Assembly: GCA_002706365.1 (NCBI GenBank)
Contig: PALM01000020.1
Coordinates: 1-64,000, forward strand
Source: Flavobacteriales bacterium
Lineage (GTDB): Bacteria; Bacteroidota; Bacteroidia; Flavobacteriales_E; Vicingaceae
Direction: 5' to 3'
Length of the DNA stretch: 64,000 nt
The position numbers and the translations under genes are program-made. Shown here piece by piece: positions 1 through 64,000 of this stretch (position 1 is its first letter; every line of letters starts with the position of its first letter). Under the pieces are notes generated by a model, which was not told the origin of the DNA, did no database searches, and saw only the letters and a program-made list of their open reading frames with translations.

Positions 1-401
1 ACAAATTAATACTGGATACTATTCCTTTGTTTAGTTCACCTTCTTACCTTGGTTCTTAGAATTTAACTCCTTAAAAATATACTTTCAAGGTCTAAAGGCA
101 CTTTGTGGTAAAATGGGGTTGCATTTTTGAATTAGATGTAGATGATTTAATTGACATCCGCTTTAACCACAGAGCCTCGACATGGTCGAGGCAGCACAAA
201 GAAGGCACAGAAGTCCGCCAGCTGGCGGACTTGCACGGCGGCATTTCGAATCCAAATACCGGCCATTTCGGAAAGCTCAGTGCAGCTTAGTCGGGGCGAC
301 ACATTTACATATTGTTACATCTACAAATTGTTAAATTTTCTCATTATTATAAACTCAAATGTTGTAGTTTACGTAAATGGATTATTCCAAACTCATTAAT
401 T
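1..401. other. Non-coding leader stretch with two hairpins
   Basis: No convincing gene in these 401 bases: the two short reading frames here run through palindromic DNA and resemble nothing I know. The middle part carries CACAGAG/CACAAAG-like words typical of spacer repeats and two strong inverted repeats, listed separately. The last part is an A+T-rich run into the lipoprotein start at 402. Confidence 0.6.
174..232. repeat. Paired palindromes (hairpin + 22-bp perfect palindrome)
   Basis: Positions 174-192 form an 8-bp hairpin (GCCTCGAC, loop ATG, GTCGAGGC). Positions 211-232 are a perfect 22-bp palindrome whose left half is AAGTCCGCCAG. CACAAAG and CACAGAA words stand between them. The first hairpin has the same build as the one at 6026-6044 (CTCGAC, three bases, GTCGAG), so this is probably an interspersed spacer element and not a gene-specific terminator; no T-run follows either stem. 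Confidence 0.75.
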
Positions 402-1127
402 ATGAATTCAGCAGTGCACTCTATAACGAGAATCATTTTTCTAAGTCTATTAGCTATCAGCATCTCAATCACCTCTTGTAAGAAAGATGAAGAAGAGGTC
501 AATATCAATGAAGAGGATGCTGTTAGAATGATCAGTTCTGGATTGTCAGACAATAGTGATGCATTGGAAGAGCAAGCTGAGTCATCGGCACAATTAGACG
601 GTCAGCCAGCGGTAGCTTACGACTCATTATGCGATAATCTCTTGGCCTACAACAGGAGCTTTTCACTAACGAGAAACGGTCGCACCTTCGATTATAATGC
701 AAATGGCACTCGCGATGGAATTTGTATTAATGATTCCTTGATTGCATTCCGATACGTTTCTACTTTCACAACTAGGTATACGGGAACGAACTACTCTTCG
801 AATGGAACTGGTTCTAGGAATGGAAGATTGGATGAGATCCGCTCGGATTCGACTTTCTATTTGTGGACGGGTAACACAGAAAAGAACAGCAATGGAACGC
901 TAGAAACGAGGAATGAGACCTATCAGATCAATTCAATTCTCAAGTACAACAGCACACTCAAGATCGATAAGACCATCCGCAGAATTACAAGTGGAACAAC
1001 TACCTACAGTATTACTGGAGGAGGGGATAAGATCCGCGATTTCAGCTATTCCGGTACGATTACGTATTTAGGGAATCGTAAGGCAGAGGTGACAGTGAAT
1101 GGACAGGTGTTTACGGTATTTTATTAG
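402..1127 (+). CDS. Hypothetical lipoprotein, 241 aa
   Basis: I do not recognise this protein. From the ATG at 402 it has an SPII signal peptide with lipobox SITSC (Cys26), so it should be a lipid-anchored envelope protein. An acidic stretch follows (KKDEEE), then a Ser/Thr/Asn/Gly-rich region that looks like beta structure (repeated short strands such as TTTYSITGGG), ending FTVFY. An in-frame start at 312 exists, but it would put about 30 unrelated residues ahead of the signal peptide, so 402 is preferred. The gene stands alone. Its TAG stop is the first TAG of the heptad array that follows. Confidence 0.75.
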   Translation: MNSAVHSITRIIFLSLLAISISITSCKKDEEEVNINEEDAVRMISSGLSDNSDALEEQAESSAQLDGQPAVAYDSLCDNLLAYNRSFSLTRNGRTFDYNANGTRDGICINDSLIAFRYVSTFTTRYTGTNYSSNGTGSRNGRLDEIRSDSTFYLWTGNTEKNSNGTLETRNETYQINSILKYNSTLKIDKTIRRITSGTTTYSITGGGDKIRDFSYSGTITYLGNRKAEVTVNGQVFTVFY

Positions 1128-1157
1128 AACCTAGAACCTAGAACCTAGAATCTAGAC
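1125..1157. repeat. CTAG heptad array abutting a stop codon
   Basis: Tandem 7-bp units TAGAACC, TAGAACC, TAGAACC, TAGAATC, then TAGAC. CTAG falls at 1131, 1138, 1145 and 1152, exactly seven bases apart. The lipoprotein stop codon TAG (1125-1127) is in the same phase and forms the first unit. There is no hairpin with a T-run, so it is not a standard terminator. Confidence 0.85.
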
Positions 1158-1197
1158 GATTAATTGGATTACATTCAATTTAGTTGATAATAAATTA

Positions 1198-1235
1198 TAG
1201 TCTAGGCTCTAGATTCTAGAATCTAGACTCTCGAC
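1198..1235. repeat. CTAG heptad array upstream of ferritin
   Basis: A second CTAG array with CTAG at 1202, 1209, 1216 and 1223, units such as GTCTAGG, CTCTAGA, TTCTAGA, ATCTAGA. It lies directly upstream of the putative ferritin -7 box at 1240, over the place where the -33 element should be. Its centre (AGATTCTAGAATCT) is a perfect palindrome. Confidence 0.85.
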
Positions 1236-1239
1236 CTCA

Positions 1240-1247
1240 TATATTTG
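1240..1247 (+). promoter_or_regulatory. Putative -7 promoter box of ferritin
   Basis: TATATTTG matches the Bacteroidota -7 consensus TAnnTTTG and lies 22 bases before the ferritin ATG. A clear -33 TTG is not obvious because the CTAG array occupies that space. Call rests on consensus match and position only. Confidence 0.5.
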
Positions 1248-1269
1248 TAAAAACACAAATCCAAAATCC

Positions 1270-1773
1270 ATGCTCTCAAAAAACATCGAAAAACTCCTTC
1301 AAGATCAAGTAAAAAAAGAAGCTTCTTCTTCTCAAACTTACCTTTCTATGGCCTGCTGGGCTGATGTGAAAGGTTATAATGGAGCTGCTGACTTTCTTTA
1401 TGCTCATTCAGATGAAGAGCGCATGCATATGCTGAAATTGGTGAAGTTCCTCAATGAAAGGGGGTCTCAGGCTACTATTTCTGAGCTGAAAGCCCCAAAG
1501 AAAGACTTTGGAAGTCTTAAAGAAGTTTTTGAAAGCATTTTGGAGCATGAAGTGAAAGTAACTGAGTCGATCAACAACATCATTACCGCCTGCCTTAAAG
1601 AAAACGATCACCTTACTAACAACTTTATGCAGTGGTATATTTCCGAGCAGATGGAAGAGGAACAACTGGCTCGCTCTATTATCGATAAATTGGAAATGAT
1701 CGGTAGTGATACCTCTAGTTTGTATTTGTTTGATAGGGAGTTGGGGACTTCGATGCAGCAGCATCATCAATAA
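1270..1773 (+). CDS. ftnA: Ferritin (non-heme, FtnA-like)
   Basis: Cytoplasmic iron-storage protein that oxidises Fe(II) and stores the mineral in a 24-subunit shell. The 167 aa fit the bacterial ferritin length. The ferroxidase residues sit at E. coli FtnA numbering: Glu17, Tyr24, Glu50, His53 (DEERMHM), Glu94 (EHEVK), Glu126-Gln127 (SEQMEEE). There is no haem-ligand Met typical of bacterioferritin at the dimer site that I can identify. The tail is His/Gln-rich (MQQHHQ), seen in other Bacteroidota ferritins. Single-gene unit with its own -7 box at 1240 and repeat arrays on both sides. Assignment is firm. Confidence 0.95.
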   Translation: MLSKNIEKLLQDQVKKEASSSQTYLSMACWADVKGYNGAADFLYAHSDEERMHMLKLVKFLNERGSQATISELKAPKKDFGSLKEVFESILEHEVKVTESINNIITACLKENDHLTNNFMQWYISEQMEEEQLARSIIDKLEMIGSDTSSLYLFDRELGTSMQQHHQ

Positions 1774-1782
1774 ATCGGATTT

Positions 1783-1888
1783 GAGATAAGGGATAAGGGA
1801 GATTGGGTTTTACCTGATTTATCCAAATTCCTTCTAAGTGCTCAATTAATGTCTCATATCCCAGCTCCAACATCCCAAATCCAACATA
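1783..1888. repeat. Two heptad arrays (GATAAGG type, CTCCAAC type)
   Basis: Positions 1783-1807 read as GAGATAA, GGGATAA, GGGAGAT. Positions 1851-1888 read as units ATCCCAG, CTCCAAC, ATCCCAA, ATCCAAC, again seven bases each. These tracts lie between the ferritin stop (1773) and the S9 peptidase promoter. Units differ from the CTAG arrays but the period is the same. Confidence 0.65.
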
Positions 1889-1922
1889 AACCATTACATT
1901 CGTTCACCACTCATGTATTTAT

Positions 1923-1954
1923 TTGAAAGCAGCTAATTGATTTTTATATCTTAG
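1923..1954 (+). promoter_or_regulatory. Putative promoter of the S9 peptidase
   Basis: A TTG at 1923-1925 and TATCTTAG at 1947-1954 fit the -33 TTG / -7 TAnnTTTG layout with 21 bases between, one mismatch in the -7 box. It lies 22 bases before the ATG at 1977. Confidence 0.4.
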
Positions 1955-1976
1955 CCAGCAATCTCAAACAAATGCC

Positions 1977-4430
1977 ATGAAACGAATCATCACACTTTTA
2001 CTACTTGGATTTTTAATGAACCAGAACGCCGACGGTCAGATCAATCTTGAATATCAAAAACCATCTAAAGAGATCCTGGATCTTGTAGATGTAAAATTGG
2101 CGCCTTATGTGCTGTTGGATGATGAGAAGAAGAATATGATCCTCATCTATCGCGATGCATATGAGTCGATTGAAGACCTTTCTCGTGAGGAATTGCGTTT
2201 GGGTGGTTTGCGTATCGACCCCAAGACCAATATTGGATCCAGAGTTACTTTCTACAATAATGTAAAACTGGCAACAGTAGAAGATACCGCTCAAAGAGAA
2301 GTGAAAGGACTTCCTGAGAATCCGCGACTATCCAATTTCAATTGGTCGCCAGATCAATCTATGCTGGCTATGACCCATACCACTCATGATGGAGTAGAAG
2401 TTTGGGTCTTGGATATTGCAAAAGGAACAGCAAAAAGGATTTCTGAAGCAAGAGTGAATGCCAATCTAGGTGATCCGATCTCTTGGTTTAATGATGGAAA
2501 GCAGTTGCTAGTAAAGTATGTGCCTGCAGACCGAAAGGAATTGATCAATACTGAAGAGGCAGTGCCTACTGGTCCTACTATTTCTGTGAATGAAGGTTCT
2601 AAAGCACAAAATCGAACTTATCAGGATCTGCTCAAGAATCCGAATGATGAACACAATTTCGAACAGCTCTCACTCTCTGAATTGAAGAAGATCTCATTGG
2701 ATGGTAAGGTTGAGGATTGGAAAGGTCCAGCCATGTATAGAGAGATATCCTTTTCTCCCGATGGAAAGTATGTGATGATCGCTGAAATGAAGCGTCCATT
2801 CTCATACATCGTGACCTATTATCGTTTCCCAACTGATTATACGGTCTATACTACAGATGGTAAGCTAGTAAAGCTGATAGAATCTGTGCCACTTACAGAG
2901 GAAATGCCTCAAGGCTTTATGGCTTCTCGAATGGGCAAGCGAAGCATTGCTTGGAGAGCAGATGAGCCTGCAACTATTCATTATGTAGAAGCTTTAGATG
3001 AAGGTGATCCTGAGAAAGAAGCTGAATTCAGAGATGAATTCTTTTTGTGGAAAGCTCCATTCAAATCGGATCCTAGATCGGTGATCAAGCTGCAGCAGCG
3101 TTATGCCGGTATGGACTGGGGTAATGAGAACACGGCTATCATCTATGATTACTGGTGGAATACAAGGAATGTAAAGACCTATTTGATCGATCCTTCTAAG
3201 TCTGATCAGAAAGGAGAGATCATTTACGATAGAAATTATCAGGACAGATATTCAGATCCGGGTGATTATGTCACCAAGCGCAATGAATACGGACGTTCTG
3301 TGATGGTTGTAAAGGATAATAAGGTTTTCCTACTTGGTGATGGTTACTCTGAAGAAGGTCAATTCCCATTCTTGGATGAGTATGACCTTACTAAAAAGGA
3401 AAGCAAGCGTTTGTATCAGTCGGCCTACACCGATAAAGTAGAAAGCCTGCGCGATTATCAAGCTGATCAAAATCGTCTGTTAGTGAGAATTGAGTCGCCA
3501 ACTGAGTATCCAAACTATTACTTCAGGAATCTGGCTAAGGCAGAAGGCGAGCAATTGGAGCAGCTTACCGACTTCGAAAATCCTTTCAAGAGCATGATGA
3601 ATGTGCATAAGGAAGTGATCAATTACAAGCGCGACGATGGTCTTGATCTATCTGCAACGCTTTATTTACCAGTAGGATACGATAAAGAGAAGAAAGAAAA
3701 GATGCCAATGATCCTCTGGGCTTATCCGCAGGAATTCAAGGATAAATCCAGTGCCGGGCAAAACACGCAGAACCCAAATGAATTCATTTATCCGTATTAC
3801 GGATCTCCAATTTATTGGGTAACCAAGGGCTATGTAGTCCTGGATGATGCAGCCTTCCCAATTGTGGGTGAGGGAGAAGAAGAACCAAACGATAGCTTTA
3901 GAAAGCAATTGGTTGCCAATGCCAAGGCGGCAATTGATGCTGTGGATGAATTAGGATACATCGATAGAAATAGAGTAGGAGTAGGCGGACATAGCTACGG
4001 AGCCTTTATGGTAGCTAACTTATTGTCGCATTCAGATCTCTTTGCAGCAGGTATAGCCCGTTCAGGAGCGTACAATAGAACACTTACTCCATTTGGTTTC
4101 CAATCTGAAGAGCGCCATTATTGGGATGCACCGGAGGTATACTATAATATGTCGCCTTTTATGCATGCCGATAAGATGGATCAGCCACTATTACTTGTGC
4201 ACGGCGAAGCCGATAACAATTCAGGAACCTATCCAATGCAGTCTGAGCGATACTTCAATGCCCTAAAAGGTCTTGGAGCTACTGTGAGATTGGTTATTCT
4301 TCCAAAGGAGAGTCATGGCTACAGAGCGAAAGAAAGCATTCTGCATTTGCTTTGGGAGCAAGATCAGTGGTTGGAGAAATACGTAAAGAACAAGACTGAG
4401 GACGAGGACGAAGACGGGGAAGGAAGTTAG
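1977..4430 (+). CDS. S9 family serine peptidase, glutamyl-peptidase-like (S9D)
   Basis: Secreted prolyl-oligopeptidase-family peptidase, 817 aa. A signal peptide (ends near residue 20, NADGQ) is followed by a beta-propeller of WD/PD40-like blades (SPDQSMLAMTHT, SPDGKYVMIAEM) to about residue 560, then the alpha/beta-hydrolase domain. Catalytic triad by motif: Ser673 in GGHSYGAF, Asp746 in GEADNN, His780 in ESHGYR. The GHSYGAF nucleophile elbow and an extended propeller resemble the plant chloroplast glutamyl peptidase subfamily more than DPP4. The C-terminus is an acidic run (EDEDEDGEGS). It probably degrades peptides in the periplasm. The stop codon is the first unit of the repeat array that follows. 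Confidence 0.9.
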   Translation: MKRIITLLLLGFLMNQNADGQINLEYQKPSKEILDLVDVKLAPYVLLDDEKKNMILIYRDAYESIEDLSREELRLGGLRIDPKTNIGSRVTFYNNVKLATVEDTAQREVKGLPENPRLSNFNWSPDQSMLAMTHTTHDGVEVWVLDIAKGTAKRISEARVNANLGDPISWFNDGKQLLVKYVPADRKELINTEEAVPTGPTISVNEGSKAQNRTYQDLLKNPNDEHNFEQLSLSELKKISLDGKVEDWKGPAMYREISFSPDGKYVMIAEMKRPFSYIVTYYRFPTDYTVYTTDGKLVKLIESVPLTEEMPQGFMASRMGKRSIAWRADEPATIHYVEALDEGDPEKEAEFRDEFFLWKAPFKSDPRSVIKLQQRYAGMDWGNENTAIIYDYWWNTRNVKTYLIDPSKSDQKGEIIYDRNYQDRYSDPGDYVTKRNEYGRSVMVVKDNKVFLLGDGYSEEGQFPFLDEYDLTKKESKRLYQSAYTDKVESLRDYQADQNRLLVRIESPTEYPNYYFRNLAKAEGEQLEQLTDFENPFKSMMNVHKEVINYKRDDGLDLSATLYLPVGYDKEKKEKMPMILWAYPQEFKDKSSAGQNTQNPNEFIYPYYGSPIYWVTKGYVVLDDAAFPIVGEGEEEPNDSFRKQLVANAKAAIDAVDELGYIDRNRVGVGGHSYGAFMVANLLSHSDLFAAGIARSGAYNRTLTPFGFQSEERHYWDAPEVYYNMSPFMHADKMDQPLLLVHGEADNNSGTYPMQSERYFNALKGLGATVRLVILPKESHGYRAKESILHLLWEQDQWLEKYVKNKTEDEDEDGEGS

Positions 4431-4485
4431 GAGTGCGCTAAAGTGCTCTAGAGTGCGCTAGAGTGCAACTAGAGTGCAGTTGAAT
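4428..4485. repeat. Array of 10-11 bp units (TAGAGTGCRC type)
   Basis: Units TAGGAGTGCGC, TAAAGTGCTC, TAGAGTGCGC, TAGAGTGCAAC, TAGAGTGCAG begin with the TAG stop codon of the S9 peptidase (4428-4430) and repeat at 10-11 bases. The AGTGC core is invariant. This is a different family from the 7-bp arrays but has the same position just after a stop codon. Confidence 0.8.
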
Positions 4486-4501
4486 TGTACTACAATACCA
4501 A

Positions 4502-5623
4502 ATGTCAGATTCAAAGATGGATTCCTCTGAATTGAAGAGATACTCTATTTCATATTTTACATCTCATATTTCACATTTGAGATTTCTCTTTGCTCTGATC
4601 CCATTGTTCTTCAGCACAACTAGCTGTAATAACTACGCTCAAGAGAATAAGCCTCAAGAATCAAAGATCAACGGTGTTTGCTTGGTAGCTCCAAGGGATT
4701 CAACAATGCTCAGAGAGCTTCCTAAGCTGGAGCGTATCTCACCTAATTATGTGGCAGTGATTCCCTATGCTTTTAAGAGACGCAATGAGAGTAAGGTGAA
4801 CTACATGAAGGAAAACCCTTATTGGTGGGGTGAGGGCTTGAATGGCTGTCGAGAAACCATTAGCCAATTAAAGCAATTGGGGTATAAGGTGATGCTAAAA
4901 CCACATGTTTGGCTAGCTGGTGAAGGCTGGCCTGGCGACTTCGATCCAACGAAAAGGGTGAGTGCAGATAGAGTAGAAGAAGAATGGGTTATATGGGAAG
5001 AATCGTATAGAGCCTATATCCTAGAGATGGCAAGACTGGCTTCTAATGAAGATGTCGAGATTCTTTGTATTGGGACAGAATATCGCATTGCTGTTAAGCA
5101 AAGACTACAGTTTTGGAAAGATCTAATTGCAGGAGTAAGAGAGATCTATACTGGAAAGGTCACTTATGCGAGCAATTGGGATAACTATGAGCATGTATCC
5201 TTTTGGAAAGAACTCGATTTCATAGGCATCGATGCTTATTTTCCTCTATCAGATAGCAAACAACCGGAAGTAAGCGAACTTCTTGAAGCATGGAATCCCA
5301 TTGTGAAAAGCATAGTTGTATTTTCTGATAGCATTGGAAAACCAATCCTATTTACAGAGTATGGATATAGAAGCATTCCATACACCACAAGAGGTGATTG
5401 GAAGAATGGAGAGGTATCAGAATTGGATGAAGAGGCTCAATCTACAGCCTACCAAGCATTATATCAGTCGTGGTGGAATAAGAAGAATTTTGCTGGAGGA
5501 TTTTTGTGGAAATGGCATCCGGCAGATTCAATTTATCAATTAAAAGGCGCAAAAGGCCAATTTTCTCCACAAGGAAAGGATGTTGAAGTGCTTATAGAAG
5601 CACAATATCAAAGCTCGAATTAG
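4502..5623 (+). CDS. GH113-like glycoside hydrolase lipoprotein
   Basis: Putative surface or periplasmic glycosidase of the TIM-barrel GH113 (beta-mannanase) type, 373 aa from the ATG at 4502. The fold is suggested by KVMLKPHVWLAGEGWPGDF, the acid/base candidate Glu193 in CIGTEYR and the nucleophile candidate Glu286 in LFTEYGYRS, with FLWKWHP near the C-terminus. The lipobox STTSC is at Cys42. From 4502 the signal peptide would have an unusually long n-region encoded by a repeat (4548-4589). A TTG at 4577 gives a textbook 17-residue lipoprotein signal (Cys17), so 4577 may be the real start. The substrate cannot be read from sequence; mannan is the family precedent. Confidence 0.75.
   Translation: MSDSKMDSSELKRYSISYFTSHISHLRFLFALIPLFFSTTSCNNYAQENKPQESKINGVCLVAPRDSTMLRELPKLERISPNYVAVIPYAFKRRNESKVNYMKENPYWWGEGLNGCRETISQLKQLGYKVMLKPHVWLAGEGWPGDFDPTKRVSADRVEEEWVIWEESYRAYILEMARLASNEDVEILCIGTEYRIAVKQRLQFWKDLIAGVREIYTGKVTYASNWDNYEHVSFWKELDFIGIDAYFPLSDSKQPEVSELLEAWNPIVKSIVVFSDSIGKPILFTEYGYRSIPYTTRGDWKNGEVSELDEEAQSTAYQALYQSWWNKKNFAGGFLWKWHPADSIYQLKGAKGQFSPQGKDVEVLIEAQYQSSN
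4548..4589. repeat. TTTCATA-type heptad array overlapping the GH113 N-terminus
   Basis: Units TTTCATA, TTTTACA, TCTCATA, TTTCACA, TTTGAGA, TTTCTCT, each seven bases. The same five-unit series recurs at 59937-59971 in the spacer before dnaA. Here it lies inside the reading frame starting at 4502 and ends at the TTG at 4577, which argues that the tract is a spacer repeat and that translation starts after it. Confidence 0.75.
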
Positions 5624-5650
5624 GCAACAACAGTCTTAAAAATGCTAAAA

Positions 5651-5692
5651 ATCAACATTCCTAATTCGTAATCCTCAATTCGTAATTAAATA
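5651..5692. repeat. TTCGTAA-type heptad array
   Basis: Six successive 7-mers: ATCAACA, TTCCTAA, TTCGTAA, TCCTCAA, TTCGTAA, TTAAATA. It fills most of the spacer between the GH113 stop (5623) and the cold-shock promoter, ending a few bases before the -7 box at 5697. Confidence 0.75.
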
Positions 5693-5696
5693 AACC

Positions 5697-5704
5697 TACC
5701 TTCG
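5697..5704 (+). promoter_or_regulatory. Putative -7 promoter box of the cold-shock gene
   Basis: TACCTTCG, one mismatch from TAnnTTTG, 24 bases before the ATG at 5729. The short leader is nearly pure A/T (TTAATTATTATTTTATTATT). Confidence 0.45.
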
Positions 5705-5728
5705 CACTTTAATTATTATTTTATTATT

Positions 5729-5920
5729 ATGCAAAAAGGAACCGTAAAGTTCTTTAACGAAACCAAAGGTTTCGGATTTATTAAAGAAGAAGGCTCTGAA
5801 GAAGAGCACTTCGTACACGTAACAGGTCTAATCGACGAGATCAGAGAAAATGACACCGTTGAATACGAACTGAAAGAAGGAAAAAGAGGAATGAATGCCG
5901 TAAACGTTAAAGTCGTTTAA
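5729..5920 (+). CDS. cspA: Cold-shock domain protein
   Basis: Single-stranded nucleic-acid-binding protein of 63 aa, the usual size of a free cold-shock domain, acting as an RNA chaperone in the cytoplasm. Seen: opening GTVKFFNETKGFGFI with the RNP1-type KGFGFI, then the RNP2-type HFVHVTGL, and the closing strand NAVNVKVV. It is monocistronic with its own -7 box and a strong terminator at 5944. Whether it is cold-inducible cannot be told; the long cold-box leader of enterobacterial cspA is absent. The symbol follows family convention; paralogue identity is unknown. Confidence 0.93.
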   Translation: MQKGTVKFFNETKGFGFIKEEGSEEEHFVHVTGLIDEIRENDTVEYELKEGKRGMNAVNVKVV

Positions 5921-5943
5921 GGAATAGATTAATTTTTTGACTT

Positions 5944-5973
5944 AAGCCCATTCAGCAATGAATGGGCTTTTTT
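5944..5973 (+). terminator. Rho-independent terminator of the cold-shock gene
   Basis: Ten-bp stem AAGCCCATTC / GAATGGGCTT with loop AGCAAT and a following T-run, 23 bases after the stop. Confidence 0.9.
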
Positions 5974-6225
5974 ATTGCATAAGTTTTCTTAGAAGGCATT
6001 GCGACCATGGCTAAGCCATTGCGCTAGCTCGACAAAGTCGAGCTTCTGCGGTTAAGGAAATGCTTAATTTGATATGAAAATCTTTAGCTATGTCACAGAG
6101 TTTCACAGGGTCGCTTCGCTAGCTCAGAGGCACACAGAGCTGTAAGATTCTTCAAACACTTGTTTCCGATTTCTGATTTCTGATTTGAATTACCCTTACT
6201 CCTTGCTCCAAACTCAACCCTATAC
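5974..6225. other. Non-coding spacer with repeats between csp terminator and sulP
   Basis: No gene in this 252-base stretch. It holds two hairpins (6007-6044), a CACAGAG-type tract with words at about 6094-6141 (CACAGAG, CACAGGG, CACACAGAG), and heptad arrays from 6164 that run up to the sulP stop codon. Confidence 0.7.
6007..6044. repeat. Two perfect hairpins
   Basis: ATGGCT-A-AGCCAT at 6007-6019 and AGCTCGAC-AAA-GTCGAGCT at 6026-6044. The second has the same CTCGAC-three bases-GTCGAG plan as 174-192. No T-run follows, so neither is a standard terminator. Confidence 0.75.
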
Positions 6226-6229
6226 CTAA
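6164..6229. repeat. Two adjoining heptad arrays (TTCTGAT and CTTACTC types)
   Basis: TTCCGAT, TTCTGAT, TTCTGAT, TTGAATT at 6164-6191, then CTTACTC, CTTGCTC, CAAACTC, AACCCTA, TACCTAA from 6195. The second array reaches the sulP stop codon, read on the minus strand as TAG at 6228-6226. Its units match the array at 7937-7971 on the other side of the same gene. Confidence 0.75.
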
Positions 6230-7755
6230 ACCTTATCCGCCACAATCTTGTAGGTAGGGTCTTCCATTACATTCACATCAATTAGCTTATCCGCATTCTG
6301 AAGAAGCTTTCTGCAGTCTGCACTGAGATGACGCAGATGAACGGTTTTACCGGCCTTCTGATAGCGTTCTGTAAGCTTATTGAGGGCTTCAATGGCCGAC
6401 ATATCCACAACTCGACTCTCTGCAAAGTCGATGATCACCTCTTCAGGATCATTTTGCACATCGAATTTGTCGTTGAATACTGAAATAGATCCAAAGAATA
6501 GCGGACCGTAGATCTCATAATGCTTTATTCCTTCATCATCCACATATTTTCTTGCTCTAATGCGCTTAGCATTATCCCAGGCAAAAACTAAGGCTGAAAT
6601 GATCACACCAATGATCACGGCAGCTGCTAGATTGTGAAGTACTGCGGTAACCAAGGTCACCACAACCATTACAATGATGTCTGATTTAGGCATGCGTCGG
6701 AAAGTGCGCAGACTAGCCCACTCAAAGGTTCCAATAGATACCATGATCATCAATCCTGTTAGCGCTGCAATAGGCACTTTCTCAATGATCGGTGATCCAT
6801 ACATGATAAAGACCAATAGCATAATGGAAGCTACTATACCTGAAAGTCTAGCTCTAGCTCCTGATGAGATATTGATCAAAGATTGTCCGATCATTGCACA
6901 ACCTCCCATTCCAGAGAATAATCCTGAAAGGGTATTTGCAATTCCTTGAGCTACGGCTTCTTTATTGCCTCTTCCTCTTGTTTGTGTGATCTCATCAATA
7001 ATATTGAGGGTTAGCAAACTCTCGATCAATCCTACACCGGCTACAATAGCTGCATATGGAAAGATGATCTGCAAGGTTTCAAACTCCAAAGGAACCATGG
7101 GAAGGTGAAAAGGAGGGAAGCCACCTTCAATTGAAGCAATATCTCCCACAGTTTTGGTATCGATGTTCAAGAAATACACCAAAGCGAAGATGCTGAGGAT
7201 AGAGAAGAGTGAAGCCGGAATAAGCTTGCTCAGTTTAGGTAATCCCCAAATAATAAACATGGTCAGCAAGACAAGTCCCAGCATCATGTAAAGCTGCTCG
7301 CCCTGCATCCAATCGCCAGCAGTATCCTTGAAACTGGGAAGTTGCGACATAAAGATCACCACAGCCAAACCGTTCACAAAACCGTAGATCACCGGCATGG
7401 GCACCAATCTCATGAACTTGCCTAAGCGCAGGAAACCGGCCGACATCTGAAGTATACCAGCCAAAATTACAGTGGCAAAGACATATTCAACCCCATGATC
7501 CTTTACCAGCATTACCAAGACAACGGCAATAGCTCCGGTGGCTCCGGAGATCATTCCCGGTCTGCCACCGAGAATAGAAGTAACTAATCCCATTACAAAT
7601 GCCGCATAGAGTCCCGTTAGGGGAGAGAGGCCCGCAATAAGGGCAAATGCAACTGCTTCCGGCACCAATGCAAGTGCCACTGTCAATCCAGATAGGATCT
7701 CGTTCTTATAATTGACCTTTTGTGATAGGTCGAATAGGTTGAAGATTTTCTTCAT
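6226..7755 (-). CDS. SulP family anion transporter with STAS domain
   Basis: Inner-membrane anion permease (sulfate or bicarbonate) of the SLC26/SulP family, 509 aa. The SulP signature region is at the N-terminal part (ALALVPEAVAFALIAGLSPLTGLYAAFVMG), with about ten to twelve hydrophobic spans over residues 20-385. A C-terminal STAS domain (about 395-500) has the SpoIIAA-like VVDMSAIEAL strand-loop with the conserved Ser. Conserved GGCAMIGQS follows the middle spans. No carbonic anhydrase or sulfate-assimilation gene is near, so the substrate is open; marine relatives often use this type for bicarbonate. Flanked by matching repeat arrays. Confidence 0.88.
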   Translation of the reverse strand: MKKIFNLFDLSQKVNYKNEILSGLTVALALVPEAVAFALIAGLSPLTGLYAAFVMGLVTSILGGRPGMISGATGAIAVVLVMLVKDHGVEYVFATVILAGILQMSAGFLRLGKFMRLVPMPVIYGFVNGLAVVIFMSQLPSFKDTAGDWMQGEQLYMMLGLVLLTMFIIWGLPKLSKLIPASLFSILSIFALVYFLNIDTKTVGDIASIEGGFPPFHLPMVPLEFETLQIIFPYAAIVAGVGLIESLLTLNIIDEITQTRGRGNKEAVAQGIANTLSGLFSGMGGCAMIGQSLINISSGARARLSGIVASIMLLVFIMYGSPIIEKVPIAALTGLMIMVSIGTFEWASLRTFRRMPKSDIIVMVVVTLVTAVLHNLAAAVIIGVIISALVFAWDNAKRIRARKYVDDEGIKHYEIYGPLFFGSISVFNDKFDVQNDPEEVIIDFAESRVVDMSAIEALNKLTERYQKAGKTVHLRHLSADCRKLLQNADKLIDVNVMEDPTYKIVADKV

Positions 7756-7863
7756 CTTGATTATGTTGGTTTTCTCGTTACAGCCCGATAAATCGGCCCA
7801 GTCGAAAACCGATTTGCATTAAAATATTATCAATGATATGCGCTTCTCGTTGATTCCATAAAC

Positions 7864-7921
7864 CTCGATACTATTCCGATTTCATCGGAATCACTCGGCA
7901 ACCAAATGGAATAGTATCGAG
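7864..7921. repeat. Nested inverted repeat (two competing hairpins)
   Basis: Outer arms of 14 bp: CTCGATACTATTCC (7864-7877) and GGAATAGTATCGAG (7908-7921), perfect. Inside, ATTCCGAT-TTC-ATCGGAAT (7873-7891) makes an 8-bp hairpin that shares ATTCC with the left outer arm, so the two stems exclude each other. It lies between the SulP gene start and the rplT terminator, upstream of sulP. Confidence 0.8.
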
Positions 7922-7936
7922 AGACGTGCAATACTT

Positions 7937-7971
7937 CTTACTCCATACTCCAAGCTCCGAACTCCAAAAAT
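7937..7971. repeat. CTCCAAA-type heptad array
   Basis: CTTACTC, CATACTC, CAAGCTC, CGAACTC, CAAAAAT: five 7-mers ending ACTC/GCTC, next to the rplT terminator. Same family as 6195-6222. Confidence 0.75.
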
Positions 7972-8000
7972 AAAAAAGACCCCATCTTTCGAAAGGGTCT
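7972..8000 (-). terminator. Terminator of the thrS-infC-rpmI-rplT operon
   Basis: On the minus strand AGACCC pairs with GGGTCT around a 12-base loop containing TTTCGAAAG, followed by a T-run. It lies 45 bases after the rplT stop, beyond the CTAG array. Confidence 0.85.
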
Positions 8001-8009
8001 CTAATTTGT

Positions 8010-8047
8010 CTAGATTCTAGACTCTAGATTCTAGGTTCTCTTTTCTA
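8010..8047. repeat. CTAG heptad array in phase with the rplT stop
   Basis: CTAG at 8010, 8017, 8024 and 8031, seven bases apart. On the minus strand the rplT stop TAG (8047-8045) is exactly two units (14 bases) upstream of the first array TAG. Units read TAGAATC, TAGAGTC, TAGAATC, TAGACAA on that strand. Located between rplT and its terminator, so it is probably transcribed. Confidence 0.85.
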
Positions 8048-8389
8048 CTTCAAAGAATCCACCACTGCTTTGAAAGCTTGTGGATCGTTCATTGCTAGAT
8101 CGGCTAGTGTCTTACGATTTAGCTCGATATTGTTCTTAGCTACCTTACCCATGAATTGTGAGTAAGACATTCCGTACTCTCTTGCACCGGCATTGATTCT
8201 CTGGATCCAAAGGGCTCTGAAGTTTCTTTTCTTCTGCTTTCTACCTTGGTAGGCATAAACCATCCCTTTTTCAACCGCATTCTTAGCTACAGTGTGTACG
8301 TTCTTTCTTCTTCCGAAGTATCCTTTCGCTTGTTTTAGGATCTTCTTTCTTCTAGCCTTCGCGGCTACTGAGTTTACTGATCTTGGCAT
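8045..8389 (-). CDS. rplT: 50S ribosomal protein L20
   Basis: Large-subunit assembly protein binding 23S rRNA, 114 aa, the normal bacterial length. Seen: [20 protein letters not shown] start, [14 protein letters not shown] basic N-terminal helix, [16 protein letters not shown] core and [10 protein letters not shown] tail. Last gene of thrS-infC-rpmI-rplT, 95 bases after rpmI. L20 represses this operon in some bacteria; no such site was located here. A CTAG heptad array follows the stop. Confidence 0.98.
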
Positions 8390-8484
8390 TTCTTTACGTT
8401 TTTTGGAGTATCGCGGTCATTTTTAAGACACTTATTACAATAATCCGGGTTTGTTACTCTTGTTTACGATAACCTGAATTGATC

Positions 8485-8682
8485 TTACTTCATTGCAAGC
8501 TGCTGCTTGATATTGGCCTCATCAGCTGGATGTACCAGCCCCATATTGGTCAATGCTCTCTTGCGCTTGGTTTCTTTCTTGGTCAAAATGTGACTTTTGA
8601 AAGCATGCTTTCGCTTGATCTTTCCAGATCCAGTGATCTTGAATCTCTTCTTCGCACTGGAGATGGTTTTCATTTTTGGCAT
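8485..8682 (-). CDS. rpmI: 50S ribosomal protein L35
   Basis: Small basic ribosomal protein of 65 aa with the family opening [31 protein letters not shown] (first part seen directly) and the [14 protein letters not shown] tail. Lies between infC and rplT as in most bacteria. The 93-base gap to infC carries a 25-nt spacer repeat (8737-8761), which is unusual inside a ribosomal operon. Confidence 0.97.
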
Positions 8683-8736
8683 TACACTTAATTTAAATTA
8701 ATCTTCTATTCTTTTATTCAATACTCGGCCCCGAGC

Positions 8737-8761
8737 TGTCATCCCGAGCGGCGTCGAGGGG
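8737..8761. repeat. 25-nt GAGCGG/GTCGAG interspersed repeat, copy 1
   Basis: Begins TGTCATCCCGAGCGG and ends GTCGAGGGG. Related copies lie at 44538-44562 (inverted) and 59980-60004. A small CTCGG-CC-CCGAG hairpin precedes it. It stands inside the infC-rpmI gap of a transcribed operon. Confidence 0.75.
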
Positions 8762-8775
8762 CGAGGGGCGAAGCC

Positions 8776-9324
8776 TTATTTTTTCTTCTTCGGAGCGATC
8801 ATCATGATCATTCGCTTACCTTCCATCTTTGGCATAGACTCTACAGTAGCGATCTCTTCTAATGATTGGGCCAACTTCAACAACAATATCTCTCCTTTGT
8901 CTTTAAAGAGAATCGATCTTCCCTTAAAGAATACGTAGGCCTTTACTTTTGCTCCTTCTTCAATGAACTTTTCCGCATGCTTCAACTTGAAGTTGAAATC
9001 ATGATCGTCTGTGTTCGGACCGAAACGAATCTCTTTAACCACCACCTTCTGGGCTTTAGACTTCATCTCCTTTTGTTTCTTCTTTTGATCGTAAAGAAAC
9101 TTCTTGTAGTCGATGATCTTAGCAACCGGTGGATCTGCCTTAGGTGATATCTCAACCAAGTCTAGTCCTTGGTCTTCTGCCATGGCTAATGCCTGACGAG
9201 TAGGGTATACTCCCTGATCTACATTTTCACCTACCAGTCTCAATTCACTGGCTTCGATCTTATTATTGATCTTATGAGGATCTTCCTTTCGGACAAATCT
9301 TCTGGGTCTGCGTGGTCTTGCTAT
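8776..9324 (-). CDS. infC: Translation initiation factor IF-3, rare ATA start
   Basis: Binds the 30S subunit and controls fidelity of initiator tRNA selection. The body is standard: [36 protein letters not shown], then the C-domain [10 protein letters not shown]-like [19 protein letters not shown]. The first conventional start codon in frame is a TTG at 9243, which would cut off the conserved N-terminal R-rich / INNKI segment. Reading upstream, the frame stays open to a stop at 9343-9345 and holds no ATG, GTG or other TTG. An ATA at 9324 lies 8 bases after a perfect GGAGG and gives [23 protein letters not shown], the normal IF-3 N-terminus, 182 aa. E. coli infC likewise starts with a rare codon (AUU) that lets IF-3 repress itself. 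The gap from thrS is 14 bases. Confidence 0.93.
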
Positions 9325-9337
9325 TGCTTGGTCCTCC
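9322..9337 (-). promoter_or_regulatory. Strong Shine-Dalgarno plus ATA start codon of infC
   Basis: Read on the minus strand: GGAGG at 9337-9333, eight bases, then ATA at 9324-9322. Perfect Shine-Dalgarno sites are uncommon in this genome's other leaders, so the strong site together with a weak start codon suggests the IF-3 autoregulation known in E. coli. Function is inferred. Confidence 0.75.
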
Positions 9338-9338
9338 T

Positions 9339-11279
9339 TTAGTTAAACTTGTGTATTCTATCTATTTCTTCTTTAATCATTTGGGCGAATTCGTCAACTT
9401 TCATCACTCCTTTATCACCTTTTCCGTGTTCCCGGACTGAAACTGTGCCGTTTTCGACCTCTTTCTCGCCAATGATCAACATGTATGGAACCTTAGATAC
9501 TTCTGCATCTCGTATCTTTTTTCCAACTTTTTCGTTCCGCTCATCAACGAATCCGCGAATATCGGAATTATTTAGCAGTTTTAAAACCTCCTTACAATTT
9601 TCATTGTACTTCTCACTCAAAGGTAAAATCGCTACTTGATCCGGACTTAGCCAAAGAGGGAAATTTCCTCCTGAATGTTCGATCAATAGTGCTACAAATC
9701 GTTCCATTGAGCCAAATGGCGCTCTATGGATCATTACCGGACGGTGTTTTTGGTCATCACTGCCAATATATTCCAATTCAAAACGCTCTGGCAAGCTATA
9801 ATCCACTTGAATTGTTCCCAATTGCCACTTTCTACCAATGGCATCTTTGATCATAAAGTCCAACTTAGGACCGTAGAAAGCCGCTTCATTGTATTCTACA
9901 ACCGTATTCAAGCCCTTAGCTGCACTTGCATTAATGATTGCCTGCTCGGCTTTCTCCCAGTTTTCTTCGCTACCGATATACTTACTGCGATCCTCTTGAT
10001 CTCTCAATGATATTTGAGCAGTGTAATCTTCAAAATTCAAGGCTTCTAATACATAAAGCACTAGGTCGATCACTTTCTTGAACTCTTCTTCTACTTGATC
10101 TGGCGTGCAGAACAGGTGGGCATCGTCCTGAGTAAATCCTCTAACTCTGGTTAATCCATGAAGCTCTCCACTTTGCTCATAGCGATATACAGTACCAAAT
10201 TCAGCATAACGTATAGGTAGATCCTTATATGAACGTGGTTCTGACTTGTAGATCTCGCAGTGGTGCGGACAATTCATCGGCTTCAATAAGAACTCTTCAT
10301 CTTCTGAAGGTGTCTTGATCGGTTGAAATGAATCTTCTCCGTATTTCTCATAGTGCCCTGATGTCACATACAATTCCTTAGAACCAATATGTGGAGTAAC
10401 CACTGGTTGATAACCTGCAGCAACTTGTGCTCTGCGCATGAAGTTTTCCAAGCGCTCTCTAAGTACAGTTCCTTTTGGTAACCAAAGGGGAAGTCCTTGA
10501 CCAACTTTCTGACTGAAAGTGAATAGACTCAGTTCCTTTCCTAACTTTCTGTGATCGCGTTTCTTTGCTTCCTCAAGCATTTCTAGATACTCAGTAAGTT
10601 CCTTCTGCTTAGGGAATGTGATTCCATAGATCCTTGTAAGCTGTTTGTTCTTTTCATCACCTCTCCAATAGGCTCCTGCAACAGCAGTTAGCTTAACAGC
10701 CTTGATAAATCCTGTGTTTGGAATGTGCGGTCCGCGACAGAGGTCTGTGAAATTGCCCTGATGATAGAATGTAATATTGCCATCTTCAAGATCGGCGATC
10801 AGTTCCAGCTTATACTCATCATCCTTTTTCTTGTAGTATTCCAATGCATCGGCCTTGGAGATCTCTTGGCGACTGTATTCGTTCTTCTGACGAGCCAGCT
10901 CTTGCATCTTCTTTTCGATCTTCGGTAGGTCGGCTTCAGTGATCGGACGGTCCCCATTGTCTACATCATAGTAGAATCCGTTCTCAATAGGAGGGCCAAT
11001 CCCAAACTTAATTCCGGGGAATAATTCTTCCAATGCCTCGGCCAATAGGTGAGCAGAGGAATGCCAAAAGGTATTCTTACCCTCTTCATCATTCCAGGTG
11101 AGTAACTGAAGTTCTACATTCTTGTCGAGTGGACGAAAGGCGTCGCGCACCTCACCATCGACTTTTGCAGCTAGCACATTTCTGGCTAATCCTTCACTAA
11201 TACTTTTTGCCACATCCAATGGAGTGGTTCCTGCTTCATACTCCCTAAGGGAGCCGTCTGGTAATTTTACTTCAATCAT
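9339..11279 (-). CDS. thrS: Threonyl-tRNA synthetase
   Basis: Charges tRNA-Thr in the cytoplasm; class II synthetase, 646 aa, full length. Domains in order: TGS (1-62, [14 protein letters not shown]), editing domain with [11 protein letters not shown] and [10 protein letters not shown] (about 65-240), catalytic core with motif 2 ([26 protein letters not shown] begins here) and the zinc-ligand region [10 protein letters not shown], motif 3 ([13 protein letters not shown]), and the anticodon-binding domain (550-640, [10 protein letters not shown]). First gene of thrS-infC-rpmI-rplT. A bidirectional terminator separates it from the gene upstream. Confidence 0.98.
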
Positions 11280-11330
11280 GAATGAGAATTAAGGGCTGCA
11301 AAGATAAATGGATTTAAAGGGTATATCATA

Positions 11331-11360
11331 AAAAAAGGGCATCGATCGACGCCCTTTTTT
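11331..11360. terminator. Bidirectional terminator between lipoprotein gene and thrS
   Basis: AAAAAAGGGC and GCCCTTTTTT flank ATCGATCGAC, whose TCGATCGA core is self-complementary. T-runs on both strands. On the minus strand it lies 19 bases after the stop of the gene ending at 11380 and before thrS. Confidence 0.85.
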
Positions 11361-11379
11361 AAAATTCTATGATTTCTAC

Positions 11380-12243
11380 TTAAAGCGATATGATCTTTTG
11401 TCGCAATTCGGTGATTCTGGTCGTAAAGTCTTTCAGCTCTTCGTCTGAAAGTTCTACATCACTAATATCAATATTCGTCTGCTCTAATTGCTTCACGCTT
11501 TCATAGCTTTCGAATGAATTGTGCAGATCTTGTAGACCATCGATCAAAAAGTTAAGGTCTAAAGAAGGGTCTTTTTGAACTTGTAGTGCCACGATCACAT
11601 TGTCTAGAATCGTCATTTGCTCGAGTAATCTTCCAGTGATATGCTCGCTATCTCCACTATTTGCGCCAAGGTACATACCTTCAACCCATGCAGCAGAGAA
11701 GAATACTGCTTCTTTTGAAGCTTCAGCATTCTGCTCTAAGTATTCATCCGTTCTTCTCTTGATCACTGTAAGAATTCTGAGAATTGTGTCTTGATTTCCA
11801 ATGTTCTTTTCAAATGATTCAACCAATTCACCAGTTCCAAAAACACTAGGCATACCAATACCATCTGCCAAAGACTTCACAGTATTCATATAGTCGATAG
11901 AAAGTTGTTGCTGATCATTAAGCACTGCATAAGCTAGATCAGCAGAATAAACACCAAAATTCAAATACTTGGCAGTTTTGGTGTTGTAGTTATCCAAATT
12001 TGAAACAGGATTTGTTAGATCACTCTGAAATTTCAGTCCCGCTCTATTGAATATTGCGGCAATCTGAATAGGAGAGGGAAGCATAAAAGAAAGTTCTTCC
12101 TCATCCATGCTCTCATCAACAGCAACTTCAGTGCTGTCAGTTTCCGCTGCATCATCATCACTTCTCTTTGGCTCTTCAGCGCAAGAAGAGAGTAAAAAAC
12201 CTCCAATTAGTAGTAGGCTAAAATATCTTTTCAATGTTTTCAT
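11380..12243 (-). CDS. Hypothetical lipoprotein, 287 aa
   Basis: Not recognised to a named family. SPII signal peptide with lipobox LLSSC (Cys20), then an acidic linker rich in D/E (KRSDDDAAETDSTEVAVDE), then an all-helical region with long amphipathic helices (LNFGVYSADLAYAVLNDQQQ; FFSAAWVEGMYLGAN). Similar helical lipoproteins of about 280 aa are common in Bacteroidota without assigned role. It is the second gene of a pair: the secreted protein at 12265-12795 ends only 21 bases upstream, so they are probably co-transcribed. Confidence 0.75.
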   Translation of the reverse strand: MKTLKRYFSLLLIGGFLLSSCAEEPKRSDDDAAETDSTEVAVDESMDEEELSFMLPSPIQIAAIFNRAGLKFQSDLTNPVSNLDNYNTKTAKYLNFGVYSADLAYAVLNDQQQLSIDYMNTVKSLADGIGMPSVFGTGELVESFEKNIGNQDTILRILTVIKRRTDEYLEQNAEASKEAVFFSAAWVEGMYLGANSGDSEHITGRLLEQMTILDNVIVALQVQKDPSLDLNFLIDGLQDLHNSFESYESVKQLEQTNIDISDVELSDEELKDFTTRITELRQKIISL

Positions 12244-12264
12244 CTTATGGTTATTCGCTTTTAT

Positions 12265-12795
12265 TTATTCGCTTGCTTCTTCAGTTTGTGATTCGCTTTC
12301 CTCTGCATCAGTTACAAAGGTTAGTTGGTATCCTAAGATAAATACCAAGCATCCACCTTGCTCTTCACCTTCTGCAGGAGGTATGATATAGTTAACATAA
12401 AGTCTCTTGGCTTTTTTGGGCTCATAGATCACCAATTTACCTTCCTCATCTTTAGTAGAAGTGAACACTGGAGTTCTACCTTCATGCTCATCACTTTTGT
12501 CGTAGATTCTGATCTCCACATCTTTTGGAAGCTCAGTTTTATTAAAGATCATGCGATATTTTTCTCCTCTAAAGAGAGGTACTTCGATCTCTTTTCGACT
12601 TTTTTCAGAGCCGTAGTTAATAATGTTGACTTTAGAAGAGGAGTAATAATAAGGGTTGAGCAAAGAGATTCCCTCTTTCTTCAAAGCTTTAGAATTACAC
12701 TTAACCTCGCTTTCACTACTGGTAGATTCAGCAGTTCCCGAAATAGCTGTAAAGGCAAATGCTGCCAGCAAGAAGTAGATACCTATTTTCTTCAT
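12265..12795 (-). CDS. Hypothetical secreted protein, 176 aa
   Basis: Unknown function. Signal peptide of about 21 residues (MKKIGIYFLLAAFAFTAISG), then a Ser/Glu-rich linker, then a beta-rich domain (KSRKEIEVPLFRGEKYRMIF; DVEIRIYDK; KRLYVNYIIPP) and a Glu/Ser-rich acidic tail (EESESQTEEASE). Two Cys (CNSKAL and GGCLVF) could form a disulfide in the periplasm. It looks like a small carbohydrate- or lipid-binding beta sandwich but no family motif is clear. Forms a two-gene unit with the lipoprotein downstream. Confidence 0.7.
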   Translation of the reverse strand: MKKIGIYFLLAAFAFTAISGTAESTSSESEVKCNSKALKKEGISLLNPYYYSSSKVNIINYGSEKSRKEIEVPLFRGEKYRMIFNKTELPKDVEIRIYDKSDEHEGRTPVFTSTKDEEGKLVIYEPKKAKRLYVNYIIPPAEGEEQGGCLVFILGYQLTFVTDAEESESQTEEASE

Positions 12796-12876
12796 AGAAT
12801 ATAATTGATTAGGCCGCTAATATAACAATAAATGGGGTTTGAATCTGAGAAGAATTGCAATGGAATTTTAACATTT

Positions 12877-14694
12877 TTACAGATGGGCCTTTAAAAAGTC
12901 TTCCATGGCTCTATAAAAGTCGAATCGATTCTCTTCATTGCCAAACCCATGACCTTCATTATCTTTTACCATATATTCCACCTCAACACCTCTGGCTTTC
13001 ATGGCTTCTACCATCTGATCTGATTCCGATTTCTTTACACGGGGGTCATTTGCTCCCTGTGCAATCAATAGTGGTGCTTGGATCTTTTCTGCTTGTAATG
13101 CAGGAGAGTATTGGGTCAACATTTCTTTGTCCTTTTCAGGATGACCAACCATCTCATACAGCATCTCTAAATAGTTTTCCCAATAAGGTGGTATGGTTTC
13201 CATAAATGTAAATAGATTGGAAACTCCTACATAGTCGATGCCGCATTTGTAGACCTCCGGACTAAAAGCCAATCCTGCCAGACAGGCGTAGCCCCCATAA
13301 GACCCTCCGTAAATTGCAACTCTATCTTTATCTACTATACCCTCATTGATCAAATGCTTCACACCATCTGTAAGGTCGTTTTGCATACTTTGTCCCCATT
13401 GCTTGAATGAGGCTTCTAAAAATGCCCTTCCATAGCCTGTTGAGCCTCTAAAGTTTACTTGCAAGACGGCATATCCTCGGTTGCATAAGAACTGCACTTC
13501 CGGATTGAAGCCCCAATAATCTCTAGCCCATGGACCACCATGCGGGTTAAGTACCAATGGCAAATTCTTTTTCTCCTTGCCTGCTGGTAAGCTCAAATAG
13601 GCATTCAGCTTAAGACCATCCCGACTTTTAAATTCGATAGACTGCATTTCAGCCATTTGCTCTTCATCTAGCCAAGGACTTATATCTTGAATCTTCTCTA
13701 GCTCTTTGGCTTTCAAGTCGAAATAGTAATAGGCTCCTCTGCTTTTATCACTGTATGAACGAATAATGAACTGATCTTCTTCCTTATTGGAATCGGCTAT
13801 GCTCATTTCATGATCTCCTAATCGCCCTTCCAGATCCCTAAACCAATTTTCAACTTCTTTGTCGACAAACTCTCTATGAGTCTTGTCTGTGGTGTAACTG
13901 TAGTAAGTCAGTCGCTTATTCTTTTTAGAAAAGGTGATCGATGACACATCTACTTCCTCATGAGCGAATAACTCTTCAATTTCTTCGGCGCTCTTCGGAT
14001 CAAAGATTATTGCAGCGGCCTTATCTCTGCCGATATTTGAAATGCAATAGAGCTTTTGATTATCGAAAGTGAAGAACTGCGGACTCATATTCTCCTTAAA
14101 GTCAGTAGTAAGAATGCTCTTGAACTCATCTTCTTCTTTCTCTCGATATAGCAGAGAAGAGTTCACTCCATCTGTAGCAATGGCAATTCTCAATTTACCA
14201 TTGTGGTCGCACATCCAGGCGCTAATATTTCCCGGATTCTCGGCCAGTAGTTCCAGCTCTCCGCTGTGTATATTCAATCTGTAAGGATCGTGGATCCTAG
14301 CATCTCTTTTATTCAAACCCACCAAAATATAGTCGTCTTGCTCTTCAAGATCATCTATCAAATGGGTTTGAACCCCTTCAAATGCAGTAAGTTCCTTTAG
14401 ATTACTTCCGTCTGGGTTAACACCATAGAGTCCGTAGTTTTCATCTCCACCCTGATCTCTTAGATACAATAGTCTATGATTACTGGCCCATGTATAGCCT
14501 GCAATATCTCTATCTTCAACTGAAGTGATGCGTTTGGCGTCTTCTTCACCTAACTTCTGGATGAAGATGTTCATTCTATTCTTATAGGGAGCGAGGAAGG
14601 AGTAATATTTACCATCTGGTGAGATCTGAAAGCTACTTTTCTCAGGATTCCTGAAGAAATCTTCCATAGGTATCTGAGGAGATTGAATACTCAT
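12877..14694 (-). CDS. S9 family prolyl oligopeptidase, cytoplasmic type
   Basis: Serine peptidase of the acylaminoacyl-peptidase/DPP-like S9 group, 605 aa from the ATG at 14694. Beta-propeller with blades such as SPDGKYYSFLAPYKN and ASNHRLLYLRDQGG (about 1-345), then an alpha/beta-hydrolase domain with Ser465 in YGGSYGGYACL, Asp550 in GANDPRV and His582 in EGHGFGN. The oxyanion segment NPHGGPWARDYWGFNPEVQF begins the domain. There is no signal peptide from this start, unlike the S9D enzyme at 1977. An upstream in-frame start at 14781 would add 29 residues unlike the family and overlap the divergent promoter, so it was rejected. Divergent from the M1 peptidase gene. Confidence 0.92.
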   Translation of the reverse strand: MSIQSPQIPMEDFFRNPEKSSFQISPDGKYYSFLAPYKNRMNIFIQKLGEEDAKRITSVEDRDIAGYTWASNHRLLYLRDQGGDENYGLYGVNPDGSNLKELTAFEGVQTHLIDDLEEQDDYILVGLNKRDARIHDPYRLNIHSGELELLAENPGNISAWMCDHNGKLRIAIATDGVNSSLLYREKEEDEFKSILTTDFKENMSPQFFTFDNQKLYCISNIGRDKAAAIIFDPKSAEEIEELFAHEEVDVSSITFSKKNKRLTYYSYTTDKTHREFVDKEVENWFRDLEGRLGDHEMSIADSNKEEDQFIIRSYSDKSRGAYYYFDLKAKELEKIQDISPWLDEEQMAEMQSIEFKSRDGLKLNAYLSLPAGKEKKNLPLVLNPHGGPWARDYWGFNPEVQFLCNRGYAVLQVNFRGSTGYGRAFLEASFKQWGQSMQNDLTDGVKHLINEGIVDKDRVAIYGGSYGGYACLAGLAFSPEVYKCGIDYVGVSNLFTFMETIPPYWENYLEMLYEMVGHPEKDKEMLTQYSPALQAEKIQAPLLIAQGANDPRVKKSESDQMVEAMKARGVEVEYMVKDNEGHGFGNEENRFDFYRAMEDFLKAHL

Positions 14695-14815
14695 TAAACT
14701 TTTGGTGTTTTTTAGGGTTAAGGTGTCAAAAATAGTTAATGTGTGTGGTTCAACATGATAGTATACCGTTTGTGTAAACATCTGAGAAGACCATCATACT
14801 TTCCTTAATTTCGAG

Positions 14816-14823
14816 CCTTCAAT
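14816..14823 (+). promoter_or_regulatory. Putative -7 box of the M1 peptidase operon
   Basis: TAATTTCG, one mismatch from TAnnTTTG, 12 bases before the ATG at 14836. Confidence 0.35.
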
Positions 14824-14835
14824 TTTTTTAAAATT

Positions 14836-16692
14836 ATGCGCAGATTAATTTCTATATTTTCTCTAATTCTATTTTCAACTAGTTCAATGGCTCAGGCTGG
14901 ATATTGGCAGCAAGAGGTCGACTACACCATGGATATTCGCATGGATGTAAGAACGAATCAATTCAAAGGCGAGCAGGAGCTAGTGTATACCAACAACTCT
15001 CCAGATACCCTCGATAAGGTTTTCTTTCATTTATACTTCAATGCTTTCCAGCCTGGGAGTATGATGGATATCAGATCAAGAACCATTGCAGATCCAGACA
15101 GAAGAGTAAGCGACCGTATTCACACTCTAAAAGAAGATGAAATCGGTTATCAGAAAGTCACTTCGCTCACTCAAAATGGAAAAGCAGTAAAATATGAGAC
15201 TGTAGGTACCATTTTGGAGGTGAAACTTGATAAACCTCTACTTCCCGGAAAGAAGACCAAATTGGAGATGAGCTATGATGCTCAGGTACCACTTCAGATC
15301 AGAAGATCAGGAAGAGATAATGAAGAGGGAATTCGCTATTCAATGACTCAATGGTATCCAAAATTGGTGGAGTATGATGAGCAGGGATGGCATCCAAACC
15401 CATACATAGGAAGAGAGTTTCACGGAGTATGGGGCGACTTTGATGTGACCATCCATATTGATCAGGAATATGTGCTTGGCGCAACAGGATATCTTCAGAA
15501 CCCAAAAGAAGTGAATACGGGAAGAGCAGAGGATGTAAAAGAGGAAACTATGCAGGAAGAGCGCATGAACTCCTGGCATTTCGTGGCACCTATGGTTCAT
15601 GATTTTGCCTGGGTTGCCGATCCGGATTATGTGCATGAATCAATCACACTGGATAATGGAACAGAGATCAATTTCCTTTTCCAAAGAGATTCAACTACAA
15701 AATACTGGGATAGTCTTGCACCTTATGCAAAGCAGTGTTTCGATATTATGAATGAGGAGTTTGGCTTGTATCCATACAAACAATACACTGTTGCTCAAGG
15801 TGGCGATGGAGGAATGGAATATCCAATGATCACCTTGATCAGTGGCGATAGAAGCTTGAGAAGTCTTGTGGGGGTTACTGTGCATGAGGCTATCCACTCA
15901 TGGTATCAGCATCTTTTGGGTACAAATGAGGCTCAGTATGCTTGGATGGATGAGGGTTTCACTTCCTATGCAAGTGATGTAGTAATGAGCAAGATCTGGC
16001 CGGGACATAAGCCATTTACCAGAACCTATCGTTCATATGTGAGCTTTGTGAAGTCAGGAAAGCAAGAAGTACTCAGTACACATGCAGATCATTTTGAAAC
16101 CAATTATGCCTATGGAAGAACAGCATACACCATGGGAGCATTGTTTCTTCATCAGCTGAACTACATCATGGGGCATGATGATTTTATGCTGGGTATGAGA
16201 AGGTATTTCAATGAATGGAATCAAAAGCACCCTACACCAAACGATTTCATTCGAGTGATGGAAAAGACCAGTGGAATGGAGTTGAAGTGGTATATGGAGC
16301 AATGGACAGAAACTTTGAATACCATTGACTATGGTATCAAATTGGTTCAGCCTTTTGGCGATCAAACCAAGGTGAGATTAGAGAGAATTGGAAGAATGCC
16401 AATGCCATTGGATATTGCGGTAACAGATACTGCTGGAAATGTGACCTACTATAACATTCCTATGCGAATTATGCGCGGTGAAAAGGCAGCTGAAGAAGGA
16501 ATGGATAATTACACTGTGCTAAAGGATTGGGCATGGGTTTATCCTCAATATTCATTTACTATAGATATGCCTTATGGTCAGATCGAAAAGATCGAGATCG
16601 ACCCATCTAAGCGAATGGCAGATATTGAAATGGAGAATAATGTCTTTCCACCGGAGTCTGGTTTAATACTCGACTCATCTTATAATGAGTAA
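14836..16692 (+). CDS. M1 family zinc metallopeptidase (aminopeptidase N-like), secreted
   Basis: Zinc aminopeptidase-family protein of 618 aa, exported (signal peptide ends near SMAQ, residue 20). N-terminal beta domain typical of M1 (VDYTMDIRMDVRTNQFKGEQ...; YTNNSPDTLDKVFFHLY). Active site: His350-Glu351-x-x-His354 in VHEAIHSWYQ, then Glu373 in MDEGFTSYAS, giving HExxH-x18-E with correct spacing. The exopeptidase motif appears as GGMEYPM (variant of GAMEN), common in Bacteroidota M1 proteins. It lacks a C-terminal ERAP1 domain, so it is the short form. First gene of a + strand run; the small protein starts 9 bases later. Confidence 0.93.
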   Translation: MRRLISIFSLILFSTSSMAQAGYWQQEVDYTMDIRMDVRTNQFKGEQELVYTNNSPDTLDKVFFHLYFNAFQPGSMMDIRSRTIADPDRRVSDRIHTLKEDEIGYQKVTSLTQNGKAVKYETVGTILEVKLDKPLLPGKKTKLEMSYDAQVPLQIRRSGRDNEEGIRYSMTQWYPKLVEYDEQGWHPNPYIGREFHGVWGDFDVTIHIDQEYVLGATGYLQNPKEVNTGRAEDVKEETMQEERMNSWHFVAPMVHDFAWVADPDYVHESITLDNGTEINFLFQRDSTTKYWDSLAPYAKQCFDIMNEEFGLYPYKQYTVAQGGDGGMEYPMITLISGDRSLRSLVGVTVHEAIHSWYQHLLGTNEAQYAWMDEGFTSYASDVVMSKIWPGHKPFTRTYRSYVSFVKSGKQEVLSTHADHFETNYAYGRTAYTMGALFLHQLNYIMGHDDFMLGMRRYFNEWNQKHPTPNDFIRVMEKTSGMELKWYMEQWTETLNTIDYGIKLVQPFGDQTKVRLERIGRMPMPLDIAVTDTAGNVTYYNIPMRIMRGEKAAEEGMDNYTVLKDWAWVYPQYSFTIDMPYGQIEKIEIDPSKRMADIEMENNVFPPESGLILDSSYNE

Positions 16693-16701
16693 ATTTGCTT
16701 A

Positions 16702-17016
16702 GTGAAAAGTCTAAAGCAAAGCATATTAGCCTATGGACTGCTTTTCTGCTTCGGAATAGCAATTATTCCGGCAGAGAGCTTTCATCAGCACGATTTCGAG
16801 AGCGAGGTCTGTCAGCAGAGTGAATTGCACTTTGCAGACCACGCCGTGGATTGTGAGCTGGCTAATTTTGTAGTTCCTGCTTTTGATGCACCTTATTTAT
16901 TTCAGCAATCCTTTTCACAACTTTACTTCAAGGATCTTCTTACAGATGAGAGAAATTTCTCTTCTTCAGATCATACTTTATTAAAGAGAGGCAGGGCACC
17001 GCCTGCATTGGTCTAG
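16702..17016 (+). CDS. Small exported His/Cys-rich protein before a TonB receptor
   Basis: 104 aa from a GTG start, 9 bases after the M1 peptidase stop. N-terminal hydrophobic segment (ILAYGLLFCFGIAIIPAES) acts as a signal peptide or anchor. The mature part has a His/Cys/Asp/Glu-rich stretch, FHQHDFESEVCQQ and HFADHAVDCEL, with the pattern H-x-H ... C ... H ... H ... C that could bind a metal, and ends KRGRAPPALV. Short proteins with a metal-ligand stretch and an R-x-P-P tail preceding TonB receptors are familiar from Bacteroidota, to my recollection, but no function is established. Inference: periplasmic metal sensor or chaperone for the receptor next door. Confidence 0.65.
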   Translation: MKSLKQSILAYGLLFCFGIAIIPAESFHQHDFESEVCQQSELHFADHAVDCELANFVVPAFDAPYLFQQSFSQLYFKDLLTDERNFSSSDHTLLKRGRAPPALV

Positions 17017-17058
17017 TCTAGTCCAAAATACTCTCTTTAAATCTTTAAACATTTTGTT

Positions 17059-19392
17059 TTGTCAAGCAAGCAATTGCTCGGCTTATTCCTGTCTCTGATC
17101 TGGCTCTTGCCGATTTCTTTGAAGGCACAGGAAAGCTGCAGTATCCGATTATTTGGTCGTGTTAGCGATCATCATGATGGTTCTTCCTTGGCTTATGCAA
17201 ACCTACTTCTAACAGGCCCTGAAAATAAAAGGATCGGCCTGTCTGCAAATGAAGTGGGCAAGTATGAGGTGGAAGGATTATGCCCTGGTCGGTATAGACT
17301 TATTGTTAGTCATATTGGCTGTCAGCCGGATACTGTATTTGTTGAACTAGCATCTAGTAAAAGATTGGACCTTGAGCTTGAGCATCACCTTGAAGAACTT
17401 CAGGAAGTGGAGATCAAAGCTGAGAGAAAGGATCCAATTGTGAATGAAACGGAACTGAGTGAAGAAGAGCTAATGCAAAGCAGCGGAGATGATCTCGCAT
17501 CAAAACTGGAGAGCATAAGCGGGGTTAATTCGTATAAAACAGGCTCGAATGTTTCTAAGCCTATGATTGGAGGCTTTACATCGAATAGGATCCAGATCAT
17601 CAATAATGGTGTGCAGCATCAGAACCAGAATTGGGGAGATGAGCATGCACCGGAGATCAATCCATTCCAATATGCTAACTACAAAGTTGTTAGAGGTGCA
17701 AGTGCTGTTAAGTATGGGGGAGGAGCTCTGGGAGGCTTTGTCTTGGTAGAGCCCAAGCCACTTAAGCGCAGTGTGGGGATCGATGGTAGGTTCAGTAGTA
17801 TGTATGCCACTAATAATCGCATGTATGCTGCATCTTTGATGTTGGAAGGCAATAGTGAATGGCTGCCTAAGCTCTCTTGGAGAGTTCAGGGAAGTCATCG
17901 CAGAGCTGGCAATCTGAGAAGTCCAGATTATTATCAAGATAACACAGGCCTCAATGATGTAGATGTATCATGGAATCTGGGGTGGTTTGAGGAGAATTGG
18001 AAAGCAGAGGTCTATTACAGCCTCTACAATTCAGAGCTTGGGATCTTTACTGGTGCACATATTGGAAATCTTACAGATTTGGAGAATGCCATTGCACAAG
18101 AGAGGCCAAGAGAAGAGTTTACCACAGGCTTTTCCTATGATATTGGCAGACCTTATCAATTGATTACTCATGAGCTATTGAAAGGTTCATTTAGTCGCTA
18201 TTTCAAGAACTCTTTTTTGAAAGTAACTGCTAGCAGACAGTTCAATATTCGAGAGGAGTTTGACAAAGAGACTCCAAGAAATGATGAATTGGCCGCTTTG
18301 AATATTCCGGAATTCTCGTTGAGTCTAGAAGCTTACGACCTTCGAGCTGATTATGAGATCGATAAAGGGAATGTTCAATATGAGCTCGGTGCCGGATTGG
18401 GAAGTAAGGAGAATACAGTGAATAGCTTTATCGACTTTATTCCCGACTATACTTCGATACACAGCAATCTTTATGGAGTTGCGCATTGGAAGAAAGAGCC
18501 ATATACTTTTTCAGCCTCTGCGAGAATGGATCAAAGTCGATTCGAGGTAAATAAGCTGGTAAACAGAGAATTTGAAGCTTTTGAGCACGACTTTATGGCT
18601 TATACCTTTAGTATTGGCGTTTTGAGGCCCTTCTCAAGAGGTCACAGTCTCAGTTTGAGTTTGAATATGGCTGAGAGAGCACCGGCGATCAATGAACTCT
18701 ACAGTGATGGATTGCATCATGGTACAGCAAGTCTGGAGTATGGTAACCCCAATATTGTTAAAGAGAGGTCATACAATAGTCGTTTCATCTGGGAGAAGCT
18801 AGGAGATGACTTTGATATTGAAGTCCAGGCTTACGCCCAATACATTCAAGACTTCATCTATCTGGAACCTACTGGCTTCGATCTCACCATTCGCGGAGCC
18901 TTTCCGGCCTTTGAATGGAAGAATACCGATGCTTTATTGAAGGGTACAGATCTAAATCTGAGATTTAGACCAACACCTCAATGGGAGTTAGTGCATAAGA
19001 GTAGCTGGCTGTGGGCAAATCAGTTGAATGATGAGAAAAGCGATTATTTGGTGAATATGCCTGCTAATCGAATTGAACATCAACTGAGGTATAGAACTGC
19101 AAGTACCAACAAGATCATAGATCAGTGGAAACTTTGGTTGAGCCATCAGTATGTATTCAGACAAGAGAGATTCGACGAAGAGGTGGAGATCGCTGTCCCA
19201 CCTGAAGCCTATCAATTGTTGGCTGTTGGACTAGACAGAGAATTTCAATTCAGCGAAAAGATAAGCGGACAATTAGGTATCCGCATTGAAAACCTATTTA
19301 ATACTACTTATAGAGATTACCTCAATCGATTCCGCTACTATGCAGATGAGATGGGGAGAGATCTCAGAATTACATTCAACTTAAAATTCTAA
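17059..19392 (+). CDS. TonB-dependent receptor, possibly metal (zinc) uptake
   Basis: Outer-membrane energised importer, 777 aa. Signal peptide (ends SLKAQ), CarboxypepD_reg-like N-terminal domain (about 27-105, RLFGRVSDHHDGSSLAYANL), plug (about 120-230, ISGVNSYKTGSNVSKPMIGGF), then a 22-strand barrel ending in the aromatic RITFNLKF. Starts at TTG 17059; no ATG fits the signal peptide. NELYSDGLHHGTASLEYGN and RFRYYADEMGRDL resemble the ZnuD-like receptor group, which supports zinc or another metal; the neighbouring His/Cys-rich protein agrees. Substrate is inferred, not shown. Two bases separate it from the lipoprotein. Confidence 0.88.
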   Translation: MSSKQLLGLFLSLIWLLPISLKAQESCSIRLFGRVSDHHDGSSLAYANLLLTGPENKRIGLSANEVGKYEVEGLCPGRYRLIVSHIGCQPDTVFVELASSKRLDLELEHHLEELQEVEIKAERKDPIVNETELSEEELMQSSGDDLASKLESISGVNSYKTGSNVSKPMIGGFTSNRIQIINNGVQHQNQNWGDEHAPEINPFQYANYKVVRGASAVKYGGGALGGFVLVEPKPLKRSVGIDGRFSSMYATNNRMYAASLMLEGNSEWLPKLSWRVQGSHRRAGNLRSPDYYQDNTGLNDVDVSWNLGWFEENWKAEVYYSLYNSELGIFTGAHIGNLTDLENAIAQERPREEFTTGFSYDIGRPYQLITHELLKGSFSRYFKNSFLKVTASRQFNIREEFDKETPRNDELAALNIPEFSLSLEAYDLRADYEIDKGNVQYELGAGLGSKENTVNSFIDFIPDYTSIHSNLYGVAHWKKEPYTFSASARMDQSRFEVNKLVNREFEAFEHDFMAYTFSIGVLRPFSRGHSLSLSLNMAERAPAINELYSDGLHHGTASLEYGNPNIVKERSYNSRFIWEKLGDDFDIEVQAYAQYIQDFIYLEPTGFDLTIRGAFPAFEWKNTDALLKGTDLNLRFRPTPQWELVHKSSWLWANQLNDEKSDYLVNMPANRIEHQLRYRTASTNKIIDQWKLWLSHQYVFRQERFDEEVEIAVPPEAYQLLAVGLDREFQFSEKISGQLGIRIENLFNTTYRDYLNRFRYYADEMGRDLRITFNLKF

Positions 19393-19394
19393 TT

Positions 19395-19979
19395 ATGAAA
19401 AGCAGATATTTTTCTAATCTATTAAAACCTCTGAACCTTTTATTGATCTTATTCATACTTGGCCTTGCTGCCTGTACGGATGATGACGATGATAGTGTGG
19501 ATAATACTCCAGGTATAAATCCAAATGAAGAGGAGCTTATTACCTCTATAGAAGTAATTATGAATGACACTGCCAATGCAACAATCGATACATTTCGATT
19601 TAGAGATCCGGATGGCGATGGTGGAAATATTCCAGTAATCGATAGTATTATCATCAACTCAAACACTACCTATTTGGTGAATTTGAGATTTTTGGATGAA
19701 TCAGACCCTAATGATGTCGAGGATATTACTGTTGAAGTAAAGGATGAGGATGATGAGCATTTAGTATGCTATGAAGTTACTCCAGCAATGGCAATCACCA
19801 TCAACCGTACAGATACAGATGGAACCTATGAGCTTGGACTTGAGTCTGATTGGCAAACTTTCGGCGCTCAGAGTGGGAGAGTGGAGATTAGCTTGAAACA
19901 TCAGCCTGGGGTAAAGGATGGATCATGCTCTCCTGGAGAAACTGATGTGCAAGTTGCATTCCCTTTCCGAATCCAATAG
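19395..19979 (+). CDS. Lipoprotein partner of the TonB receptor
   Basis: Lipoprotein of 194 aa, lipobox GLAAC (Cys27), followed by an Asp cluster (TDDDDDS). The body has two sequence landmarks: FRFRDPDGDGG, a calcium-loop-like acidic turn, and VKDEDDEHLVCYEV with His and Cys near acidic residues. Small lipoproteins of this build directly behind ZnuD-like receptors recur in Bacteroidota, from memory. Probably a surface or periplasmic accessory that captures the receptor's substrate. It begins two bases after the receptor stop and is followed by a terminator, so it closes the operon. Confidence 0.7.
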   Translation: MKSRYFSNLLKPLNLLLILFILGLAACTDDDDDSVDNTPGINPNEEELITSIEVIMNDTANATIDTFRFRDPDGDGGNIPVIDSIIINSNTTYLVNLRFLDESDPNDVEDITVEVKDEDDEHLVCYEVTPAMAITINRTDTDGTYELGLESDWQTFGAQSGRVEISLKHQPGVKDGSCSPGETDVQVAFPFRIQ

Positions 19980-20012
19980 TCTGTATATCAGCTAAACAGC
20001 ACTAAAGACTTG

Positions 20013-20043
20013 AGAAGCGCAGAGATATTCTGCGCTTCTTCTT
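20013..20043 (+). terminator. Terminator of the M1/TonB receptor operon
   Basis: Perfect 11-bp stem AGAAGCGCAGA / TCTGCGCTTCT, loop GATAT, followed by TCTT. It lies 33 bases after the lipoprotein stop. Confidence 0.85.
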
Positions 20044-20064
20044 AAATTTGTCTTATTGAGGGAT

Positions 20065-20072
20065 TACATTTG
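20065..20072 (+). promoter_or_regulatory. Putative -7 box of the mini-lipoprotein pair
   Basis: TACATTTG is a full match to TAnnTTTG, 29 bases before the ATG at 20102 and after the terminator at 20013, so the small genes have their own promoter. Confidence 0.45.
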
Positions 20073-20101
20073 GAATCCAATCTACCATATCGTTAAATAA
20101 G

Positions 20102-20269
20102 ATGAAAGCAATCAAGAAAACCATTAGCATCATCAGTATGCTCGCCTTTTTAATGGCGATTTGCGCTTCAACTCCTTCTTGCGGTGGCAAGAAAAAGGGA
20201 ATGAAAGTGAAATCGAATTCAGGAATGGGAAATCAAAAGCATAAGAACCGCCACGTTTGGGGTAAGTAA
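20102..20269 (+). CDS. Mini-lipoprotein 1 (55 aa, GMKV family)
   Basis: Tiny open reading frame of 55 aa. Signal peptide with basic n-region (MKAIKK), hydrophobic core and lipobox TPSC (Cys27). The mature peptide would have only 29 residues, very basic: CGGKKK, then GMKV, and a His/Lys/Asn tail (NQKHKNRHVWGK). The downstream gene encodes a paralogue with the shared pattern C-x5-GMKV-x5-M-x-N-x-K-H at identical spacing. That conservation, a full promoter box and a proper signal peptide argue that it is real. Function unknown; a small envelope peptide binding metal, lipopolysaccharide or a partner protein are only guesses. Confidence 0.75.
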   Translation: MKAIKKTISIISMLAFLMAICASTPSCGGKKKGMKVKSNSGMGNQKHKNRHVWGK

Positions 20270-20299
20270 CCTTTTTCTCATTTTTGCGTAAGCTCTAGC

Positions 20300-20443
20300 A
20301 TGAAAAGAGGTTCGCAAAATTTCTTTAAAGCACTATTGTTTCTTGGATTAGTATGTTTCTTTTTGGCTTCTTGCTCTAGTGGAAGAGCTGGAATGAAAGT
20401 GCATGCTACAAACAAGATGTACAATCACAAGCACTTCAAATAG
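20300..20443 (+). CDS. Mini-lipoprotein 2 (47 aa, GMKV family)
   Basis: Tiny gene, 30 bases after the first mini-lipoprotein. Signal peptide (MKRGSQNFFKALLFLGLVC...) with lipobox LASC (Cys25); mature peptide of 23 residues, CSSGRA, GMKV, then HATNKMYNHKHFK with three His. It shares C-x5-GMKV-x5-M-x-N-x-K-H with its neighbour while the signal peptides differ, so the mature part is what selection keeps. Ends one base before the stop of the convergent protease gene (20445), tail to tail. Function unknown. Confidence 0.75.
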   Translation: MKRGSQNFFKALLFLGLVCFFLASCSSGRAGMKVHATNKMYNHKHFK

Positions 20444-20444
20444 G

Positions 20445-22691
20445 CTATTGTACCAATAGTTTTGTCCTTCCGATCTTTTGATTCTGATCGTTGAGCTGGA
20501 TAATGTAAACTCCTGGAGATATATTGTTCTTTAGGCGGAAAGTATTTCCTTTTGCACGCTGTACAATTCGGCCTTGAAGATCGAATATGATAATCTCTGG
20601 AGCTAACTTTAGCTGGGACTTGATATTGATTTGCTCTCCCGCCTTTACCGGGTTGGGGTAGCTTGAAAATGCTATTTCATTTTTTGAATATTCCAGCAAA
20701 GACACATTCTTGCTCGCACAGAAATTAATATTCTTCTGGGCAGTTGTGAAGTTATTCTCAAAAACAAGGGTATCTCCAATTCTATTTTGGATCATGAAAT
20801 AACCACTTCCCCAATATGGTCCGTTAAAACCATCTCCAAAAGCATCGTAAAGCTTCAATTGAAAGCATCCGTCGAACAAACAAATGCTATCGCGATAGAT
20901 CATTCCATTGTTATTTATAGCTTCTAGGTATGGACCTCCTTTGGCAACTACCAGATTCTGACTGTCGAGTATTTCCCAGCTATTTTCATAGCCATAACGG
21001 TCCGACTTGAATGTAATGGCCACAGAAACAGGATCTGGATTCACTCTAATATCTTTAGACCAAAGGTTATTCGTGCTGTCCTGATCTGCTGATTGCACTA
21101 ACCTCACTTGAAATGAGCTATCCACTACAGAAAGCTGCAATGAAGGCAAACTGAATTCTTCAACTTCATCTGTCGACAGACTGCCAGTCCAGTTTATCGA
21201 TTGATTGAATTGTTGATTTACTCCATACTCAATTGTCAATGAAGTAATCGTATCATTTCCTCTGTTCAAGAAGTGAACCACAGGATCTATGGTGCTGTCG
21301 CAACTAAAAGAAGGTACCGCACTTACATAAATTAGTTCTGCATCCCTTGCTGAGGCCTTAGTAACTGCATCCATCGCATCAAGAACCAAGGTATTCGTAG
21401 TATCAGGATCTAACCAATATTTTAGCTGACGATTAGTTGCCGGTGCATAATTCCACGAAACAGAAAACTTCCCGAAATAATCATTGAGATTGTTACTGCA
21501 ATTTGCTGAACCACCTTCTAGCTGTCCAACTACACGCTTGTTCTGATCGAACAATGCGGATCCAGAAGAACCAATTTCGGTAGTTCCCAATTCCCAATTC
21601 CCAACTTGCCAATGCGTATTCTGATTTTGAGGTAGGAAGAAAGAACTTTGAACGGTATCATAATCCTGAGAGAACTTCTTTATATCACCACTGGGGTGGT
21701 GGATGGTAGTTGATTCATAAGCGGGTACTCCTGTAGCATCCCAACCCGCATAATAGGGATTGTACGACAATGGAGGTGTTTGCGATAATTCAAATAGTTT
21801 AAAGTCTGAATAGGGGTTTTCAGCTCTAGATATCGCCCCGCTAATACTATTGGCCAAGCTCCCGTCGGCATTGGTCTGACAATTCCCCGAAGAATTCTCA
21901 TAGTTGAAAATGAAAATGCTATTCGTAGCCAACATACAATGAGATGCAGTTAGCAGATATGGAATAGAATCCTCTCTTACATTGTTCACTAATGTCCCGG
22001 TGCATAATCGTTGATTGTCTGAAGCTGTGATCAATACCACAGATCTCCTTACATCTTGCCATAGATCAGCTTCCGGACAATTGATATTTACATTACAGCC
22101 TCCGGAACTATTAAAGGTCTTACCACCCTTTCCAAAGAAATCTCGATAGCCATAAATCACCTGACTTATTTCTACATCAACTTCTTCTAATTCAGAGATA
22201 GGCACAAATAATTCGATCAAGACTGCACTTCCTTTTATCGGTCTGGTAGAGAATTGATTATCTATCTTGTTGTTTGCTGCAGTAATTGCACCTATTTGAT
22301 CTTTAGCATCCAAACTTGTAAAATAGAGTAGAGAATTCTCAGATAAATGAAAGAGATTAAAGTTGAAATTCAGTGATTTAGCATCTTCTGCATTGAGCTG
22401 AAGACTGAACTTCAACATTCCATTTTGCTCTTCGCGATTGGCTAACTCTATTACATCAACATTCCTGTCGATTGCATAGCCAAAGCGCCATGAGGAATGC
22501 TTGTCCAGAGCATTGATAGAGTCTTCTATGAATATAGCTTGCAGATCAGGTTTCTCAATTTGAATTGGCGCATTACTAGATAGCGCATTTGAAGCCTCAT
22601 TCCATTGAGGTTTAGCTATGGGGTGGCTGATCTGAGCTTTGATTACAAAGCTCATTGAGAATAGCCCGATATAGAGTATAAGTTTCTTCAT
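20445..22691 (-). CDS. Secreted trypsin-like protease with T9SS sorting domain
   Basis: Lysyl-endopeptidase-like serine protease (S1 fold), 748 aa from the ATG at 22691. Signal peptide (MKKLILYIGLFSMSFVIKAQ), a propeptide-like N-terminal region to about 200, then the protease: Cys-rich start (GGCNVNINCPEADLW), His in LLTASHCML, Asp probably in the SDFKLFEL strand, Ser in EIGSSGSALFD. A beta-sandwich region follows (490-665) and a type A T9SS C-terminal domain (FSSYPNPVKAGEQINI ... GVYIIQL). It should be secreted through the T9SS. A start at 22727 would lengthen the signal peptide without need and touch the divergent gene. Confidence 0.9.
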   Translation of the reverse strand: MKKLILYIGLFSMSFVIKAQISHPIAKPQWNEASNALSSNAPIQIEKPDLQAIFIEDSINALDKHSSWRFGYAIDRNVDVIELANREEQNGMLKFSLQLNAEDAKSLNFNFNLFHLSENSLLYFTSLDAKDQIGAITAANNKIDNQFSTRPIKGSAVLIELFVPISELEEVDVEISQVIYGYRDFFGKGGKTFNSSGGCNVNINCPEADLWQDVRRSVVLITASDNQRLCTGTLVNNVREDSIPYLLTASHCMLATNSIFIFNYENSSGNCQTNADGSLANSISGAISRAENPYSDFKLFELSQTPPLSYNPYYAGWDATGVPAYESTTIHHPSGDIKKFSQDYDTVQSSFFLPQNQNTHWQVGNWELGTTEIGSSGSALFDQNKRVVGQLEGGSANCSNNLNDYFGKFSVSWNYAPATNRQLKYWLDPDTTNTLVLDAMDAVTKASARDAELIYVSAVPSFSCDSTIDPVVHFLNRGNDTITSLTIEYGVNQQFNQSINWTGSLSTDEVEEFSLPSLQLSVVDSSFQVRLVQSADQDSTNNLWSKDIRVNPDPVSVAITFKSDRYGYENSWEILDSQNLVVAKGGPYLEAINNNGMIYRDSICLFDGCFQLKLYDAFGDGFNGPYWGSGYFMIQNRIGDTLVFENNFTTAQKNINFCASKNVSLLEYSKNEIAFSSYPNPVKAGEQINIKSQLKLAPEIIIFDLQGRIVQRAKGNTFRLKNNISPGVYIIQLNDQNQKIGRTKLLVQ

Positions 22692-22732
22692 CACAATATG
22701 AAACGCTAATTTAGAGATATTGATCATTGCCT

Positions 22733-23602
22733 ATGTTAAACGAGAAGATTGATTTAGTATTTCAGGGCGCAGACCAACGTCGCTCTAGATATGACGTGAT
22801 TTATCCGAATTCTGATGCAAAGCTGCCTCTTTTGATCTTTTGTCATGGATTCAAAGGTTATAAGGATTGGGGCCACTTTCCTTTGCTTTGTCGCGAATTC
22901 GCCAAAAATGGATTGGCAGTAGTCAAGTTCAATTTCTCTCATAATGGAATGTCGTTAAACTCCAAACACCATTTCGATGATTTGCCGGCATTTGCCGAGA
23001 ATAATTACCTCAAAGAACTAGATGACATCAGCTTGCTTCTAGATCTGCTGGAATCCAAAGAAGAATATAAAGAGTTGATCGATTTTGGGAATATCAGCAT
23101 TCTAGGGCACAGCAGAGGAGGAAGCATGGCCATACTTGCTGGACTTGAAGACCGCAGAATAAAGCGAATCATTGGCTGGGCCGCTGTGGCCGATCTTGTA
23201 GAAAGACTGCCTGCTCAAGAGCAGATGGAAGATTGGAAAGAAAAAGGTGTCAGGTATGTGATGAATGGGCGAACGGGACAAGATATGCCTGTGAACTATC
23301 AGTTCATAGAACACTTATATGCCAACTCCAAAAAATTGAGTCTTGAAAAGCAGCTGAAGAAGGCAAGCAAACCTTTATTGGCAATTCAAGGAGAAGATGA
23401 TGAGGCAGTTCCATTAGAGCATCTCTATGCCATTCAAGTATGGTATCCAAAAGCAGAAGTACTGAGCATAGAAGGTGCTGGACACACTTTTGGAGGCACG
23501 CATCCATATGAGCATAAAGAGTTTCCAAAGGATACTCAAGTCGCATTTGATACAACAATAGACTTCTTAAAAAGGCATTCTGGCCTGGGGAGCAGCCGCT
23601 AA
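22733..23602 (+). CDS. Alpha/beta hydrolase (BAAT/DLH-like)
   Basis: Cytoplasmic serine hydrolase of 289 aa; esterase or peptidase-like, substrate unknown. Seen: oxyanion strand-loop LLIFCHGFKGYKDWG, nucleophile elbow LGHSRGGSMA, acid loop QGEDDEAVPLEHL and His in GAGHTFGGTHPYEH. Start at ATG 22733 chosen; a TTG two codons earlier is also possible. The last 36 bases overlap the tail of tsaD on the other strand. The insertion between strand 6 and helix D (VERLPAQEQMEDW...) is the probable lid. Confidence 0.88.
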   Translation: MLNEKIDLVFQGADQRRSRYDVIYPNSDAKLPLLIFCHGFKGYKDWGHFPLLCREFAKNGLAVVKFNFSHNGMSLNSKHHFDDLPAFAENNYLKELDDISLLLDLLESKEEYKELIDFGNISILGHSRGGSMAILAGLEDRRIKRIIGWAAVADLVERLPAQEQMEDWKEKGVRYVMNGRTGQDMPVNYQFIEHLYANSKKLSLEKQLKKASKPLLAIQGEDDEAVPLEHLYAIQVWYPKAEVLSIEGAGHTFGGTHPYEHKEFPKDTQVAFDTTIDFLKRHSGLGSSR

Positions 23603-24580
23603 TTCTCCATATTTCTCAGCTTCATAACTGAAGAATCCAGCCATAGCGATCATAGCCGCATTATCTGTGCAGTATTCGAATTTTGGAATATGCGTGTTCC
23701 AGCCTTCCTCTCTTTTGGCAGCTAGTCTTGCTCTGAGTTCTGAATTAGCAGAAACCCCACCGGCTATAGCAACATCCTTGATACCAGTTTCCTCAACTAA
23801 CTTTTCCAATTTCTTGAAAAGAGCACCCAGAATGGAGTCTTGAATTGAGGCGCAGAGATCTTCCTTATTCTTTTCAATAAAATTCGGATCCTTTTCGATC
23901 TGATCTCTTAGGTAGTAGAGCACAGAAGTTTTAAAGCCACTAAAACTGAAATTATAACCATCCATTGTGCCCACATTAAAGGGATGTGTTCCAATTTTAC
24001 CTTCTTTAGCTAATTTATCGATCAAGGGACCACCGGGATAGGGTAAACCCATCATCTTTGCTGCTTTATCAAAGGCTTCACCGGCTGCATCATCAATAGT
24101 TTCTCCAACTATTTCCATATCTGTAGGACTCTTCACTACGATCAATTGAGTATGTCCGCCGCTTACGGTTAAACAGATGAATGGGAAATTGGGAGTAGAT
24201 TCATTATCATCGATCATATGCGCAAGAATGTGGGCTTTCATATGATGTACTTCGATCAAAGGGATTCCCAATGAAATACTCAGCCCTTTGGCAAATGAGC
24301 TACCAACAAGCAATGAACCCATTAAGCCCGGTCCGCGGGTATAGGCAATAGCATTGAGCTCTTCTTTCTTGATTCCGCTTCTTTTTAACGCTACTTCAAA
24401 GGCTGGCACAATATTTTGCTGATGCGCGCGTGATGCTAATTCGGGTACCACTCCTCCAAATTCTGCATGAACTTTTTGGTTTGATACTACATTGGCAAGG
24501 ATTTGGTGACCTTTAATAATTGCAAGTGAGGTATCGTCGCAAGAAGATTCAATTCCCAGTATTAGCGGTTTTGTGCTCAA
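23567..24580 (-). CDS. tsaD: tRNA N6-adenosine threonylcarbamoyltransferase TsaD
   Basis: Transfers the threonylcarbamoyl group to A37 of ANN-decoding tRNAs, with TsaB/TsaE. 337 aa, full length. ASKHA fold with ILGIESSCDDTSLAII at the N-terminus, metal ligands in VHHMKAHILAH, TVSGGHTQLIV, the GGPLIDKLA and AIAGGVSANSELR motifs and FEYCTDNAAMIA. Start is TTG at 24580; no ATG fits and the protein begins exactly where the family does. Its last 36 bases overlap the hydrolase gene on the other strand, and its start lies 21 bases from the divergent tamB-like start. Confidence 0.97.
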   Translation of the reverse strand: MSTKPLILGIESSCDDTSLAIIKGHQILANVVSNQKVHAEFGGVVPELASRAHQQNIVPAFEVALKRSGIKKEELNAIAYTRGPGLMGSLLVGSSFAKGLSISLGIPLIEVHHMKAHILAHMIDDNESTPNFPFICLTVSGGHTQLIVVKSPTDMEIVGETIDDAAGEAFDKAAKMMGLPYPGGPLIDKLAKEGKIGTHPFNVGTMDGYNFSFSGFKTSVLYYLRDQIEKDPNFIEKNKEDLCASIQDSILGALFKKLEKLVEETGIKDVAIAGGVSANSELRARLAAKREEGWNTHIPKFEYCTDNAAMIAMAGFFSYEAEKYGELAAAPQARMPF

Positions 24581-24601
24581 TCTCTTATAATTTGCAGAAT
24601 T

Positions 24602-27600
24602 TTGAACAGCAAAATTACACCTATTAAGAAAGTAAGTAGCATAGTATTAAAGGCATTATTACTCATAGTATTGATGCTAGTGGCTTTATGGACATTGCTA
24701 CAGATCGAATCGGTGCAAACCTATGCTGCGAAAAAGGCTACTATCTTTCTGAGTAATGAGCTTGATACTAAAGTAGAGATTTCACGTGTAAAGTTCCGTT
24801 TGCTGAAATACCTTGAGCTAGAAGGTGTCTATGTGGAAGACCTCGAACAAGACACACTTTTAGCAATAAACTCTTTGGAAGTCGATCTATTAAGTCTTTC
24901 ATTCACTGATGCTAAATTCTCTTTGGCGGCCAATATCAATGAGCCGGTGGTGAACATCCATCGCCATAAAGGTGATAGCCTGTTCAACTATCAATTTCTG
25001 ATAGATTATTTCAAAAGTGATAAAGAGAAGGATAGCAATGATTTTGTGATCCAATCGAATGAGTTACTCCTTCATAATGCTCGTTTCTCTTATCACGATT
25101 ATAATATTCCCGATACTGTGGGAAGAATGAATTACAAGCACATTGATATCCAAAGTCTTAATTTGAATGCAGAGGATATCTATTGGAAGTCGAACACCGT
25201 TAAAGCAAATGTAGATGAGCTTAGCTTAATAAGCCTGAATGGTTTTGATTTGAAGCATTTGCATGCCGAAGTGGATATCAGCCCAGAGCAAATGATATTT
25301 AAGGATCTAGGCATAAAAACCAATACTACCAACTTAAGTGCTAACCTCACCTTCACATCGGATGACTTTAAAAGTTACAGGAATTTTATAGATGATGTAA
25401 TACTGTCATTAGACTTTCAGGAGAGTATCATTGATCTAGCTGATCTGGCTTATTTCGTTCCATCCATGTCGGATACACACCATCAAATTAGCTTGGATGG
25501 TAAGGTGAATGGTACTGTGGGGAATTTAAAATCTGATAAGATCACCCTTAGCTTGAACAGTGAAAGTTATTTGATCGGAGAGTTTGATATTCGGGGTTTG
25601 CCCGATATAGATGAAACCTTCATATTCTTTAAGGCATCTCGTTTGAGCTTTAATTACAAAGGACTGAATAACTTGCCCATAAAGTCGTTCAAGCCTGAAA
25701 GTGAATTGAAAGTACCTCCGGCAATTGAGCGTTTTGGCGATATGTATTTCCAGGGGAATTTTACGGGTTATCCGAACGATTTTGTGGCTTATGGTAGTTT
25801 TTCTTCAGAATTAGGCAGTTTTGATACAGACATCTCTCTTAGTCAAGATGCCGATGGCTACTATTACGATGGTTCGCTTAGCACGCAAAACTTTGATCTT
25901 GCAGGTCTTCTTGATAAAGAGAATTTTGGAAAGGTTAGTCTGAATCTTGATCTTGACGGACAAGGCTTAGAGTTAGAAGAGATCGAAGCAAAAGCAATTG
26001 GGGAGATCAGTAGTTTCTATTATAAAGGCTATGAATACAACGGTATCAAGTTAAATGGTTCTTTTTCTTCCAAGAAGTTCAAGGGAGATCTATCTATCCG
26101 AGATGAGGCGGTCAGTCTTGATTTTGCAGGTACCATTAACGCAGATACATCTAAGCTTGTCTCTAAATTCAAATTAGATGTCATCGAGGCAAACCTAGCT
26201 GAGCTGAAATTATTCAATCAGGAAGATAGCTTGACCAAACTAAGTTTTCTCGCCAATTTTGATATGCTTGGGAGTGAGCTTGACGATTTCAATGGAGGGG
26301 TAAAGATCGACAGTATTGATTATGAAGATGCCAACTACAAATACAATGGCAGTAATATTCAATTGACTGCCAAAAGCAGCGGGAAGAGGAGAGTTTTAGA
26401 GCTTAACTCAAGCTTTGTAGATGCCAAGCTAGACGGACAATTCAACTTGAACGATTTAGTAAACTTTCTAAAGTCTGAACTCTATAAAGAGCTTCCATTT
26501 CAGGAATATACCGGAGATGAATTGGCAGAGCAACACTTCAATTATAATTTACTATTCAAGGAGTTCAAACCTATTAGTAGAATCTTCGTGCCTGAATTAG
26601 AAGTAGATTCAGCTACAGAGATCATAGGCTATTTTCAAGATTCATCCGGCTACAGCCGATTTGATTTGAGGAGTCCGCACATTGCTTATGGAAGATGGAA
26701 AATGGACCATATGAACTTCTTCATTAAAACCGATGAGGATGGAATCACATCGAATCTTCGAAGTCATTATTTTGAGTTGGCGAATAACTTGCGATTGAGA
26801 AACTTCGAGAATGCCAATCATCTTCAAATGGGCAGTGCAAACGCATCCATCAGTTGGGAAGGGATAAATTACAATCTGGAAAAGGGACAGCTGAAGATGA
26901 ATTCCCAGATCGACTCACTTAATGGAATCGATATTTATGTTCAAGATTCCTATTTCTACCTAAATGATTCGCTGTGGACTTTCAACAGTTCCAATGAGAT
27001 CCATTTGAGGGGAAAGAGTTTGCGATTTGATAGTCTTCTTTTGGGAAATGCGAATCAGGAGGTCTTATTGGATGGAAATCTGAGTGAAGATCCGAATGAT
27101 TCCTTAGAATTGAATCTAAAGGAGTTCAATCTCAGTTATCTATCTACTTTTATCGACTCTGATGATCTGGAAATGAAAGGTAGGATCAATGGAGTTGCTG
27201 TACTTAAAGATCCATATGCAGATCGAGTGATCACCTCAGATTTGATCGTCAGTCAGTTTGAAGTCAATGATCTTAAGATTGAAGAAGCTGCCTTAGAAAC
27301 ATATTGGTTAAAGGACTCAAGTGGTATAGCAATCAATGCTTATATCGGTAAAAAGGAGTCACCTTTGCTTGCTGCCATAGGTACTATTAACCCTAGAACA
27401 TCTGTGGATAACCTAGATCTTCAATTGAGATTTAATCAGTTCCCCATTAAAGTAACAGAGCCATTTATAGATCATATCCTTTCTGATATTGAAGGTGATC
27501 TTAATGGCAAAGTGGAGGTGAGAGGTAAACTGAATGAGCCCCTTTTGAATGGAAACCTTCAATTGAGGAATGCAAAGATGCATGTGATCTACCTGAATAC

Positions 27601-29125
27601 AGATTATAGAGTGAATCACGATGTACTGATCAGACCTGACTTCATTGGGTTTAACCTAATGGATATACTAGATGAGAATGGGAATGTGGCTACCGCTACG
27701 GGAACCATTTTCCATCAGAACTACAGCAACTTCAACCTTGATGTGGGTATAGAGATGGAGGACTTCCTCGCTTTGAATACTACTGAGAAGGATAATGAGC
27801 TCTTCTTTGGAAGGGGAATTGCAAGCGGATGGGCGAACATTAGCGGATTTGCGGATCAATTGATCTTTGAGCTGAATCTCACGGCTAAAGATGGCACCGA
27901 CTTCAAGATTCCACTCAAGGACAATGTAAGCCTATCTGAGAATGATTTCCTTGTGTTTACCAACAGTCCGCAATACGATGAAGACAGCACCATTAAGGTG
28001 GATTTAAGTGGTATTCAATTGAACTTCGATCTAAAGATTGAGCCTGAAGCCAAGACCACTATTATATTCGACCCCTCCATTGGCGATGTCATTACTGCGC
28101 AAGGATTGGGGAATCTGAAATTGGAGATCAACACCTTGGGTAACTTCAATATGTACGGACAATATGAGCTAGAGCAGGGAGAATATCTATTCACTTTAAG
28201 GAATGTGGTGAACAAGCGCTTTCAGCTTTCTCAAGGTTCTAAAATGATGTGGGATGGGGATCCATATCAGGCAAGACTAGACATTCAAGCAATCTATAAT
28301 CTTAGAGCTTCACTCTACGATCTTATGCCAGAGGATTCAACAGGCAGGTACAGAAGAAGAGTGCCAGTAGAATTGATCTTGAATCTTGGAGGATATCTTC
28401 TTAATCCCGACATAAGCTTTGATATCAATATTCCGGGAGCAGATGAGATCGTAAAAAGTAGATTACAATCTGTGCTCTATGTGAATGAAAGCAATGTGAA
28501 TGAGCAAGAGTTGAATCAACAAGTATTTGGGTTGTTGGTATTGAATCGATTCATGCCACCTTCATCCGGCTCAAATCAAAACACAGCTAGCAGAGGAGCG
28601 CCGGGTATGAACAACGCCTATGAGCTGCTTTCTAATCAGCTTAGTGGTTGGCTTTCCTCAGTAAGTAATGAATTCGATGTTGGAGTATCCTATTTGCCTG
28701 GCGATGGCGCTGCACAAGAAGAATTAGATGTCTCTTTGAGTACAGAAATCCTGAATGACCGTCTGATCCTCGATGGAAACTTTGGTTATATAGCCGATCA
28801 ACAAGACTTTGATAATGAACGTGCTTCTAATTTCATTGGAGAGTTTATGGTAGAGTATAAACTCAAAAGAGATGGCCGTTTAAGAGTGAGAGGTTTTAAT
28901 AGGTCTAACAATAACGACCTTCTACAATTGAATAGTCCGTATACACAAGGAGTTGGCTTATTCTATAGAGAAGACTTCAATAGTTTCTCAGAGATCTGGA
29001 GAAAGTACTTTGGGAAAGACAAAACTGAAAAGGAGCAGGAGGAAGAGCAAGAAGAACAAAAGAAAGAAAAAGCCAGAATGAAAGAGCAGAAGGAGGAGGA
29101 AGCTCAACTGAATGAAGAGAATTAA
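24602..29125 (+). CDS. tamB: TamB-like translocation/assembly module protein (AsmA-like)
   Basis: Very long envelope-spanning protein, 1507 aa. One N-terminal membrane anchor (VLKALLLIVLMLVALWTLL), then repeating beta-taco segments typical of TamB/AsmA bridge proteins carrying phospholipid to the outer membrane or helping outer-membrane protein assembly, and a C-terminal TamB (DUF490) domain from about 1090 to 1460 (GNLKLEINTLGNFNMYGQYELEQGEYLF; PVELILNLGGYLLNPDISF). The extreme C-terminus is a Glu/Lys/Gln-rich charged helix (EKEQEEEQEEQKKEKARM region, about 1470-1507), not part of the usual domain. Starts at TTG 24602; the next Met would destroy the anchor. No tamA (BamA-like) gene is beside it. 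The symbol reflects family level only. Confidence 0.85.
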   Translation: MNSKITPIKKVSSIVLKALLLIVLMLVALWTLLQIESVQTYAAKKATIFLSNELDTKVEISRVKFRLLKYLELEGVYVEDLEQDTLLAINSLEVDLLSLSFTDAKFSLAANINEPVVNIHRHKGDSLFNYQFLIDYFKSDKEKDSNDFVIQSNELLLHNARFSYHDYNIPDTVGRMNYKHIDIQSLNLNAEDIYWKSNTVKANVDELSLISLNGFDLKHLHAEVDISPEQMIFKDLGIKTNTTNLSANLTFTSDDFKSYRNFIDDVILSLDFQESIIDLADLAYFVPSMSDTHHQISLDGKVNGTVGNLKSDKITLSLNSESYLIGEFDIRGLPDIDETFIFFKASRLSFNYKGLNNLPIKSFKPESELKVPPAIERFGDMYFQGNFTGYPNDFVAYGSFSSELGSFDTDISLSQDADGYYYDGSLSTQNFDLAGLLDKENFGKVSLNLDLDGQGLELEEIEAKAIGEISSFYYKGYEYNGIKLNGSFSSKKFKGDLSIRDEAVSLDFAGTINADTSKLVSKFKLDVIEANLAELKLFNQEDSLTKLSFLANFDMLGSELDDFNGGVKIDSIDYEDANYKYNGSNIQLTAKSSGKRRVLELNSSFVDAKLDGQFNLNDLVNFLKSELYKELPFQEYTGDELAEQHFNYNLLFKEFKPISRIFVPELEVDSATEIIGYFQDSSGYSRFDLRSPHIAYGRWKMDHMNFFIKTDEDGITSNLRSHYFELANNLRLRNFENANHLQMGSANASISWEGINYNLEKGQLKMNSQIDSLNGIDIYVQDSYFYLNDSLWTFNSSNEIHLRGKSLRFDSLLLGNANQEVLLDGNLSEDPNDSLELNLKEFNLSYLSTFIDSDDLEMKGRINGVAVLKDPYADRVITSDLIVSQFEVNDLKIEEAALETYWLKDSSGIAINAYIGKKESPLLAAIGTINPRTSVDNLDLQLRFNQFPIKVTEPFIDHILSDIEGDLNGKVEVRGKLNEPLLNGNLQLRNAKMHVIYLNTDYRVNHDVLIRPDFIGFNLMDILDENGNVATATGTIFHQNYSNFNLDVGIEMEDFLALNTTEKDNELFFGRGIASGWANISGFADQLIFELNLTAKDGTDFKIPLKDNVSLSENDFLVFTNSPQYDEDSTIKVDLSGIQLNFDLKIEPEAKTTIIFDPSIGDVITAQGLGNLKLEINTLGNFNMYGQYELEQGEYLFTLRNVVNKRFQLSQGSKMMWDGDPYQARLDIQAIYNLRASLYDLMPEDSTGRYRRRVPVELILNLGGYLLNPDISFDINIPGADEIVKSRLQSVLYVNESNVNEQELNQQVFGLLVLNRFMPPSSGSNQNTASRGAPGMNNAYELLSNQLSGWLSSVSNEFDVGVSYLPGDGAAQEELDVSLSTEILNDRLILDGNFGYIADQQDFDNERASNFIGEFMVEYKLKRDGRLRVRGFNRSNNNDLLQLNSPYTQGVGLFYREDFNSFSEIWRKYFGKDKTEKEQEEEQEEQKKEKARMKEQKEEEAQLNEEN

Positions 29126-29129
29126 GTTG

Positions 29130-29810
29130 ATGAAACTCTCCATCATTATCCCCACTTTGAATGAAGTTGAATACTGCTCTACCTTATTCCAAACACTCAA
29201 GAATTTTAAGACAGAGAAGGAGATCATAGTAGTAGATGGAGGTTCTATTGATCAAACTTTGAAGCTTGCGAGCACTCATGAATTTGTGATCATTGAGGCC
29301 GAGAGAGGAAGAGCCCAACAATTGGCCACAGCTGCTTCAGCCTCAAAAGGCGACTTTCTATTATTCCTTCATGTAGATGTGCAATTGAGTGATGCAAACC
29401 TAAAAGAGCTCGCAGTGGCTTTAGATAGGAAGGTAGAGCTTGCCTCATTCCCCATTGAATTCGACTACTCACATTGGTTTTTAAGACTGAATGCATTCTT
29501 TAGTCGCTATAGACATCCTTATTTCCATTTTGGTGATCAAGGCTTGTGGATCAGTCGTTCACTTTTTGAAAAATGCGGAGGGTTTGACCCCTCTGATGAG
29601 ATCTTAGAGGATCAGGATATCTATTTACGGGCCTCAAAGCATACAAAATCAAGGAAATTCAAATCATCCTTATTGGTGTCTGCAAGAAAATACAGGAAGT
29701 ACGGTGTCTATAAGCTGCAATTCTTCTACTACCGTATATGGATATTGCACAAAATGGGCTATTCCAAAAAGAGCTTAGCAGAAAAATATAGGCGATTTCT
29801 GGCTGCTTAA
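29130..29810 (+). CDS. Glycosyltransferase family 2, TIGR04283-like
   Basis: Cytoplasmic or membrane-associated GT-A glycosyltransferase, 226 aa. Seen: SIIIPTLNEVEYCSTLFQTL, EIIVVDGGSIDQTL and the DxD-like FLHVDVQLSD, then GGFDPSDEILEDQDIYLRA. This layout (short GT2 with HFGDQGLWISR) matches the TIGR04283 group, whose substrate is not known. The ATG at 29130 was preferred to an ATG at 29112 that overlaps tamB by 14 bases. Four-base tail overlap with the PAP2 gene on the other strand. Confidence 0.88.
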   Translation: MKLSIIIPTLNEVEYCSTLFQTLKNFKTEKEIIVVDGGSIDQTLKLASTHEFVIIEAERGRAQQLATAASASKGDFLLFLHVDVQLSDANLKELAVALDRKVELASFPIEFDYSHWFLRLNAFFSRYRHPYFHFGDQGLWISRSLFEKCGGFDPSDEILEDQDIYLRASKHTKSRKFKSSLLVSARKYRKYGVYKLQFFYYRIWILHKMGYSKKSLAEKYRRFLAA

Positions 29811-30769
29811 AAGGCCAGTCTGTATTTGATGAGAAATAGTCGGCGGTTCAGACTAAGAATGCCCAGAACCACAATAAAATTCAATACAGTGATGAGCATA
29901 AAGTCAAGTACTGAAGAGTTAGTGATATCAACCAATTTGTTGAAATAGTGGGCTGCCAAAAAGAACAGTACCACAAGTAAGGCCGCCAAAACTCTCTTCC
30001 AGGTAATTACATGAAAGACCGGAAAATTCCTTCTTTGCACGATGAAGATCACAGCCATGTTCAATCCCAATACGCTGGCCATTTGCCAATAAGTGATATA
30101 AGCTGCAAAGGGCATTACTAGCCATGGCATCCAGAAGAATAGGAGTGAGGTGGTGTCATGTGTTTGCAGATCTAAGTAGCGACTCTTCTTCACCAAGAAT
30201 AAAAGAAGTAGTGGTAAGGCAAAGCCAATCACCAATCCGCCCAAAACGTCACCTAGGAAATGCTGACCGAGATATATTCTTGAGATGGCAGTGAGTATAA
30301 TGATTCCAATTCCCCATTTTAGGATCCATCTCTTTTTAAAAAGCAATAGGAAACTGAGCCATAATGCCGTTTGAATAGCTACATGACCAGAGGGGAAGCC
30401 ATATTGCACGATTTGATCTGTCCTAGTTGTTTCGAGTATTTCAGCTGAAAAGGATTCAAAGAAGTTTGCAGGCATCTTTTCACTGAGGTCATTCTCATTA
30501 AAAGCAAATACCTCAGTTTTTACATTTGGATCCACATCAATAGGTCGCGGATAATCCACTCCAACCTTCAATAGGGTAATGGTAAAGGCAGTCCAAGCTA
30601 CAATATTGATCAATACCAGACCTCGTTTAAGCTCTAATCCAAAGGCAATAGCAAGGCATAAGGTAATGATGACCGGTGTAGTTCCGAGCAGTGAAAAGAA
30701 CCACATCAACCAAAAAAATATTGGGTGATCAAAGCCCTGTAGATAAAGAATTAGCTCTGTATTGAACAT
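29807..30769 (-). CDS. PAP2 family phosphatase (membrane)
   Basis: Integral membrane lipid phosphatase of 320 aa; family members dephosphorylate undecaprenyl-diphosphate, phosphatidic acid or lipid A. The three motifs are visible: C1 LKVGVDYPRP, C2 GFPSGHVAIQTALW, C3 SRIYLGQHFLGDVLGG. Six hydrophobic spans cover the catalytic half, followed by an extra C-terminal membrane part of about 120 residues with three more spans, longer than the minimal family. A C55-PP phosphatase role is possible but not specific. Next gene in the minus run is UbiA, 3 bases away. Confidence 0.88.
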   Translation of the reverse strand: MFNTELILYLQGFDHPIFFWLMWFFSLLGTTPVIITLCLAIAFGLELKRGLVLINIVAWTAFTITLLKVGVDYPRPIDVDPNVKTEVFAFNENDLSEKMPANFFESFSAEILETTRTDQIVQYGFPSGHVAIQTALWLSFLLLFKKRWILKWGIGIIILTAISRIYLGQHFLGDVLGGLVIGFALPLLLLFLVKKSRYLDLQTHDTTSLLFFWMPWLVMPFAAYITYWQMASVLGLNMAVIFIVQRRNFPVFHVITWKRVLAALLVVLFFLAAHYFNKLVDITNSSVLDFMLITVLNFIVVLGILSLNRRLFLIKYRLAF

Positions 30770-30772
30770 CTT

Positions 30773-31642
30773 TTAAGCCAAATAAAAGCTGGCTATTACA
30801 AAGATAGAAAAGATTAGGCTAGCGATTCCATTCGTGGTGAAGAAGGCCAGATTAACTTTTGATAGGTCGTCGGCTTTCACCAATGTATGCTGATAGGCCA
30901 ATAGGGCAATGAAAATTGCTGTCCCCATCCAATAGTAGAGATTAGCCTCTGCTCTATAAGCAGCTAATATCAATAAGCTAGCTGTGATCAGATGAAAGAA
31001 TATTGAAAGTCTTAAGCTGTTCTGCGCACCAATTGCCGCCGGAATGGAATGTAAGCTCATGGATTTATCAAACTCCCTGTCTTGTAAGGCATAGATCATA
31101 TCAAATCCTCCAACCCAGAATAGCACGGCAATAGAGTAGTATATCGGTAGCCAAGCAAATTCAGCAGTCACAGCAAGATAAGCTCCAATTGGGGCTAGAG
31201 ATAGGCCCAAGCCAAGGATCATATGACAAAGAGCGGTAAAACGTTTGGTATAGCTGTATCCGAGAATTACGGCTAAAGCAATAGGTGAAAGGTAAAAACA
31301 AAGGGAATTGATGAAGTAGGTAGTCATTACAAATAAGATGGCATTGACAATCACAAAGATCAATGCTGCTTTCGGACTAATTACTCCTGCAGGGATCTCT
31401 CTCACATTTGCAGTTCGCTCGTTCTGTGCGTCAATATCCCTATCGATATAACGATTGAAAGCCATGGCAGCACTTCTGGCGAATACCATAGACAACACTA
31501 CTTTCACAAGAAGCAAGAGGTCAAATTCATATACCGAATATTCCAATGCCAGGAAGTAGCCAAGGAATGCAAATGGCAAAGCAAATAGCGTATGACTAAA
31601 CTTTACTAGGGAAAGGAAATTCTTAATGGGAGAGGGCTTCAT
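30773..31642 (-). CDS. UbiA family prenyltransferase (MqnP/UbiA-like)
   Basis: Membrane aromatic prenyltransferase, 289 aa from the ATG at 31642. First Asp-rich motif in AFNRYIDRDIDAQNERTANVREIPAG, second in FDMIYALQDREFDKSMSLHSIPA, separated by helices, nine spans in total. NxRT and HSIPA wording is that of 4-hydroxybenzoate polyprenyltransferase, and in bacteria with the futalosine route an identical-looking enzyme (MqnP) serves menaquinone synthesis. Neither pathway's other genes are here, so quinone type is open. Overlooked start at 31648 is a TTG two codons earlier. Confidence 0.88.
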   Translation of the reverse strand: MKPSPIKNFLSLVKFSHTLFALPFAFLGYFLALEYSVYEFDLLLLVKVVLSMVFARSAAMAFNRYIDRDIDAQNERTANVREIPAGVISPKAALIFVIVNAILFVMTTYFINSLCFYLSPIALAVILGYSYTKRFTALCHMILGLGLSLAPIGAYLAVTAEFAWLPIYYSIAVLFWVGGFDMIYALQDREFDKSMSLHSIPAAIGAQNSLRLSIFFHLITASLLILAAYRAEANLYYWMGTAIFIALLAYQHTLVKADDLSKVNLAFFTTNGIASLIFSIFVIASFYLA

Positions 31643-31706
31643 AAACAAAATACCGCATGCAAGTGCCTGTCGGCTCTCACATGCGGATTTGAATTATTTG
31701 ATTGTC

Positions 31707-33095
31707 CTATAGGTGAATAACTTCATCATAAGCAGCAGCTGTAGCTTCCATCACTGCCTCACTCATTGTAGGGTGAGGGTGAACTGCCTTAAGGATCTCA
31801 TGTCCGGTAGTTTCAAGCTTTCTAGCTGTTACGATCTCTGCGATCATCTCAGTCACATTTGCTCCAATCATATGAGCACCTAAAAGTTCACCGTATTTAG
31901 CGTCGTAGATCACTTTTACGAATCCATCTTTTGCTCCTGCAGCAGAAGCTTTACCTGATGCAGAGAATGGGAACTTACCCACTTTCAACTCATAGCCTGC
32001 TTCCTTAGCAGCTTTCTCAGTATAACCTACAGATGCGATCTCAGGAGTACAGTATGTACATCCAGGGATATTATTGTAATCGAGAGCCTCTGGATTCTCA
32101 CCAGCGATCTTTTCTACACAGATAATCCCTTCAGCAGAAGCAACGTGGGCCAAGGCCTGACCAGGAACGCAATCTCCAATAGCATAGTAACCATCTACAT
32201 TGGTTTTATAGAAGTCGTCTACTACGATCTTGCCTTTGTCGGTCTTGATACCTACATCTTCCAATCCGATGTTTTCAATATTGGCAGTTACACCAACAGC
32301 TGAAAGTACAATATCACATTCGATTGTTTCTTCGCCTTTCTTGGTCTTCACATTTACCTTACAACCTTTACCCTTAGTATCCACAGAGGTTACTTCGGCA
32401 TTGGTCATGATATTCATTCCCTTCTTCTTGAATGTTCTTCCCAATTGAGCTGAAACATCTTCGTCTTCTACAGGAACGATGTTAGGCATATACTCAACGA
32501 TAGTTACATCAACTCCCATCGACTGATATACATAGGCAAACTCAACACCAATAGCACCAGAACCGACAACTACCATTTTCTTCGGCATTTTGTCCAAGGT
32601 CATTGCTTTTCTATAACCAATGATCTTCTCGCCATCTTGAGGCAGATTAGGCAACTCTCTAGATCTTGCTCCTGTAGCTATAATGATATGCTTTGCAGAA
32701 ACTTCTTTGCTTTTTCCATCTTCTGAAGTAACCGTAAGTTTCTTGCCCGACTTCAACTTACCAAGTCCGTTCAATACTTCGATCTTATTCTTTTTCATCA
32801 GGAACTGAATACCCTTGCTCATTCCATCTGCTACGTCTCTACTTCTTTTGATCACAGATTTGAAGTCGACCTTGCTGTCCTTTACTTCAATACCATAATC
32901 CTTTGCATGTTGGATGTATTCAAAGACATTGGCACTCTTGATAAGCGCTTTAGTAGGGATACAACCCCAGTTTAGGCAAACTCCGCCCAGTGATTCCTTC
33001 TCCACAATAGCAGTTTTAAGCCCTAATTGAGAAGCTCTAATTGCAGCTACATAGCCACCAGGACCACTACCTAATACGATTACGTCAAAATCCAT
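31707..33095 (-). CDS. lpdA: Dihydrolipoamide dehydrogenase (E3)
   Basis: FAD enzyme that reoxidises dihydrolipoyl groups of pyruvate, 2-oxoglutarate or glycine complexes and yields NADH; 462 aa, full length. FAD site VLGSGPGGYVAAIRASQLG, redox disulfide GGVCLNWGCIPTKAL, NAD site VVGSGAIGVEFAYVYQSMG, FAD-contact YAIGDCVPGQALAHVASAEG, and catalytic His-Glu pair in AVHPHPTMSEAVMEA. No E1/E2 genes stand beside it, so the complex served is not known. A 7-bp inverted repeat (31653-31686) lies between its stop and the UbiA gene. Confidence 0.96.
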   Translation of the reverse strand: MDFDVIVLGSGPGGYVAAIRASQLGLKTAIVEKESLGGVCLNWGCIPTKALIKSANVFEYIQHAKDYGIEVKDSKVDFKSVIKRSRDVADGMSKGIQFLMKKNKIEVLNGLGKLKSGKKLTVTSEDGKSKEVSAKHIIIATGARSRELPNLPQDGEKIIGYRKAMTLDKMPKKMVVVGSGAIGVEFAYVYQSMGVDVTIVEYMPNIVPVEDEDVSAQLGRTFKKKGMNIMTNAEVTSVDTKGKGCKVNVKTKKGEETIECDIVLSAVGVTANIENIGLEDVGIKTDKGKIVVDDFYKTNVDGYYAIGDCVPGQALAHVASAEGIICVEKIAGENPEALDYNNIPGCTYCTPEIASVGYTEKAAKEAGYELKVGKFPFSASGKASAAGAKDGFVKVIYDAKYGELLGAHMIGANVTEMIAEIVTARKLETTGHEILKAVHPHPTMSEAVMEATAAAYDEVIHL

Positions 33096-33226
33096 TTATT
33101 ACGATTTAATGATAAAATTCTTCAATGCTAATTCGCCTGCGAAGATAGTAAAAAGGGCTATGTTCAGAAAGCAATGCAGCAATACGGATTCTGCATTTTA
33201 TCAAAAGAGAAATGAACACAGAATCT

Positions 33227-33234
33227 TAATTTAG
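33227..33234 (+). promoter_or_regulatory. Putative -7 box of the aldehyde dehydrogenase gene
   Basis: TAATTTAG, one mismatch from TAnnTTTG, 17 bases before the ATG at 33252. Confidence 0.35.
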
Positions 33235-33251
33235 AGCAAAATCAGATCAAG

Positions 33252-34682
33252 ATGAAGTTATACAAAGAAGCTAATCTTATAAATGGGGAATGGCTAAGTC
33301 AGGGAAGTGGGGAGTTTTTGAAGGTATTGCACAAATACAATGAAGAACTACTGGCAGAGATCCCCTTGGCAACATCTGATCAAGTTGATAAGGCTATTGA
33401 GGCTGCCGAGAAGGCTTTTAAAGAATATTCTAGCTGGTCGGCAGGTGAAAGGGCTGCTGCCATGCAGAAGCTTTATGATCAGCTCGAGCAAAAGAGAGAC
33501 GACTTTGTGCAACTGATCATTGATGAAGCTGGTAAGCCAAGGTCCTATGCGGAGAATGAAGTGACCCGTTCATTGACCACTCTCAAATTCGGGATTGAAG
33601 AAGCCAGACGTATTGGAGGAGAAGTAATTCCTATGGATTTTGATCAAGGCGCTGGTAAAACTGCATTTACTCAACGATTCCCAATTGGAGTAGTAGGCTG
33701 TATTACTCCATTTAACTTTCCATTGAACCTAGTGATGCATAAACTTGCGCCTGCTTTGGCAGCCGGATGTAGTCTTGTTATTAAGCCGGCTCCTCAATCC
33801 CCATTGAGTTGTATTGCTTTGGCAGAGCTGGTTCAGAATGCCGGCTTCCCCAAGGGATTAATTAATGTATTTAGCTCCGAAAATGAGATATCTGAGCTAA
33901 TGGTGAAGGATGAAAGAGTGAAGTTGCTCTCATTTACCGGTAGCGATAAAGTGGGTTGGCATTTAAAGAGTCTGGCAGGAAAAAAGAAAGTAGCACTGGA
34001 ACTAGGAGGGAATGCTGCAGTACTTGTAGATGAGACAGTCGACGAACAAAAGGCTGCAGAAGAAATTGCAAAGGGCAGCTATTTGTATGCCGGACAAATC
34101 TGCATATCAACTCAAAGGATCATTGTACAAGAATTGGTTTATGAGCAATTCCTTAAGGCCTTTGCCAAAGCAGCTCAAGAACTAAATGTGGGGGATCCAA
34201 ATGATCAAGAGGTTTTGGTTGGACCAATCATAGACCAGAAGCATTTAGAGCGGATAGAAAATTGGGTGAATGAAGCAGTTGAAGCAGGAGCTCAATTAGA
34301 ATTTGGGGCTAAAGTGAAGGATCGTGAACATAATCTTTATGAATGCACCTTATTGAGCAATGTAAATTCCTCAATGAAGGTGAGCAGGGAAGAAGCCTTT
34401 GCTCCTTTAGCTGTGATAGAGAAATTCAATACATGGGAAGAGGGCATTAGGCTTGTGAATGAGTCTAAATACGGCTTGCAAGTTGGCGTTTACACCCAAA
34501 GTATAGATCGCATGAAAATGGCTTTCAAGCAAATTGAAGCAGGTGGAGTCTTGATCAACAGTATTCCCGGATTTAGAATAGATCATATGCCTTATGGGGG
34601 AATAAAGGACTCAGGAATAGGCAGAGAAGGCTTGAAGTACGCAATTGAGGAAATGACTGAGCCTAAGCTATTGGTTTATTGA
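33252..34682 (+). CDS. NAD(P)-dependent aldehyde dehydrogenase
   Basis: Oxidises an aldehyde to its acid, 476 aa, standard length of the ALDH superfamily. Seen: cofactor region FPIGVVGCITPFNFPLNLVMHKLAPALAAG, Rossmann GSDKVGWHL, general-base Glu in ALELGGNAAVLVDE, nucleophile Cys in YLYAGQICISTQRI, and the C-terminal MPYGGIKDSGIGREG. The GQICIS wording differs from the common GQ-x-C-T and resembles the phosphonoacetaldehyde/GapN-like branch, but the substrate cannot be fixed. Single gene, convergent with oxyR (12-base gap). Confidence 0.93.
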   Translation: MKLYKEANLINGEWLSQGSGEFLKVLHKYNEELLAEIPLATSDQVDKAIEAAEKAFKEYSSWSAGERAAAMQKLYDQLEQKRDDFVQLIIDEAGKPRSYAENEVTRSLTTLKFGIEEARRIGGEVIPMDFDQGAGKTAFTQRFPIGVVGCITPFNFPLNLVMHKLAPALAAGCSLVIKPAPQSPLSCIALAELVQNAGFPKGLINVFSSENEISELMVKDERVKLLSFTGSDKVGWHLKSLAGKKKVALELGGNAAVLVDETVDEQKAAEEIAKGSYLYAGQICISTQRIIVQELVYEQFLKAFAKAAQELNVGDPNDQEVLVGPIIDQKHLERIENWVNEAVEAGAQLEFGAKVKDREHNLYECTLLSNVNSSMKVSREEAFAPLAVIEKFNTWEEGIRLVNESKYGLQVGVYTQSIDRMKMAFKQIEAGGVLINSIPGFRIDHMPYGGIKDSGIGREGLKYAIEEMTEPKLLVY

Positions 34683-34694
34683 TTCCAGTAATCC

Positions 34695-35639
34695 CTACAT
34701 TTCAATGATATCCAACTCTTTGTTTGGGAGTTTGCTACTTAATAGTCTGGGATTGATGATCTTGCGAATATGATCTGCAAGGCTCTTCATCGCTTTCTTT
34801 TTGATCAAAGGCTTAGCACTGATCAGGCTGACTTCCCTAACCGGTGTTGGCTTATTGATCTTTCGCACCCTCGACTTGCGATCCTTGGAAAGGGTCTCTA
34901 CAAAGAGCTCTGGAATTAGAGTGTATCCTCCAAACTCATCTGAAAGATTAATAAGGCTTTCAAAAGAATTCCCCTTGAAGTCGAAATGATTGAAACCCTT
35001 CTGTTGTTTGCCTATCCCACAAACATTCATGCTTTGATTCCTAAAGCAGTGCTTGTCTTCCAACAGCCAGACTTCAGATTTCTTCAGTTCATTCCTGTTG
35101 ATGTAATCCTTATCAGAAGCATCTAGTCCGTATACCAACATTGCCTCATAATAGAGAATCTCCTCTTCGATTTCCATGCTGCCTTTAGGCAGAGGGGTTG
35201 AGACAATACCAAGATCTAAGCGGTCTGTTGAAAGCCTACGAAGGATCTCTTCTGTCGGAATCTCTTCTACACTCACTTTCAATTTTGGATGTGCTTCCAT
35301 AAAGGTGCGCATCACCATTGGAATTAACCTACTTGACACTGTAGGGATGATACCGATCTTCAAACTACCTCTTAGTGGACCGCCCTCCAAAGGTTTTGAT
35401 ATCATTAATTGTCGGCGCAACTTCAACATCTCCCTGGCCTTTTCAGCAAAGGCAATACCTTCTTCTGTGATTTTAATTGGATATGAACTGCGATCGAATA
35501 GGGGATAGCCCAGTTCATCTTCTAAGCGCTTGATCATTTCGCTAAGTGTGGCCTGTGTTACATCACATTCCTCAGCAGCTTTTCCAAAATGTCGGTGTCT
35601 GGAGACTGCTAAAACGTATTCGAATTGCTTAAAGTTCAT
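34695..35639 (-). CDS. oxyR: OxyR, hydrogen-peroxide-sensing LysR regulator
   Basis: LysR-type transcriptional regulator, 314 aa. N-terminal helix-turn-helix (residues 1-60, FGKAAEECDVTQATLSEMIKRLEDELG) and a LysR substrate domain with the redox pair spaced as in E. coli OxyR (Cys199/Cys208): here HCFRNQSMNVCG, two Cys nine residues apart. This pair reacts with peroxide and switches the activator on. It is divergent from the peroxiredoxin operon and an OxyR-type operator (35641-35677) begins one base before its start codon, fitting autoregulation plus activation of the operon. Assignment is supported by motif, operator and neighbours together. Confidence 0.93.
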   Translation of the reverse strand: MNFKQFEYVLAVSRHRHFGKAAEECDVTQATLSEMIKRLEDELGYPLFDRSSYPIKITEEGIAFAEKAREMLKLRRQLMISKPLEGGPLRGSLKIGIIPTVSSRLIPMVMRTFMEAHPKLKVSVEEIPTEEILRRLSTDRLDLGIVSTPLPKGSMEIEEEILYYEAMLVYGLDASDKDYINRNELKKSEVWLLEDKHCFRNQSMNVCGIGKQQKGFNHFDFKGNSFESLINLSDEFGGYTLIPELFVETLSKDRKSRVRKINKPTPVREVSLISAKPLIKKKAMKSLADHIRKIINPRLLSSKLPNKELDIIEM

Positions 35640-35640
35640 G

Positions 35641-35677
35641 ATAGGTTTTGTCTATCAAAAGTATAGATAATATAGTT
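35641..35677. promoter_or_regulatory. OxyR operator
   Basis: ATAG-N7-CTAT-N7-ATAG-N7-AGTT. Three of the four tetramers match the E. coli OxyR consensus ATAG-N7-CTAT-N7-ATAG-N7-CTAT with exact spacing; the fourth is degenerate. It lies between oxyR (ATG at 35639) and the peroxiredoxin -7 box at 35700. Confidence 0.85.
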
Positions 35678-35699
35678 AGGTTCAATGTCTAATCACACA

Positions 35700-35707
35700 T
35701 ACCTTTG
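35700..35707 (+). promoter_or_regulatory. -7 box of the peroxiredoxin operon
   Basis: TACCTTTG is a full match to TAnnTTTG, 35 bases before the ATG at 35743 and 22 bases after the OxyR operator, a good position for activation. Confidence 0.6.
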
Positions 35708-35742
35708 CAAAAAATAATTGTCAAATCATTAAAACCAAATAC

Positions 35743-36381
35743 ATGTCAACAGTAGGTAAAAAGTTTCCAAACATAGACGTTAATGCAACAAACGAAATGG
35801 GTGACACCTTTCAATTGAACGTTTTCAAAGAAGCTACAGAGAAGAACCAAAAAGTATTGTTGTTCTGGTATCCAAAGGACTTCACATTTGTTTGTCCAAC
35901 AGAACTTCACGCATTCCAAGAAGCAATTGAAGAATTCAAGAAGAGAAATGTAAAAGTGATCGCTGCATCTTGCGATACAGCTGAAGTGCACTTCGCTTGG
36001 TTGAATACTCCTAAAGATAATGGTGGTATCGAAGGTGTATCTTATGATATCCTTGCAGATAGCAACCGCAACCTTGCTACTATTCTAGATATCCTTGATA
36101 TTGAGCAAGTAGAGTATAATGAAGAGTTAGACTCTAATATTATCAAAGGAGACTATGTAACATACAGAGCTACATACTTGATCGATGAGGAAGGTACTGT
36201 ATTCCACGAAGGAATCAACCATATGCCTCTAGGTAGAAATGTAAAGGAATATTTGAGATTGATCGATGCTTATTCTCATGTGCAGAAGAACGGAGAAGTT
36301 TGTCCTGCAAACTGGGAAGAAGGTAAAGAAGCTATGAATGCCGATCGTGAAGGTGTTGCTTCTTACCTAAGCATGAACTAA
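35743..36381 (+). CDS. 2-Cys peroxiredoxin (AhpC/Prx1 type)
   Basis: Thiol peroxidase that reduces hydrogen peroxide and organic peroxides in the cytoplasm, 212 aa. Peroxidatic Cys in FTFVCPTEL with the preceding KDF, the catalytic Arg in NRNLATIL neighbourhood, resolving Cys in GEVCPANWEEG near the C-terminus. Longer C-terminal tail than E. coli AhpC (187 aa). Opens an operon with a thioredoxin and a small acidic protein and is divergent from oxyR with an operator between, which argues for peroxide induction. No ahpF, so the thioredoxin next door is the probable reductant. Confidence 0.95.
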   Translation: MSTVGKKFPNIDVNATNEMGDTFQLNVFKEATEKNQKVLLFWYPKDFTFVCPTELHAFQEAIEEFKKRNVKVIAASCDTAEVHFAWLNTPKDNGGIEGVSYDILADSNRNLATILDILDIEQVEYNEELDSNIIKGDYVTYRATYLIDEEGTVFHEGINHMPLGRNVKEYLRLIDAYSHVQKNGEVCPANWEEGKEAMNADREGVASYLSMN

Positions 36382-36403
36382 GAACCATTTAAACGATTGA
36401 ATT

Positions 36404-36718
36404 ATGTATCAGGAATTAGATAATGACCAATTGGCTGAGATCGTTAAATCAAACGATAAGGTTTTGGTGCAGTTTTCTGCAGGCTGGTGTGGTAACTGTC
36501 GTGTAATGAAGCCAAAATTCAAAAGATTTGCTTCTGAACACGATTCTATCCCATTTGTGATGGTAGATGCTGAGAAATTCCCTGAATCTAGAAAGTTAGC
36601 CAAGGTAGATAATCTACCCACTTTTGCAGCTTTTGAGAAAGGAGAATTGAAGAAGCAGCTTCAGACCAATCGTACGGAAAACTTAAAAGAATTGATCGAT
36701 GAGGTTACCGCTAATTAA
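36404..36718 (+). CDS. Thioredoxin-like protein (WCGNC)
   Basis: Thioredoxin-fold oxidoreductase, 104 aa. Active site AGWCGNCRVMKPKF, with CGNC in place of the usual CGPC, and the cis-Pro loop DNLPTFAAF. Sits 22 bases after the peroxiredoxin gene, so it is probably its electron donor. The Asn between the cysteines should shift the redox potential from that of normal thioredoxin. No signal peptide. Confidence 0.93.
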   Translation: MYQELDNDQLAEIVKSNDKVLVQFSAGWCGNCRVMKPKFKRFASEHDSIPFVMVDAEKFPESRKLAKVDNLPTFAAFEKGELKKQLQTNRTENLKELIDEVTAN

Positions 36719-36956
36719 GCATATCAATGAATTCGTCAAGGAGAACGACGAGGATTATGTTGAAGAAGCAGTAGAGCTTCTTGAGTTCCTTACTGAGTCT
36801 CCGAACATCAAAGACGAAGAACTGGATGTGATAGGAGAATTGCTTTCAAATCTTCAAGGTTCATTGGAAGTACAGAAGATGATGAAGAGCGGAATTTCTG
36901 AGAAAGAAGCCAATAATGAGTTCATGAAACGCGTTATGGGTTCAATTGATAATTAA
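36699..36956 (+). CDS. Small acidic protein of the Prx-Trx operon (DUF6952-like)
   Basis: 85 aa, helical and acidic; I recall similar small proteins (DUF6952) in the same place in other Bacteroidota, but the match is from memory. Seen: RLPLIKHINEFVKENDEDYVEEAVELLEFL, ESPNIKDEELDVIGELLSNLQGSLEVQKMM. No Cys, no metal motif, no signal peptide. Its first 20 bases overlap the thioredoxin gene, so the two are probably translationally coupled. A role in the peroxide response is inferred from place only. Confidence 0.8.
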   Translation: MRLPLIKHINEFVKENDEDYVEEAVELLEFLTESPNIKDEELDVIGELLSNLQGSLEVQKMMKSGISEKEANNEFMKRVMGSIDN

Positions 36957-36984
36957 AGCGATCAATTTGCAGTAGACATGCAAT

Positions 36985-37015
36985 GCCCTTCCGAATATTT
37001 CGGGAGGGCTTTTTT
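36985..37015 (+). terminator. Terminator of the peroxiredoxin operon (also facing SRAP)
   Basis: Eleven-bp stem GCCCTTCCGAA / TTCGGGAGGGC with one T-G wobble, loop TAT, then six T. On the minus strand it lies just after the SRAP stop, with fewer T, so it may serve both genes. Confidence 0.85.
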
Positions 37016-37805
37016 ATTTCCTGCTCCTGGCTTTGCTTTCGCCCATACCCAGCAGTTCTAGACTGTTCTCAATACTGAAGGTCTGTTTCTCAACTAAGGG
37101 CTGTCCTATTGCTTTCAGAGCTTCCCTGCTATTGGTCTTTACTCTTTTGATCTCTGGGTCTAGAGGATAGGCATTCATCTTTCGATGATCATAAGGCTCA
37201 AGCAAGGATGTGACCTCAGACAAGGCTGTTTCTTTGTTTAGCCATTCTCTGTAATTCCTTTCATCGAGTATTACCGGCATTCTATGATGTGGAATCTTCT
37301 GTAAAAGGGGATTGGGTCTGCATGTGATGATTGCGAAGTTGGGATAGACTTCTCCACTTTCCTTATCGATCCATTCGTCGTATATGCCTGCGAAGGCAAA
37401 AGGTCGCTCCCCATTTTCCATATAAACTAGATAGGGCTTGTCCAACTTCTCTTTTGTTGTTCCCTCTATAAAAGCGTCAGCTGGTATTAAACAGCGTTTG
37501 CTTCTAATTGCGGCTCTGAAAAAAGGCTTCTTAATGATTCCCTTGCTAGCTGTGTAATTTGGGTCATTCTCTTTATTATGGTCTCCTTCAGCACGGGCAT
37601 TGATCACATAAGTCCGTTTTTTCGCCCAAAAGGGAGTGAAGCCAAAGTGGGAGAGGGATAACTCTTCAGGATTCTCTGAAGTAATGATCGGCGCTCTTTG
37701 TCCGGCAGCTATATTAAAGTTAGACGTAAAGTCAATATTCGCCTGCACCTGAAATTTTTCAGCGATGGTTTTAACAGAAGATACTATGACGTAACGGCCG
37801 CACAT
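37014..37805 (-). CDS. SRAP domain protein (HMCES/YedK), abasic-site crosslinker
   Basis: Binds abasic sites in single-stranded DNA through a thiazolidine bond of its Cys2, protecting replication forks. 263 aa, normal length. Seen: MCGRYVIVSSVKTI at the start (Cys2), FNIAAGQRAPII, FGFTPFWAKK, INARAEGDHNKE (the Asn and Glu of the active site), RCLIPADAFIE, and the catalytic His in KIPHHRMPVIL. The ATG is exactly at the Cys2 context, which fixes the start. Monocistronic between a terminator and a CTAG heptad array. Confidence 0.95.
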   Translation of the reverse strand: MCGRYVIVSSVKTIAEKFQVQANIDFTSNFNIAAGQRAPIITSENPEELSLSHFGFTPFWAKKRTYVINARAEGDHNKENDPNYTASKGIIKKPFFRAAIRSKRCLIPADAFIEGTTKEKLDKPYLVYMENGERPFAFAGIYDEWIDKESGEVYPNFAIITCRPNPLLQKIPHHRMPVILDERNYREWLNKETALSEVTSLLEPYDHRKMNAYPLDPEIKRVKTNSREALKAIGQPLVEKQTFSIENSLELLGMGESKARSRK

Positions 37806-37849
37806 TTTGCTAAGTTAAGAGTACTTAGAATACTTTATGGATTGAGAGC

Positions 37850-37884
37850 CTAGAGTCTAGAATCTAGAACCTAGAGTGAATCTT
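37850..37884. repeat. CTAG heptad array
   Basis: CTAG at 37850, 37857, 37864 and 37871, exactly seven apart, with units such as GTCTAGA, ATCTAGA, ACCTAGA. Lies between the start of the SRAP gene (37805) and the end of the next gene (37909). A degenerate continuation is visible towards 37884. Confidence 0.85.
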
Positions 37885-37908
37885 GACTCTGGCTTTCTTT
37901 AAAACGAC

Positions 37909-39645
37909 CTATTGTTTTACCACTTTAAAAACCCTGTTCTTTTCTTCAGTTTGAAGGTTTAAGAAATAGATTCCTGAAACATCAGGCAATCCGATTTGAG
38001 TCTTCTCTAGTCTTTCAAAGTACTTACTAAATACAACTTTCCCACTAAGATCAGTTATACTCAAGGTAACTGCATGAATTGTCTCATTCAATTCAAGAGT
38101 GATAAGGTCATTTGAAGGAATTGGGTAGATCAAAAGATCATCATTTAGTGCTGAATAGTCAATAAGGCCGGTACTTGTCTGACTTAATCTTTGAAAAAAC
38201 ATGTCTACGTTTCCTATAGCATTTCTAATTGATGAGACAGGGCCAGGATCTATATCTATGTCTATTGAATAGTATCCACAGGAATAAATATTTCCAGATT
38301 GGTCTACATCTAGGGAAGTCACTTGATCAAATGAACTACCTCCATAACTTACTGCCCATTGAAAACTCCCATTTGAATCCATTTTTTGAAGAAAGCAATC
38401 TGTAAGATTTACAGCTGTGTGATTATCTACAGCATTACTAGGATCAAGGTCTGTGGTTCCACTAAACATACCTGTTGTATAGATACTTCCATTATCATCT
38501 ACAATAGTTGAACTGCAAAAATCTTCCTTTGAACCTCCAAATGACTTTCCCCAAACAAAACTACCTGAGCTTGTCATTTTAATTACAAAAATGTCATAAC
38601 TGCTACTGTCAGAGATAAGATTGTAAGATCCTAAACCCGGATCAAAGTCAACAGTATCGCGAAATCTCCCTGTCAGATAAATATTTGTAGTTCCATCTGC
38701 AATAATGTTTCTTGGAGTATTTGCGTACCCATTGTTAACGCCCTGAATTGTCTTTGCCCAAAGAAAATTTCCATTGGGATCTAATTTAAGTGCATAGATA
38801 GCATCATAATTGGCCGTAAGATAGAATGTTCCATTTCCCGGGTCAAAATCTACACTATCGAAAGCATACCAACCTGTTGAATACACATTGCCTATAGGGT
38901 CTACATCTATGTCATAGGGATAAATATTTTTGCTTCCATGAATAGTCTTCACCCAAAGAAAGTTTGAATTTGAGTCAAGCTTTAGGATATAAGGATTATC
39001 TGCAACTGAGGAGTCGCCAACTTTTCTGACAATATTAGATGATGTACCTGGGTCAAAGTCGCAACTATCTGCAAAGCTCCCTCCAATATAGATGTTCTTC
39101 AAAGAGTCAAGTTCGATTGAATAACTGCTTACTCCATTTAATCCTCCAAATGATTTGACCCATAATAAATTTCCTGAAGAATCTAATTTAAGAATGAATA
39201 CGTCAGGCCCACCATCTGATACCAAATAGTTAGAAGCAGGGCCAGGGTCAAAATCAATTGAGTCTCTAAAACTTCCTGTGCAGAAGAGATTCCCTAATTC
39301 ATCAACCACAATTGAGGATATATAGATATTGTTAGCACGCTCTCCAAACTTTACTACCCATTGAAAATTACCTTGAGCATCTAGCTTTTCTATGAAAGTA
39401 TTCGGGGCATTAGTAGAGCTTGTTGAAAGCTGAGTAACTCCAAGACCAGGGTCGAAGTCCACTTGTTGATTGAAATGACCTGAGATATAACTATTTCCAA
39501 CTTTGTCTGTAGTAATAATATATCCCATTACTACATCAGGACCTCCTATAGTAAAACCCCAATCAAAAGTTTGGGCATAACTTTTTGAAGTAGTTAGAAG
39601 GAGAAACAAAACTGATATTGAGAAAAATTGTAGAGTTCTTCTCAT
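37909..39645 (-). CDS. T9SS type A cargo with DFDPG beta-propeller repeats
   Basis: Secreted protein of 578 aa. Signal peptide (MRRTLQFFSISVLFLLL...SYAQ), then about seven blades of an SBBP-like propeller: each holds a DFDPG-type turn (DFDPGLGVTQL, DFDPGPASNYL, DFDPGTSSNIV, DFDPGNGTFYL, DFDPGLGSYNL, then DLDPSNAVD and DIDPGPVSS), spaced 60-66 residues, with GNFLWVKTI-like strands between. The Asp-rich turns may bind calcium. A type A T9SS C-terminal domain follows (LLIYPIPSNDLITLEL ... GIYFLNLQ). Surface or secreted role unknown; it is probably exported by the T9SS and anchored or released there. Confidence 0.88.
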   Translation of the reverse strand: MRRTLQFFSISVLFLLLTTSKSYAQTFDWGFTIGGPDVVMGYIITTDKVGNSYISGHFNQQVDFDPGLGVTQLSTSSTNAPNTFIEKLDAQGNFQWVVKFGERANNIYISSIVVDELGNLFCTGSFRDSIDFDPGPASNYLVSDGGPDVFILKLDSSGNLLWVKSFGGLNGVSSYSIELDSLKNIYIGGSFADSCDFDPGTSSNIVRKVGDSSVADNPYILKLDSNSNFLWVKTIHGSKNIYPYDIDVDPIGNVYSTGWYAFDSVDFDPGNGTFYLTANYDAIYALKLDPNGNFLWAKTIQGVNNGYANTPRNIIADGTTNIYLTGRFRDTVDFDPGLGSYNLISDSSSYDIFVIKMTSSGSFVWGKSFGGSKEDFCSSTIVDDNGSIYTTGMFSGTTDLDPSNAVDNHTAVNLTDCFLQKMDSNGSFQWAVSYGGSSFDQVTSLDVDQSGNIYSCGYYSIDIDIDPGPVSSIRNAIGNVDMFFQRLSQTSTGLIDYSALNDDLLIYPIPSNDLITLELNETIHAVTLSITDLSGKVVFSKYFERLEKTQIGLPDVSGIYFLNLQTEEKNRVFKVVKQ

Positions 39646-39701
39646 CTAGATGATGGTCAATGGTTAGTCTACTAAGATAAACAATTACATTGACGAAAAA
39701 A

Positions 39702-39750
39702 CTAGAATCTAAACTCTATCTAGGTTCTCAAGTCTAGGTTCTAGGCTCTT
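39702..39750. repeat. Degenerate CTAG heptad array
   Basis: CTAG at 39702, 39720, 39734 and 39741. Imperfect units CTAA (39709) and CTAT (39716) keep the 7-base phase; a 4-base shift divides the array in two blocks. Located just after the stop of the sensor phosphatase gene (39759) on the minus strand. Confidence 0.75.
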
Positions 39751-39758
39751 GGACCAAC

Positions 39759-41852
39759 TCAAAACCTCACTGTCATCACGCAGATATCATCGATCTGCTC
39801 CAGATCTCCTTTCCATTCATCCATCTCTTTGGCAATGGAATCTTGCCAGGCTTCGGGCTTTAGGTCGTTCAGCTCAAGGAGTAACTTCTTGAAAGTGCCG
39901 TATTTGTACTTCTTGCCTTTTGGGCCGCCAAATTGATCGGCATATCCATCCGAGAAGAGCACTACGGAATCTCCTTTCTCAAGCTTGATATTATGGCTTT
40001 GGAATGAGCTAATTTTCTCGTAAAAACCAATAGGTTGCTTATCTCCTTTGATCTCTTGTAGTTCTCCATTGCGGATTAGGTAGAGTGGATTATAGGCACC
40101 TGCAAATTGCAAATTCTCGCCTTTATCCCAAACACAGAGGGCTATATCCATTCCATCACTCACCTGTATTTTCTCAGAACTGAAGGTTTCCACTACAAGG
40201 TTCCTCAATTTGTCGAGTATTTCACCAGCATCAGTCAGATTGTACTCTTGTATGCATCTATTCAATGAATTATTACCCAATACACTCACCATGGCTCCTG
40301 GTACACCATGACCGGTGCAATCGGCCACAGCAAAATACACTCGATCTTCTGTTTCAACTAACCAATAAAAATCACCTGAGACAATATCCTTCGGCTTGAA
40401 GTATATTCCAGCTTCAGGCAGTGCTGAATTGATTTCTGTATCTGTAGGAAGAATAGCATCTTGCAGTCGCTTTGCATAATTGATACTGTTAATGATTTCC
40501 TTGTTTTTGGTACTCAGCTGCTCACTTTTCTCTTGGATCTCAGCGGTGCGGACTTTCACCTCATGCTCCAACTTTTCTGTCTGCTGGCTTTTTAACTCAT
40601 TGATCTCTTCCAAACGCTTGAAAGCTTCATCCTGTGCTTCGATCTTTTCCAATTGAGTTCTTCTATAGCGACCGGCCATCGCAATAGCGAGGAAGATAAG
40701 CTCTGTCCCCGAGCCAAATTTCAAAGCATTGGAGGCTAAGAACTCAGAATGGATCACATCCACATTGCAGAGAATAAAGAGAATCGAGCTAATCGTCAAT
40801 GAAATGAATGCCAACAGAATAGGCACTTCGATCTTCTTCTCCTTCCTGGCTTTTAGGTATATTCCCAATAGAATGTAGAGCACAGCAATGAACGACATCC
40901 CATTAGCCAAAGGGAAACCGATTGCATAAAGATCTCCTTCACTCATGCTGATTAGGAAGATCAGTCCAAAAATGAAAATGAAGAGGTTATAGATCTTGTT
41001 GTAGCGAGGAAAGTCGTACTTGAATTCGAGGAACTGTCGCACATATAAGAACATGCCGATCATTGAAAGCGTGGCAAAAAGCAGTATGGCGTGATTCCCC
41101 ATCCATGGATTAGATGGCCAGAAGTATTGATATGCCAATCCATCCAATGAAAATTGGAAAAGGGCCAAAGCAGTGATATAACTTACAAAGTAGAGGTAGA
41201 GTCGCTCCCCCAAAGCCAAGCCAAAAAGTGAAAAGAGTATGATTACCAGAATGAATATCCCATAGTAAAGTCCAAGGAAGAAATTCTCTACGCTGGTAAA
41301 TTGAGTGAAGGCATCAACCTCCCAGAGCTTTGCAGGAAGCTTGACGATCTCCCCATCACTGCCCGTCTTGATTATTAGGATCCTCTCAGACTTCGGAGGG
41401 AAGTTTAGAGGGAAAATGTACTTGCGATGAGAATACTCTCTTTGTTCAAAAGGAAGGTTATCTCCACTTTTATATTTTGCCTCAAATGTGCCGTTTGGTA
41501 GATAGACGTAGAGTTCAACGACATTGGTTAGTGGTCGGGCAAGCTCCAGATAATAGCTTATCTCCTTTCTGGAAGGGTTGCTAACTTTCAATTTCATCCA
41601 ATACATAGATGAAGTAAAATCCATGTAGGGAATCTCTGCCTTCGTTTCGATTAGTCTCACAGAGTCTAGCTCTTCATGGAGCATATCATCTGGAAATAGA
41701 ATCCTCTTTTCATCTTCAACGATCAGAGCCTTAGGAGCTAAATGACTGAATCCTTTGATCGTATCGATCCTAACATAATCTCCTTCTGCCAAAAGATAGC
41801 TTGGAAGTAAAAGGAGCGCAAACAAAAGGAGTTTGAAATGGTTGATTTTCAT
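39759..41852 (-). CDS. 7TMR-DISM / PP2C (SpoIIE-type) sensor phosphatase
   Basis: Membrane receptor phosphatase of 697 aa. Signal peptide (SYLLAEG), extracytoplasmic 7TMR-DISMED2-like domain (about 25-165, carbohydrate-binding-like fold), seven-helix DISM membrane part (about 185-390), a coiled coil (about 395-460), and a SpoIIE/PP2C phosphatase domain (about 465-697) with metal motifs GDFYWLVE, FAVADCTGHGVPGAMVS and VLFSDGYADQFGG. Such proteins dephosphorylate an anti-sigma-antagonist (STAS) or similar partner in response to an external signal. No anti-sigma or antagonist gene is near, so the output is unknown. Divergent from the vWA gene. Confidence 0.9.
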   Translation of the reverse strand: MKINHFKLLLFALLLLPSYLLAEGDYVRIDTIKGFSHLAPKALIVEDEKRILFPDDMLHEELDSVRLIETKAEIPYMDFTSSMYWMKLKVSNPSRKEISYYLELARPLTNVVELYVYLPNGTFEAKYKSGDNLPFEQREYSHRKYIFPLNFPPKSERILIIKTGSDGEIVKLPAKLWEVDAFTQFTSVENFFLGLYYGIFILVIILFSLFGLALGERLYLYFVSYITALALFQFSLDGLAYQYFWPSNPWMGNHAILLFATLSMIGMFLYVRQFLEFKYDFPRYNKIYNLFIFIFGLIFLISMSEGDLYAIGFPLANGMSFIAVLYILLGIYLKARKEKKIEVPILLAFISLTISSILFILCNVDVIHSEFLASNALKFGSGTELIFLAIAMAGRYRRTQLEKIEAQDEAFKRLEEINELKSQQTEKLEHEVKVRTAEIQEKSEQLSTKNKEIINSINYAKRLQDAILPTDTEINSALPEAGIYFKPKDIVSGDFYWLVETEDRVYFAVADCTGHGVPGAMVSVLGNNSLNRCIQEYNLTDAGEILDKLRNLVVETFSSEKIQVSDGMDIALCVWDKGENLQFAGAYNPLYLIRNGELQEIKGDKQPIGFYEKISSFQSHNIKLEKGDSVVLFSDGYADQFGGPKGKKYKYGTFKKLLLELNDLKPEAWQDSIAKEMDEWKGDLEQIDDICVMTVRF

Positions 41853-41955
41853 GAGATAGCAATCACTACGTTGGCCTGCCGACTTTGTTCAATTTTTTAG
41901 AAGGCTTTTTATTGATAAGCTCGAAAGATACAAAGGCATCGCTTAATTTTAACCT

Positions 41956-43047
41956 ATGATCGGAATTCGCTTTCAGGAATTTATTGAAGATGAGTCGAAT
42001 GAGAGTCCATTCGAAAAGCTCCTCAAGCTCTTCACCGAGCTGATGACCTATACTTCAGGTGACTATGAAGAAAGCTTTAGGTGGTTGAAAGAGCTCGACG
42101 ATGAATATGGTTTAACAACTCCTGAATACACTTTGGAAGATTTCAGAAAGGAGTTGGAGGAAAAGAACTATGTGAAGCGAGATGCGGAGAACAACCCTCA
42201 ACTCAGCGATAAAGGAGAGCAACTCATCCGCAAGAATGCACTAGAGCAGATCTTTGGAAAACTTAAACGCGGACAGAAAGGTAACCATGGAACTCCTTAT
42301 TCCGGCGGAGGAGAAGATGAAGCGGCAGATATGCGGCCATTTCAGTTTGGGGATCGACCGGAACAAATTGCATTTACTGAGTCGTTCAGAAATGCACAGA
42401 TCAATCATGGGATCGATCAGTTTAGAATGACCGAGCAGGATCTGGAGATCAAAGAGAACTACTTTCAGAGTCGCATGTCTACAGTCTTAATGATCGACAT
42501 CTCCCATTCCATGATCCTCTACGGGGAAGATCGGATCACTCCGGCGAAAAAAGTGGCCATGGCTCTAGCTGAATTGATCACAACCAAATACCCCAAAGAC
42601 AGTTTGGATATTGTTGTATTCGGTAACGATGCATGGGAAGTGAAGATCAAAGACCTGCCTTATTTATCGGTTGGTCCGTACCACACCAATACCGTTGCCG
42701 GACTTGAATTGGCTATGGATCTATTGAGAAGGAGAAAGAATCCGAACCGACAGATATTTATGATCACAGATGGAAAGCCCACTTGTATCATAGAGAATGG
42801 AGAGTATTATCAGAATTCATGGGGACATGATCCCAAGATCATTAATAGAACGATGAATCTAGCACGACAATGCAGAAAGCTGAAGATTCCGATAACCACT
42901 TTCATGATTGCAAAAGACCCTTATCTACAGCAATTCGTTGAGGATTTTACAGAAGCCAACAATGGGAAAGCCTTTTATGCAGGCTTGCAGGGATTGGGAG
43001 AATTCATATTTAGAGATTACGAATCAAATAAGAGAAAACGATATTAG
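41956..43047 (+). CDS. vWA (MIDAS) domain protein, chelatase-like partner
   Basis: Cytoplasmic protein of 363 aa; the vWA domain covers about 175-363. MIDAS motif LMIDISHSM (DxSxS), then IFGNDAW-like VVFGNDAWEVKI and the second metal Asp in MITDGKPTCI. The N-terminal 170 residues are helical and not recognised. It is followed after one base by a MoxR/Mg-chelatase-like ATPase, and such ATPase-vWA pairs act together to remodel or insert metal into a client. The client is unknown. Confidence 0.88.
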   Translation: MIGIRFQEFIEDESNESPFEKLLKLFTELMTYTSGDYEESFRWLKELDDEYGLTTPEYTLEDFRKELEEKNYVKRDAENNPQLSDKGEQLIRKNALEQIFGKLKRGQKGNHGTPYSGGGEDEAADMRPFQFGDRPEQIAFTESFRNAQINHGIDQFRMTEQDLEIKENYFQSRMSTVLMIDISHSMILYGEDRITPAKKVAMALAELITTKYPKDSLDIVVFGNDAWEVKIKDLPYLSVGPYHTNTVAGLELAMDLLRRRKNPNRQIFMITDGKPTCIIENGEYYQNSWGHDPKIINRTMNLARQCRKLKIPITTFMIAKDPYLQQFVEDFTEANNGKAFYAGLQGLGEFIFRDYESNKRKRY

Positions 43048-43048
43048 A

Positions 43049-44518
43049 ATGGATATAAAGAAGATCAAAACTATAGCTGATCTCAAGAAGGCGAAGTATA
43101 AGAGCAAAGCTGTAAAGGACGAACTCAGAGATAATCTCATTCACAAAATAGAAAAGGGAGAAGAGGTGTTTCCAGGAATCTATGGATATGAAGACACAGT
43201 GATCCCCAATCTTGAAAGGGCTATACTTTCCAAGCATAATATCAATTTGCTAGGATTAAGAGGTCAGGCAAAAACTAGAATAGCAAGGCTTCTACTTAAC
43301 CTCCTGGATGAATACGTGCCAATAGTCAAAGGTTCAGAAGTGAATGATGATCCTTTCGCACCTCTTTCTGTCTTTGCAAGGGAGCAAATAGAGGAGAAGG
43401 GTGATAAGACAGAGATAGAATGGCTGCATAGGTCTGAGCGTTATGTGGAGAAACTAGCCACACCAGATGTGAGTATTGCAGATCTAATTGGAGATGTGGA
43501 CCCTATTAAAGCTGCCAATTTGAAGCTTTCATATTCTGATGCGCGTGTAATCCATTTTGGATTGATCCCTAGAGCCAATAGGGGGATCTTCGTGATCAAT
43601 GAACTTCCTGATCTGCAAGCGAGAATTCAAGTAGCACTTTTCAATATCCTTCAAGAGGGTGACATACAGATCAGAGGTTTCCAGTTTAGGTTTCCACTGG
43701 ATGTGCAGTTTATCTTTACAGCCAATCCAGAGGATTACACCAATAGGGGAAGCATTATCACTCCGCTGAAAGACAGGATTCAGAGTCAGATCATGACCCA
43801 CTATCCAAAAAGCATTGAGCTGGCTAAGGAGATTACTTCTCAGGAGGCTAGGCTTAGCGAAAAGCAACAGGAAAAGGTCAAAGTGCCTGTGATCATCAAG
43901 GATCTATTGGAGCAGATCTCAATAGAAGCGCGACAATCTGAATATGTGGATGAGAAGTCGGGGGTATCGGCGCGACTCTCGATCTCGGCTTATGAATTGA
44001 TCAATTCAGCTGCAGAGAGAAGAATGCTGAAGAATAAGGAAAAGGAAACCACTTTGCGGCTTTCGGATCTAATGCTGATCGTTCCTGCTATGGTAGGAAA
44101 GATTGAGATGGTCTATGAAGGAGAGCAGGAAGGAGCGGTGAATGTGAGTTATGCATTGATCAGATCTGCTATAAGAGCTCAGGCAGCCCAGTATTTCCCG
44201 GAATTAAAAGACTTAAAAAAGGGGGAAGGAGCTAATCTTCAAGCTTATCAAAAAGTGATCAATTGGTTTGGAGCCAATCGAATGGATATGTTGAATGATT
44301 TTAGCGAGAAGCAATATAGAAAGTCGCTGGAAGAGGTCGATGGACTCTCAGATCTGATAGAGAAGAAGTTTCCTCGACTTCCAAAAGATGGCAAATACCT
44401 AATGATGGAATATTTATTGCACGCAATGGCTGAATATTCACATCTAAGCAAGAAACAATTGGAGAAGAGCTTTCAGTTTGGAGATTTGCTATCATCCTTC
44501 TTTCAAGCAGAATCGTGA
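43049..44518 (+). CDS. MoxR/ChlI-like AAA+ ATPase with altered Walker motifs
   Basis: AAA+ of the magnesium-chelatase/MoxR group, 489 aa from the ATG at 43049, one base after the vWA stop. The P-loop region reads LGLRGQAKTRIARLL, so the usual GK[ST] loop has Ala before the Lys (GQAKT), and Walker B reads FVINELPDLQ with Asn where the Asp-Glu pair is expected. Sensor and arginine regions follow (FIFTANPEDYTNRG, ARLSISAYELINSAAERR). The same wording appears, as I recall, in other Bacteroidota members, so it is likely a family trait and not a mutation. A start at 42908 runs inside the vWA gene and is unlikely. Probably remodels a client with the vWA partner. Confidence 0.88.
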   Translation: MDIKKIKTIADLKKAKYKSKAVKDELRDNLIHKIEKGEEVFPGIYGYEDTVIPNLERAILSKHNINLLGLRGQAKTRIARLLLNLLDEYVPIVKGSEVNDDPFAPLSVFAREQIEEKGDKTEIEWLHRSERYVEKLATPDVSIADLIGDVDPIKAANLKLSYSDARVIHFGLIPRANRGIFVINELPDLQARIQVALFNILQEGDIQIRGFQFRFPLDVQFIFTANPEDYTNRGSIITPLKDRIQSQIMTHYPKSIELAKEITSQEARLSEKQQEKVKVPVIIKDLLEQISIEARQSEYVDEKSGVSARLSISAYELINSAAERRMLKNKEKETTLRLSDLMLIVPAMVGKIEMVYEGEQEGAVNVSYALIRSAIRAQAAQYFPELKDLKKGEGANLQAYQKVINWFGANRMDMLNDFSEKQYRKSLEEVDGLSDLIEKKFPRLPKDGKYLMMEYLLHAMAEYSHLSKKQLEKSFQFGDLLSSFFQAES

Positions 44519-44537
44519 GGAAAAATGAGAAATCTGA

Positions 44538-44562
44538 CCCCTCGACTCCGCTCAGGGTGACA
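44538..44562. repeat. 25-nt GAGCGG/GTCGAG interspersed repeat, copy 2 (inverted)
   Basis: Reads CCCCTCGACTCC at its left end and GGGTGACA at its right end on the plus strand; its complement starts TGTCACCCTGAGCGG and ends GTCGAGGGG. Same length and core as 8737-8761 and 59980-60004. Confidence 0.75.
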
Positions 44563-44580
44563 AATTATGAATCTGAAATA

Positions 44581-44711
44581 AGAGTTTAGATTTTAGAGAT
44601 TAGAGTTTAGACTTTCATTAAAATTCTAACATCTAAAAACCATTCAACATTCACACATTCAAAATTGATAATTAATCCGGCCTCCGGCTTCTGGCTTCAG
44701 GCATCCAATAT
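44581..44711. repeat. Three consecutive heptad arrays of different types
   Basis: AGAGTTT, AGATTTT, AGAGATT, AGAGTTT, AGACTTT at 44581-44615; CATTCAA, CATTCAC and relatives at 44641-44668; CCGGCCT, CCGGCTT, CTGGCTT, CAGGCAT, CCAATAT at 44677-44711. All have 7-base periods. The last array ends 8 bases before the msrA ATG at 44719. Confidence 0.75.
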
Positions 44712-44718
44712 AAAAACT

Positions 44719-45378
44719 ATGATACGCCCATTTATTTCCACATTACTTGCCTTTATAAGCACAGCATTACTAGCCTGCAACTCAGCACCAGTAGAGAATG
44801 ACAATTCCAATTCTACTGAGCTAAATAAGCAAATCCCAGGTCAGAAGGTTGCCTATTTCGCTTCCGGTTGCTTTTGGTGTGTTGAAGCGATCTTTCAAAG
44901 TGTACAAGGCGTTTCCGATGCAGTTTCAGGTTATTCTGGTGGCGATGAACCCAATCCTACTTATAAAGAGGTGAGCAGTGGTAGAACTTCTCATGCAGAG
45001 GCTGTTGCGGTTTATTATGATCCCGATAAAGTGAGCTTTGAAACCCTTGTAAAGGTTTTCTTCGGTTCTCATGATCCAACAACATTGAATCAGCAAGGAC
45101 CCGATAGAGGTGCTCAGTACCGCTCTATTGCATTCTATCAGAATGAAGATGAGAAGAGGATTATCGAAGAGTATATCGCAAAGCTAGAGAAGGAGGGAGT
45201 CTATGATGATCCAATAGTTACGGAGGTTAGCAAATTCGTAAAATTCTATAAGGCAGAGGAATATCATCAAGAGTATGAGCGATTGCATCCTGAGAACCCT
45301 TATGTGCAGTCGGTTTCAATACCAAGACTAAAGAAATTTCAAGCTAAATTCCCCGAATTACTCAAGCAAGGACACTAG
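44719..45378 (+). CDS. msrA: Peptide methionine sulfoxide reductase MsrA, lipoprotein form
   Basis: Reduces methionine-S-sulfoxide in proteins. 219 aa from the ATG at 44719. SPII signal peptide with lipobox LLAC (Cys20), so it acts outside the cytoplasm, an uncommon location but known in Bacteroidota. Catalytic motif SGCFWCVEAIFQ with the nucleophile Cys in GCFWC, then GYSGGDEPNPTYKEVSSGRTSHAEAV and DRGAQYRSIAFY. No Cys was seen in the C-terminal third, where E. coli MsrA keeps its resolving pair, so regeneration must use the second Cys of GCFWC or an outside thiol. A start at 44665 would translate repeat DNA and was rejected. Confidence 0.93.
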   Translation: MIRPFISTLLAFISTALLACNSAPVENDNSNSTELNKQIPGQKVAYFASGCFWCVEAIFQSVQGVSDAVSGYSGGDEPNPTYKEVSSGRTSHAEAVAVYYDPDKVSFETLVKVFFGSHDPTTLNQQGPDRGAQYRSIAFYQNEDEKRIIEEYIAKLEKEGVYDDPIVTEVSKFVKFYKAEEYHQEYERLHPENPYVQSVSIPRLKKFQAKFPELLKQGH

Positions 45379-45899
45379 AGCTTAGCTAGCTTCTTTAGGA
45401 TCTTCTTGCCGCGATTTTGCACTCCGGCGCTAGTACTTTGTTCTAGATTCAATCGAATGGCCTCTTCAAGCTCTACTTTCAATTCTGGCAGCTCTTTGCA
45501 AATGTTGTATGCAACTCGCATACTGAAGGCTTTAACGGCTATGGTTTCATCTTCCTGATGGAGTATTAAAAGAAAACGATCAAAGAGCTGAGCTTGATAT
45601 TTCTCCGGCACTTCTATGAATTGCAGATTTCGAATGATACATCTCCGAATGGCCACATGGATGTCCTTTCGTTTCAGAAATGCCTTGATCAAGCGATCTG
45701 CTTCATTCTTAAAGCCAGCAGGGTCGTAGTCGAAGCACCAATTAACGGCCAATGCGGCCCTTTGGGCTATCTTTTTTTCATCACCAAGGAGAATGTCGAT
45801 AAGTTCAGAGAAAAGCGATAGGTCATCTTTTACATACTGCTGAATCTCCTGACTGATTCGCATGGAATGTTCATCTGCTAGTTTTTCTTTGATATTCAT
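45375..45899 (-). CDS. HEAT-like helical repeat protein
   Basis: 174 aa, wholly helical, apparently HEAT-like: paired helices such as IAQRAALAVNWCFDYDP, VAIRRCIIRNLQFIEVPEKY and IAVKAFSMRVAYNICKELPEL. No catalytic motif, no signal peptide. Probably a small protein-binding scaffold. It starts inside the last four bases of the TMTC-like gene (ATGA overlap at 45896-45899), so the two are translationally coupled, and overlaps msrA by four bases at its other end. Confidence 0.75.
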   Translation of the reverse strand: MNIKEKLADEHSMRISQEIQQYVKDDLSLFSELIDILLGDEKKIAQRAALAVNWCFDYDPAGFKNEADRLIKAFLKRKDIHVAIRRCIIRNLQFIEVPEKYQAQLFDRFLLILHQEDETIAVKAFSMRVAYNICKELPELKVELEEAIRLNLEQSTSAGVQNRGKKILKKLAKL

Positions 45900-47728
45900 C
45901 GATTCTGTTGACGAATTTGTTGGGCTTTGTTGAAATAGATGTTTGCTTGTCTGACCTGCCCCATATTCTGATAGCTCATAGCGATCATCTGATAGTAATT
46001 TGCCTCATTAGGTTTAAGCTTGATGGCTTTTTGAAAATAAGTGATCGAGCCTTGGTAATCTCCCAATGTGCCCAGGGTAGAGGCATAGTTAGCAAGTGCA
46101 TCTACAAATTCCGGTTTGTATCTTAAAGCTTGTTCAAATGAGGCTTTCGCTTCTTGGTACCTGCCCAATTCAAATAGTGCAGTTCCCTTATTAGAATGTG
46201 CAGTTGCATTTTGGGGGTTATATTGAATGGCCTTATCGTAATCGGAAAGGGCAGCCATTAGATTCTTTGAACGGTAATATGCCAAACCTCTTTGTCCGTA
46301 TGCATCAGAATAGCTTGGCAGGATCTCTATTGCCTTGCTAAACGCCTGGATGGATTGAGTGATGTATTGATTCTTTTCAGCTCCATTCGGCAGATTTAAA
46401 GCCTTTTCTTTCATTAGCCCCAATCCATAGTAGTAATGACACCTAGCTGAGCGATCACAGTTTTGCACATCGGTAGAATAGAGGGTGAAGTTATCTTTCC
46501 AATCGGCATTCCGATCGATGGTTTTGAATCCATAAATCGCTGCAAGGGCAAAAATTGGAATAGCCAGCTTTCCAGCCTTTGAAAGTTTAGTTTGATTGAA
46601 TCTCGTTTTTGTAATTGTAAAACCAAGCCATACGAGAAGGATGCAAAATCCTATAGAGGGCATAAACATCAATCTTTCGCCAAATGAGGTGCCAATGGTG
46701 AAGAAGATATTGGAATAGAGGGATATTGAAATTAGGAAAAAACCCAATCCAAAAGCGAGTATAGGCTTATTCTTTCGCATTTGTATGAAGAGGTAGATCA
46801 TGGCTGCATAGATCAAAAAGGAGAGCCAAACCCTCCAATCTTGAAAGCTGCTCAAAGTGATCTGATTCATAGAATAGTCGTTCATCAAAGGGTGAGGAAA
46901 GATCAATTTCCACAAATAGAGCCCAAGGATCTTTATAGCAGTTGCCAACTCAACTGCTTTGCTCGGCGCAGCCATAAGTAAATTATCAATTGCCGCAATA
47001 GACTTATCGCCACTCAAACTTCCCAATACAGAGAATCGCATCGTCATGAAAACGGCTAAAGGAGCTAGCATCCAGCTAACTGATGGAATTATATCCTTGA
47101 GTTTTATGTCCCTAAAAATCCATAGTACCAGGGGGACGATACCGATAAACACCACTGCGCTTTCTTTTGACAACAGGGCCGCGAAGAAAGAGAGATTGGC
47201 AAGTAACAGAGCTTTTGACTTCTTCTTTTCAAAGAATTTCAAATACAGTATGGCTGTCAATAAAGAGAAGCTGAGTGCAATGATATCATCCACACTCTTA
47301 ATATTAGCCACAACCTCAGTGTGAATGGGGTGAGCTGCAAATAGTATTGTACTTAAGAAAGCCAGTAGAATTCGATCTTCACCAAAGAGTCCATTCAGGA
47401 ATTTGAATAATAAAAGGCAACAGATCGCATAGAACAGTATATTGAAAAAGTGGGCTAGGGAAGCATTATCTGGAGCTAACTCCCACTGTAAAGCGAATAA
47501 GCTTAAAGTCAATGGTCGGTATAGGTTAGCCTGAACAAAACCATAACCATGGCGATAATGGGTTTTAAAGATCTCAGGAATACCCTCCAATCCTTTCTTC
47601 ACTATATAATTGTCTTTGATCACTGAAAAATCATCCAAGACATAGCCGTGATTCAAGGTATTCAGGTACAGTATTAAGGGTAGTATGAATACCGCTAAGT
47701 TCATCCAGTTCTTGCGCCAATTCAGCAT
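45896..47728 (-). CDS. TMTC-like membrane glycosyltransferase with TPR repeats
   Basis: Membrane protein of 610 aa. About ten to eleven hydrophobic spans (residues 10-390) with the GT-C signature LNTLNHGYVLDDFSVIKDN, an Asp-Asp in the first loop, then C-terminal TPR repeats (430-610: AYGQRGLAYYRSKNLMAALSDYDKAI, AHSNKGTALFELGRYQEAKASFEQAL). This is the arrangement of TMTC O-mannosyltransferases and bacterial DUF1736 proteins. It probably transfers a sugar from a polyprenyl carrier to envelope proteins; substrate not shown. Coupled with the HEAT-like protein downstream. Confidence 0.88.
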   Translation of the reverse strand: MLNWRKNWMNLAVFILPLILYLNTLNHGYVLDDFSVIKDNYIVKKGLEGIPEIFKTHYRHGYGFVQANLYRPLTLSLFALQWELAPDNASLAHFFNILFYAICCLLLFKFLNGLFGEDRILLAFLSTILFAAHPIHTEVVANIKSVDDIIALSFSLLTAILYLKFFEKKKSKALLLANLSFFAALLSKESAVVFIGIVPLVLWIFRDIKLKDIIPSVSWMLAPLAVFMTMRFSVLGSLSGDKSIAAIDNLLMAAPSKAVELATAIKILGLYLWKLIFPHPLMNDYSMNQITLSSFQDWRVWLSFLIYAAMIYLFIQMRKNKPILAFGLGFFLISISLYSNIFFTIGTSFGERLMFMPSIGFCILLVWLGFTITKTRFNQTKLSKAGKLAIPIFALAAIYGFKTIDRNADWKDNFTLYSTDVQNCDRSARCHYYYGLGLMKEKALNLPNGAEKNQYITQSIQAFSKAIEILPSYSDAYGQRGLAYYRSKNLMAALSDYDKAIQYNPQNATAHSNKGTALFELGRYQEAKASFEQALRYKPEFVDALANYASTLGTLGDYQGSITYFQKAIKLKPNEANYYQMIAMSYQNMGQVRQANIYFNKAQQIRQQNR

Positions 47729-47811
47729 TTTACAAGTATAATCATTAGTTATTCACCTTGCTTGTTTAACAAATCTATAGAATACTTAGATGTTAAAATA
47801 GCGTTCATTAG

Positions 47812-47819
47812 TATCTTTG
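47812..47819 (+). promoter_or_regulatory. -7 box of the desaturase gene
   Basis: TATCTTTG, full match to TAnnTTTG, only 8 bases before the ATG at 47828. The transcript start would lie within a few bases of the ATG, so the mRNA may be almost leaderless. The position also supports 47828 as start. Confidence 0.6.
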
Positions 47820-47827
47820 TGGCGCCT

Positions 47828-48913
47828 ATGAAAACGATTAGTCCTATTAGCTTCAAAAATCCAAACCAAACGGATTTTGTAAGAACTCTCAGAAAGCGCG
47901 TTGATGAATACTTCAAATCGAATGATATTCAAAAGACCGGAGGGTTAAAACTAAAAATTAAAGCAGTCTTTATGTTCCTGCTTTATACCGCTCCTTATTT
48001 TGCCATGCTTTTTGGCTTTATTACTAATGTATGGGTGATGTGGGGAATGTCAGCTTTAATGGGTCTTGGAATGGCCGGTATCGGTTTTTCAGTGATGCAC
48101 GACGCTAACCACGGTAGTTTTAGTCGTAAACAATGGGTGAATAACTTCATGGGCTTTTCTATTAATTTCCTAGGCGGAAATATGAATAACTGGAAGATCC
48201 AGCACAATTTACTCCATCACTCTTATACGAATATAGAAGGTTATGATGAGGATATTGCTCCAGCTGGCATACTTCGGTTTTCACCTCATGCAGAAAAGAA
48301 GAAGATCCATAAGTACCAGTTTCTATATGCTTGGTTCTTCTACGGAATGATGACTTTATCATGGACTTTCCTCAAAGATTTCATGGATGTATATAGATAT
48401 GATAAAATGGGTCTTTTTAAGCAATTAAAAACCAATTTGAAGAGAGAATTTTGGTTAGTGCTAGGTACTCGACTTGTATATTTTATCTATATGATGCTAA
48501 TTCCATTATTAGTGCTGGATGTTAGCTTTTGGCAATGGCTACTTGGTTTCCTTACTGTTCATTATGTAGCTGGTTTTGTTCTAGCTATTATCTTTCAATT
48601 GGCACATGTAATGGAAGACACAGACTTTCCAATGCCAGAGGATGGAAGCCTTAAGAATCAATGGGCTGTGCATCAGTTGAACACAACCTTGAATTTTGCC
48701 AGAACCAATAAGATACTATCATGGTTTGTAGGTGGTTTGAACTTCCAAGTTGAGCATCATCTATTCCCGAATATCTCGCATGTGCATTATCCAAAGATTG
48801 CACCTATTGTAGAGGCTACTGCAAGGGAATTTGGTTTGCCTTATTTCCAAGAGAGATCTTTCCGCTCTGCCTTGTCGTCTCATGCTCGCATGCTCTACCA
48901 ATTAGGCAGATAA
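47828..48913 (+). CDS. Membrane fatty acid desaturase
   Basis: Di-iron membrane desaturase of 361 aa that introduces a double bond into fatty acyl chains, using oxygen. Three His boxes: HDANHGSFSRK (HxxxH), HNLLHHSYTN (HxxxHH), QVEHHLFPNISH (QxxHH). The third box with Gln is typical of front-end desaturases (delta-5/6 type), but no cytochrome b5 domain is fused, unlike the eukaryotic front-end enzymes, so an acyl-lipid bacterial type is likely. Four hydrophobic spans. ATG at 47828 fits the promoter; a TTG at 47762 does not. Confidence 0.92.
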   Translation: MKTISPISFKNPNQTDFVRTLRKRVDEYFKSNDIQKTGGLKLKIKAVFMFLLYTAPYFAMLFGFITNVWVMWGMSALMGLGMAGIGFSVMHDANHGSFSRKQWVNNFMGFSINFLGGNMNNWKIQHNLLHHSYTNIEGYDEDIAPAGILRFSPHAEKKKIHKYQFLYAWFFYGMMTLSWTFLKDFMDVYRYDKMGLFKQLKTNLKREFWLVLGTRLVYFIYMMLIPLLVLDVSFWQWLLGFLTVHYVAGFVLAIIFQLAHVMEDTDFPMPEDGSLKNQWAVHQLNTTLNFARTNKILSWFVGGLNFQVEHHLFPNISHVHYPKIAPIVEATAREFGLPYFQERSFRSALSSHARMLYQLGR

Positions 48914-48935
48914 TCAGGGCTAACTATTTGGAATT

Positions 48936-48961
48936 CTGCTAATTAATGCTTATATTAGCAG
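48936..48961. repeat. Inverted repeat overlapping an upstream ATG
   Basis: CTGCTAAT (48936-48943) and ATTAGCAG (48954-48961), 8 bp perfect with a 10-base loop. The ATG at 48946 lies in the loop and a TATATTAG box inside the right half. It lies 22 bases after the desaturase stop. No T-run. Confidence 0.65.
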
Positions 48962-48972
48962 AAACGACAAAT

Positions 48973-49353
48973 ATGCTAGCAGAAGCTCGAACAGGAGAAA
49001 AATATCAAGAACTTTTAGAAAAGGCCGTTCAAATGGTTGAATCAAGAGGATTCAATCAGATTCGGACACAATTAGATGGCTATGATCAGCCACAACCATT
49101 TTCTCAAAAGAAAGAGGACATTACTTACGTCCCTGATATCTCTGCCAGTAATGATAGAGGTAAGTTCTATTTTGAGATCGCGCAGAAAACTGAAGATGTA
49201 GAACATCTGGTTAGTAAATGGAAATTGTTGGCTACTGTGGCCAGTATGAAGAACGGCGGACTTAATATCTTGGTTCCATACGGACACAATCGTTTCACGC
49301 AAGATATCCTCGATAATTATAACATCAGCGCCAATCTTATAAAGCTGAATTAG
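48973..49353 (+). CDS. Hypothetical small protein, 126 aa
   Basis: Not recognised. From the ATG at 48973: MLAEARTGEKYQELLEKAV, then ISASNDRGKFYFEIAQKTEDVEHLVSKW, ILVPYGHNRFTQDILDNY. The mixed alpha/beta pattern (helix, strand, EIAQKT, strand NGGLNILVPY) hints at a small nuclease-like (PD-(D/E)xK) fold, with D and E-x-K like residues, but this is only a pattern guess. The upstream ATG at 48946 adds nine residues and lies in the loop of an inverted repeat, so 48973 is favoured. Followed by a terminator; probably a single-gene unit or with the desaturase. Confidence 0.65.
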   Translation: MLAEARTGEKYQELLEKAVQMVESRGFNQIRTQLDGYDQPQPFSQKKEDITYVPDISASNDRGKFYFEIAQKTEDVEHLVSKWKLLATVASMKNGGLNILVPYGHNRFTQDILDNYNISANLIKLN

Positions 49354-49378
49354 AGGTAATTAAGATTTTAATGTTAAT

Positions 49379-49404
49379 AAAGCGGCTTTGAGTCGCTTTT
49401 TTTA
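49379..49404 (+). terminator. Terminator after the small protein gene
   Basis: AAAGCGGCT / AGTCGCTTT stem with one G-T wobble and loop TTG, followed by a T-run, 25 bases after the stop. Confidence 0.85.
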
Positions 49405-49491
49405 TGGGGCTCTTTACCTATTTTAGCTTCATTGACAAGGACTGGCATAGTTTTTTATACGCTCTACTTGAAAACTACAAATTGAATTGAG

Positions 49492-49965
49492 ATGAAAAGG
49501 CTCACTCTTTTAATCGTTTTGTTCGCGATCTCCTTAGGTGGATTTGCTCAGGTAGACTCCTTAATCGGTTTTGAAGGTTTAGTGTTCCTAGGGGAAGACA
49601 GAGGAGATGAGGTTCATATCGAGCTTTTCGATGGGAACCACAAGATATCTTCATACACTACTACTGGTAACGGTAAGTTTATTCTCGACCTTGAAAGGAA
49701 TAAATACTATATCGTACAATTCTCTAAGGAAAACTATGTAACTAAAAGGGTAATCATCGATACAAGAATCTACGATGATGAGGTAGAGCCTAAAGAGGAA
49801 TTTCACTTTGATGTGTTCTTGATCAAGAGTCGTAAGAATGTCGATTACTCCTTATTGGATTTCCCAATAGCGATTGTTCAATTCAGAGAGAGCAAGCAGA
49901 AGTTCGAATATGATGAGAAGTACTTCAAGGCTAGGCATGATGAGCAGAAGACCTTTATAAAGTAG
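49492..49965 (+). CDS. Hypothetical secreted protein, carboxypeptidase-regulatory-like
   Basis: 157 aa. Signal peptide MKRLTLLIVLFAISLGGFAQ. The mature part is beta-rich and looks like a CarboxypepD_reg/CNA_B fold (VHIELFDGNHKISSYTTTGNGKFILDLERNKYYIVQFSKENYVTKRVIID), which often occurs as a piece of larger T9SS-related proteins. Ends with a charged stretch (FKARHDEQKTFIK). Convergent with the PorE-like gene (13-base gap). Function not known; perhaps an envelope accessory protein. Confidence 0.75.
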   Translation: MKRLTLLIVLFAISLGGFAQVDSLIGFEGLVFLGEDRGDEVHIELFDGNHKISSYTTTGNGKFILDLERNKYYIVQFSKENYVTKRVIIDTRIYDDEVEPKEEFHFDVFLIKSRKNVDYSLLDFPIAIVQFRESKQKFEYDEKYFKARHDEQKTFIK

Positions 49966-49978
49966 TACGAAGCCCCAA

Positions 49979-52243
49979 TTATTTCTTGATCAACTTTATG
50001 CTGAGATCATTCAAATGAGGAATGGTATTGCTTACCACCGTCAATGTTAAATGAACAAGTCCGCTCATATTCTCAGTATCTAATCTCACTTCAATTCTTC
50101 CGTTTCCTCCGGCCTCAATTTCTTTTGGGAACTCCAATTGAGCGCAATCATCACAATTGATCATGATATTATAGATATTAAGCGTTTCACCGCCCTTATT
50201 CTTGATCAGAAAGACTCTGTCTAGCTCATTGCTTTCAATCTCTCCTAAATCGTATTCTCGGCTGTTGAATTCAATTTCAGCTGGCTTGTAGTCTTCTTTT
50301 GAGTCGAATCGTTTCTTGATTCCGTCTTGCTGACTCACGGCAATCAATTCTATTTTTCTATGCTGAGCTGCTTGTGGACTGTATACAGCCAGAATTTTGT
50401 CGTCTTCAATACTCTTATCGCTTATAGCAAACTCGCCAAACGGAAGCTTTTGAATGCTTAAAGAGCCTCCGCTACTGTCTGTGCCATTCAGATAAGGCAA
50501 AAAGACACCCTCTTCATATTCTGAGAAGTAATTGATAAGACTGTTGATCCTTCTCAATGTTAACTTCAGATTGTATTCCTCCCCAGATAAGCTTGATGCG
50601 AATCCTTTTATGCTCAATTCTATCTTATTGCCTGCTTCAAGGGCTCTTAATAGGAGAGGGGTGAAGAACTCCAAATCTGATACCCCATTGCTTATATCCT
50701 CTTCAAAGAAGGTTTCTAATCTCGCAGCCATCTCCTTGTCTTTCACATACAGATCGGTTTTCTTGAGATTCTCTTTGTATTCTTCTTTCATGCCTAAATA
50801 CTCCTGAGCAAGATTCATGTAATTCTCATTCGTACTGCTGTCTCTGGAGTTGGGATCTGGGATGTCATTATGGAAGTAGAGGTCAAGAGGGAGGTATTTA
50901 TTCAATGTGATGATATCTGGGACTATGGTGTCCTCTTCCAGCTCCATAGCCTCATCCTCTGTGTAAGGGGTGTAGTAGATATCGTTGCAACAGAAGTCTG
51001 GACTATTCTTCTGCTTTCGATTTGAAGCAAGAAGCGCTTGTCCTTTCGATATGCTGAAGTAGTAGTCGTCAGCAGGGGAGTTTATTGGCTCACCCATATT
51101 CTCGGCCGACTGGAATTTAGTTAGCCAACCCTGTATCTTGAAGATGTCGAAACCGCCATAGCCATAATGCCAATCTGAGCTAAAGTAAAGCCATCCATCT
51201 TGATAGTATGGAGAAATCTCATTGCCTGGCGTGTTAATGTCGGCTCCTAAGTTCTTTGCCTGGTCAAATCCAAAGTCTTCTTTCTTGGCTAACCAAAGGT
51301 CTAGTTCTCCAAAACCTTTTGGCCTATTTGAACTAAAGATCAAATAGGTTTCGTCTTTTCTTTCCAGTATTTCTGCTTGAGTATTATTTGTCCCGGGATA
51401 ATTAATGTTTTTGTTTAATTTAGATGGCTTAATTATCTGGTTATTAGATATTTCGCCAGACCATATTTCGCAGTTGTAATTGGTGTCGCAGACACTGAAA
51501 TAGGCCAATTTGCCATCTTCGGTGAGGCTGATGTTTGCAATATGACTATCCTCAAAATAATCTTTGCTACTGGCAAATTCGATGGACTGCGCAGCTTCTT
51601 TATTATCCAGATTTGAGAAATAGAGTTTGGTAAAGTAATGCTCGTCCAAAACAATCCCATTTTCTTTCAAAGAATCCGCTCTAAGTGAACTGAAGAATAG
51701 CTTGCCATCCTTTATCCTGGGTGCAAATTCCGAGGCAGCTGTATTGAATTGAACATCAATTGGAGTCAACTCAGCACTGCTATTCACAGAATTCTTCATC
51801 GCCCAGCTATTGGCTTCCTTACTTTGATCAATCCTTTTGTACCAATATGATTTGCGGTCATTTCTATAGGGTATAAGTGCCTTATTGTAATATCTTCTTG
51901 CTCTTCTGTAATCTCCGCTGCCCCTGTAGGCCTCAGCTAGAAGGTAATATATATCGGGATAGCTTTCTCCTCGATCGATCAGACTCGCTTTGAATAAGTA
52001 TCTGGCAGCATCCTCCATCTGCATGAGCTGCATAAGACTTTTAGAGTAATGATAGAGTACTGCTGCATCTGAGGAATCAACCATCATAGCTTGTTTGTAA
52101 ACCTTTGATGCACCTAGATAGTCTCCTCTTTGATAGTAAGAATGACCAACTTCCAGGATCTGAGTCGCACTTTGCCCATAAGCAGAAGCCATTGTAAGAC
52201 AGGCGATTAGACTAATGAAAATTCTTAGAGAAATTTTGGGCAT
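49979..52243 (-). CDS. PorE-like TPR / PD40 / OmpA protein with DUF1573 tail
   Basis: Envelope protein of 754 aa. Signal peptide (ends AYGQS), TPR repeats (20-130: ILEVGHSYYQRGDYLGASKVYKQA, DAARYLFKAS), PD40 beta-propeller blades (150-420: GNEISPYYQDGWLYFSSDWHYGYGGFDIF), an OmpA-like peptidoglycan-binding region (500-600: GFASSLSGEEYNLKLTLRRINSLI), and a DUF1573-like IgG fold (about 645-754: NKGGETLNIYNIMINCDDC). T9SS PorE has the TPR-propeller-OmpA layout but not this tail. It starts inside the PorP gene (19-base overlap). Inference: links a T9SS surface assembly to peptidoglycan for the adhesin encoded upstream. Confidence 0.88.
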   Translation of the reverse strand: MPKISLRIFISLIACLTMASAYGQSATQILEVGHSYYQRGDYLGASKVYKQAMMVDSSDAAVLYHYSKSLMQLMQMEDAARYLFKASLIDRGESYPDIYYLLAEAYRGSGDYRRARRYYNKALIPYRNDRKSYWYKRIDQSKEANSWAMKNSVNSSAELTPIDVQFNTAASEFAPRIKDGKLFFSSLRADSLKENGIVLDEHYFTKLYFSNLDNKEAAQSIEFASSKDYFEDSHIANISLTEDGKLAYFSVCDTNYNCEIWSGEISNNQIIKPSKLNKNINYPGTNNTQAEILERKDETYLIFSSNRPKGFGELDLWLAKKEDFGFDQAKNLGADINTPGNEISPYYQDGWLYFSSDWHYGYGGFDIFKIQGWLTKFQSAENMGEPINSPADDYYFSISKGQALLASNRKQKNSPDFCCNDIYYTPYTEDEAMELEEDTIVPDIITLNKYLPLDLYFHNDIPDPNSRDSSTNENYMNLAQEYLGMKEEYKENLKKTDLYVKDKEMAARLETFFEEDISNGVSDLEFFTPLLLRALEAGNKIELSIKGFASSLSGEEYNLKLTLRRINSLINYFSEYEEGVFLPYLNGTDSSGGSLSIQKLPFGEFAISDKSIEDDKILAVYSPQAAQHRKIELIAVSQQDGIKKRFDSKEDYKPAEIEFNSREYDLGEIESNELDRVFLIKNKGGETLNIYNIMINCDDCAQLEFPKEIEAGGNGRIEVRLDTENMSGLVHLTLTVVSNTIPHLNDLSIKLIKK

Positions 52244-53232
52244 CGCTGGTAGTTTCTGAATACTGCTTTATAACTGCTGATGATGTAGGTAACGGATACC
52301 TCCAAGCCACCTTTTTGATTGGTTGCTATATCTAGTGATGAGATATTGATATCATAGCTTGCGCCAAAATGCCATTGGTTGTAGTCGAAGCCCAGTGAAG
52401 GGATTATTGCATCTCCCGGTCTAAGCCATAGCCCTGCATACAGTCTTCTTCTGTAGAAGTTGTTCTCAGACATATAGTATCGAATATTGGCTCCAAAAAC
52501 ACTTTCATTATAGTCGCCCTGATTGCTGAATAAGAGGGAAGGAATCAGATCCACTCTTTCTGAGATCTCATGTTCAGCCTTTATGAATAGGGTAGTTCGC
52601 ATATCAATCGCCTCAGCTTCCCCTTCAAAACTCAGATCCGCTTGATTCATATTAAAGAATGCAATCCCTATCTCTGCTTTATGTCTAGGGTCTTGAAAGT
52701 ACTCTAATGCGACTCCGGAATTCAAGGCTAATCTATTGATGCTATTATTCCCAAAGTCTTCACCAGTGCCTAATTGAGGGTTGTATGCACCGGATTGGAA
52801 TTGCTCATCGAATCTGAATGCATCGTAGTTTATAGAGCGAGAGTTCAATCCAGATTGTACGCCAAACTTCAAAGAAAAAGAGGAATCGGAATTCAACTTT
52901 TGGATGTAGGCTAAATTCAAGAGGAACTGACTGCTTTGTAAATCGCCAACCCCAGCTCTATCATTGGATATGATCAAGCCCAAATGAAGTCTGGGTATGG
53001 CATTGATCGGACTTTTGGCATCGGCTGCAAAGGAAATGGTTTGAAAGGGCTCACTAATCGATGACCATTGATTCCTGAAGTTGCCATTCAATCTAAAATC
53101 ACCATTAAAACTACCCGCCAAGGCAGGGTTTAAATTCAAATAGGATCTATTGAACTGAGAGAAATGGATATCCTGTCCTTGCACATATCCTGCACACAGC
53201 AATATCAAGCATATCAATATCCCTCTCAACAT
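52225..53232 (-). CDS. PorP/SprF family type IX secretion membrane protein
   Basis: Outer-membrane barrel of 335 aa in the PorP/SprF family. Signal peptide (ends VQGQD), then DIHFSQFNRSYLNLNPALAGSFNG, the family's N-terminal hallmark, and many barrel strands (NEHEISERVDLIPSLLFSN; WHFGASYDINI). SprF-type proteins are needed to secrete or anchor a particular large type B cargo encoded beside them. The gene starts in the TAATG overlap with the stop of the adhesin gene (53232), which fits coupled production of cargo and its partner. Confidence 0.93.
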   Translation of the reverse strand: MLRGILICLILLCAGYVQGQDIHFSQFNRSYLNLNPALAGSFNGDFRLNGNFRNQWSSISEPFQTISFAADAKSPINAIPRLHLGLIISNDRAGVGDLQSSQFLLNLAYIQKLNSDSSFSLKFGVQSGLNSRSINYDAFRFDEQFQSGAYNPQLGTGEDFGNNSINRLALNSGVALEYFQDPRHKAEIGIAFFNMNQADLSFEGEAEAIDMRTTLFIKAEHEISERVDLIPSLLFSNQGDYNESVFGANIRYYMSENNFYRRRLYAGLWLRPGDAIIPSLGFDYNQWHFGASYDINISSLDIATNQKGGLEVSVTYIISSYKAVFRNYQRCPKFL

Positions 53233-56200
53233 TAACGAAGCAGCGTTACATTTCCTTTCTCAAAATATTCTTGTCCATCGAAACATATGGCCTTTAAGTG
53301 ATATACGAAGACGCCTGGATCTGCTGGATTTCCACCTATTGTTCCATCCCAACCTTTGTTTTGGTCCTGAGTACGGAAGATCAATTCTCCCCAGCGATTA
53401 TAGACAGAAAAGTCGATCTCTCGCATTACTTCTCCGCGCACAAATAAAATGTCATTTGTACCACTACCATCAGGGGTGAATGCTGTTGGGACGTAGATGT
53501 TCGGATTGGCACAGTTGATCTCAAACACACCAATTCGCTTACTAACCACTAATTCACAGCCTGTTTGCTGATCGGTTATGGTTAAGAAGAAGGTAGTGCT
53601 TTGTGGTGGTGTGCCAATAGGGCTTCTTGAAAATGGATCATTTAGATATCCAGCGGGCTCCCATCGGAAAGTTAGATTTCCTTCTTGCCTGCTCTGAGAT
53701 AGTTGAACACTCTGACCTTTGTAGATCGTGTCTACATTTGAGAAGATTTCAGCAGTAGTAAATCTGGGTACATTCACTTCAATTAAGCTTGAAGCGGTAT
53801 CCTCACATGCCAGATCATCTGTAACGGTCAAATAATATCGAGTGTCGCTTTTCGGAGCGATAGATATCGTATTGCTTCCTTGTCCGGCTATGATATCAGC
53901 AGTTGGGATCCATGTGTAATTGAATGGAGGAATGCCACTGAGCATATTTGCCTGTATTGTAATTGTATCATTCAAACAGATCGAATTGAAATCGAGTAGA
54001 TCGATTTCAACTTCATTCACACCCACCTCTACAGATGAGTCTGCATCGCAAATACCATCGATAGCCCTGTAATAATAGATAGTAGAATCAGTCGGCGCAA
54101 CAGTGATCACACTGTCATTCGGATTGTTGAGAGGAGAGCTAAAGTTGCTGAATTGAGACCAGATGAATTGTGAAGCTGTTTGGTTGTGAAGTATGCTCAG
54201 TTGTGCATTATCACCCAAGCAGATCACTGTATCCATCAATGCTTGCAGTACAACACCATTAAATACCCTTATAGTTTCGGTTATCGTATCGGCAATGTTA
54301 CATCTATTGTTATAGCCCAATAATTCTACATCAAACAAACCCTCATTGTTGAAAGTCACAGTGGGATTCTGAACAGTTGAAGTGCTTTGACCATTTCCCA
54401 AGAAGATCCTAAAGCTATCGGCATTCACTATTGTGGTGCTTAAAGCTTGAGAATATGGAGTACATACCGAATCGGGTAGAGGGTCTAGTTCAAGTTCAAA
54501 AGGAACGATCTCCACTTCAACTGCATCTGTTTGGAAGCAATAATCATTGCTGAGCTTCACGTAGAAGGTATCAATTCCAGCTTGGTTGACGAACAATTCA
54601 TTATCGGAGGGGAAATTGTTCAATGTATCTGAGAAGAGGGAATCAGTACTCCAAAGATAATGGGATATACTGCCTGTTCCTGTTTGGAAAAGCCTCACAG
54701 AATCAGCCCTGCAGATCAATGTATCTGGTATTGAGTTGATCACGATATCATTCGCCACAACTTCTAAAGGAAGGTTAGTGGTGTCATTAGTAACACATGC
54801 ATTATTCCGTATGATAAATTGCAAATTGTAGCTACCGGGAGTGTTGTAGGTCTGATTGATAGTGAGGTTTGATGAGTCGCGAAAACCATTGTCTAAGTCC
54901 CAAATATGCAGATCCACATTGGACACACTTGCCGTGACTTGAATATCATTGTTTTCGCAGATCGTATCCTCGCTAAGAGATGATTGAAAGCTCACTGGAA
55001 TATATTCCACAACAAGGGTGTCGATCTTCTCACAAGCCAAGGTTATTGAGTTCCCTGCTCTTACATAGAAGGTGTCTATGCCTGCTTGAAGTCCAACTTT
55101 ATACCTTGATGAATCTGTTATTGCAAGGATGTTGTTGAAGAATGGATCGCTCGACCAAGTGAAAGTATTTGCATTTCCATTGTCATTCGCATCCAATACT
55201 AGAGAGTCGCTATAGCAGATCAGCGTATCGGCTTTGGCATTCAATTCAATGTTATCCGGATAGGCAATGATAGTTTGAGAGGCAAATGCGTCTGTGGCAC
55301 AGATCGTATCTTCTACAATCTGAGTGATATTGTAAACACCTGGATTGGAGATTACAATGGTTGTGTCTTGAAAACCACCCGGCACAACAGTCCCGTTAAT
55401 ATCCCAGAACACCCGATTCGCTCTTAAGCTTTGATCGGTGATCATAACAGAAACGGAGTCGCCTACACCCAAGCAAAAGGATGAAGTATCTGTAGTAAAG
55501 CTGGCGATTGGTAGAATTTCAAAATCATATTTGTACAATGCATTATTGCAAATCCCCGAGCCAGCTCCTTTGAGGGGAAATGCACTGCCTGGAGTAGTAG
55601 GGAAGTCGGAGCCCGCACCACAAGAGGCGCAGATGGATTGAAAGATTATACCATTCTTGCTAAATCTGGAAGTACCTCCGTCAACATGATCTTGAGATAG
55701 GCCACCACCGAGAAATGAAGCATAAATGATTGAATCTAGATCATTATTGACTACGTAGAGGTAGAAGTCGTTACCGTCGGTATTGGGGTCACTTGCATTC
55801 GCACTCAATGGCATATTGTTTCGCATGGTCTTCAAACCATCATTGGTGTTGCTTAAAGAGCCTCCCCATCCGGATACATAGATGTTCTTGCATCGATCAA
55901 CCAGAAAAGCTGTTGGCGATATATTAATATTACTAGCTCCAGTGTTGATGTTTCCGAAGGTGTGTGAAAACTCCAATTGAGATAGGGTAGAGTCGAACTC
56001 CACTATGAATTGTCCGGCCCCGACATTTGCAATGGAAGTTCCAAAATTTGGAAATAAAATGCTTTGCGTTTGACCAAGTGCATAGAAATTATTGTCTCTA
56101 TCGGATTCTACAAAATAGATTTGATCGTAGAGATCAGATCCCAAGAATGTAGAGTGCAATAGATCTCCTTTAGTGTTTAAAAGGCTAACGAAACCTTCAG

Positions 56201-57773
56201 ATCTGCCCCCGTTTGAATGTGGTTGATGAGCCCCTGGGAGAGAAGGGAAGTCGCTAAAGCTCATGGTTCCACCACCAACAAGGATTTCATTCCTATCCGT
56301 AATCTTAAGAGAGTAAATGGCATCAAAAGAACTGCCACCCAAATATCTACTCCAATAAAGCGTTCTAAGATTTGGAGAAAATTTAGCAATGATCCCATCT
56401 TGAACTCCTCCAAAACCACTTATTGTACTATCTAGATCAGAGGAATGAGTAGAAGTACCAACATATACCGTATCGTTGGGTCCTACAGTTATCTCTCCTC
56501 TAAAGTGGTCTCCGTAATTAAAGACTAGACCAATATTGACTGAATTGAGATTATTGAGATTGCAGTTCAAACCGTCAGATGAATTACCGCCAAAGAATGT
56601 AGAAGACAATAGCTGTCGGCCATTTGGGCTGAATTGAGATATGGCGATATCATTGCCGCTGACGTAATCCTGAAGATATCTGCTCAAGTTGCTTCTTTGT
56701 GAGATCACTTTAATTGGCTGATAGGCTCCAATTGTCACCGGATAATTGAAGGAGCTGGTTACGGAAAGAATGATCAGTTCTTGGCGACTATTAACTACCA
56801 TACTATTCACAGCCTCGGATTCGTTACCGCCTAAGAATGTGCTGAAAAGTAATCTAGAACCATCTCTAGAGAACTTACTTATTGTGATGTCTGCCGATCC
56901 TCCAGCATAATTTGGCTGATACCCAAGTGATGTATTGTTATAGGCATTTCCAAATACCGTTCCTCCCATATAACCGTTACCTGCGCCATCATAGGTTGCT
57001 GTCATTCCAAAATTCGTGCTTGTAGAACCAGAATAGGTCGAGAATACAACTACAGGGTCAATGATCAAGTCCAAAGAGTTGTCATACTCTCCAAGAATCT
57101 CAAAACCAATGACATTATCACTCAATTCTACAAAACGACATTCAACTGCTTTCTCTTTGCCGTTAACTATTTGGTAAGCATAGGGTTTTTGCTCTACCAT
57201 TTCACCAAAGTGATACTTGATGTGGAGCTCATCCTTCTTTATTGAGACTTTGTCGGCACCTTTTACCTCAAAGCGAATGATAGATGGATCTGCTTTTGGC
57301 TTGATCACAAAATCGTACTTCAACTGATTCTCTTTGCGATAATAATTCAGATCAATATTGGGATAGATATCGCGATAGCTTAGCTTTTCATAGGCTTTAA
57401 CACCGGTTTGCCATCTGGAACGATCCTTACCTAGATAGTAGTTGTAGTAGTAGGAAGAAGGTGATTCTGCTTCTAGTTTAGCATCCGGATTGCTAGCCAG
57501 AAATTCTATTCTAAAAGTGTGACCTTCTATCTTGCCATCCTCATCATGCTCGTGATTGATATGAGAAGGAGCATTGACAATTTGATAGTGTAGCGCATTT
57601 TTCTCAAAAAAAAGCGTCGAAAAATCAAAGTCCATCCGATATTTCACTTCTTGATGCCATTGCCCTAAATTTGGCACAAATGTATAGCTCTTCGGATTGT
57701 TTGGGTTAACAGAAGCTAGGCTCAAGCTTGTCAAGATGAAAGCTTGAAAAAGTATGAGAAAACGGAAATTCAA
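53232..57773 (-). CDS. Giant T9SS type B cargo (CHU_C / gliding-motility C-terminus)
   Basis: Secreted multidomain protein of 1513 aa. Signal peptide (VNPNNP region), then a conserved N-terminal domain (residues about 28-240: FVPNLGQWHQEVKYRM ... DRSRWQTGVKAYEKLSYRDIYPNIDLNYYRK), an SBBP-like propeller (250-740: FSTYSGSTSTNFG; FSTFLGGNESEA; YLGGSSFDAIYS), several Ig/PKD-like repeats with paired VCT/ICE/CRAD words (about 760-1400: ADSVRLFQTGTGSISHYLW), and the CHU_C type B sorting domain (NIYVPTAFTPDGSGTNDILFV ... NRWGELIFRTQ ... GVFVYHLKA). It is probably a surface adhesin, secreted by T9SS with the help of the adjacent PorP/SprF. Length and repeats resemble SprB-type cargo but it is smaller. 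Confidence 0.92.
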   Translation of the reverse strand: MNFRFLILFQAFILTSLSLASVNPNNPKSYTFVPNLGQWHQEVKYRMDFDFSTLFFEKNALHYQIVNAPSHINHEHDEDGKIEGHTFRIEFLASNPDAKLEAESPSSYYYNYYLGKDRSRWQTGVKAYEKLSYRDIYPNIDLNYYRKENQLKYDFVIKPKADPSIIRFEVKGADKVSIKKDELHIKYHFGEMVEQKPYAYQIVNGKEKAVECRFVELSDNVIGFEILGEYDNSLDLIIDPVVVFSTYSGSTSTNFGMTATYDGAGNGYMGGTVFGNAYNNTSLGYQPNYAGGSADITISKFSRDGSRLLFSTFLGGNESEAVNSMVVNSRQELIILSVTSSFNYPVTIGAYQPIKVISQRSNLSRYLQDYVSGNDIAISQFSPNGRQLLSSTFFGGNSSDGLNCNLNNLNSVNIGLVFNYGDHFRGEITVGPNDTVYVGTSTHSSDLDSTISGFGGVQDGIIAKFSPNLRTLYWSRYLGGSSFDAIYSLKITDRNEILVGGGTMSFSDFPSLPGAHQPHSNGGRSEGFVSLLNTKGDLLHSTFLGSDLYDQIYFVESDRDNNFYALGQTQSILFPNFGTSIANVGAGQFIVEFDSTLSQLEFSHTFGNINTGASNINISPTAFLVDRCKNIYVSGWGGSLSNTNDGLKTMRNNMPLSANASDPNTDGNDFYLYVVNNDLDSIIYASFLGGGLSQDHVDGGTSRFSKNGIIFQSICASCGAGSDFPTTPGSAFPLKGAGSGICNNALYKYDFEILPIASFTTDTSSFCLGVGDSVSVMITDQSLRANRVFWDINGTVVPGGFQDTTIVISNPGVYNITQIVEDTICATDAFASQTIIAYPDNIELNAKADTLICYSDSLVLDANDNGNANTFTWSSDPFFNNILAITDSSRYKVGLQAGIDTFYVRAGNSITLACEKIDTLVVEYIPVSFQSSLSEDTICENNDIQVTASVSNVDLHIWDLDNGFRDSSNLTINQTYNTPGSYNLQFIIRNNACVTNDTTNLPLEVVANDIVINSIPDTLICRADSVRLFQTGTGSISHYLWSTDSLFSDTLNNFPSDNELFVNQAGIDTFYVKLSNDYCFQTDAVEVEIVPFELELDPLPDSVCTPYSQALSTTIVNADSFRIFLGNGQSTSTVQNPTVTFNNEGLFDVELLGYNNRCNIADTITETIRVFNGVVLQALMDTVICLGDNAQLSILHNQTASQFIWSQFSNFSSPLNNPNDSVITVAPTDSTIYYYRAIDGICDADSSVEVGVNEVEIDLLDFNSICLNDTITIQANMLSGIPPFNYTWIPTADIIAGQGSNTISIAPKSDTRYYLTVTDDLACEDTASSLIEVNVPRFTTAEIFSNVDTIYKGQSVQLSQSRQEGNLTFRWEPAGYLNDPFSRSPIGTPPQSTTFFLTITDQQTGCELVVSKRIGVFEINCANPNIYVPTAFTPDGSGTNDILFVRGEVMREIDFSVYNRWGELIFRTQDQNKGWDGTIGGNPADPGVFVYHLKAICFDGQEYFEKGNVTLLR

Positions 57774-57889
57774 AATACAGTCAGACTCTTTACGTAAAGT
57801 TAACCAAAGCTCAATAAACTTACTTTAGTAGACGAAGTTTGCTTGTGATTGGTGGCTTTGAAAATCAATTATTAACTGACAAAAAATAG

Positions 57890-58732
57890 ATGATTCTAAT
57901 TGCAGATAGTGGGTCCAGTAAAACTGATTGGGCATTAGTCGATCAAAATGGCTTGGTTCAACTCATTGAAACAGTTGGTTTAAATCCTGATTTTCATTCA
58001 GATGAGTCTATTCTCAAGGAAGTTGGGTCAGTTGCTGCTCATCTAGATTCAATTCCAAAGGAAGTCCAATTCTATGGATCTGGAGCTTCATCTGAAAGCA
58101 GGAAACTGCCAATCAAAAATGCCTTGGAGCGAACTTTTAAAGATGCAAAGGTCCATGTGGCTCACGATCTATTAGGAGCTGCAAGGGCTACTTTAGGCAA
58201 TCAGAAGGGTTTGGTGGGTATTCTCGGCACGGGAAGTAATTGCAGTGCATATGATGGAAATCGCATTACAAAGGAGTTTCGCTCTGGCGGATATATTCTC
58301 AGTGATGAAGGTGGGGGAGTATATATGGGGAAGCAATTGCTCAAGGCATTTATTGAAGATCAATTGGAAGATGCTCTTAAACAGAATTTCACTACAGAAT
58401 TCGATCTAGATGTGGATAAGATTCTCCAAAAGATCTACAAGGAGAGTATGCCTAATAGATTTATCGCTTCCTTCTCTGAATTCATTTATAGACATCAAGC
58501 CAATCCTCAGATACAGGGAATCATCGAAGCTAATTTCAATGCCTTTTTTGAGGAGAAGGTCTGCAGGTTCGATGATCATCAAAACCTTCCTTTAGGTGTG
58601 GTAGGCTCAATTGCCAACCATTTCAAATCTCATTTAGAGAGTGCTGCTAAAAAGTATAATTGCAATTTAGAAGTCGTTGTGTCCAAGCCAATTGACGCTT
58701 TGGTAAGCTTTCATCAAGCTAAGCTTGGATAA
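57890..58732 (+). CDS. GlcNAc kinase-like ATPase (BadF/BadG/BcrA/BcrD family)
   Basis: ASKHA-fold sugar kinase of 280 aa, cytoplasmic, resembling mammalian N-acetylglucosamine kinase. Phosphate-1 motif ADSGSSKTDWALV, second phosphate motif GILGTGSNCSAYDG, and the GGYILSDEGGGVYMGKQL ADP-binding segment. It would convert N-acetylglucosamine to its 6-phosphate, for peptidoglycan recycling or chitin use. Substrate is family-level inference. The last 14 bases overlap the RsmI-like gene on the other strand. Confidence 0.88.
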   Translation: MILIADSGSSKTDWALVDQNGLVQLIETVGLNPDFHSDESILKEVGSVAAHLDSIPKEVQFYGSGASSESRKLPIKNALERTFKDAKVHVAHDLLGAARATLGNQKGLVGILGTGSNCSAYDGNRITKEFRSGGYILSDEGGGVYMGKQLLKAFIEDQLEDALKQNFTTEFDLDVDKILQKIYKESMPNRFIASFSEFIYRHQANPQIQGIIEANFNAFFEEKVCRFDDHQNLPLGVVGSIANHFKSHLESAAKKYNCNLEVVVSKPIDALVSFHQAKLG

Positions 58733-59426
58733 GGAAGATTGTAGGCTTTTTATTTAGGTCCGGCTTCTTTGAGCTCTTCCATTCCGCTACATTTCTAGAG
58801 ATTACCAACTCATCTGCTGTTCTAAGGTTGGTAGCCGTGCACAATTTACATGATGGACTCAAGTACTTGAGCAGGTCCTCTAACATTGCCATATTGCGGT
58901 ATGGGGTTTCCATGAAGATCTGACAGCTTCCTTCGGTTTTCGATCTTTTTTCCAGATCTCGAATAGCTGATATTCTTTGATCTTGTTCTCTTGGTAGATA
59001 ACCGCTAAAAGCAAATGCTTGTCCGTTCATTCCGCTTGCCATCAATGCGAGAAAGATAGATGATGGTCCGGAAAGTGGAACAACTTCTACATTCAATCGA
59101 TGTGCTAGTTGAACGAGTTTGTTACCCGGATCTGCAATGCCCGGACAGCCGGCATCTGAGATCATTCCAATGGAATTGCCTGATTTAAAGACGCTTTCAG
59201 CTTCGATCAGGCTTTCAATTTCAGTCTTCTTATTGTGGATGATGAACTCACTTTGATCGATCCTTTCTCTTAATCCCCATCTTACCAGATATCTTCTGGC
59301 TTGCTTTAGATTCTCTACGGCAAAATGGGATAATCCGGCTAGGGCATCCTTCACTTCAGAACCCATGCTCAATGAAGGGTCTTCTTGCTCACCCAGAGTG
59401 TTGGGTATGAGGTAAAGCTTGGGCAT
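58719..59426 (-). CDS. RsmI-like SAM-dependent methyltransferase (tetrapyrrole methylase fold)
   Basis: Cytoplasmic methyltransferase of 235 aa. Seen: LYLIPNTLGEQ, IGMISDAGCPGIADPG, VVPLSGPSSIFLALMASGMNG, and FSGYLPREQDQR. This is the RsmI (16S rRNA C1402 2'-O-methylation) family layout but about 45 residues shorter than E. coli RsmI, because the C-terminal domain is reduced. Could be a paralogue with a different RNA target. In a run with the LMW phosphatase and dnaA, one base apart from the phosphatase gene, an arrangement I recall in other Bacteroidota. Confidence 0.9.
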   Translation of the reverse strand: MPKLYLIPNTLGEQEDPSLSMGSEVKDALAGLSHFAVENLKQARRYLVRWGLRERIDQSEFIIHNKKTEIESLIEAESVFKSGNSIGMISDAGCPGIADPGNKLVQLAHRLNVEVVPLSGPSSIFLALMASGMNGQAFAFSGYLPREQDQRISAIRDLEKRSKTEGSCQIFMETPYRNMAMLEDLLKYLSPSCKLCTATNLRTADELVISRNVAEWKSSKKPDLNKKPTIFLIQA

Positions 59427-59427
59427 T

Positions 59428-59892
59428 TTAGGATTGGATTTGCTCCATCAATCGGTCGCAGGCTGCATCCAAGAGTTGGTATACATTCTCAAATCCTTCT
59501 TCACCACCATAATATGGGTCGGGGACCGACATATTCGAATTGGGATTATTGAGATTCAAGATCATTTCTACCTTCTGGCTGTCGGCCGTATCGCGACTAA
59601 GCCTAAGGATATTCTCATAATTGGAGAAGTCCATGGCGAAGATGCGGTCGAACTCATCAAAGTCGTCCTTTTCAAACTGCCGACCTCTATAATGACTGAT
59701 GTCAATATCGTAAGCTCTGCTTTTCTCAACAGCTCTTAAGTCGGGTGGGTCGCCGATATGATAATCTGATGTTCCTGCAGAATCAACGGTAATTTGATCT
59801 TGAAGTCCGGCATCCGCAACCTTTTTCTCAAGTATACCTTGAGCCATAGGGGAGCGACAAATATTGCCAAGACAAACCATTAAAATTTTCAT
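59428..59892 (-). CDS. Low-molecular-weight protein-tyrosine phosphatase
   Basis: Cytoplasmic phosphatase of 154 aa. P-loop VCLGNICRSPMAQGIL (Cys-x5-Arg-Ser) at the N-terminus, the general acid in DPYYGGEEGFENVYQLLDAACDRL, and DSAGTSDYHIG. It dephosphorylates phosphotyrosine in proteins or a small ester. Located between the RsmI-like gene and dnaA. Two repeat arrays and a GAGCGG element fill the 121-base gap to dnaA. Confidence 0.94.
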   Translation of the reverse strand: MKILMVCLGNICRSPMAQGILEKKVADAGLQDQITVDSAGTSDYHIGDPPDLRAVEKSRAYDIDISHYRGRQFEKDDFDEFDRIFAMDFSNYENILRLSRDTADSQKVEMILNLNNPNSNMSVPDPYYGGEEGFENVYQLLDAACDRLMEQIQS

Positions 59893-59897
59893 ACGGA

Positions 59898-59971
59898 TAC
59901 TTGAGGATTGAGGACGGAGATCGAAGACGTCTTAACTTTCATATCTCGCATCCCATATTTCACATTTGAAT
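59898..59971. repeat. Two heptad arrays (GATTGAG and TTTCATA types)
   Basis: TACTTGA, GGATTGA, GGACGGA, GATCGAA, GACGTCT at 59898-59932, then TTTCATA, TCTCGCA, TCCCATA, TTTCACA, TTTGAAT at 59937-59971. The second matches the array inside the GH113 start region (4548-4589) unit by unit. Confidence 0.75.
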
Positions 59972-59979
59972 TCCAGAGT

Positions 59980-60004
59980 TGTCACATCGAGCGGAGTCGA
60001 GATG
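59980..60004. repeat. 25-nt GAGCGG/GTCGAG interspersed repeat, copy 3
   Basis: TGTCACATCGAGCGGAGTCG and five more bases; can fold as ACATCGA / TCGAGATGT with a two-base bulge. It lies just after dnaA (stop at 60014) and may act as a weak transcription end. Confidence 0.75.
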
Positions 60005-60013
60005 TCAGATTTG

Positions 60014-61447
60014 CTATTGGATGCTGATCTTCTTCTCCAGATCCGTGATATAACCTCTGAATCGCTTATCAGTATCGATCAAGTTGTTCACCGTCTTGCA
60101 AGCGTGAAGCACTGTTGCGTGGTCTTTGCCACCGCAATGCATTCCAATGTTAGCTAAACTTGACTTGGTCATCTTCTTCGCAAAGAACATGGCAATTTGA
60201 CGAGCCTGAACGACTTCTCTCTTTCTGGTCTTCGACTTGAGTAGTTCAATTGGAAGATCGAAATAATCGCAAACCACTTTTTGGATATAGTCGATAGATA
60301 CTTCTCTAGCCGTATTCTTCACAAACTTGTCGATCATCTGCTTGGCCAATTCCAAGGTAATCGCTTTTTTGTTCAGAGAAGATTGAGCCAATAGAGAGAT
60401 CAATGCACCTTCCAGTTCACGAATGTTTGTTGTGATACTATATGCCAAATACTCTACTACTTCTTTAGGAAGCTCTAATCCTTCATTGTACATCTTGGTT
60501 TCCAAGATGGCAATTCTGGTTTCCAGTCCAGGATTTTGCAGATCGGCAGAAAGTCCCCATTTGAAGCGCGACAATAGTCTTTGCTCCATACCTTGAAGCT
60601 CAACAGGAGCTTTATCGGAAGTTAGGATCAACTGCTTGCCGGTTTGGTGCAGATGGTTGAAGATGTGAAAGAACACATCTTGGGTTTTTTCTTTTCCGCT
60701 GAAGAATTGTACATCATCGATGATCAACACATCCATCATTTGATAGAAGTGGATGAAATCATTCTGATTGTTGTTTCTCACGGCATCGATGAATTGATGC
60801 GTGAACTTTTCAGAAGAAACGTATAGTACAGTCTTATTAGGATGGTTGTTCTTGATCTCAATACCAATAGAGTGGGCTAGGTGAGTCTTACCCAATCCAA
60901 CGCCACCGTAGATCAATAGTGGGTTAAAAGCAGTTCCACCCGGATTCTTAGCTACTGCATAACCGGCAGATCTAGCCAATCGATTACAGTCGCCTTCTAT
61001 AAAATTATCGAATGAATAATTCGGATTCAGTTGAGAATCTATATTGACCTTCTTCAGTCCGGGAATAATAAAAGGGTTCTTTATTCCTTTCTCACCGTTT
61101 ACATCAATAGGTACTGATACAGGCTCGTTCTTAAGCGCCTGGCGGTTAGTAGTTGGGATTTTTACGGTGTAGGGTTTGGGACTGTGAAGATTGTTCTCCA
61201 TGATGATGCTATACTCCAGCTTTCCTTCATTGCCCAATTCCTTTTTGATCGTTTTCTTAAGTAAAGAAATGTAGTGTTCTTCTAGCCACTCGTAGAAAAA
61301 TTGAGAGGGTACCTGTATGGTTAGTACTTGGTTGGAAAGTTTAATAGGAGTAATGGGCTCGAACCAGGTTTTGTAACTTTGAAGACTAACATTGTCTTTG
61401 ATTACGGACAAACAATTTTCCCAAACTTGGTTAAAGTCTTTACTCAT
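60014..61447 (-). CDS. dnaA: Chromosomal replication initiator DnaA
   Basis: Binds DnaA boxes and melts the origin. 477 aa from the ATG at 61447. Domain I (about 1-85, VWENCLSVIKDNVSLQSYKTWFEPI), linker, AAA+ domain III with Walker A YGGVGLGKTHLAHSIG and Walker B VLIIDDVQFFSGKEKTQ, arginine-finger box 7 region (SRFKWGL), and domain IV with the DNA-binding signature GGKDHATVLHACKTV. A start at 61525 (26 residues more) would translate promoter DNA and is unlikely. Stands with the LMW phosphatase and RsmI-like genes on the same strand. No origin-like cluster of DnaA boxes was found on either side. Confidence 0.98.
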   Translation of the reverse strand: MSKDFNQVWENCLSVIKDNVSLQSYKTWFEPITPIKLSNQVLTIQVPSQFFYEWLEEHYISLLKKTIKKELGNEGKLEYSIIMENNLHSPKPYTVKIPTTNRQALKNEPVSVPIDVNGEKGIKNPFIIPGLKKVNIDSQLNPNYSFDNFIEGDCNRLARSAGYAVAKNPGGTAFNPLLIYGGVGLGKTHLAHSIGIEIKNNHPNKTVLYVSSEKFTHQFIDAVRNNNQNDFIHFYQMMDVLIIDDVQFFSGKEKTQDVFFHIFNHLHQTGKQLILTSDKAPVELQGMEQRLLSRFKWGLSADLQNPGLETRIAILETKMYNEGLELPKEVVEYLAYSITTNIRELEGALISLLAQSSLNKKAITLELAKQMIDKFVKNTAREVSIDYIQKVVCDYFDLPIELLKSKTRKREVVQARQIAMFFAKKMTKSSLANIGMHCGGKDHATVLHACKTVNNLIDTDKRFRGYITDLEKKISIQ

Positions 61448-61730
61448 TCTAAACGATTTAGTCAGTTTTTTTGAATTGCGATAAACTACAGAATTAGCCT
61501 CCAAAATGCAAGAAAAAATCAACAATTATTTTGCTTTCAATTAAATTTCAGCTCGACTTAGATGCCGTTGTAAGTTGTTGATTATCAATAGCTAATAGCA
61601 AAGTCTATTATCTGTCGATCGCTGGACAAATATTTGAAGAAAAAAGTGAAATAAAAAATGTTTTAACCCTTGATTATTTAAAATCTTTTTGTCTAATGTT
61701 AAAAAAGATTAGGTTCCTCAATAAAGTCAC
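61448..61730. other. A+T-rich divergent spacer between dnaA and thioesterase
   Basis: 283 bases without a gene. It must hold the dnaA promoter and that of the thioesterase. I see a TTGATTATCAA palindrome near 61576 and A/T tracts, but no cluster of TTATCCACA-like boxes, so I do not call it oriC. Confidence 0.6.
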
Positions 61731-62135
61731 ATGATACAAGAAAGAACGAAAATAAGAGTAAGATATTCTGAAACCGATCAAATGGGTTTTGTCTATTATG
61801 GAAACTACGCCACCTATTTAGAAGTTGGTAGGGTGGATGTTATGAAAAAGGCGGGAATTTCATATCGCAAACTTGAAGAAGAAGGTATAGGGCTACCTGT
61901 TAGGGAGATGAACATCAAGTATAAGCAAGCGGCTTTATACGATGATGAGATCGAAGTAATCACCACTATAAGGGAGATGCCCGACAGATTCATCACTTTC
62001 GATTATGAGATCATGAGGGGAGATGAGCTACTGATCACAGCAAGTACCACATTGTTCTTTATGGAGAAAGGAAGCAATAGATTGACTAGAATGCCACAGA
62101 AGATGCACGATCAATTAAAACCTTTCTTCAGTTGA
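61731..62135 (+). CDS. Acyl-CoA thioesterase, YbgC/4HBT hot-dog family
   Basis: 134 aa, single hot-dog domain. Active-site region VRYSETDQMGFVYYGNYATYLEVGRVDV with the catalytic Asp in SETDQMG, and a IKYKQAALYDDEIEVIT strand. Hydrolyses acyl-CoA or 4-hydroxybenzoyl-CoA thioesters; the YbgC type is linked to Tol-Pal in other bacteria, but no tol genes are seen. The last 25 bases overlap the glycosyltransferase gene on the other strand. The promoter lies in the spacer shared with dnaA. Confidence 0.9.
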   Translation: MIQERTKIRVRYSETDQMGFVYYGNYATYLEVGRVDVMKKAGISYRKLEEEGIGLPVREMNIKYKQAALYDDEIEVITTIREMPDRFITFDYEIMRGDELLITASTTLFFMEKGSNRLTRMPQKMHDQLKPFFS

Positions 62136-63118
62136 TCAAAGCGTTTTCTTCCTTTCAGGAAATGATCATAGACAATTGATCCTTGATAGATCCCATATAG
62201 ATTGGCATGTTCTACTTTGCTTTTCTTCACCTTGAATCCATAGAAAGAAAAGTGAGCCTTAAGGATTGCAAAGGCATGGGTTAATCCATTATCGAGCATC
62301 AGTTTCAAGAATGCGAGTCCGTCTAACAACAAACGATAAAGGATCTTAAGGCTGGAAAAACCAGAGTGATCATTCTTCTTTAAAGTGATCAGACTGTTTC
62401 TGAAGTTTAGGAATGTTTTTCTGGGGTTGGTGTTATTAATAGTACCACCTCCTAAATGATATACCTCACTCTTGCCGCAGTAGTATACTTTATTACCTAG
62501 ATTCTTTGCTCTCCAACAGAGGTCGATCTCTTCCATATGGGCAAAGTATCTTTCATCAAAGCCTTCCAACTGCCAGAATAGCTCAGAGCGAATGAACATG
62601 CATGCTCCTGTTGCCCAAAACACCTCAGTGGTGTCGTTGTACTGACCCTTATCTTCTTCTAAGTCTTGGAAAATCCTGCCGCGACAGAAAGGATAGCCAA
62701 GATAATCGATAAATCCACCAGCAGCTCCGGCATATTCGAATCTATTCTTTTCTCTATAAGAGAGGATCTTCGGTTGAGCAATAGAGATGCTAGGATCCGA
62801 TTCCATAAGATCAATGATAGGACCGATCCAATTGGGACTTACCTCCACATCCGAATTCAGAAGGATGTAATAGTCTTCTTTGATGGATCTGAGGCCTTCA
62901 TTATATCCACCTGCAAATCCGGTATTGGAGGAATTCTGAATGATCTTCACTGATGGGAATTCATTCTTCAGCACTTCTATAGAGTCGTCTGTGGAATCAT
63001 TGTCGATCACATAGACCACGGCCTCTTTAGAGTGTTCAATTACAGAAGGTAAATAGGTTCTTAAATGCTCTCTGCCATTCCAATTCAGAATAGCCACCGC
63101 TACAGTTCTCTCCATCAA
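62111..63118 (-). CDS. Glycosyltransferase family 2
   Basis: 335 aa. GT-A signature ILNWNGREHLRTYLPSVI, VYVIDNDSTDDSIEVL, the DxD at LLNSDVEVSP, the acceptor region WATGACMFIRSEL and EIDLCWRAKNLGNKVYY. Resembles rhamnosyl- and other transferases used for cell-surface polysaccharide. The C-terminus has weakly hydrophobic segments that may attach it to the membrane. Gene follows the GWxTD protein on the minus strand after a 54-base gap. Confidence 0.92.
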   Translation of the reverse strand: MMERTVAVAILNWNGREHLRTYLPSVIEHSKEAVVYVIDNDSTDDSIEVLKNEFPSVKIIQNSSNTGFAGGYNEGLRSIKEDYYILLNSDVEVSPNWIGPIIDLMESDPSISIAQPKILSYREKNRFEYAGAAGGFIDYLGYPFCRGRIFQDLEEDKGQYNDTTEVFWATGACMFIRSELFWQLEGFDERYFAHMEEIDLCWRAKNLGNKVYYCGKSEVYHLGGGTINNTNPRKTFLNFRNSLITLKKNDHSGFSSLKILYRLLLDGLAFLKLMLDNGLTHAFAILKAHFSFYGFKVKKSKVEHANLYGIYQGSIVYDHFLKGRKRFDQLKKGFN

Positions 63119-63172
63119 TTTTGCTTATCGTGAAAGGCAAACGGCAAAACTAAGGATTCAATTGCATTGAAA

Positions 63173-64000
63173 TTAACGCGGATTATCCCAGAGGTCTCTT
63201 GCTTCTTCCTGAATAATTGCTCCTTCAGGCGTTTCTGCTGCATTATTGAGGTTAGGATTACCTCTACTAATGAGTTTGAATTCCCAGTTTGGATTCTTGA
63301 TCTCACCTGGAACATTGGAGTGGAGGACTTCATAACCGAGCATTTCCATTGAAGGACTATAGAAAACGAATTTTCTATTAGTTTGTCCGTTCAGATTATA
63401 GTATTGCCATACACTATAAGGATAGGTATCGCGCTGATAGGGTACATTTTGCATTGAACTAGGCGGACCGTATTGCAGGTAAACCCTTCCTCTTTCTGTC
63501 TGATAGCCTTGAATGTTGCCATAACCGAATAGCTCATTCACTTTTTCTACTTCTTGTTTGTACTCAAACCAAGCTTCATCTGGTTTATTGATATCTCTTT
63601 CCTTCCAGAAGTTCAAGAAGTATTGCTGCATGAGCTTAATGTCGCCGTAGTTTACTTGATTCTTGGCGTACTGCAATTCAGAAGCGGATGAGATAGGAGC
63701 GAGGCATTTAATGTAATCGGTTAGCTGCGCTTGATTGTTCAATGAATCCACAAAGGTATTCTCAGTGCGCACAGCAGAATAATCTTTTAGATTAGGATTG
63801 GAGCGATGAAAACGAATGGATTGGGAGGCAATTTCTTCATTCTCGCGATTCTTTAGAGTGATCAGCAGATCGTATTTTCCCGTTGGCAGATCCTTTAGAT
63901 TGAATGATTGGATCACAGGGATAACCGGCGCAGCGGTCATACGTTTATATGTTTTAAGACTGGCGATCACCTGATTATCTTCCGTACTCACCACGCTGCA
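63173..64000 (-). CDS. GWxTD domain protein, cut at the window edge
   Basis: Partial: the reading frame is open to the last base, so the N-terminus is missing; 275 residues are seen. Landmarks: WKERDINKPDEAWFEYKQEVEKVNELFGYGNIQGYQTERGRVYLQYGPPS, the GWxTD-type region close to VWQYYNLNGQTNRKFVFYSPSMEMLGY. GWxTD proteins belong to the Bacteroidota T9SS/lipoprotein-associated set, role poorly known. The front part (RFHRSNPNLKDYSAVRTENTFVDSLNNQ) is beta-rich. Confidence 0.85.
   Translation of the reverse strand, partial: CSVVSTEDNQVIASLKTYKRMTAAPVIPVIQSFNLKDLPTGKYDLLITLKNRENEEIASQSIRFHRSNPNLKDYSAVRTENTFVDSLNNQAQLTDYIKCLAPISSASELQYAKNQVNYGDIKLMQQYFLNFWKERDINKPDEAWFEYKQEVEKVNELFGYGNIQGYQTERGRVYLQYGPPSSMQNVPYQRDTYPYSVWQYYNLNGQTNRKFVFYSPSMEMLGYEVLHSNVPGEIKNPNWEFKLISRGNPNLNNAAETPEGAIIQEEARDLWDNPR

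Follow-up and report, generated by a model that had tools for sequence, protein, structure and literature searches.

Arrays of heptanucleotides were described by Rehm et al. (2015; PMC4692102) in Xanthomonas campestris, X. axonopodis and Nostoc, with units of the type GGGAATC or GGGGA(C/T)T. These authors proposed that the arrays form G-quadruplexes, since four G-tracts are the minimum for such a structure. In the same year, MacGregor (2015; PMC4679880) reported TAACTGA direct repeats in Beggiatoaceae, Cyanobacteria and some Bacteroidetes, and suggested that they serve as translational regulators. This work also pointed out that heptads are the commonest repeats of 5-11 bp in most of the repeat-rich bacteria studied, and cited a suggestion by Mrazek, to which we refer in the form given there, that they originate from slippage. 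A physical precedent for the recognition of such units is offered by the ParB/omega protein of plasmid pSM19035 (PMC9499535), which binds as one ribbon-helix-helix (RHH) dimer per non-palindromic heptad, requires at least four contiguous heptads, and tolerates mixed orientations.

The DNA considered here is a window of 64,000 nucleotides from a Flavobacteriales bacterium, whose draft assembly comprises 3.02 Mb and is 95.7% complete. A preliminary description of the window had located five CTAG arrays in it, and all five were found in place. In the first four the spacing between CTAGs is exactly 7 bp (CTAG starting at 1131/1138/1145/1152, 1202/1209/1216/1223, 8010/8017/8024/8031 and 37850/37857/37864/37871), and the fifth (39702/39720/39734/39741) is degenerate and contains a frame slip. 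Many heptads of other families, which that description did not mention, are present in the window and in the genome alike (Table 1). Sequence was sampled over 811 kb, consisting of the window plus 39 stretches, and genome-wide counts were obtained by pattern searches, with the reversed pattern in the same genome as the control. Densities in the 811-kb sample are inflated, because the first 13 stretches were picked for holding arrays, although positions are unaffected by this choice. Gene calls were heuristic, based on open reading frames and codon usage. A sister species of the same genus (G001; reciprocal best hits at 65% protein identity) was used for comparison.

Table 1. Heptad arrays and associated features of the window
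Feature	Positions	Strand	Remarks
Element 1, AGAACCTAGAACCTAGAACCTAGAATCTAGAC	1126..1157	+	sense; abuts stop TAG 1125-1127 of ORF 312-1127
Element 2	1200..1231	-	inverted partner of element 1; 38 bp upstream of ferritin ATG 1270
AAATCAG/AAATCTG-family heptad array	6163..6185	-	convergent gap
GGAG-type heptads GGAGTTC GGAGCTT GGAGTAT GGAGTAA GAAGT	7932..7967	-	directly beyond rplT terminator
rplT intrinsic terminator	7972..8001	-	downstream of element 3; conserved in the sister species
Element 3, AGAACCTAGAATCTAGAGTCTAGAATCTAGAC	8008..8039	-	between rplT stop (8045-8047) and intrinsic terminator
CTAG array AGAGCCTAGAGTCTAGAATCTAGAACCTAGA	37845..37875	+	between two minus-strand genes: SRAP peptidase, beta-propeller secreted protein
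Degenerate CTAG array	39702..39747	-	downstream of 7TM/SpoIIE-phosphatase gene 39759-41852
TT-for-CT element AGAGTTTAGATTTTAGAGATTAGAGTTTAGAC	44581..44612	+	architecture matches CTAG element
GAAGCYR-family heptad array (GCTTCNG on +)	44676..44704	-	another heptad family

Each CTAG array is a copy of a 32-bp DNA element, (AGARYCT)4AGAC, that is oriented and dispersed over the genome. The pattern CTAGN3CTAGN3CTAG occurs 234 times in the genome versus 7 times for the reversed pattern and, in a 458-kb sample, two CTAGs were found at a spacing of 7 in 98 cases, whereas no other spacing below 40 was seen more than 10 times. When the purine-rich strands are aligned, the CTAG, TTAG and CCAG families have the same architecture, with the general form (AGANNNN)4AGAC: five AGA triplets, 7 bp apart, followed by a C. 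Exact copies of (AGAN4)4AGAC amount to 137 in the 3.02 Mb, compared to 18 for the reversed-pattern control. Among the 89 chains of at least four AGA triplets detected in the 811 kb, 68 consist of exactly five, and the last AGA is followed by C in 57, versus 9 of 359 at inner positions. Within the CTAG family (62 elements), the core shows 2.7% mismatches and the free dinucleotide consists of a purine (228/248) and then a pyrimidine (230/248). An unusually long member is found at L175 (1-90), where the contig starts inside an array of 13 AGA triplets with alternating AGAGCCT and AGAACCG units; this is probably an assembly break at the repeat.

The tetranucleotide itself had been assumed to be rare. 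It is indeed under-represented in genes, but only mildly (2.4 per kb; 941 seen versus 1202 expected), and it is in slight excess between genes (4.8 per kb; 296 versus 252 expected), both figures referring to 458 kb; the window contains 168 CTAGs, compared to 223 expected from shuffles. Given that the under-representation in genes is only mild, the rarity of CTAG was discarded as the key to the arrays. CTAG is not overwhelmingly common either, and the preference of the arrays for positions close to stop codons proved to be strong.

The period of 7 extends well beyond the CTAG unit. Over the 811 kb, 145 segments were found at lag 7, whereas none of the lags 4-6, 8-13 and 15 gave more than 12 (lag 14 being a multiple of 7). 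About a dozen heptad families could be distinguished (AGARYCT, AGANNTT, CCAGANN, AAATCWG, GAAGCYR, GAAATRT, GGAGTAT, AATTACG and others), the CTAG element being the most numerous, and they follow one grammar: about four units (exactly four in 59 of 108 arrays), a location mainly between genes and as a rule close to a stop codon, and a purine strand pointing outward. Predicted genes contain 14 of the 145 arrays of the 811-kb sample, and the rest are intergenic; the gaps holding an array amount to 43% for convergent, 22% for tandem and 11% for divergent genes. For oriented arrays located within 15 bp of a stop, the purine strand leads away from the gene in 40 cases and inward in 4 (p=1e-6 for the outward bias in the first sample). 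Arrays close to a start codon are also mostly directed outward (35 versus 13 inward), so that the orientation is set by the gap and not by the direction of transcription alone. The array at 37845..37875 breaks this rule relative to its nearest stop. When two arrays are neighbours in one gap, they are inverted in 17 of 27 pairs, as are elements 1 and 2, whose arrays are separated by 45 bp.

Other repeats were encountered during the same survey. A separate 10/11-bp tandem repeat, GAGTGCGCTAAAGTGCAACTA, occupies positions 4431-4477 of the window and starts exactly at a gene stop, and similar runs of AGTGCGCTAGAGTGCAACTAGA follow stops elsewhere (L010, L175, L025). The recurrence of the phrases CTGCCGGCAGGCAGG, GAAGCTCAACGAGCGTAGAAGGAC and CTGCGGAAATCTGCGG in spacers (L017, 7316-7730, and many other gaps of the genome) suggests several further dispersed repeat families.

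The relationship with stop codons had led to the idea of a fail-safe against read-through, based on the presence of stops in all six frames and on stop codons lying in phase with the array. The first of these observations holds, and it is a matter of arithmetic: a 7-bp period meeting a TAG-containing unit yields it for any such repeat of at least three units. The second holds as well, both in the window, where the stop of the ORF preceding element 1 is in register and rplT also ends in TAG (complement of 8045-8047; 14 nt in register with its array), and in the genome as a whole. Where a gene is closely followed by a CTAG array in sense orientation, its stop is TAG in 26 of 42 cases (62%), compared to 26% in other genes (p=4e-6), and 17 of these 26 stops are in phase. 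This phasing is explained, however, without any fail-safe, because either the element directly adjoins the stop codon, as T-AGA or as TA or TG with AGA next to it (at distance 1-2 in 9 cases), or the ORF runs into the element by 5-20 nt and ends at the first in-frame stop (11/46). If arrays were retained after genes for their six-frame stop codons, one would expect the surplus of stops that CTAG-bearing gene ends do show: an in-frame stop lies within 12 codons in 95% of them, versus 50% without an array, and stops are present in all three sense frames directly after the gene in 86% (n=22), versus 13.5%. Nevertheless, the same explanation predicts an enrichment in stops for the identically placed heptads of other families, and these are depleted instead (46.5% of units contain a stop, versus 66.7% of column-permuted units). 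Moreover, arrays upstream of start codons would be useless as stops, and stops need far less than 32 bp with a constrained core. The idea was therefore rejected on the basis of the permutation test, and we regard it as highly improbable.

The main rival of a binding array on DNA would act at the RNA level. In it, the array would be a 3' UTR element that sets the stability or termination of the mRNA end, either because an RNA-binding protein reads the purine heptads or by forming a stem-loop with the inverted pyrimidine arm. The strand bias at stops, where 46 elements are sense and 14 antisense, would fit such a role, as would the inverted neighbours mentioned above, the location of element 3 ahead of the rplT terminator, and the scarcity of canonical terminators at stops with arrays (3/43, versus 44/232 at stops without). 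The folding data speak against it: beyond stops, the median z-score of CTAG arrays is -2.0, not different from that of sequences with no array (p=0.20), and that of other heptads is -0.1, less structured than the background. Furthermore, as read from the sequence, the inverted pair in the window displays no compensation between the arms at variable positions, and the pyrimidine orientation is also favoured upstream of starts. A role for the array as an RNA hairpin or intrinsic terminator was rejected in view of the unremarkable z-scores and of a terminator scan that did not support it; at rplT, a conserved hairpin distinct from the array is the terminator, so the array does not have that role there. 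No Rfam match above the gathering score was found in the window. Altogether, an RNA-level role appears unlikely.

A different perspective was provided by the sister species. Its genome contains 11 matches to CTAGN3CTAGN3CTAG, compared to 234 in the genome under study, and its dominant heptads are others, but its arrays have the same modal number of units (four, in 23 of 53) and the same orientation (27 outward, 9 inward). In orthologous gaps, its best lag-7 score is higher where the first genome has an array (p=1.6e-4; 29 gaps, 7 with arrays), with no comparable pattern, judged by eye, at lags 6 and 8. The position of the arrays is thus kept while the units change, as from ARYCTAG to ARYCAAG and from RYCT to RYAA. 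For instance, the gap upstream of ferritin has arrays in both species, at the same position and in the same orientation, and the heptads of the sister species have diverged; one orthologous gene end reads GAATCTAGAATCTAGAACCTAG in one species and AAGAGCCAAGAACTAAGAGTCAAGAG in the other; and behind rplT, AGAACCTAGAATCTAGAGTCTAGAATCTAGAC corresponds to AGAACAAAGAATAAAGAG near the same place, both before the conserved terminator. The GGAGNNN array beyond the terminator falls mostly in an alignment gap with respect to the sister species. Also behind this terminator, at 7756-7930, lies an inverted repeat, CGATACTATTCC...GGAATAGTATCG, flanking CCGATTTCATCGGAAT, and blocks resembling it exist in a further gap (L170) and, in the sister species, behind rplT.

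At larger distances, of 395 genomes belonging to the class, 3 contain CTAGARYCTAGARYCTAGA, and a wide spread of the CTAG unit was consequently dismissed. One of the three, a distant genome of another family (G332), has 98 matches, in longer arrays; in it, at L228 (479-567), a CTAG array shares its locus with a near-perfect telomere-like (GGGTTTT)n repeat of about 12 units. The rplT region of named Bacteroidota (80 loci) shows a milder excess of period 7, with other units, and in Flavobacterium it includes inverted TAAGCTT/GCTTAAA pairs.

These data also bear on two explanations based on the origin of the repeats. In one, the elements would be non-autonomous, REP/REPIN-like repeats that a Y1 transposase or a similar enzyme has copied to the ends of genes. 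The genome has three Y1_Tnp genes (one of them, at L163, G000:C10:4774-4980, carries an in-frame TAG), the elements have a discrete length and discrete ends, and the GGAG family past the rplT terminator seems to be present in this genome and absent in the sister species. Like the repeats associated with RAYT (Y1) transposases, they are short, dispersed, located near gene 3' ends and often in inverted pairs. Unlike these, they lack a palindromic REP unit, and no CTAG array was found within 1.5 kb of any of the three Y1_Tnp genes. In 24 exact, unextended copies the dinucleotides are mutually independent, 21 of the 24 strings being distinct with no excess of identical ones (p=0.18), and, apart from one duplicated pair of copies and the C at the end, the flanks are unrelated; subfamilies of the kind that copy-and-paste would leave are lacking. 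In addition, several orthologous sites are not empty but filled with arrays of a different unit. A RAYT/REPIN system was therefore rejected for want of both linkage and subfamilies, and mobility in general we judge improbable. A phage origin was likewise rejected, the exact 32-mer being absent from the viral contigs searched.

In the other explanation, arrays would be neutral heptanucleotide microsatellites that arise when the polymerase slips and that are tolerated in intergenic DNA. The prevalence of heptads in repeat-rich bacteria (PMC4679880), the difference in units between species and the existence of a few long perfect arrays are all in line with it; one of the latter, CGGCTAT x8 (L015, 19568-19622), looks like a true recent microsatellite, unlike the degenerate four-unit arrays. 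Slippage does not account, however, for a fixed number of units, a defined 3' end, the presence of the same unit at 100 or more places, transitions confined to two positions, or an outward orientation and conserved position. Selection for unlike neighbouring units, which would oppose slippage, was looked for and not seen. Slippage is disfavoured, being quite improbable in our estimation, and both it and mobility explain less than a binding array.

The reading that we prefer, with a probability of about 0.38, is that the element is a multi-site array for a putative oligomerising DNA-binding protein. Such an array had been the second idea of the preliminary description and, though unproven, it offers the best fit: it is favoured because the number of units is fixed, the core is constrained, the dinucleotide is free but limited in class, placement is strand-symmetric, and units have changed in concert while keeping their position. 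According to this model, each element would be a run of four to five adjacent sites, in which every 7-bp module would be contacted by one subunit or dimer of a protein that oligomerises along the DNA and, once bound, may mark or insulate gene ends. By analogy, the closest physical precedent would be an RHH protein like ParB/omega of pSM19035; the genome has one match to RHH_1, a weak one that carries no weight as evidence. Against the model counts the existence of a dozen families with differing units, which would demand several proteins or a single lax one. A broader version, which we consider rather unlikely, would be a general gene-boundary system, in which gene ends across Bacteroidota, and perhaps also in Xanthomonas and Cyanobacteria, would be marked by lineage-specific proteins that read four to five 7-bp modules in a row, the module sequence shifting in concert throughout a genome while sites and geometry are kept.

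The comparison with the systems described at the outset is instructive in this regard. The pSM19035 parS sites (WATCACW) resemble the elements in being made of non-palindromic 7-bp units, direct and inverted, and the number of contiguous heptads that ParB/omega requires is reached here; they differ in being plasmid centromere and promoter sites at few loci, while the present elements are dispersed. The TAACTGA repeats are also dispersed intergenic heptads that provide stops in several frames and include Bacteroidetes among their hosts, but they consist of a single unit in one orientation, mostly just upstream of starts, whereas here many units occur, mostly at stops. The likeness is closest with the heptads of Xanthomonas and Nostoc. 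These are likewise intergenic, with mostly four 7-bp units, have the purine strand near the 5' ORF whatever the direction of the genes, overlap stops, are rare in divergent gaps, often form inverted pairs, and occupy the same gene pairs in sister species with varying sequence. The arrays reported here differ in the many families per genome, in the AGA core, the fixed purine-pyrimidine dinucleotide and the defined AGAC end, and in that the main families lack G-tracts: no GGG is present in the CTAG, TTAG or AAATCAG units. As layout and unit number are the same without G-tracts, quadruplexes are not the general cause. Therefore, while heptads of the same layout in unrelated bacteria were earlier ascribed to G-quadruplexes or slippage, here units incapable of forming quadruplexes show that layout, their number is fixed, and the period is retained in orthologous gaps as the unit changes. 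This pattern points to a putative shared mechanism at gene ends, and the 32-bp element provides a concrete probe for finding the factor that reads it.
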